From a virus: a stretch of DNA of 23,897 bases. A program made the position numbers and the translations under genes. Below the pieces are notes generated by a model. The model was not told the origin of the DNA. It was given only the letters and a program-made list of their open reading frames with translations, and did no database searches. The stretch is taken from positions 1 to 23,897 of IMG/VR virus record IMGVR_UViG_3300017917_001283. One strand, written 5' to 3'. Of the stretch, positions 1 through 23,897 are shown piece after piece; the first letter of the stretch is position 1, and every line of letters starts with the position of its first letter.

Positions 1-24
1 AATTAACCATTTCAGGTCAAAAGG

Positions 25-42
25 TATTGAAAATATTCAATA
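25..42. repeat. Short inverted repeat upstream of first gene
   Basis: A 7-bp perfect stem (TATTGAA / TTCAATA) encloses the loop AATA. It lies in the 76-base stretch before the first gene. It could be the end of an upstream transcript or an operator; there is no T-run to make it a convincing terminator. Confidence 0.3.
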
Positions 43-76
43 TTAATAATTCACTAATTAGTAGATATACAACATA

Positions 77-571
77 ATGATGGAAGTAAAAAATTTTTTA
101 AAAATACTACAAAAGTCCGGGTATCCAAATCCAAACCCTGATGCTCTAACAATTTCAAGACTTTCCAGTTATCCGTTAGAGTCATTTATTAAAAACCTAT
201 CTGAAGAAATAGGTATGGAAAAGACTCGTGAATTTGTTGAGAAAGTATTCTCGTCATTAGGTTTAACTTATGACCCGGGACTTAAATTAGACCTCGGTGG
301 TGGTGATTACATGCACCTCATAATTAATGATTTTGGCCTTAATGAAGGTGAAGATGATGATATTATTGAAGCTTGGATACATTATAGTTTTGGTGAGAAT
401 CGTTTAACTATAAATGATGATACTCATACAACATTGGCAGATATATGGGATGAGGCAGATATGGGTGATATGGGTGAGGTTAGTGAAATTCAAGATGAAA
501 TTCAAGATGAATTTAGAGATTACATCTACGCTAAGACAGGAATCATCATACATTTTGACTCTGAAATATAA
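77..571 (+). CDS. Hypothetical acidic protein
   Basis: This gene encodes 164 residues of no family I recognise. The protein is acidic, with clusters of D and E at about residues 92-98 and 115-150, and is predicted soluble: no signal peptide or membrane segment is visible. Two ATG codons lie in tandem at 77 and 80, and either could be the start. There is no Shine-Dalgarno site, which is normal for Bacteroidota. It is read towards a leftward gene group, and the hairpin just after its stop codon is oriented to stop the leftward transcript, not this one. Codon use and base composition match the neighbours. The function is unknown; only the coding status is well supported. Confidence 0.75.
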   Translation: MMEVKNFLKILQKSGYPNPNPDALTISRLSSYPLESFIKNLSEEIGMEKTREFVEKVFSSLGLTYDPGLKLDLGGGDYMHLIINDFGLNEGEDDDIIEAWIHYSFGENRLTINDDTHTTLADIWDEADMGDMGEVSEIQDEIQDEFRDYIYAKTGIIIHFDSEI

Positions 572-596
572 AAAAAGAGAGACCGAAGTCTCTCTT
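570..596 (-). terminator. Rho-independent terminator for leftward genes
   Basis: A 9-bp stem (575-583 with 588-596) closes a UUCG tetraloop on the minus strand and is followed there by a run of seven T. It ends the leftward operon 653-1518. On the plus strand the stem is followed by A-rich sequence, so it is not a good plus-strand terminator. The T-run overlaps the stop codon of the convergent gene. Confidence 0.85.
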
Positions 597-628
597 AAAG
601 GGCTGACGTAGAAGTCAAGCATCCACCA

Positions 629-648
629 CCAAGTTTTACAAAACTTGG
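629..648. repeat. Perfect inverted repeat in 3' untranslated region
   Basis: A 9-bp inverted repeat (CCAAGTTTT / AAAACTTGG) has a 2-base centre. A second small hairpin (TGAC / GTCA, 604-617) and the terminator at 570-596 follow it in the leftward direction. The 80 bases after gene 653-964 would therefore form three consecutive hairpins, which could stabilise the message or be a small 3'-derived RNA. Confidence 0.45.
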
Positions 649-652
649 AAAA

Positions 653-964
653 TTATTCAACACTCAAATTTTCTCTTTTAATCACAGAGTTTACTAACTT
701 TTCGACTTCTTTTGTTGACATATAACCAATAACATCACTACCCGCATCAGGATAGAAAAAATTAGTCACAAAATTTTTTGTTGTCAAGTCTATAATTGCA
801 ACTTCGAAAGTTGTGGTAAAATTACCATATAATCCTCGAGCACCTCCAACAATTGAGAATTCAATCCGTCCATCACCGAATCTTGAGATTCTACCTTCAT
901 CACTAACATACTTTGTTAACGGATGTGGTTTAGACCATTTAATAATTTCTTCAATTGTTATCAT
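653..964 (-). CDS. Hypothetical protein
   Basis: A 103-residue soluble protein with no recognised family. The middle section (about residues 33-75) is rich in alternating hydrophobic residues, suggesting a beta-sheet core, and the C-terminal 25 residues look helical. The start is an ATG at 964. It is the last gene of a leftward group with 969-1241 and 1234-1518; only 4 bases separate it from the preceding gene, so co-transcription is likely. The terminator at 570-596 follows it. Function unknown. Confidence 0.7.
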   Translation of the reverse strand: MITIEEIIKWSKPHPLTKYVSDEGRISRFGDGRIEFSIVGGARGLYGNFTTTFEVAIIDLTTKNFVTNFFYPDAGSDVIGYMSTKEVEKLVNSVIKRENLSVE

Positions 965-968
965 ATTT

Positions 969-1241
969 TTACTTCAAATTTTCCAACTTCTTTCTTAATT
1001 CATACAATTGTTCCCTCAATTCTCTCATATCATCAAGATTTTTTTGGGTCTTGTTTGGTTCGTCTTGGTGTTCTTTAATGAGATTTGTTATGAAGTCTAT
1101 TTCATTATGAATGTCCTCCCTCGTTTGTTTTAACAAATCCAACTCTTTATTTTCACCAACACTTTGCCCAACTTTATATGCAGTATAGACAACACCAGCA
1201 CCAAGTGCTATTTTCAATAAATTACTTAACATTCTACCCAT
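969..1241 (-). CDS. Small membrane-anchored coiled-coil protein
   Basis: This encodes 90 residues. Residues about 5-27 form a hydrophobic, glycine- and alanine-rich segment typical of a single membrane anchor or helical hairpin, and residues about 32-90 are a charged heptad-like stretch rich in E, K, L and I that should form a coiled coil. The layout resembles small phage inner-membrane proteins, but I cannot name a family. The start at 1241 overlaps the end of gene 1234-1518 by 8 bases; a second ATG at 1232 would remove the overlap. It sits in the middle of a three-gene leftward operon. Membrane location is inferred from composition only. Confidence 0.7.
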   Translation of the reverse strand: MGRMLSNLLKIALGAGVVYTAYKVGQSVGENKELDLLKQTREDIHNEIDFITNLIKEHQDEPNKTQKNLDDMRELREQLYELRKKLENLK

Positions 1242-1518
1242 TTGTTTCTAATGCTTCGATTTTAGATTTTGTAATTAAATGTTCCGCCAAACTATAAGCA
1301 TCAACACTTGTAGTGATAATTGAGTTAACCAAATGTTTGTGTGGAATGTGAATTAAAAACTCAACTCCATTGAAGAATGTTAAATCTTCTTTCATTTCGA
1401 TACACCCTTGAACCATTTTCAAGAATAACTTGAACTGGGTCGCATTTACAAATGTTTCGTTTAATAAAACTCCAAATGTTTCGTGTTGGATTTTAATATT
1501 GTGTGATGGCATGTTCAT
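1234..1518 (-). CDS. Hypothetical protein
   Basis: A 94-residue protein of unknown family, without membrane segments or metal-binding motifs. It starts at an ATG at 1518, with an alternative ATG at 1512. It is the first gene of the three-gene leftward group 653-1518, and a Bacteroidota-type promoter lies 18 bases before the start (1536-1564). The overlap with the next gene suggests translational coupling. I can see nothing that points to a role. Confidence 0.7.
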   Translation of the reverse strand: MNMPSHNIKIQHETFGVLLNETFVNATQFKLFLKMVQGCIEMKEDLTFFNGVEFLIHIPHKHLVNSIITTSVDAYSLAEHLITKSKIEALETNG

Positions 1519-1535
1519 ATAAATTATTTATAGTG

Positions 1536-1564
1536 CAAATATAATACTTTTTTTCTAATATCAA
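1536..1564 (-). promoter_or_regulatory. Bacteroidota-type promoter
   Basis: On the minus strand a -7 element TATATTTG (1536-1543), a match to TAnnTTTG, lies 18 bases from an upstream TTG (1562-1564). It is placed to drive 1234-1518 and the two genes after it, with a leader of roughly 10-15 bases. It overlaps the end of the preceding gene 1561-2448. Confidence 0.6.
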
Positions 1565-2448
1565 GCGAATTTTTTTAATCCCTTTGTGGTTTGTTCAATT
1601 ATTTCATTCAAAATCTTCATATCATCCTTGAATTTATCGTATTCATTCGTGTCGTATTCTTTAATCTTTTGGACATTATCAATGAATTTTTCATATTCAA
1701 AACTTTTGAAGAAATTAGTAATTTTTTTAACATATGAAAGTGATTTTTCATATTTCATCTCTTCCATGAATCTTAATCTATACTTGAATATCAATTTAAT
1801 AATCATTTCTTCATCCCATCCATTCCCAAATAAATCAGACTCATTACTTACTCGAGTATCAACTTGATTAAAAATTTCAATTCCCCCTGATAATATTAAA
1901 TTTTTATTACCACAATAAAATGCAAGTTTATTATAATTCCCTTTCTTTTCATTTTTTTTATCTATTAAATACGCCAATAATCCGGTATCAATATATGATT
2001 TAAATGTTGTTTCACTTCTTTGACCCGCAGTACACCATTTAGTATTTGCACCATATTTTACCGAACCTTTGAAAGTTTTGGGAATTAAGAATAAGATATC
2101 ATCATCCTCATAAATCACAGAAATATGCTCATCTCGATTAAATGTTTTTTCTTCTTTAATCTTTGAGATGTTTATGTTTGAGTTTGTCAAATCGGTAAAT
2201 CGTCTATAATCTTGAGAGTAGATATCTTTATTTGGATTATAAGGTAATAATGAATCAAATAATTTAACTTCACCGATTAACTTTTCCGGAGAAGGAATTG
2301 AGGTATACCCATTAAGTTTTAACATCCAAGAATCCAACATATATTTCAAATACTTCTTGGTTGGAGTATCATCTCCATTCACAAATTTTTTGAATGTTGT
2401 TTCAGTAATTCTACTATAATTTTTTCTTAATTCTTCTACCTTTGACAT
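1561..2448 (-). CDS. WCT-motif phage protein (paralogue 1 of 3)
   Basis: A 295-residue protein. Its core carries an extended beta segment (about residues 110-122), then Y-G-A-N-T-K-W-C-T-A at 132-141, an F-x-x-Y pair near 149-152, a hydrophobic strand at about 158-163 and a downstream F-N-Q-V-D motif. The same order occurs in the proteins at 15201-16955 and 22044-23360, so the three share a domain that I cannot match to a named family. The N-terminal 100 residues and C-terminal 90 residues look helical and are unlike those of the other two. The invariant W-C-T could be catalytic or structural. A TATCTTTG promoter element lies 26 bases upstream of the ATG. It reads away from the RNA island. 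Soluble; function unknown. Confidence 0.8.
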   Translation of the reverse strand: MSKVEELRKNYSRITETTFKKFVNGDDTPTKKYLKYMLDSWMLKLNGYTSIPSPEKLIGEVKLFDSLLPYNPNKDIYSQDYRRFTDLTNSNINISKIKEEKTFNRDEHISVIYEDDDILFLIPKTFKGSVKYGANTKWCTAGQRSETTFKSYIDTGLLAYLIDKKNEKKGNYNKLAFYCGNKNLILSGGIEIFNQVDTRVSNESDLFGNGWDEEMIIKLIFKYRLRFMEEMKYEKSLSYVKKITNFFKSFEYEKFIDNVQKIKEYDTNEYDKFKDDMKILNEIIEQTTKGLKKFA

Positions 2449-2473
2449 CTTCTATTATTTTATTATTGGATAG

Positions 2474-2481
2474 CAAAGATA
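2474..2481 (-). promoter_or_regulatory. Bacteroidota -7 element
   Basis: TATCTTTG on the minus strand matches TAnnTTTG, 25 bases upstream of the ATG of gene 1561-2448. No clear TTG is found 18-20 bases further upstream, so this is a weaker candidate than the other promoters described here. Confidence 0.45.
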
Positions 2482-2585
2482 ATAAAAATTTTTTAATGTG
2501 GAAGATTTTTTTTTGGCTTGTCTTTGTCGGTTTTTTCCATCATTATCATTGTTTTTACTGGTTTATGATGGATATATCCGGAGAT

Positions 2586-2623
2586 TACCAAAAACAAAAA
2601 ACCCCTCACCAAGGTGAAGGGTT
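2586..2623 (-). terminator. Terminator of the giant non-coding RNA
   Basis: On the minus strand an 11-bp stem (2613-2623 with 2600-2610, one G-U pair) has a very short loop and is followed by a T-rich tract. There is no leftward protein gene in the preceding kilobase, so it marks the 3' end of the large RNA. Confidence 0.85.
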
Positions 2624-3542
2624 AGATTACGCTTTGTTTTCATACGTATTCGGCGTTTCGATAAAAAATATAGGCTGAGAATATACCTTATTTTGAGAAT
2701 CTTTAGAAGGATTATGGTTTCCCTCCGTTTCCACCATCTTTTGAATGGTAATTCTCATCGCCGATTGGTTAGACCAATCACTCCTTGAGGTTTCAACTAC
2801 TCTTTTATTACTTAACTCTCTTTAACCTTGCGAGCTAACTCAGGATTCGACTCCTTAGAGGTTTTTCGTAAAAATACACTTCCACTTGCGGTGTTAGTGT
2901 GCCACGGACAGCCCGTGACTAAGTAGGCGACTTTCGTTAAAACCTAGTGGACATTTTTGCTTATAATTTTTTTAGAATACTTTGACATTTTCCTTAATAA
3001 TGATAAGTGTTTGTGTTGTGGATGATAGAAGTAGTAGTCCACTGAAAGCTCTCTAACCTTTTGAGTTAAAGAATACTAAACTACCTCTTAAGGTATCCCT
3101 ACCTTCATATTTCAAGTTTACTTCAAAAAGAGACCTTGGTAGGTCATCCTTAGGGATAGTAGCGACACCACTCGTTCTCCATCTTACCTTTCGGTTTTAA
3201 GTCAACTATTATATTGGAACTCGCAATGATATGGTTGGATGACCATACTTTTCACATAATTCCTATCGGTTATTCTTATAGGAGTTCCCTCCGCAACTTG
3301 ACAACCCACATTGCCAAGTCACCCAACCACTTTCGCTAAAGCGTTGCCCTCACTACTGAAGGTTGGATGATATCCGACTTGTATACTCGAGCTCCGTTGC
3401 CGAAGCCGCAAACCTGTTAACACAACAGATTCACTTTAGCCTACTTTCGTAGTTTATTTAACGACCATATACGGCCGATTATCGTTTCTCAAATCAACAT
3501 AATTCCGAAGAACTACATTAACCTGATGGATAATTCATTTTT

Positions 3543-3554
3543 TTTCAAAGAACT
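3543..3554 (-). promoter_or_regulatory. boxA-like antitermination element
   Basis: AGTTCTTTGAAA on the minus strand lies about 25-35 nt into the giant RNA transcript. It matches the boxA core (TTCTTTGAAA) known from bacterial rRNA leaders, where NusB/NusE bind to prevent termination. The identical 12-mer recurs in the leader of the endonuclease/tRNA transcript (4667-4678). A leader hairpin TTCGG/CCGAA precedes it. The antitermination role is inferred from the match and placement. Confidence 0.5.
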
Positions 3555-3580
3555 CGTTTCGGTTATTCCCGAATTGTTTT

Positions 3581-3620
3581 ACAAAAATAAGACATTTTTT
3601 TCATTTGTCAAGACCTTTGT
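3581..3620 (-). promoter_or_regulatory. Promoter cassette P3 (giant RNA)
   Basis: A minus-strand promoter has TTGACA (3606-3611), 19 bases between the TTG and TATTTTTG, and TATTTTTG (3582-3589). The 40-bp block matches the one at 3824-3863 at 39 of 40 positions and that at 4696-4735 closely. The shared block with 3824-3863 extends 10 bases into the transcript (GAATTGTTTT on the plus strand). It drives the giant RNA. Confidence 0.85.
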
Positions 3621-3639
3621 TGTTTTTTTTTTTAGATTA

Positions 3640-3818
3640 CAATATCTATTGCGGTTATATGTTTCACTAACACTTTAAATGCGAAGGACATCTGCTATGT
3701 TTCATACAGTATATGTTTGTCCCGTAGTCATTTTCCTCACATACAATAGAAGCCCTACGGACCTAGACTATTTTCAGTAATCAATATTCTGAATAATTCT
3801 TTCGACTTCTTCAGAATT
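3640..3818 (-). ncRNA. Candidate structured small RNA, about 180 nt
   Basis: No open reading frame of note lies here, yet the segment starts right after promoter cassette P2 and is full of pairing. A perfect 8-bp hairpin sits at the 5' end (3810-3817/3786-3793). A stem GTCCGTAG/CTACGGGAC pairs 3755-3762 with 3719-3727 (one bulge). An alternative stem GGACA/TGTCC (3718-3722/3686-3690) reuses part of that helix, so two folds compete. CTATTG and CAATAG further apart could also pair. There is no T-run terminator, so the 3' end at about 3640 is a guess; it may be processed, or run on into the giant RNA. The length recalls 6S RNA but I see no convincing long closing stem. Not a tRNA: no T-arm. Function unknown. 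Confidence 0.55.
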
Positions 3819-3823
3819 GTTTT

Positions 3824-3863
3824 ACAAAGATAAGACATTTTTTTCATTTGTCAAGACCTTTGT
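3824..3863 (-). promoter_or_regulatory. Promoter cassette P2 (small RNA)
   Basis: A minus-strand TTGACA (3849-3854), a 19-base spacer after its TTG, and TATCTTTG (3825-3832) make a strong promoter. It lies directly after the 3' end of the tRNA gene. Its ends form ACAAAG/CTTTGT, an inverted repeat also present in P1, so the whole 40-bp block may include an operator. Confidence 0.85.
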
Positions 3864-3874
3864 TTTTTTTTTAG

Positions 3875-3960
3875 TTGCGAGGGGAGGAATCGAACCTCCA
3901 CAAGGGTTATAAGCCTACTATGGTTATGAGCCACAAATGTTACCATTACATCACCTCACG
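3875..3960 (-). tRNA. tRNA with CAU anticodon, long variable arm, C1-A72 mismatch
   Basis: An 86-nt cloverleaf. The acceptor CGTGAGG/CCTCGCA has a C1-A72 mismatch followed by discriminator A. The D-arm is ATGT/ACAT with GG in the loop. The anticodon stem TGTGG/CCATA holds the loop CTCATAA (anticodon at 3926-3928). The variable region is 19 nt, and the T-arm GGAGG/CCTCC has loop TTCGATT. CCA is not encoded, as is common in Bacteroidota. The C1-A72 mismatch and loop CTCATAA are those of initiator tRNA-fMet, but the anticodon stem lacks the three consecutive G-C pairs, the D-stem has Y11:R24, and the variable arm is of class II length. It may be an aberrant initiator, an elongator Met or an Ile2 (lysidine) tRNA. 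The endonuclease-like gene ends 5 nt upstream, and a shared transcript from 4696-4735 is likely. Confidence 0.85.
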
Positions 3961-3965
3961 ATATA

Positions 3966-4610
3966 TTATATTGTAAATGTTCCTTCTTTAATTTTTTTCA
4001 TATCATTTTTAGTGATAATGATTAAGTTAGGAACGACTTTCCATTTACATTCATCTCTTTCTCTTTGATATCCTTTAACCTCAATATATAAATTTTTATC
4101 TTTAAGATAAAAATCAGGAAAATAATTATGATAATTGTTTTCCCAATAATATTCAAATGGAGTTTCAATAATATTAGTCCAACTAATATTATTTTCATCT
4201 AACCATTTAGCGACTTCAAACTCCCATTTACCATTTAACTTATGTCCTTTATATTCAATAAGTTTTGTTCTACCACACACATTTGAACTTGAATAGGATT
4301 GTGGATTTCGTTTTACAACTTCTTTCATCCTAATCGATTGTTTATGTTTCTCTTCATCAGTCCAAAATTGTTTGTTAATTTCTCTTGAAGTTTTTTTAAG
4401 TCTTTCGATGGTTTCAGGTTTCCAAACTCTATTTGTATTATTGTGTTTAACTTTCATAAGTTCGGAATGTCGTTTTTTCTTATCTTCATCCCAATTTTCA
4501 GTATACACTTTTTTTCTATTTGGATTTTCTTTACAAAAAATTTTGTGTTGTATAAAAGACATTTTCGTTTCTTTTTCTATCCCACAAAATTCACAAATCA
4601 TTTTTTCCAT
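3966..4610 (-). CDS. Homing-endonuclease-like protein, zinc finger plus PD-(D/E)XK nuclease
   Basis: A 214-residue protein. An N-terminal zinc-finger-like motif has C6, C9, H22 and C26. Residues 38-100 form a basic region with repeated K-R-x-S and W-x-x-E-x-x-x-x-x segments, like the DNA-binding modules of mobile endonucleases. The C-terminal nuclease core shows E130/E132 in W-E-F-E-V, P165-D166-F167 and E177-V-K179, the E-D-ExK signature of Vsr-like phage homing endonucleases. It should cut DNA at a specific site and copy itself into that site. I chose the ATG at 4610; the reading frame is open further upstream but adds an unlikely hydrophobic stretch. Its stop lies 5 nt from the tRNA and its leader has promoter P1 and a boxA-like site. 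I found no group I intron around it, so it is free-standing. Confidence 0.8.
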   Translation of the reverse strand: MEKMICEFCGIEKETKMSFIQHKIFCKENPNRKKVYTENWDEDKKKRHSELMKVKHNNTNRVWKPETIERLKKTSREINKQFWTDEEKHKQSIRMKEVVKRNPQSYSSSNVCGRTKLIEYKGHKLNGKWEFEVAKWLDENNISWTNIIETPFEYYWENNYHNYFPDFYLKDKNLYIEVKGYQRERDECKWKVVPNLIIITKNDMKKIKEGTFTI

Positions 4611-4666
4611 AATAATAAATATCATAAAAAATGAAACCTGACAAGATACCAATCATTTTTTTTTTA

Positions 4667-4678
4667 TTTCAAAGAACT
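4667..4678 (-). promoter_or_regulatory. boxA-like antitermination element
   Basis: The same 12-mer, AGTTCTTTGAAA, as at 3543-3554 lies about 20 bases after promoter P1 in the leader of the endonuclease/tRNA transcript. A boxA in a leader that goes on to a tRNA fits the known link between boxA and stable-RNA transcription. The role is inferred. Confidence 0.5.
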
Positions 4679-4695
4679 TATTTCCTAATTGGAAT

Positions 4696-4735
4696 ACAAA
4701 GATACAACATTTTTTTCATCTGTCAATACCTTTGT
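4696..4735 (-). promoter_or_regulatory. Promoter cassette P1 (endonuclease and tRNA)
   Basis: Minus-strand TTGACA (4721-4726), then TATCTTTG (4697-4704) 19 bases after the TTG. It matches P2 at 36 of 40 positions, including the ACAAAG/CTTTGT ends. It would drive the endonuclease-like gene and the tRNA. The terminator of the small RNA at 4740-4812 ends right before it. Confidence 0.85.
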
Positions 4736-4739
4736 TAAA

Positions 4740-4812
4740 AATACCCCACCTAATATTTTGTTTTTACACTTAATACCGGTGGGGCTCCTTTCGAGATTTT
4801 CATCTCTGTGGT
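4740..4812 (-). ncRNA. Candidate small RNA with terminator, about 70-75 nt
   Basis: On the minus strand a 5-bp hairpin with GAAA loop (4802-4806/4793-4797) is followed by a 7-bp GC-rich stem CCCCACC/GGTGGGG (4778-4784/4744-4750) and a T-run (4737-4742): a terminator with a 27-nt loop. A -7 element TATTTTTG lies just upstream (4817-4824). No reading frame fits. It could also be a terminated leader of the next transcript. Confidence 0.5.
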
Positions 4813-4816
4813 TTCG

Positions 4817-4824
4817 CAAAAATA
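4817..4824 (-). promoter_or_regulatory. Bacteroidota -7 element
   Basis: TATTTTTG on the minus strand, 5-10 bases before the two-hairpin RNA at 4740-4812. No TTG is found at the expected distance, so the call rests on the -7 match and on the terminator downstream. Confidence 0.35.
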
Positions 4825-4914
4825 AGATAAAATTCTCATTTCACCCGTTTTGTTTTCTTGCGATATATAAAGTTTGGGGTATTTATCCTTTCGGATGAGA
4901 TTATAAATATACGC

Positions 4915-4950
4915 TAGTTTATGAAAAATCCAAATTTTTTTTATAAACTA
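4915..4950. repeat. AT-rich long hairpin between RNA island and DUF192 gene
   Basis: TAGTTTAT (4915-4922) pairs with ATAAACTA (4943-4950), and AAAAAT pairs with ATTTTT inside. It separates the leftward RNA island from the rightward gene at 4976. Just to its left, 4838-4905 carries another GNRA hairpin (ATCC-GAAA-GGAT on the minus strand) enclosed by TCTC/GAGA, so structured RNA may extend to here. A DNA-level role, such as a binding site, is equally possible. Confidence 0.4.
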
Positions 4951-4975
4951 ATCAAATATTTTTATATTTATAATT

Positions 4976-5323
4976 ATGGAAGTTAAAATTAACGATAATA
5001 TTTTTAAGGTTAAGACCTTAATTGACGAGAAATCCAAGTATATTGGAATGATGGGTAAGAAATTTGACGAAACCTTTAACGGGCTATTATTTTTAATGGG
5101 TGGTAGCAAACAATGTTTTTGGATGAAGAATTGTATCCAAAATTTGGATATCATCATTATTAAGAATAATGTAATCGTAAATATCCACCACAATTGTCCT
5201 CCTTGTAATAGTAAGGAATGTCCAAGTTATTGTGGAAATGGTAATATTGTATTGGAAATCGATGGTGGAGCGTGTGAAAGACTTGGTATTGAACCAGGTG
5301 ATAGCGTTGAATATCTATTTTGA
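4976..5323 (+). CDS. DUF192 (UPF0127) family protein with Cys-rich insertion
   Basis: A 115-residue protein matching DUF192 over nearly its full length. It has the Y-I-G-M-M-G segment (22-27), G-L-L-F (36-39), F-W-M-K-N (48-52), L-D-I-I (57-60), a V-L-E-I strand (92-95) and G-I-E-P-G-D-S-V near the end (104-111). The family is small, with an all-beta fold and no firm biochemical role. Unlike exported members it has no signal peptide, so it should act in the cytoplasm. Four cysteines (C74, C77, C82, C86) sit where the family usually has a short loop and could bind zinc. The ATG at 4976 follows a TATATTTA element by a few bases. Its 3' end overlaps the convergent DHH gene by 9 bases. Confidence 0.85.
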   Translation: MEVKINDNIFKVKTLIDEKSKYIGMMGKKFDETFNGLLFLMGGSKQCFWMKNCIQNLDIIIIKNNVIVNIHHNCPPCNSKECPSYCGNGNIVLEIDGGACERLGIEPGDSVEYLF

Positions 5324-6718
5324 TTCTTTAATCTTTTCTTTCAACTTTCTCTCAAACTCAGCAGCAATCATTTTGGTAAACTTAACAGATGGAGAATCAT
5401 CTTTTTCTGAATCATATCTGTAAGCCCCCTTCGGTGGTCGTTTACTCCTTCCAAGGTAATTTAGTCCCGAGATATTTGTAATACATTTGTGTCCTCCACT
5501 ATTAGCCTGAATTAAATCCCAAGCGTTGATACCAATTTTGTCTAACATTTCTCTATGTTCTTCAGGTAATTCAGTGAATGGTATTTCCATCATTTCTTGG
5601 ATGTGGTCTAATACTTCTTCTCCGTTCTCCATCGTTGTGAACTTGTCACCATATAACGCTTTGAAGTCTTTGAATGTAAACCCAACACTTCCCGGTCCGA
5701 AATCTTTTGATGACTCTGAAACCCACTTAATGGTTGATAGTGGAATTGTTCTTTGTTTTAATTGGTCTTCCCATTTACCCAAAACTTCTTGAGCAATTTC
5801 TCCCAAGTTAACACCTTTCAACTCTCTTTCTTTCTTGAAAGGGTTACATGATGCTTGAACTAACCCTAACGGCCAAGCCATGATTAGGAAATCAGCCTCA
5901 GGATTATTTCTAAACGGAGTATATCTATCATATGAACCCGGTTTAAACATTGACCCTCCACCATATTGGAAAATAACATTGTCCTCAACCTTTGGATATC
6001 CTTTCATGGATTCTCTATAGGCTTCGGCATTCTTTTGTAAGTCTTCCGGAGTCGGTGCGTTAGTTTTTTTCATCCAATCTTTAATATTCGTTAATATCGA
6101 CATTAAAGATGGTTGCGAATCCATAACCAAACTTTCCAAAAATCCGGGTTTGTTTTTAAATGCTAGTAGTAATTTGTTAATCACTAACCCTAGTAGCATT
6201 TTATTTTTTTGTAAACTTTTATCCTTATCAATTCTGAATAAATAATTAACTACTTCATCAGGTGTTATATCATATTTCGCATAATCCGCAGAATCGACAG
6301 TGCTAATTAATAAAATATCTGAAGATGGGAATAAATCTTTCGGAGAAACTATTTGTGAAATTGTTTCAACATTTGAACGAGATGGCCTAAATGATGTTGA
6401 TTTGGTATCTTCAGCACCCGCCTGTCTATCGTGATGGTCTGTATGAATAACGAACATTGGTTTACCATGTGCAAAATCAACTAATACCGGCATTGTATCA
6501 CCAGTTGCATCATTTTTCTTTACAGAAAATTCTTTATCACCATATTGAATTACATGGGTTCCAACAACTTCAATACCATTATCTTCAAGGTATTTTTTCA
6601 TTGCAATTGCCGTGGTTACTCCATCTAAATCTTGATGGAAATATATTTCTGCTTTAGGATATCTCTTTCTTAATGCCGAAATATCTCGTAATCCTGATTC
6701 CGTTATTCTTTTTTTCAT
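5315..6718 (-). CDS. DHH-family phosphoesterase
   Basis: A 467-residue protein with the metal-binding motifs of DHH phosphoesterases: H-Q-D-L-D-G (28-33), V-D-F-A-H (80-84), H-T-D-H-H-D-R (92-98) and S-T-V-D-S-A-D-Y (139-146). The family holds RecJ exonucleases, nano-RNases and cyclic-dinucleotide phosphodiesterases. Which substrate applies here is not clear, and the C-terminal 300 residues do not show an obvious DHHA1 domain, although N-S-G-G-H-K-C near residue 408 recalls its GGH motif. A role in nucleic-acid turnover or in removing cyclic dinucleotide signals is possible. The N-terminus M-K-K-R-I-T-E-S-G-L resembles the start of the next protein upstream. It is third in the leftward group 7478 to 5315; its ATG directly abuts the preceding stop. 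Confidence 0.85.
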   Translation of the reverse strand: MKKRITESGLRDISALRKRYPKAEIYFHQDLDGVTTAIAMKKYLEDNGIEVVGTHVIQYGDKEFSVKKNDATGDTMPVLVDFAHGKPMFVIHTDHHDRQAGAEDTKSTSFRPSRSNVETISQIVSPKDLFPSSDILLISTVDSADYAKYDITPDEVVNYLFRIDKDKSLQKNKMLLGLVINKLLLAFKNKPGFLESLVMDSQPSLMSILTNIKDWMKKTNAPTPEDLQKNAEAYRESMKGYPKVEDNVIFQYGGGSMFKPGSYDRYTPFRNNPEADFLIMAWPLGLVQASCNPFKKERELKGVNLGEIAQEVLGKWEDQLKQRTIPLSTIKWVSESSKDFGPGSVGFTFKDFKALYGDKFTTMENGEEVLDHIQEMMEIPFTELPEEHREMLDKIGINAWDLIQANSGGHKCITNISGLNYLGRSKRPPKGAYRYDSEKDDSPSVKFTKMIAAEFERKLKEKIKESK

Positions 6719-7105
6719 TTAATTACCTCCTCCTTGAGCAATACGATTACTAAGTATTACCACATCATTAACTTTTAATCCGTTTTTATCTTTCAAATTA
6801 CATAAACGATTTAACTTATACATTAAATCTGTTTGTTGTGTCAAACTATTTAATTTACTAATACCATCTCCCGGTTTAATTTTATATAGTTCAAAGTCTT
6901 CTATATCAATATTTTTAAGCTGGTTAACTAAATCATTTCTACTAAAACAATATTTTGCACCTGATTCAGTAGGTTTAGGACCCTTTCGTAATAGTTCATC
7001 AACCATTTTATTATAATCAGTCGTTGAATCAGATTTCTGCCCAATAACCCTTTTTACGATGTTCATTAAATCTTGTTCGGTTAATCTTACAATTTTCTTT
7101 CCCAT
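6719..7105 (-). CDS. Small protein with possible LysM-like C-terminus
   Basis: A 128-residue protein. The N-terminal 22 residues (R-L-T-E-Q-D-L-x-x-I-V-K-R-V-I) form a basic amphipathic helix of a type I associate with large uncultured phages of this kind, and a relative occurs on the DHH protein. Residues about 77-122 (Y-K-I-K-P-G-D-G-I-S-K-L ... N-G-L-K-V-N-D-V-V-I-L) follow the spacing of a LysM peptidoglycan-binding repeat, in degenerate form. There is no signal peptide. If LysM is right it may be a virion or lysis-related protein; otherwise it is unknown. It lies 1 base after the Dps-like gene and abuts the DHH gene, so the three are probably one transcript. Confidence 0.7.
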   Translation of the reverse strand: MGKKIVRLTEQDLMNIVKRVIGQKSDSTTDYNKMVDELLRKGPKPTESGAKYCFSRNDLVNQLKNIDIEDFELYKIKPGDGISKLNSLTQQTDLMYKLNRLCNLKDKNGLKVNDVVILSNRIAQGGGN

Positions 7106-7106
7106 A

Positions 7107-7478
7107 TTATGATTTTAATGTTAATAAGTATTTTAATTTATTGATTTCGGCTAACATCTCATCTCTAAGATTAAGTAAATCAGTATCATATCTTGAATCC
7201 AATTGGTCCGTCATACTAACCAAAAATTCTGTAATACCATCCAAGAAGTCTTGAATATTGATTGTCTTGATGTCTTGGAACATAATTGAAAACTCAGACT
7301 CGAATTCAGGTCTTCCGTATTTACCCATCATGGCCTCAGTAAACATATCAATTGATTCACCTAAACTATCATATATTCCACCATAGGCTCTATGTTTGGC
7401 ATCTCCAAAAGTCTGCCAATGTAAAAACTTAAATTGTAGTTGGATTTGGACTAGTTTTAATATTAATTCTTCTTTCAT
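7107..7478 (-). CDS. Dps/ferritin-like phage protein
   Basis: A 123-residue, mostly helical protein. F-L-H-W-Q-T-F-G-D-A-K-H-R-A-Y-G-G (18-34) and D44-x3-E48 resemble the first helices and ferroxidase region of Dps. H29, D44 and E48 keep the spacing of the Dps residues H63, D78 and E82, while the Dps aspartate four residues after the histidine is a glycine here. It matches phage Dps-like proteins of the DUF5856 type as I remember them, which are shorter than cellular Dps (about 160 residues). It may bind iron or DNA; loss of one ligand leaves the activity doubtful. It is first in the operon with the LysM-like and DHH genes. No TAnnTTTG promoter is visible upstream. Confidence 0.7.
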   Translation of the reverse strand: MKEELILKLVQIQLQFKFLHWQTFGDAKHRAYGGIYDSLGESIDMFTEAMMGKYGRPEFESEFSIMFQDIKTINIQDFLDGITEFLVSMTDQLDSRYDTDLLNLRDEMLAEINKLKYLLTLKS

Positions 7479-7507
7479 TATTTTGATTTAACTATAAATA
7501 TCCATAA

Positions 7508-7534
7508 AATAAAAAAAGGGACGTAAGTCCCTTT
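7508..7534 (-). terminator. Terminator after the DNA methyltransferase gene
   Basis: On the minus strand an 8-bp stem (7527-7534 with 7515-7522) and a 4-base loop are followed by a run of seven T. It ends the DUF3310/methyltransferase transcript three bases after the stop codon. Confidence 0.85.
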
Positions 7535-7536
7535 AA

Positions 7537-8418
7537 TTATATATCCAACTTTAATTGTCGATTTAATGCAACAAAAGGTTTGACCCTTTCTCTACCAATA
7601 TTGGTGTAGTTTTCACTTAACTCAATCCCAATCCATCTTCGATTTAATGTTTCGGCAGCAACCGCAGTGGTTCCACTACCCATGAACGGGTCGAGAACAA
7701 TGTCATCCTTATAAGTTAAGATTTTTATTGCTTTAGACGGAATATCCAAACTGAATGTGGCTTTAGTCAATGATTTGGTATCCGCAAAATATTCCCATCT
7801 ACCAAAAACCAAATTCATAAATTCTTTTTTAGAAGCATCTTCATAAAACATTTTTGTTTTAACATTCCCTTCTTCATCTTTAACCTCGGTCGGAGTTCCT
7901 TTCCATTGAGATTCACCTTTGTTTAATTTTTTGGAGGATTTCTTATACGCCAATATCACACATTCTTTCGGATTGTAGATATATGGTGCAGATGCTGACA
8001 TCCAAGAACCCCAAGCTGTCTGTCTAACTCTATGAGGACTATCCTCAGTTAAATCCACCATCCCGAAGAATTTGAACCCAACTTCTTTCATTCTCATCCA
8101 AAACTCGGAGTTAAATAAAATTCTACCACCTCTTTCTTGGACATTAACTTCAATTGGGACATTAACCGCTATTCTCCCATCATCTTTTAACACTCTATAA
8201 GCCTCCGTTAACCATTTAATTGTAAAATCCCAATACTCTTCCATAGGAAGATTGTCGTCATAAACATCGTATTTAACATTGACTCCGTAGGGAGGTGATG
8301 TGACAACTAAATCAACACTACTTTCAGGTAATGTTTTCATCACCTCAACACAATCACCATTTATTATTTGTCCCGTGACATCTTCAATCTTTTCTATTAA
8401 ACTCATTCTATTATTCAC
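7537..8418 (-). CDS. Site-specific DNA methyltransferase (N6-adenine or N4-cytosine)
   Basis: A 293-residue enzyme with T-S-P-P-Y-G (40-45), the catalytic motif IV of amino-methyltransferases, ahead of D-P-F-M-G-S-G-T-T (243-251), the S-adenosylmethionine-binding motif I. This order marks the beta class. I-x-G-D-C (19-23) is the conserved lead-in. The TSPPY form occurs in both N4-cytosine and N6-adenine enzymes, so the base is undecided. No restriction partner is nearby, so it is an orphan enzyme, which phages use to protect their DNA from host restriction or to mark it. It starts at 8418 (overlap of 8 bases with DUF3310) or at an internal ATG at 8406. A second, D12-type methyltransferase lies at 23430. 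Confidence 0.9.
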   Translation of the reverse strand: MNNRMSLIEKIEDVTGQIINGDCVEVMKTLPESSVDLVVTSPPYGVNVKYDVYDDNLPMEEYWDFTIKWLTEAYRVLKDDGRIAVNVPIEVNVQERGGRILFNSEFWMRMKEVGFKFFGMVDLTEDSPHRVRQTAWGSWMSASAPYIYNPKECVILAYKKSSKKLNKGESQWKGTPTEVKDEEGNVKTKMFYEDASKKEFMNLVFGRWEYFADTKSLTKATFSLDIPSKAIKILTYKDDIVLDPFMGSGTTAVAAETLNRRWIGIELSENYTNIGRERVKPFVALNRQLKLDI

Positions 8419-8638
8419 TTATATTTTTTTCCAAAATTTCAATCTTTCTATCGAGATACCATCGAGCTTTCTTTAGGTCTTGAAGTTCTTTATCAGTATC
8501 TTTTTTTCCAGCTCTTGGGATATACTTCACGGTGTTTCCGAGGTGGAAATCTAATTCCCACGCTTCTATCACTTTTATTACTTCATAAACATTATCCGCT
8601 CCTCCGTAATGTTCGGGATGGTTAACCATTTCTCTCAT
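8411..8638 (-). CDS. DUF3310 protein
   Basis: A 75-residue protein that fits DUF3310 along its whole length: N-H-P-E-H-Y near the start (6-11), Y-E-V-I-K-V-I-E-A-W (19-28), L-G-N-T-V-K-Y-I-x-R-A-G-K-K (33-46), D-L-K-K-A-R-W-Y-L (54-62). The family is common in phages and often sits among nucleotide-metabolism or DNA-modification genes; its biochemical role is not settled. It is followed by the methyltransferase with an 8-base overlap, so the two are translated together. Confidence 0.9.
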   Translation of the reverse strand: MREMVNHPEHYGGADNVYEVIKVIEAWELDFHLGNTVKYIPRAGKKDTDKELQDLKKARWYLDRKIEILEKNISE

Positions 8639-8653
8639 ATTATTTTTTTTTTA

Positions 8654-8682
8654 TAAATGTAATCAAAATTTTATCGAATCAA
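8654..8682 (-). promoter_or_regulatory. Possible promoter for DUF3310 and methyltransferase
   Basis: Minus-strand TTG (8680-8682), 18 bases, then TACATTTA (8654-8661), a one-base miss from TAnnTTTG. It overlaps the 3' end of the adhesin gene, which has no terminator of its own, so readthrough from the adhesin transcript is the alternative. Confidence 0.3.
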
Positions 8683-11600
8683 AGTGATTGTTCCTTTTTT
8701 TGTTTCTGAAAATCCATTTAGATATTCAACATATAAACTATACGAATATGCTCCGGAAGGTGCCGGACTATTCTTAAATGAACCATCCCAAGTTTTTTCT
8801 TGAGTGTTCGATTCAAATACTTTTTCACCCCATCGATTAAACACCTTAAAATCAATCGTTTTAATTGCAGTTCCAAATATTCTAAACACATCATTTACTC
8901 CATCTTGATTTCCGGGTGTGAATGCGTTTGGAACATAAACCCCAAGTATTGGTCTAACCACCACATTAACTTTTGAACTACTAACACAATTATTATTGTA
9001 AATCATTGTTAGGGTATATTTTGTGTTAATGTATGGTGTTGCTATTGGTTTATCACAATCAGAACAACTTAAACTCTCGTTAGGAGTCCAAGTAACTATT
9101 TTTGTTATTGGTGTGTCACCAAATTGACTTGAGATTGTGTAATATAAATTAACACTTTCACCTAACATAATAGTATCAAGTCCAAATGTTTTCGCATGAA
9201 CCCTAATCAATGGAGGTTCTTTTAATGTTACTTTACGAAACACAAAACATTCATTGATGTCCTTAACCACAATATCATAAATCTTAGGTGATAAGTCAGT
9301 GAATCTTATTTTTTTACTAAAAGTTTTCCCTCCGTCAATTGAATAACTATATTGTTCAATTTCGTTTATTGTTCCTCCCTTAGCGTAGATTTCAATTATC
9401 CCATCATTAACACCATAACAACTTGGATTAACAACTTTAATACTTTCGAACTCCATTGGTGATGGTTCATCCAATTTCTTAACGATACTCTTAAAACATC
9501 CTTCAGTATCCACAACCGAAAAAGTGTAATTAATTTTTGAAGTTAAATATTCAAATTTGGTTTGATTTACCGGTAAACTATTAAACTCATACTTATATGG
9601 TGGTCTTCCTCCTTGAACTTTGAATATTATTCCTCCGTTATGGTTTCCATAACAAGTTATTGGGATAATACTATCAACCGTTATTATAATTGGGTTGGGT
9701 TGGTTTATAATAAATGAAGCACTATCAACACAACCATAGTTATCAGTAACCGAAACCGAATACTTACCCATACTTAAACCTCCAATCGCATTGGTTGTTT
9801 TACTGTTAGACCATAGGTATTCATACTTTGTTCCATTTCCTTTAACATAGGTATAAATCTCACCATTCATATTCCCATAACAATCAATATCTGTTTTATC
9901 ACCATAGAGTTTGATTGAACATGGGATAGTTTTTAATATGATACTATCAATAATAGTACAACCGAAGTCATCCCAAACGGTAACTCTAATCTTTGTCTCA
10001 CCTAAATTCTTAATAGTATCAATACTATTAATTGAATTTTTTATTGTAATCCATTTCTTAGTTAAATTGTTAAAACTATCCCAAGTAACTTGATAAGATG
10101 GTGTTCCTCCGAATGTGTTTAAAAATACCATTCCACTATTAATTGATTGACTTATTGGGTCTTTCTTTGATAAAGATATACCAATTTTTGTATCAGGTTC
10201 ATTAATATCAATAATTACACTATCTTTACACCCATTCTTATCCGTAATCATTACTTTTAAACTATCAGAATATAAATCAAATAGTTCGTTAATTCCCGGT
10301 AGGTTCTTGTTAGTCCCCTTTAATGAAGTCCAAGAGTAACTATAATTTGGTGTTCCTCCGTCCGTAGTTACCAATACATAACCACTACTATCACCTTTAC
10401 ATAACACATCAATAATTATTGAACTGGAGTTTAATGGTAATACCGATGGGATTGTAATTGAATCATAACCTTCACACCCACTTATCTTATCAACTACCTT
10501 AACATAGTATTTCCCAGTTGTAACCCCAACCATTTTATTAAAGGTGTCTTGTGGACTTCTACTCCACTCATACTTGTAATTTCCTGAACCAGTCTGAGGG
10601 ATAACATAAACACTATCTGAATTTTCCCCATTACATCTAATTGGTTCATAATTCATACTTAACTTTAACGGAACTTGAACTGCAGGTAATGAAACTAGTT
10701 GTGAACCCTTACAAGTCGGATTACTTTTTAAATTAACCTCAACTCTATAATTGTTTGGTGATAAGTTAATGGCTCTAATTGAATCCGATACATTTGGAGT
10801 CCAAATGAAATTATATTGACTACTCTTCGTTCCTAATGGTAGGTTGACCATTAACTCACCATTCGATAATAAACAAATTGGTGACACATTATTCAAACTT
10901 ATTTTAATTGAATCTTCCACCATCAGATATGCGGTGTCAGTTGCTTCACAAGTTGAAGATGTTATTTTAACGACATAATTGTATGTTCCCGGTATTAATG
11001 GGTTTACTTGGATGGTGTTAGTATTCCCACCTGTCATCGTAGCGTCATTTGGTGATGATACCCAATTTATAGTATATGGTTGAATAGATTTAACATTTGA
11101 AGTTATTGTTATTGAACTACCTGTGCCTGCTTCCTTACATACTACCCCGCCGCCAACGGCTTTAATCCTAAAATTGGTGTCAGAATTTACCTTAACATTA
11201 CCACTACCAAAACAAGTTGAGTTACCATAAGTTATTGTGAATATTGAATCTGTTTGATTAGCAGTAATGATTGCTCTTGGACTACCAATTGTTGGTTTTT
11301 TCACCAAATAATCCGGAGACCATGTCGTTGTGAATTGAACATCAGAACTATCAATTCCCGACATATTAAATCTTGTGTGCGGTTTTGACTGAGTTCCTCC
11401 GCCAGCAATAAAATTTGTAGTTAAATCACAAGAATTAACACCAATAACATTTGACGCTCTATATGAAACTTCATTTCCACTTGGAGTTACATTTGTTAGA
11501 TATCTATTAGTTAAAGGACTTGGAGTTGAATTATTAACACAAATCTCCACTAATATATTACTATTCCCATCCCAATCAAATCCTCTATCAAATGTATATG

Positions 11601-13869
11601 TATTCCACCCTAGGTTTACACTAATCGGTTTACTGTAAACAACATATAAAGGTGATGTCACCAATGAACTATTACTGGATGTCCCACCAATTTTAATTTC
11701 AAAATTATCGAAGTTTGAAACATTAACTTGAGTGATGTTAAACCCAATTGATTTAATAATTCCCGATTTAAGTCCGGCGCCCAATAATTGAGCTTTGGTG
11801 TATAAAATTCGAGTAGTTGATGACTTACCAAGTAATGTTGTTCCAAAAATGTTTGGGTAACATGAGGTTCCGGAACATGATGTCGCCGGATAGGTTATAC
11901 TCCCACTATTAATGGTTCTTGTAATGTTTTCACTATTACTCTTATAGATTGTAGGACCACTGATGTTTGGAGAAATCCTCGCGCTTAACATAGTTGTATC
12001 ACCAGGACATATGTTTGTTCGATTAGCCGTTGGTAGAATTTTAGATACAACCCCTTTCAAACTAACAACCACAGAATCAATAATAACACAACCAAATCTA
12101 TTTTCCATTTCGATTGTGTAAGTCATGTTTTTATTCACATAACACAATGGATTTGTTGATGTATTGGTTGGGTATTTGGTGATGGGGTCATATAGGTTCT
12201 CACTCTTCAACCATCGATATTTGTATGGTGTATCTGAAGTTTGGGTATTCACTCTAATTGAAAAACTATCACCTAAACATAAATTCCTTAATTTTGGTGA
12301 TAAAGTATAATTAAATGGTGGGATAACCCTTACTACAACACTATCATATATCGTACAGGTCTCTATTGTATCCAAGTCCAAAGATTTTGCAACATATGTC
12401 GTAGTTGATGTCGGGGCGATATCCACCCAAACACTATCGGGTCCGGCATTTACAATACCCGTTTTAGGAAACCATGAAACTTTTTTAGCTGATGTAGATT
12501 TTATTCTAACCGGTTTACCTCCCGGACAATAATTAACCAATTCTCTATCAAGAGTCATTGACTTCATATACCTAATTCGAACCGCAATATCAATACTACG
12601 TTTCATCCCGATATTATTACAATAGTAGAAATTAAAAAGTAATTTTTCGTCCCCTGACCCTATCGCAGAATCAAATTCAACAATACCGTATGTTGTATCA
12701 ACACCCGCAACACTTCTTTTATATGTGGTGAATTTGTAATTAACCAAATCTCGACTAGCATATTTATTTTGTTCTACTTCTTTCAATATCATGTTTTGAT
12801 TCACCGCACCAATCGCTTTAAACATAATCTTTCCGGGTTGTCTTCCACAAACCTCAATGAAATAGTTGTTAATCTCATTTGCCCCAAACATCGAATCTTT
12901 CAAAGTCTGACCACTAAACATGGCCTCACAATTATCTCGAACTGAAAATTGTATGTCTCTACAAACATAACCCAAAAATTCTCGGGTATATCCTCCGTTT
13001 GGTTGGGGGACTGCCCTCCATTCCAAAACGGCAACTGCCATTATCGCGTCTTGGTCTCTATCAGGAGTCGCACTAATCAAACCAGTAAATGGGTTAATGG
13101 TTACACCATTTGTTGTGTATAGGAAATTAACAGCGTTTAATCCAGGTTGGAAGGTAACTGATGGATTACCAAGTTGGATTGCAATTCCCGGTGTTGGCGA
13201 TTCACCAATAAATGGAGAATAAAGTAAGTATGAGATAGAATCTCTTATAATAGTTTTACCTCCAATGGTTACATACTTATCATCAAAAGTATCTGCTGGT
13301 CCATGAGCGTATGTATTTAGAACAAGTTTACACCAATATGGGACGGGGTTGTTAGTGAAGATTACCGAATTGTTCACATACTTGGTATCAAATGCAGTTT
13401 GAACTAACATTGATGGTGAACCGACTATGGTGGTAATAGTATTTCTCGCATTTTCAGTATAACTAGCATACGCAGCACCAATATTTCTACCTATGGTGAA
13501 GTTACATTTTAACACTTCTTTCATAACCCCTTTTATAAAATCAGGTGCTATGGGCATAACATTTGGTCCCGGACAATGTGTTATTTTCTTAGCTAATACA
13601 TCAGGTGGTAAACATAATGGAGTTACTTCAGATGTTTCCGATGAAATTAATGTCATCGGAACAAAAGTATTAACCAAACTTGAGACTATATGTAAATTAT
13701 TATTCACATAATTAATGCCTCCACAATATCTGTATCTTGTTAGGGTAAACTCGTATGTTCCATTTATGGTGTCAATCATCCTATAGGTTATGTCGGCACC
13801 CATAACGTGTGTCCCATAACTATGGAAAAATGAACATAGTAGGACTAAACTTAATATTAATTTCTTCAT
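8671..13869 (-). CDS. Giant secreted adhesin with SprB-type repeats and type IX secretion C-terminal domain
   Basis: A 1732-residue protein. Residues 1-19 are a signal peptide (basic start, leucine-rich core, cleavage near S-Y-G). The mature start T-H-V-M-G-A-D-I-T-Y-R is typical of large Bacteroidota adhesins. A Cys-rich, beta-rich middle with PKD-like parts follows. From about 1100 to 1555 there are five or so repeats that open with C-Y-G-x-x-x-G or C-K-G-D-S-S-G, contain G-G-x-x-x-Y-x-Y-x-W and close with V-x-D-x-x-G-C: SprB-type repeats. Residues 1644-1732 are the gliding-motility-associated C-terminal domain (CHU_C type), with V-P-N-A-F-T-P-G-x-x-D-G-x-N-D-x-F, F-N-R-W-G-x-x-V-F and W-D-G at the expected places. 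The protein should cross the inner membrane by Sec and be placed on the cell surface by the host T9SS. The reading frame is intact. Finding such a gene among phage-type genes is unusual. Confidence 0.92.
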   Translation of the reverse strand: MKKLILSLVLLCSFFHSYGTHVMGADITYRMIDTINGTYEFTLTRYRYCGGINYVNNNLHIVSSLVNTFVPMTLISSETSEVTPLCLPPDVLAKKITHCPGPNVMPIAPDFIKGVMKEVLKCNFTIGRNIGAAYASYTENARNTITTIVGSPSMLVQTAFDTKYVNNSVIFTNNPVPYWCKLVLNTYAHGPADTFDDKYVTIGGKTIIRDSISYLLYSPFIGESPTPGIAIQLGNPSVTFQPGLNAVNFLYTTNGVTINPFTGLISATPDRDQDAIMAVAVLEWRAVPQPNGGYTREFLGYVCRDIQFSVRDNCEAMFSGQTLKDSMFGANEINNYFIEVCGRQPGKIMFKAIGAVNQNMILKEVEQNKYASRDLVNYKFTTYKRSVAGVDTTYGIVEFDSAIGSGDEKLLFNFYYCNNIGMKRSIDIAVRIRYMKSMTLDRELVNYCPGGKPVRIKSTSAKKVSWFPKTGIVNAGPDSVWVDIAPTSTTTYVAKSLDLDTIETCTIYDSVVVRVIPPFNYTLSPKLRNLCLGDSFSIRVNTQTSDTPYKYRWLKSENLYDPITKYPTNTSTNPLCYVNKNMTYTIEMENRFGCVIIDSVVVSLKGVVSKILPTANRTNICPGDTTMLSARISPNISGPTIYKSNSENITRTINSGSITYPATSCSGTSCYPNIFGTTLLGKSSTTRILYTKAQLLGAGLKSGIIKSIGFNITQVNVSNFDNFEIKIGGTSSNSSLVTSPLYVVYSKPISVNLGWNTYTFDRGFDWDGNSNILVEICVNNSTPSPLTNRYLTNVTPSGNEVSYRASNVIGVNSCDLTTNFIAGGGTQSKPHTRFNMSGIDSSDVQFTTTWSPDYLVKKPTIGSPRAIITANQTDSIFTITYGNSTCFGSGNVKVNSDTNFRIKAVGGGVVCKEAGTGSSITITSNVKSIQPYTINWVSSPNDATMTGGNTNTIQVNPLIPGTYNYVVKITSSTCEATDTAYLMVEDSIKISLNNVSPICLLSNGELMVNLPLGTKSSQYNFIWTPNVSDSIRAINLSPNNYRVEVNLKSNPTCKGSQLVSLPAVQVPLKLSMNYEPIRCNGENSDSVYVIPQTGSGNYKYEWSRSPQDTFNKMVGVTTGKYYVKVVDKISGCEGYDSITIPSVLPLNSSSIIIDVLCKGDSSGYVLVTTDGGTPNYSYSWTSLKGTNKNLPGINELFDLYSDSLKVMITDKNGCKDSVIIDINEPDTKIGISLSKKDPISQSINSGMVFLNTFGGTPSYQVTWDSFNNLTKKWITIKNSINSIDTIKNLGETKIRVTVWDDFGCTIIDSIILKTIPCSIKLYGDKTDIDCYGNMNGEIYTYVKGNGTKYEYLWSNSKTTNAIGGLSMGKYSVSVTDNYGCVDSASFIINQPNPIIITVDSIIPITCYGNHNGGIIFKVQGGRPPYKYEFNSLPVNQTKFEYLTSKINYTFSVVDTEGCFKSIVKKLDEPSPMEFESIKVVNPSCYGVNDGIIEIYAKGGTINEIEQYSYSIDGGKTFSKKIRFTDLSPKIYDIVVKDINECFVFRKVTLKEPPLIRVHAKTFGLDTIMLGESVNLYYTISSQFGDTPITKIVTWTPNESLSCSDCDKPIATPYINTKYTLTMIYNNNCVSSSKVNVVVRPILGVYVPNAFTPGNQDGVNDVFRIFGTAIKTIDFKVFNRWGEKVFESNTQEKTWDGSFKNSPAPSGAYSYSLYVEYLNGFSETKKGTITLIR

Positions 13870-13870
13870 C

Positions 13871-14062
13871 TTATTGTTGTTTTGTTACATAATAATCTCT
13901 CCCATATTTCGATTCTTCCAAAATATTTTGACCAACCAGTTCATTAATAATTTGGGTGGTTTCTTCCATTGGTTTTTTAATTACATATTTTGATATGTAA
14001 TCAATGTGGATTGGTTGTCTTAATTTACCTATTAATAATTTTGTGATTTTATCGTCCACCAT
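13871..14062 (-). CDS. Small winged-helix-like protein
   Basis: A 63-residue protein with a helix-turn-helix pattern (residues 15-47: I-H-I-D-Y-I-S-K-Y-V ... E-E-T-T-Q-I-I-N-E-L-V) followed by a short beta hairpin (I-L-E-E-S-K-Y-G-R-D-Y-Y-V), which is how a winged helix reads. It could be a DNA-binding regulator, but at this size it may also be a domain-only protein. Its stop lies one base before the adhesin start, so it is co-transcribed with the adhesin and could control it. The call is based on pattern only. Confidence 0.55.
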   Translation of the reverse strand: MVDDKITKLLIGKLRQPIHIDYISKYVIKKPMEETTQIINELVGQNILEESKYGRDYYVTKQQ

Positions 14063-14065
14063 ATA

Positions 14066-14371
14066 TTAAAATTTATATTTCCACTTTTTTTTCATATAAT
14101 CAAAATACCTATGTCTCTTATTTGGATTATATAAAAACCACGCAATATAATAATCAAACCACCATTCAATTTTAATCAACACTTTTTTAACTTTCAAACA
14201 TTTTAAAATTTGTTTTGACGATTTACCTTTACTATGTAAATCATAAACATGTTCACTTAACTCATCTTGAAAATAGAATAATTCTGTCTTACCATAATAT
14301 TCATTTAATGTGTCCGACTTAAGAGCGGTTAAGGTTTCTTGATAATTAATAAATCTTCTATTTAATCCCAT
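14066..14371 (-). CDS. Hypothetical basic protein
   Basis: A 101-residue protein, rich in K, Y and W, especially in its last 40 residues (W-W-F-D-Y-Y ... K-K-K-W-K-Y-K-F). No family recognised. The aromatic C-terminal part might touch a membrane or nucleic acid. It is 3 bases upstream of the winged-helix-like gene and 25 bases after gene 14397-15170, so it belongs to the same leftward transcript that leads into the adhesin. Start at ATG 14371. Confidence 0.65.
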   Translation of the reverse strand: MGLNRRFINYQETLTALKSDTLNEYYGKTELFYFQDELSEHVYDLHSKGKSSKQILKCLKVKKVLIKIEWWFDYYIAWFLYNPNKRHRYFDYMKKKWKYKF

Positions 14372-14396
14372 ACTTTAGAATAATAATGAAAAATAA

Positions 14397-15170
14397 TTAA
14401 GAGTCAAAATTTTTTATTTTACCCAAATTTGTTGTTTGATATATATAACTCATAACCTTTCTTTTTGTTATTGGAATTAAGGTTTGTTCCATAGGTAAAT
14501 CTTGATTACACTCCATTTGAAATACTGGAAACATTTTGACATTTTTTGTTTTACTAAAGGTAGAATGGGTTTCAATTACTGAAGTCAATGTTACATCCTC
14601 AAGAATATTTTCATATATCAATTTAATGGTATTTTGATTGATGTTCGGGATTTTTCGGGATTTTTTGATTTGATATTCCCATATGTAAACTTTATTATCT
14701 TGCTTCTTATAAAAGAAAATAAAACCAATCCCCAAATGAAGATTATTTTTATTCTTTTTTAAGGTGATATCAATAGTATCGAATGCAACATTCCATATTG
14801 ATTTTGCGTGGTTGAATACTTCATATAATTTTGCATTGGAGTATTCAATTGTCTTTTTTAACTCGATAGCTTCATCCTCCGAGAGTTTTCTTGGTTTTTT
14901 TGGATATAAGTCCCTTAATAGAATTTCATCATCACATGATTGAAATTTCTTATCTGTTAACAATAAAGTATTTTCTTTGTTAAGGGATTGTATGTTTGCC
15001 AAATGTAGGGATAACTCTACAAAATCCGGATAAATTTCAAAATTATTTAAACTTTGTTCACATTTTTGTATGTAACCTAAAAGGGTATATTTGTTATATT
15101 CAAAATCCAATGGTTCTTTTAACATCCACTCGGGATTTAATTTGAAATCTATTTTTTTCTTTCTTCCCAT
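14397..15170 (-). CDS. Hypothetical phage protein
   Basis: A 257-residue protein with a basic start (M-G-R-K-K-K-I-D-F-K) and a helical N-terminal half (to about residue 130), then a beta-rich half (about 140-250). It is soluble, with no signal peptide or metal motif. I do not recognise a named family. It begins at ATG 15170, 30 bases after the stop of the WCT-motif gene 15201-16955. No terminator lies between, so it may share that gene's transcript. Function unknown. Confidence 0.7.
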   Translation of the reverse strand: MGRKKKIDFKLNPEWMLKEPLDFEYNKYTLLGYIQKCEQSLNNFEIYPDFVELSLHLANIQSLNKENTLLLTDKKFQSCDDEILLRDLYPKKPRKLSEDEAIELKKTIEYSNAKLYEVFNHAKSIWNVAFDTIDITLKKNKNNLHLGIGFIFFYKKQDNKVYIWEYQIKKSRKIPNINQNTIKLIYENILEDVTLTSVIETHSTFSKTKNVKMFPVFQMECNQDLPMEQTLIPITKRKVMSYIYQTTNLGKIKNFDS

Positions 15171-15200
15171 AAAAAAATAATAACCAAAGTTTTATAAGAA

Positions 15201-16955
15201 TCAATTGATTCTCATAACATAATACCATTCATCTTTAACTTTCACCTCATCAGCGTTTCCATCATATCCATTTAAAATGTTAGCATAACCATCGGTATCT
15301 ATAACATCTTGTATAAATGATTTTCTATCGATAAAATTGTTATAATCTAAACCCCAATCATTAATATAACCTGCAGGGTCATATTTAACATCTCTAAGTC
15401 TATCTTCAACCGCCGCTTCTATCAATTCTTCAGGATATTCTCCTTCAGGACTTGATTCAATATCGGATATCTCATCATTTATTTCTTCAATTTCGGCATT
15501 TATTTCATCAATATTATTTTGAATTTCGTCATCATCTTCACCACCTAATTCATATTCAAGTCTTTCAACTTTTGCTTCAAACACCTCAATCTTTCTTTTT
15601 AGAAAACTTATTTGGTCTTCTTGTTCGTCCGATAACATTCTATCTTCTTCAGCCAAATAAGATTCAGGACTCTCTCTAACATCATCATCAAAAAAATCTC
15701 TAAAATAATCAACCACTTCACCGGTATCAATATGATTCATTACAAAACTTTTATGATACCCGTCGTATCCAATATCATCAATTAGTGAGTCAGTTTTATC
15801 ATATGCACTACTTTCCATTTCCCTTTCAGTTCCAACCGCATATTCTCTATCATCCAATCCCGCATCAATCACAATAAATTCTGTGGTATCATAAAACTCA
15901 CCATTCGGTATTATATTATAAACATCAATTTTGTTATTAAATTCGGATAACTCATCTTCCAAATCACTAATCTCATCAAGTAAATCAGTTCTAGGTTCAT
16001 CACTATTGTCATATTCCGCCTGTAATCTTTCGATTTCAGTTTGAATTCTTTCCATCTCCACTCGGTCTTCATTTGTAATAACATCAACATCATTATTATC
16101 CACTAACCACTCTAATAAAGCATGTGCCTTTAATCCCTCTTCAGGACAAGCAGGGTCATCCAAAGACCACCAATCATCAAGTCTTCTTTCTTCCGCTTCA
16201 TTTCTTCTTCCCCGTAAAATTCTTTGGGTTTCTAAGGCTTGGAGTCTTTCTTTTTCTCTTTTAGCTGATACCTTATCTGAATATATTTTAATCTGCTCCG
16301 GATATTCTTTATTCATATAATCATCGACCGTATCTAAAATCTCTTTCAATTTATTTGAATTCCATAACCAACCACTTCGAATAACGTCATCCTTTGCGTC
16401 ATAAAATGTTTTATCCCCATCAAACTTTTTCAATAAAGCAACTTTATAATACGGGTTACTAGTTGGGAGAGTTCTATCCATAATATAAAACAATTTCCCA
16501 TCTTCATTGTAACGACTAAATTGTTGGTTATTAGTTGCTGCGGTACACCACTTGGTTCCCTTACCATAATAACAAGAAGAATCCAATGTCAATGGATTAA
16601 CTATAAAATATCTACCATCATCATACACAACATTACCACCACTAACAGGTTTTACTTTACGTCTTAATCTTTGTTCGTATTCAGTTAACGCGGACAATAA
16701 TTGTCCAACGCTCTTATATTGATATAAGTCTGTTATTGGTAAGTTAGTAGAAATCTTTTCAAATTTATTCAATGCGTTTGATAATTTATCCAAATTTTCT
16801 TCAAAATTTATATTGTCTAAATTTTTTCCAACCCAATCCAAAAATTTATGAGGAACTTTCGAAACTATGTTATTCACATTATTCCCAAATTTTTGAGAAT
16901 ACTTTGATTTGAAATCATTGACTCTACCTTCCTGTATTAATCTTACAAAATCCAT
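15201..16955 (-). CDS. WCT-motif phage protein with long acidic coiled-coil region (paralogue 2 of 3)
   Basis: A 584-residue protein. After a helical N-terminal region (1-105) comes the WCT domain: V-V-Y-D-D-G-R-Y-F-I-V (109-119), Y-G-K-G-T-K-W-C-T-A (130-139), F-x-x-Y-N-E-D-G-K-L-F-Y-I-M-D near 146-160, K-V-A-L (about 171) and F-Y-D-A-K-D-D-V-I (about 184-192). This is the clearest copy of the domain shared with 1561-2448 and 22044-23360. From about 220 to 520 the chain is very acidic, with two heptad-rich coiled coils (about 295-335 and 440-490). The C-terminus (about 525-584) looks like a small beta domain. Its start V-R-L-I-Q-E-G-R-V-N-D-F recalls N-termini of other phage proteins. Function unknown; scaffold-like architecture. 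Confidence 0.8.
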   Translation of the reverse strand: MDFVRLIQEGRVNDFKSKYSQKFGNNVNNIVSKVPHKFLDWVGKNLDNINFEENLDKLSNALNKFEKISTNLPITDLYQYKSVGQLLSALTEYEQRLRRKVKPVSGGNVVYDDGRYFIVNPLTLDSSCYYGKGTKWCTAATNNQQFSRYNEDGKLFYIMDRTLPTSNPYYKVALLKKFDGDKTFYDAKDDVIRSGWLWNSNKLKEILDTVDDYMNKEYPEQIKIYSDKVSAKREKERLQALETQRILRGRRNEAEERRLDDWWSLDDPACPEEGLKAHALLEWLVDNNDVDVITNEDRVEMERIQTEIERLQAEYDNSDEPRTDLLDEISDLEDELSEFNNKIDVYNIIPNGEFYDTTEFIVIDAGLDDREYAVGTEREMESSAYDKTDSLIDDIGYDGYHKSFVMNHIDTGEVVDYFRDFFDDDVRESPESYLAEEDRMLSDEQEDQISFLKRKIEVFEAKVERLEYELGGEDDDEIQNNIDEINAEIEEINDEISDIESSPEGEYPEELIEAAVEDRLRDVKYDPAGYINDWGLDYNNFIDRKSFIQDVIDTDGYANILNGYDGNADEVKVKDEWYYVMRIN

Positions 16956-17057
16956 TATGTTTTTTATTTATAAATACTTATTAATTATTATTATTTAATA
17001 TGAGTAAAGATAATATTTATCATATAACAACTAAATAAACCATTTAAATTAAATACT

Positions 17058-17213
17058 ATGGGATGTGGATGTAAAGGCGGCTCAAATGTTCAGCCAACAG
17101 TGCAACAAACTCAACAAGCTCAAGCTCAGAGAGAACAAACTACTGAAAGTGTTAAAAGCACTATCAAGAAGACAGTTGAGAAATATTACAATGTAAATAA
17201 GACTACTAAGTAA
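17058..17213 (+). CDS. Small Cys-Gly protein, 51 residues
   Basis: A 51-residue reading frame begins M-G-C-G-C-K-G-G, continues through a Q-rich linker (residues 12-27) and ends in a basic helix with K-K-T-V-E-K-Y-Y. It has an ATG, a stop and its own strong terminator 22 bases later (17236-17262), which supports real expression. The CGC start could bind metal or form disulphides; it is not a lipobox. I know of similar tiny proteins from phages of this group only by general resemblance. It is divergent from the WCT-motif gene 15201-16955; the 102-base gap must hold both promoters, but no clean TAnnTTTG is seen there. Confidence 0.7.
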   Translation: MGCGCKGGSNVQPTVQQTQQAQAQREQTTESVKSTIKKTVEKYYNVNKTTK

Positions 17214-17235
17214 TTTTTGTTGTATCAAAATTAAG

Positions 17236-17262
17236 AAGGGATAACATTTATCCCTTTTTTTT
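17236..17262 (+). terminator. Rho-independent terminator
   Basis: A perfect 9-bp stem (17236-17244 with 17248-17256), a 3-base loop and a T-run to 17262. It ends the transcript of the 51-residue protein. The next gene starts only 14 bases later. Confidence 0.9.
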
Positions 17263-17275
17263 ATATTTATAAGTG

Positions 17276-18286
17276 ATGAAAAATTTCAAGGATTTAATTA
17301 ATATGTTTAATGAGGGAGACACTGATTTCCTTAATTACATGAATGGTTTTGATACATTCTTAAGAATGGTTGAGAGGAGAGGTCTGATTAACGAATTAAA
17401 CTTCGATTTGATTTATGATAGTGAATATGAAAATGAATTTCTAATATTTTTATATAACCATAAAGATTATAGGGATGAGTTTTGGAATGTAGTAAGTAAC
17501 CATCTTTCCGATTTAAAAATTGAAAATGGTGTTCCAACCATAGTTATTAATGAACCCGGAGAATTCGCCAATCTATTTTGTAATAATAGAGAGATTAGTA
17601 CCGATACAATTCAAGCACTTTTAAATGGTGAATATGATAGTCATTCCTATGGTTGGAGTTCTTATGACTTAACCGACGATGTTTATAGTGATGTAATTGA
17701 AGAACTAACCAAGGAAAACTTATTATACCTAAAAGAATATATTATTAAATCGTTAGAAGGTAAACAAATTGAACCTTACACTGAATTACTTGAGGATTAT
17801 GCTCAACAACAAGGTCATCCTGAATATGTTATTATCGACCAATCCAATATAGACCAAGTGGTTGATAATTCAGAGACAATGAATGAACTAATGGATAATG
17901 AACTTGATGAATTAAAAAGTGAGTTATATAGTATCTATGGTTCCGCATATAATACCGCATATGAAGATGAATTATATGAATCTGTTTGGAATGAATTAGA
18001 AACTTATTTTGAAAAAGGCCAGTGGATTAGTAAACCTCACCCATACAAAGAAAATACTTCAGTAGAGACATACACCGCAAAGACCAAAGGTATTGATTCA
18101 ATTATTTTAGATTTTTTAAAACAAAATAAAGGTCAGTATGGTGCATATGGTTCATTAGAATATTATGGTTCATTAATCGGTATAATCCAAGAAACCGCAG
18201 ATTGTTTAAGTTTTTATCCTTCTGACTATCCTGATTCGAGGGTAGTTGATAAGAACATCAATATGTATTTTGGAGATTATATCTAA
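17276..18286 (+). CDS. Hypothetical acidic phage protein
   Basis: A 336-residue acidic protein rich in D, E, Y and N, with no signal peptide, membrane segment or known motif. The first residues, M-K-N-F-K-D-L-I-N-M-F-N-E-G, look like an amphipathic helix similar to the start of the first gene (V-K-N-F-L-K-I-L). I chose the ATG at 17276; a GTG just before it is in frame. The start lies 6 bases after TATATTTA, which itself overlaps the T-run of the preceding terminator, so the transcript may be nearly leaderless. Function unknown. Confidence 0.75.
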   Translation: MKNFKDLINMFNEGDTDFLNYMNGFDTFLRMVERRGLINELNFDLIYDSEYENEFLIFLYNHKDYRDEFWNVVSNHLSDLKIENGVPTIVINEPGEFANLFCNNREISTDTIQALLNGEYDSHSYGWSSYDLTDDVYSDVIEELTKENLLYLKEYIIKSLEGKQIEPYTELLEDYAQQQGHPEYVIIDQSNIDQVVDNSETMNELMDNELDELKSELYSIYGSAYNTAYEDELYESVWNELETYFEKGQWISKPHPYKENTSVETYTAKTKGIDSIILDFLKQNKGQYGAYGSLEYYGSLIGIIQETADCLSFYPSDYPDSRVVDKNINMYFGDYI

Positions 18287-18340
18287 AACTATTCACTTTT
18301 TCTTTTTTTTCAGGTAATTTTGTAACAAAAAAGAAAGACA

Positions 18341-19084
18341 ATGATTTTAAAATCTCCATCAAGTAAAATATCAATCACCAATTTATTTTCAGATTTCATT
18401 TTAAGTAAAATACCTATGGATGAACAATCTATAATTCAAGTCATTGATTGTTTAAATTTCTATGTAGTTAAAGGTTACACAAGCCATAATGAACCATTGA
18501 ACTTATCTGAAATTAAAGATGAGTTTATTTCAAAATTTGAAGAGCAACTAAAAGACACCAAATTAACACACACAATTGATTTGATTGAATATGGTAGTAA
18601 ATTACCTTCTCAAAAGTCTTTTACATTTGCGTTCCACAATACTAAAAATTGTTCCTATAGTCATACACAAATTAAATCATTTGAAGAGAACAATACTTTA
18701 TCATACGATTACCAATACTATTTAAAAGAAATTGAAGGTAATTCAATTAATTATTCCGAATTCCCTCACGGATATTCGTTGGGTCAAGGTAGGTTACATT
18801 ATTATTATGGTAAACATATTTTTTACAATATACCTCCATCATATCCTGTCACTAGTTTAGTCTTGACATTATCGAACGAGGAGAACGAAGATTCAATCTT
18901 AATTAAAAATATTTCAGGTGAAATAGATGAAGTATTAACATCAGCAGTTTTAGATGTATTTGAATTTGATATGTCTTGGTTAGAACAAGAACTAAAAAAA
19001 GTGGATTGGTATATTGAATTAACCGACCCACTTTTAGAATACGACTTTCTTAAAAAGAAAGTTAAAGATTTTATAATTTTTTAG
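18341..19084 (+). CDS. Hypothetical protein
   Basis: A 247-residue soluble protein of mixed helix and strand, of no family I recognise. A central stretch rich in Y, H and S (about residues 105-165) resembles a beta-rich binding domain, but no catalytic motif is evident. It follows gene 17276-18286 after 54 bases with no terminator, so the two may be one transcript. An A-rich, purine-rich stretch precedes the ATG at 18341. Its stop overlaps the convergent glutaredoxin gene by 4 bases with no terminator between, so the transcripts likely overlap as antisense. Confidence 0.7.
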   Translation: MILKSPSSKISITNLFSDFILSKIPMDEQSIIQVIDCLNFYVVKGYTSHNEPLNLSEIKDEFISKFEEQLKDTKLTHTIDLIEYGSKLPSQKSFTFAFHNTKNCSYSHTQIKSFEENNTLSYDYQYYLKEIEGNSINYSEFPHGYSLGQGRLHYYYGKHIFYNIPPSYPVTSLVLTLSNEENEDSILIKNISGEIDEVLTSAVLDVFEFDMSWLEQELKKVDWYIELTDPLLEYDFLKKKVKDFIIF

Positions 19085-19380
19085 ATTATTCCTGAATTTT
19101 TCATGTGACCTTTAATGATGTCAACCGCTTCGGTTAACTCATTATAGTTGCGTTCAGGTGCGTATAGGAATGACTCATGTTTATCCTCATTTCCTTCAAT
19201 AATTAATAATGATGGTATCATATCATTGTCCGTAACTTCAACAAATAAATCATATTCATCTTTGTATTCATCGATATCTCGGTCAAAAAATTCAATACCT
19301 TCACTGGTTAGCATGTCTTTAAAATCTACACAGAATGGACATCCTTTCATCGTATAAACGATAATGTTTAAATCTTTCAT
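19081..19380 (-). CDS. Glutaredoxin-like protein
   Basis: A 99-residue protein with the thioredoxin fold: strand I-I-V-Y-T (6-10), active site C14-P-F-C17, and the cis-proline loop M-I-P-S (54-57), P56. The CPFC site is of the glutaredoxin or NrdH type. It reduces disulphides or mixed glutathione disulphides in the cytoplasm; phage examples often supply electrons to ribonucleotide reductase, though none is in this window. It lies 2 bases after the thioredoxin gene in the same leftward operon. An extended acidic segment (about 36-53) sits between strand 2 and the cis-proline. Confidence 0.88.
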   Translation of the reverse strand: MKDLNIIVYTMKGCPFCVDFKDMLTSEGIEFFDRDIDEYKDEYDLFVEVTDNDMIPSLLIIEGNEDKHESFLYAPERNYNELTEAVDIIKGHMKNSGII

Positions 19381-19382
19381 AG

Positions 19383-19700
19383 TTAATTAAATTTACCAAC
19401 CATTTCTAAGATGGTTTCTTCTTGTTTAAGTCCGGACTCAGAAAATATTTCATTTCCGTTAACGAATCCTTTGATTGTTGGAATACTTCTTATTCCCAAT
19501 TCTCTAGCAAATTCTGAATTTAATTCAACGTCCATGGTATATAATTGGACTTCAGAACCCTCATTTTTGACTTGTTCAGAGACTTTTTCAAAAGTAGGTT
19601 TCATCATTTTACATGGTCCACACCATTTTGCGTGGAAATCCACAATTAGTTTATCTCCGTTTTCAATTTTTTGTTTTAATTCTTCTGTTGTAATTTCCAT
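19383..19700 (-). CDS. trxA: Thioredoxin
   Basis: A 105-residue thioredoxin of standard length. It has strand L-I-V-D-F-H (18-23), W26-C27-G-P-C30-K active site, D97-less C-terminal helix, and I-R-S-I-P-T cis-proline loop at about 71-76. It is a cytoplasmic disulphide reductase. Phage thioredoxins can feed ribonucleotide reductase, and in T7 the host protein acts as a polymerase clamp; neither link can be shown here. It sits 3 bases after gene 19704-20036 and 2 before the glutaredoxin, so the redox pair is translated together. No signal peptide. Confidence 0.92.
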   Translation of the reverse strand: MEITTEELKQKIENGDKLIVDFHAKWCGPCKMMKPTFEKVSEQVKNEGSEVQLYTMDVELNSEFARELGIRSIPTIKGFVNGNEIFSESGLKQEETILEMVGKFN

Positions 19701-19703
19701 AAA

Positions 19704-20036
19704 TTAAATTGTTTTTTTATATTCTTTTAATAATTGAGAGGTGAATAAATTCAACTCATTTAATTGTTTTATGTCGTAATAGATGTTCAAACAAACATCA
19801 CCCTTATTACCTATAAATAGAGATAAATAAAATTCTTGTTTGGTTTTATATATTCTATTATGTTGTATTACGGACCCATCTTTAATGTCCATTGAATTTT
19901 CCGAATAGACTAGTTCAAAATTTCTTTTGCCGATAAATTCAGTAAAACTAGTGTCCGGAACTTCTAATTTTAACAAAGACAAGATTCCTTTTTCGTTTTC
20001 AATTCTTTCAATAAATTTGTTGTTTTTCAATATCAT
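19704..20036 (-). CDS. Hypothetical protein
   Basis: A 110-residue soluble protein with alternating strands and a C-terminal amphipathic helix (about 88-108); no family recognised. Its ATG overlaps the stop of the PcfJ-like gene in an ATGA junction (20033-20036), a sign of translational coupling, and the thioredoxin gene follows 3 bases later. It is therefore the second gene of a four-gene leftward operon of PcfJ-like protein, this protein, thioredoxin and glutaredoxin. Function unknown. Confidence 0.7.
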   Translation of the reverse strand: MILKNNKFIERIENEKGILSLLKLEVPDTSFTEFIGKRNFELVYSENSMDIKDGSVIQHNRIYKTKQEFYLSLFIGNKGDVCLNIYYDIKQLNELNLFTSQLLKEYKKTI

Positions 20037-21661
20037 ATATCATTATTTTCCCAAGTAAGGTTTCCAATTTCGTCCCATTTTGATGTAGTCTCAATTACTA
20101 TTCCATTCGCACATTTCTTTTTAATTTGGACGGTTTCAAATCTTTCATCTTCAATATAAGATAACATAATTTTATCTAATTTCAATAGAACTTCATCCCA
20201 ATCTTTACCTAATCTCTCATTAAACCTACCTAAACTTTGAACCCTACTAATTTTTAGGGTTGGAGATTGTTTTACTTGATACTCTATAGTTGCCCTTTCA
20301 TTTGAATCAATATTTTGTTTACGCAATGACACTATAATTGAACCTGGTCTGGCTATGTATGTTTTAACACAATTTGACTGAATTATACTTTCTTCATTAT
20401 AATTTGAACTATTATCTAAAAGTTTTGGATAATAAATGTCCCCACCAATTGTTATTGGTTTTTCAATAATATCATAACTATATTCCGGATAAATTCTATC
20501 GTAACTACCATTACGATAATATTCTATTTTATTAGTCCACTCTATATGTTCATCACGAAATTGCATATCATTACTTGATAACCATTTTAATTCAACTTCA
20601 CCAAATCTTTTAAGTTGAATATAAAAATTGATGTGGTCATATAACGTATGTTGATTAATCATATTATTAACCACCATTAGTTTAAATAAATTAAAAAATT
20701 TTCTTAACTCTTCTTTTGATGTATAACTAAAAAATACTTCAGGAATATCATTAAAATAGTATTTTGAGTTTAAGCAAGCAAGAATAAATTGACTATCTTG
20801 ATTCACCCAATCATCGCCAAAAAACTTTTTAGCTTTAGAAAATAATTCAAAGTTAAAATCTTCACACAAATGTAACGCTGATTTAATTTTTTTACCTGAG
20901 AAGTTATGACGCTCCATTATTGCATCAATCATTCGATTACCATTCTTCTTTAATATCTTTTTAATTTCTTTTCCATACCACTCCCCTTTGAATACATAAA
21001 AATTATTAGGGATTTTTACATTTCTCTTATCTAAATAAAATTTAAATAATCTATCATCAAAAGATAAGTAATCTAAGTCACTATGTTTGGAAAATTGGGA
21101 TGTAAAGATTGTGAAAATTTCATTAATAATATCTGTTTTTTCTCTATTCTCCTCTTCACCTATAGTGACTCCTCCCAGTGCCGAAGTAATATCATGTTTC
21201 ATCTGATTTAAGATATGATTATAAAAACAATTTCTTCTAATGTTTTTACGATATTTTCGTTTCAAGTGATAATTCATGATACTACCATTATAAACATCTC
21301 CGGTTTTAATATTCACCGTAACATACCTCATACTCTTATTTATTTTAAACCATGGTTTACCTACCTTACGTTGTCTATTATTTAGAAACAATTTTAAAGA
21401 TATCTTGTCACCATATTTTTCAACTACAATTAGATGTAATTGCTCAGTAATTTGATACAATGGATTACCATAATTTTCTAAAAAACATTCTTGAGTTGAA
21501 CTAGTACTTATTGGATAATATATTGGATGTTTTTTAAAGTCAGTATGCGTTAGAAGTGAATTATTAATAAATCCTTCTTCAAGTTCATCAATAGGATTAT
21601 AATTCCTATATTGGATATTATAATAACTTCTAATTTCTTTTTTATACAACACTTCTTTCAT
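20033..21661 (-). CDS. PcfJ-like protein
   Basis: A 542-residue basic protein. Residues about 415-500 fit the C-terminal signature of PcfJ-like proteins: a segment ending S-N-C-V-x-x-Y (429-435), then S-I-I-V-S-L-R-K (441-448), then A-T-I-E-Y (about 456) and K-I-S-R-V-Q-S-L-G-R-F-N (about 470-480). PcfJ was named on an enterococcal conjugative plasmid; its relatives are frequent in phages and plasmids and their function is unknown. The N-terminal 400 residues are largely helical with no known domain. A TATATTTG element lies only 4 bases before the ATG (21666-21673), so the message may have almost no leader. It heads the operon that includes the thioredoxin and glutaredoxin. Confidence 0.75.
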   Translation of the reverse strand: MKEVLYKKEIRSYYNIQYRNYNPIDELEEGFINNSLLTHTDFKKHPIYYPISTSSTQECFLENYGNPLYQITEQLHLIVVEKYGDKISLKLFLNNRQRKVGKPWFKINKSMRYVTVNIKTGDVYNGSIMNYHLKRKYRKNIRRNCFYNHILNQMKHDITSALGGVTIGEEENREKTDIINEIFTIFTSQFSKHSDLDYLSFDDRLFKFYLDKRNVKIPNNFYVFKGEWYGKEIKKILKKNGNRMIDAIMERHNFSGKKIKSALHLCEDFNFELFSKAKKFFGDDWVNQDSQFILACLNSKYYFNDIPEVFFSYTSKEELRKFFNLFKLMVVNNMINQHTLYDHINFYIQLKRFGEVELKWLSSNDMQFRDEHIEWTNKIEYYRNGSYDRIYPEYSYDIIEKPITIGGDIYYPKLLDNSSNYNEESIIQSNCVKTYIARPGSIIVSLRKQNIDSNERATIEYQVKQSPTLKISRVQSLGRFNERLGKDWDEVLLKLDKIMLSYIEDERFETVQIKKKCANGIVIETTSKWDEIGNLTWENNDI

Positions 21662-21665
21662 AATG

Positions 21666-21673
21666 CAAATATA
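21666..21673 (-). promoter_or_regulatory. Bacteroidota -7 element at a near-leaderless start
   Basis: TATATTTG on the minus strand, 4 bases before the ATG at 21661. It overlaps the T-run of the terminator at 21672-21712. A TTG exists upstream but at 25 bases, too far for the usual spacing, so the -33 element is weak or absent. Confidence 0.45.
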
Positions 21674-21712
21674 AAAAAAAAATGGTAATCGTATTAAACA
21701 ATTACCATTTTT
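21672..21712 (-). terminator. Terminator after gene 21735-22022
   Basis: On the minus strand a 12-bp stem (21701-21712 with 21678-21689) with an 11-base loop runs into a T-run. It ends the transcript from 22044-23360 and 21735-22022. The stem is AT-rich, so it may leak into the next operon. Confidence 0.8.
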
Positions 21713-21734
21713 ATATCTTAAATTTATTTTTTTT

Positions 21735-22022
21735 TTAAATTATTGAACCAAATTTTGTTCCAATTATATAATTTTCGGACATTTCTTCATCTATCCTTAC
21801 ATCCTCAGATGGTCTACGATTAATCTCAACACAAATGTCAATTATTTGTTTTTGAGTAAGTTGTGGGTCATCACCTCTTTTTACATTTTCAGTTGAGGCA
21901 ACCTTAACTTTATCGTAAAATTCTTCTTCCATTTCTTTTGGAACCAAACTCAATAAATCATTTGGATTCGATTTAAAGAAGTTTTTGAAGTTACTTATGT
22001 ATATCTCAACATCAACACTCAT
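21735..22022 (-). CDS. Hypothetical phage protein
   Basis: A 95-residue, mostly helical, acidic protein. The start was set at the ATG at 22022 (M-S-V-D-V-E-I-Y); an in-frame TTG at 22031 is less likely. N-P-N-D-L-L-S-L-V-P (about 20-29) and L-T-Q-K-Q-I-I-D-I-C-V-E-I (about 55-67) read like parts of small conserved phage proteins I have seen, but no function is known to me. It lies 21 bases after the stop of the WCT-LRR gene and is followed by a terminator, so it is the last gene of that transcript. Confidence 0.7.
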   Translation of the reverse strand: MSVDVEIYISNFKNFFKSNPNDLLSLVPKEMEEEFYDKVKVASTENVKRGDDPQLTQKQIIDICVEINRRPSEDVRIDEEMSENYIIGTKFGSII

Positions 22023-22043
22023 TTTTAACAATTTAATAGGTTA

Positions 22044-23360
22044 TTAATCTTGTAGGTCCCACATTCCTCCTCCCATGTCGTTTCCTTTTTGTCTCATGGC
22101 ATCAGGGATTTGAACATTTGGACTACCTTTTAGGTTTACGAAATATATGTTTGGTAAATTAACAACGCATTCAGGGATATTTGTAAGTTTTGGATTGTTA
22201 ATTAACGCTAAAAATCTTAATTTTTCCAATTCACAAATTGTATCCGGAACACGTTCAACACAATTATCAAATAATAATAGATTTAAATTTTTGAATTTGT
22301 TGATTGATTCAGGAATATTAATGATAACATCATTTTTATCTCGATTCTGAATCTGAAGTTCAGTTAACGTTAACGGCAAACTATCAAATAAATCATCAAG
22401 ACCATATAATCCAATAAATTTACCAACCGCACCGGAACTAAAACTATCGATAACTAATTTCTCACCATTTAATGTTAATCCTTTGGCAAACTCAGGTTTA
22501 AAGAAATCTTTTAATTCTGACATTGGTCCGTTTAAATATTGTACCAAGTCAATTTGTCGGTCATCTCTGTCCATGAATTGATTACTTGGGAAATGGAATT
22601 GGTATCTCTCTTTAGGTAATCCTGTTTGAGGTGAGATGTCAGTATCTCCTGGTCTGAATACAACATATAGAGGTCCGTCCTTAATGTATCTTTCAAAATA
22701 TGATAATCCCGGAGCAGATGTACACCATCTCGTTTCTTGATTATTTCCACCATAAAAACAAGCCGCTTCTTTACCTACCGCACCTTTATCTTTAATCTCA
22801 ATTACTCTCCAAGTTGGTCCATCAAACAATATTTTAGAACCAGGGTGAACCGGAGCCGATTTTCTTTCAGATTTACTTGTTGTTGCCAAAGTTAAATCAA
22901 AATCTTTAACCGCGTCATAAAGACTTGAAGGATTTAATTTATTAATATCCCTCATTTCTTGAGGTAATTTATTCTTAAATCTTTCAAACTTTGTAAGGTC
23001 TTCGGTTACTTTATATAAGTCTTCCATAAAAGTATCCTTAACTTGTTTTACTTCTTTTTCGTATCCGTTATCACCAGGCTGTCTTTCGGTTGTTGGTGTT
23101 AGATAATTTTTAATCAACCATTGAACATATTTACCGGCTTTAACATTACCTAGTTCTTTAGAATCGGCAGTTGCCATATCAACGTTATTAGTTCTTGTCG
23201 TTGGGTCGGCATTAACTAAAGCTATAAATTCCTCTTTACTTAATTTTGGTTTTACCGTCTTACCTTCTTTATTAGTTGATGGTTTTGTTAGTGCATCAAA
23301 TAACAACTCAAATCTTGATTGTTCCAAAATTACTCTCTTTAATATTGACGTAAATTTCAT
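22044..23360 (-). CDS. WCT-motif protein with leucine-rich repeats (paralogue 3 of 3)
   Basis: A 438-residue protein. The start was chosen at the ATG at 23360; the reading frame runs further upstream through a TTG, but the promoter at 23397-23424 argues against it. The N-terminus I-L-K-R-V-I-L-E-Q (6-14) is a basic amphipathic helix like that of gene 6719-7105. The WCT domain follows: strand near 176-190, Y-G-G (203-205), R211-W-C213-T-S, F-x-x-Y (221-224), L-Y-V-V-F (229-233) and F-M-D-R-D-D (about 259-264). It differs from the other copies by R for K. Residues about 327-425 contain four or five leucine-rich repeats with the I-P-x-x-I/C-V and L-x-x-L-x-x-L spacing. The repeats suggest binding of another protein. 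Function unknown. Confidence 0.82.
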   Translation of the reverse strand: MKFTSILKRVILEQSRFELLFDALTKPSTNKEGKTVKPKLSKEEFIALVNADPTTRTNNVDMATADSKELGNVKAGKYVQWLIKNYLTPTTERQPGDNGYEKEVKQVKDTFMEDLYKVTEDLTKFERFKNKLPQEMRDINKLNPSSLYDAVKDFDLTLATTSKSERKSAPVHPGSKILFDGPTWRVIEIKDKGAVGKEAACFYGGNNQETRWCTSAPGLSYFERYIKDGPLYVVFRPGDTDISPQTGLPKERYQFHFPSNQFMDRDDRQIDLVQYLNGPMSELKDFFKPEFAKGLTLNGEKLVIDSFSSGAVGKFIGLYGLDDLFDSLPLTLTELQIQNRDKNDVIINIPESINKFKNLNLLLFDNCVERVPDTICELEKLRFLALINNPKLTNIPECVVNLPNIYFVNLKGSPNVQIPDAMRQKGNDMGGGMWDLQD

Positions 23361-23396
23361 TTGTTGTATTTTTATATTATAAATATGTTGAGGATA

Positions 23397-23424
23397 CAAA
23401 AATAATACATTTTTCGTAAATCAA
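23397..23424 (-). promoter_or_regulatory. Bacteroidota-type promoter for WCT-LRR gene
   Basis: Minus-strand TTG (23422-23424), 17 bases, then TATTTTTG (23397-23404). The predicted start leaves a leader of about 30 bases before the ATG at 23360. The spacer is two bases shorter than in the promoters of the RNA island. Confidence 0.55.
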
Positions 23425-23429
23425 ATGAT

Positions 23430-23897
23430 TTAATAATTCATTATCAGCAATTCCTCACCCATATTTTGTTTTGTCCCTTTCTTAGCCGCCGCCGCTTTAG
23501 CAAATTCTTTCTTCTCCCATCTATACTTATTTTCCGGAAACCACTCGTGTAGTAAATCAAAATCATAATAAGATAAACTAAATCTACCTTTCACCTCATC
23601 CAATACATTCGCAAGTCTTTCGTGGTCATCTCTATCGAAATCATGATTTGAATAATAATTCTCGGTTTTAAAGTACGGTGGGTCTAAATAGAAGTATGTA
23701 GTAGGTGAATCATACTTTACAATTAAATCTGCGAAATCCATATTCTCAACTTTACTTATTCTTAAGAAATGTTCAACCCAATCCGGTTTTGATAGTTTAT
23801 CTCTAAATGTCAAATACTTTGATTTATATTTACCTTTCAAATCAATAAAAGAACTTGTTTCGGGTTTACTACCACTGAATACTTGTGTTAAAATATA
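23430..23897 (-). CDS. D12-class adenine DNA methyltransferase, C-terminal part
   Basis: The reading frame stays open to the right edge of the window, so the N-terminus, including the SAM-binding motif, is missing. The 155 visible residues include T-Q-V-F-S-G near the edge, and Y-L-D-P-P-Y-F, the DPPY catalytic motif of Dam-like N6-adenine methyltransferases. They end with G-E-E-L-L-I-M-N-Y, the usual end of D12-class enzymes. It would methylate adenine in DNA, probably to guard phage DNA or mimic host marks. The next gene downstream is on the same strand but has its own promoter. No terminator is visible in the gap. Confidence 0.88.
   Translation of the reverse strand, partial: YILTQVFSGSKPETSSFIDLKGKYKSKYLTFRDKLSKPDWVEHFLRISKVENMDFADLIVKYDSPTTYFYLDPPYFKTENYYSNHDFDRDDHERLANVLDEVKGRFSLSYYDFDLLHEWFPENKYRWEKKEFAKAAAAKKGTKQNMGEELLIMNY

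Follow-up and report, generated by a model that had tools for sequence, protein, structure and literature searches.

A giant type IX secretion cargo protein of probable host origin in a variable gene slot of a Bacteroidota phage

Phages are known to alter the surface of their hosts by means of small membrane proteins or changes in lipopolysaccharide. SprB, the gliding adhesin of Flavobacterium johnsoniae, is a giant surface protein with SprB repeats and a type-B signal for the type IX secretion system (T9SS). The locus described here belongs to an IMG/VR virus record, a fragment 23,897 bases long (the window, meaning the whole stretch analysed), and encodes a 1732-residue adhesin-like protein whose likeness to SprB is confined to the repeat and sorting domains; no gliding role is implied for the phage protein.

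Phage-encoded T9SS cargo has been described before. In Cryophage (Bellas et al. 2020, PMC7468147), as in the window, variable gene slots encode proteins that end in T9SS signals, and its authors likewise suggest reliance on the host system and a role in superinfection exclusion. The cargo reported there, comprising an endoglucanase, a glycoside hydrolase and a PA14 protein, has type-A signals, in contrast to that of the window, a giant adhesin-like protein with SprB repeats, a type-B signal and traced chromosomal counterparts, from one host family that was captured repeatedly. A T9SS sorting domain is likewise present in the BACON ORF of crAss-like phages of Bacteroidetes, although that protein has BACON repeats and lies near head genes, and its description (PMC6949934) reports neither an N-terminal module nor SprB repeats. 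GhpA of Aureispira (PDB 9flp) resembles the window protein in its C-terminal sorting domain by profile, but is 5898 residues long and gave no match to the full window protein at E 0.01. In the passages covered, from a literature search that reached few subscription journals, we found neither a giant type-B SprB-repeat phage protein with traced host counterparts nor the repeated capture of one host protein family by phages. Thus, while phage-encoded T9SS cargo is already known, what appears to be new is the giant type-B SprB-repeat kind, the traced host counterparts and the repeated capture.

The adhesin gene and its slot in the phage genome

The gene is a single intact open reading frame on the minus strand, with an ATG start and 1732 codons uninterrupted by a stop. 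Its parts are as follows.

8671..13869 (-), giant T9SS type-B cargo protein (adhesin-like), 1732 residues; from the reading frame, Pfam and NCBIfam
13813..13869 (-), predicted signal peptide, residues 1-19; from the hydrophobic run and charge, with the cleavage site inferred
12931..13812 (-), N-terminal module, residues 20-313, without a Pfam family; homologues in Bacteroidota chromosomal proteins and two other phage groups
9190..10593 (-), SprB-repeat region, about residues 1093-1560, outer limits approximate; five Pfam stretches, the best at 1152-1182
8680..8934 (-), CHU_C / TIGR04131 type-B T9SS sorting domain, residues 1646-1730; from Pfam and NCBIfam

The Pfam match to CHU_C (PF13585, E 2.2e-18) was above the cut-off, the SprB repeats (PF13573) were found at E 2.2e-15, and the extreme C-terminus (residues 1646-1732) matched TIGR04131 with E 1.1e-13 and 51.1 bits against a curated cut-off of 35. 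In charge and hydrophobicity the N-terminus, MKKLILSLVLLCSFFHSYG/THVMGAD, is like a type I signal peptide; a KK pair, a hydrophobic core and small residues ahead of T20 are features of Sec signal peptides and place the predicted cleavage site. Because 1732 open codons carry these domains in order, chance is excluded and the gene is real. An earlier note, made from the letters of this DNA, had described a 1732-residue protein with a signal peptide, SprB repeats and a CHU_C C-terminal domain, and the profile matches and the features of the predicted signal peptide bear that description out.

The protein matched no PHROG family, and no solved structure of note was found for the whole adhesin or its N-terminal module. 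The AlphaFold model of that module (mean pLDDT 64.7) consists of two β-sandwich domains, Ig-like and then cadherin-like by weak matches, the best VIA-align hit being to cadherin repeats with Z 5.8 and an rmsd of 2.5 over 101 residues. Foldseek returned nothing from the PDB below E 0.001, and the top matches among viral predicted structures were Ig-domain proteins. The modelled fold is compatible with adhesion, not diagnostic of it, and is too weak to name a function.

The genes on either side are of phage type and include, besides a Dps-like protein, the following.

5315..6718 (-), DHH-family protein, a marker gene of the phage group, related to proteins of two huge phages (634 and 642 kb) and of no fewer than 598 viral stretches
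7537..8418 (-), N6/N4 DNA methyltransferase of phage type, with PHROG matches
8411..8638 (-), DUF3310 gene (DUF3310/phage nucleotide kinase family), bordering the insert downstream
13871..14062 (-), 63-residue gene bordering the insert upstream, its stop codon one base from the adhesin ATG
14397..15170 (-), conserved phage gene of 257 residues, upstream of the slot
15201..16955 (-), conserved phage gene of 584 residues, upstream of the slot

From the scan with the DHH-family protein, 80 of the viral relatives were kept. When 26 window genes were compared with the relatives' loci, the neighbours proved collinear on both sides of the adhesin, with about 76-97% amino-acid identity between the flanking genes of the window and those of its closest relatives (L017, L018, L020 and L112). 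In L112 and L017 the site is empty, 2-21 bp separating the 63-residue gene from the DUF3310 gene where the window has 5.2 kb, and it is also empty, at 27 bp, in L028-L031. At the junction the DUF3310 protein begins MREMVN in the window and MENNKEMVN in the relatives. Elsewhere the slot is filled by what we take from sequence to be a glutamine synthetase of about 400 residues (L018, L020-L022 and L032) or, in other relatives, by small reading frames. With its site cleanly vacant in the close relatives L017 and L112, the adhesin gene is distributed as a moron would be.

Codon usage of the adhesin lies at a distance of 0.085 from the other window genes and 0.152 from host genes, and its GC3 of 0.246 is close to that of the other phage genes (0.233) and below that of the host homologues (0.29-0.34). 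Since its ATG follows the upstream stop by one base, the adhesin can be placed inside an operon-like run of genes, which points to expression by read-through of the operon rather than from a promoter and terminator of its own.

The DHH-family protein is 40-46% identical to its counterparts in the two huge phages, which encode three to four CHU_C proteins each. The large terminase subunit (TerL) was not found in the fragments of the window's own clade, apart from one weak match in a 317 kb contig; the link to tailed phages is therefore made through these huge phages and through related contigs of 233-295 kb.

Two further observations concern the slot. The same glutamine synthetase-like protein at the slot, at 5726-6938 in L018, was also seen in L026, L034, L049, L077, L249 and L273, and may serve these phages in nitrogen metabolism. 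L017 (4058-4849) and L112 (18055-18852) encode, between their DUF3310 and methyltransferase genes, a protein of 263-265 residues that by eye resembles a LAGLIDADG homing endonuclease; it adjoins the variable slot and might drive the exchange of cargo there.

Chromosomal relatives and repeated entry into phages

The host clade escaped a phylum-wide search of 395 sampled genomes and was recovered at order level, within one Bacteroidota order. Four genomes (G433, G453, G464 and G475) each encode several paralogues with 31-49% identity (best E 1e-101) to the N-terminal 356 residues, while all other genomes of that search reached 5e-15 at best. Chromosomal proteins of 2303 and 2307 residues (genomes G453/G464; loci L344 and L338) are collinear with the window adhesin over its whole length, at 36% identity over residues 1-1459 and 31% over 1093-1732, and the one that was scanned (L338) has both SprB repeats and CHU_C. 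They differ from the window protein in being bacterial, about 570 residues longer and present as several paralogues per genome. The genes beside several of the paralogues, which by eye we take to be uvrA, fusA and infB, look chromosomal.

In a maximum-likelihood tree of 89 phage and bacterial N-terminal modules, the window protein groups with those of L306, L307 and L344, a set that includes the 2303-2307-residue proteins, with support of 99/94. On these comparisons the adhesin derives from a protein family encoded on Bacteroidota chromosomes, and we are confident that the adhesin gene is a host surface-protein gene that was captured by a phage and now resides in its genome. The homologues that the earlier note had proposed to use for dating the transfer were thus found; as the window adhesin sits on a long branch of 0.82 changes per column, either the transfer is old or the donor is unsampled. 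None of the 22 spacers of the CRISPR array of G464 matched the window or related loci beyond 16 of 30 nucleotides, and because of this negative result the phage's host is tentatively assigned through the ancestry of the adhesin alone. That array, of 23 repeats, lies at L351 2501-8875 in the same candidate host, with cas1, cas2 and a cas9 in two frames, beside two adhesin paralogues.

Homologues of the gene were also found in two other groups of related phages, as the earlier note had suggested looking for, although at different positions; no second phage with the adhesin in the same slot was found among the relatives, so that this record is the only one, and an exact-peptide scan of IMG/VR revealed no close relatives of the whole protein. 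One group (L031/L106) encodes a 1615-residue homologue that lies in another slot, behind the DHH gene; several metagenomes yielded records with the identical protein, which shares 79% identity over 1605 residues with a 1612-residue protein of L216, whose flanks we take by eye to be pyrimidine-synthesis and other chromosomal genes. The other (L120/L137/L181 and kin) encodes homologues of about 1511 residues directly after homologues of window genes g1234 and g653, and its contigs of 233 and 295 kb carry TerL. The phage proteins fall at three places in the tree, each inside a different bacterial clade, and the well-supported branches force at least three changes, so that the family entered phages on at least three separate occasions. 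Where scanned, the architecture of phage and host proteins agreed, SprB repeats being present in the window and L338 and absent from both L031 and L216.

Between two phage copies of the 1511-residue group (L124 and L181), dN was 0.057 and dS 0.764 over 1511 codons, a dN/dS of about 0.07; the copies in related phages are under purifying selection. This figure belongs to the other phages' copies, as synonymous sites between the window copy and its nearest relative are saturated, and for the window copy the evidence of constraint is that a 5.2 kb reading frame has stayed intact along a long branch. The suggestion that so large a gene is too costly to be dispensable needs qualifying: the family's copies in related phages are under selection, but a lineage can lack the gene, with the slot empty or refilled.

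Export, surface display and competing explanations

Type-B cargo needs a PorP/SprF partner, as in the SprB/SprF pair. SprA (PF14349) was detected in 10 of 10 bacteria, which served as the positive control, and in 0 of 19 viral records, most of them fragments; PorP/SprF (PF11751) was present at 8-18 copies per genome in 7 of 7 bacteria and in 0 of 13 viral records, again mostly fragments. Because both are absent from the phage records tested, export by the host system is the natural reading, and it is likely that the adhesin is exported by the host's own T9SS.

We suggest the following scheme. A large tailed Bacteroidota phage would keep the captured gene as functional cargo (a 'moron') in a variable slot between co-directional genes and express it with its neighbours during infection. 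The product would cross the inner membrane through its signal peptide (Sec) and be exported by the host T9SS through its type-B C-terminal signal, with host SprA and PorP/SprF, to appear on the surface of the infected cell beside the host's own members of the adhesin family. With the display so altered, competing phages that adsorb to T9SS-exported adhesins may no longer bind, and superinfection could be excluded by receptor replacement, by masking or by competition for export. In Flavobacterium, the phage receptors have been proposed to be SprB and RemA, both T9SS adhesins, or else the gliding machinery (PMC7345892 and PMC13288928), and it is because of such proposals, made for bacteria other than this host, that receptor masking comes into consideration. 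Taken as a whole, a captured, host-exported adhesin that remodels the infected surface against competing phages is the best explanation we can offer, but we put it forward tentatively, at a little short of an even chance; granted capture, residence and host export, the chances that its role concerns receptors are, by analogy, about even.

The earlier note had proposed that a phage copy of a host adhesin is displayed by the host. Synteny, empty sites, host homologues, purifying selection in relatives and the lack of SprA and PorP/SprF uphold a phage-borne T9SS adhesin of host origin; its expression, export, surface display and effect on other phages are inferred from sequence. A superinfection block, a change in gliding, aggregation and the capture of new hosts are all compatible with these features, while production during lysogeny found no support in this analysis.

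The main rival to a receptor role is that the host-exported protein sticks infected cells to surfaces, particles or other cells, leading to aggregation, to retention of infected cells or to the delivery of new hosts, with no anti-phage role, a possibility of real weight although well below an even chance. The adhesive Bacteroidota architecture, with its SprB repeats and Ig/cadherin-like N-terminal model, would suit such a function, and the profile of the C-terminal domain matches the grappling hook GhpA of Aureispira (9flp, E 9e-25); however, that match tells of the export route and not of function, the fold matches are weak, and the present data do not separate adhesion from the receptor role. 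Ig-like proteins are common on virions, and the Ig-domain matches among viral predicted structures might suggest a virion component, either a tail fibre or a decoration of the head, made up of adhesin modules of host origin. Such a structural part is nevertheless improbable: a protein assembled into virions in the cytoplasm would need neither a signal peptide nor a C-terminal T9SS signal, the neighbours are genes of DNA metabolism and not tail genes, and a virion part would be replaced in close relatives rather than missing from the site.

That absence from the nearest relatives would also be expected of neutral passenger DNA from the host on its way to loss, which we consider just as improbable as a virion part given the intact frame on a long branch, the phage-like codon usage, the purifying selection on related phage copies and the three separate captures of the same family. 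As the adhesin is known in this slot from one record alone, two artefacts also had to be weighed, namely phage and bacterial DNA joined in a chimeric assembly and a bacterial contig wrongly filed among the viruses; the earlier note had named both as grounds for rejecting the phage-borne gene. A bacterial chromosome is contradicted by flanks, among them the phage-type DUF3310, methyltransferase and Dps-like genes, that are collinear in many viral contigs. A chimeric join around 8640 or 13870 is very unlikely, since both joins fall exactly at gene borders, the flanks resume the relatives' order, the empty site in L017 and L112 is clean, and codon usage and GC3 are phage-like; the 1615-residue protein is a parallel case, identical across several metagenomes. 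Artefact of either kind is accordingly the most remote of the explanations considered.

Returning to the remodelling of the infected surface, we note that related large phages acquired an adhesin of 1500-1700 residues on at least three occasions, from three host lineages, which suggests that such remodelling brings a strong advantage time and again. It may even be that large Bacteroidota phages systematically capture and swap their hosts' giant T9SS surface proteins, a general form of receptor replacement that joins phage cargo to a host export machine; we regard this wider proposal as doubtful for now, but if it holds, every infected cell would display a surface chosen by the phage. The repeated capture lends itself to tests in cultivable T9SS bacteria and is relevant to the ways in which phages exploit gliding adhesins as receptors and defend them. 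Since each phage copy sits in one host clade, adhesin copies also offer a means of linking these uncultivated phages to hosts by sequence.

Other features of the phage group

Further predicted secreted proteins were observed in viral contigs. L109 (8258-15840) and L110 (7703-14631), from related phages, share a conserved run of signal-peptide proteins beside a peptidoglycan-binding protein, the first of which (639 residues) ends in a type-A T9SS signal (Por_Secre_tail) and represents a second, conserved kind of phage T9SS cargo. A CHU_C family of about 650 residues that starts YCPxLGPDQxLPCGxxxTTLTA recurs in the viral contigs L138-L190 (IMG/VR) and also occurs in L108 (7897-10116), a relative of the window.

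The window also encodes the giant non-coding RNA GOLLD (RF02032, E 8.5e-87) at 2672-3088 on the minus strand, inside a 1.3 kb gene-free stretch and adjoining a tRNA-Met at 3874-3960. GOLLD was not found in L120 or L181; it was present in L016, L019, L021, L034 and L106/L107 and seems common to this group of Bacteroidota phages. Lastly, three window proteins (1561-2448, 15201-16955 and 22044-23399) share a domain that matches phrog_17056/28193 or one another, forming a small family repeated within the phage.
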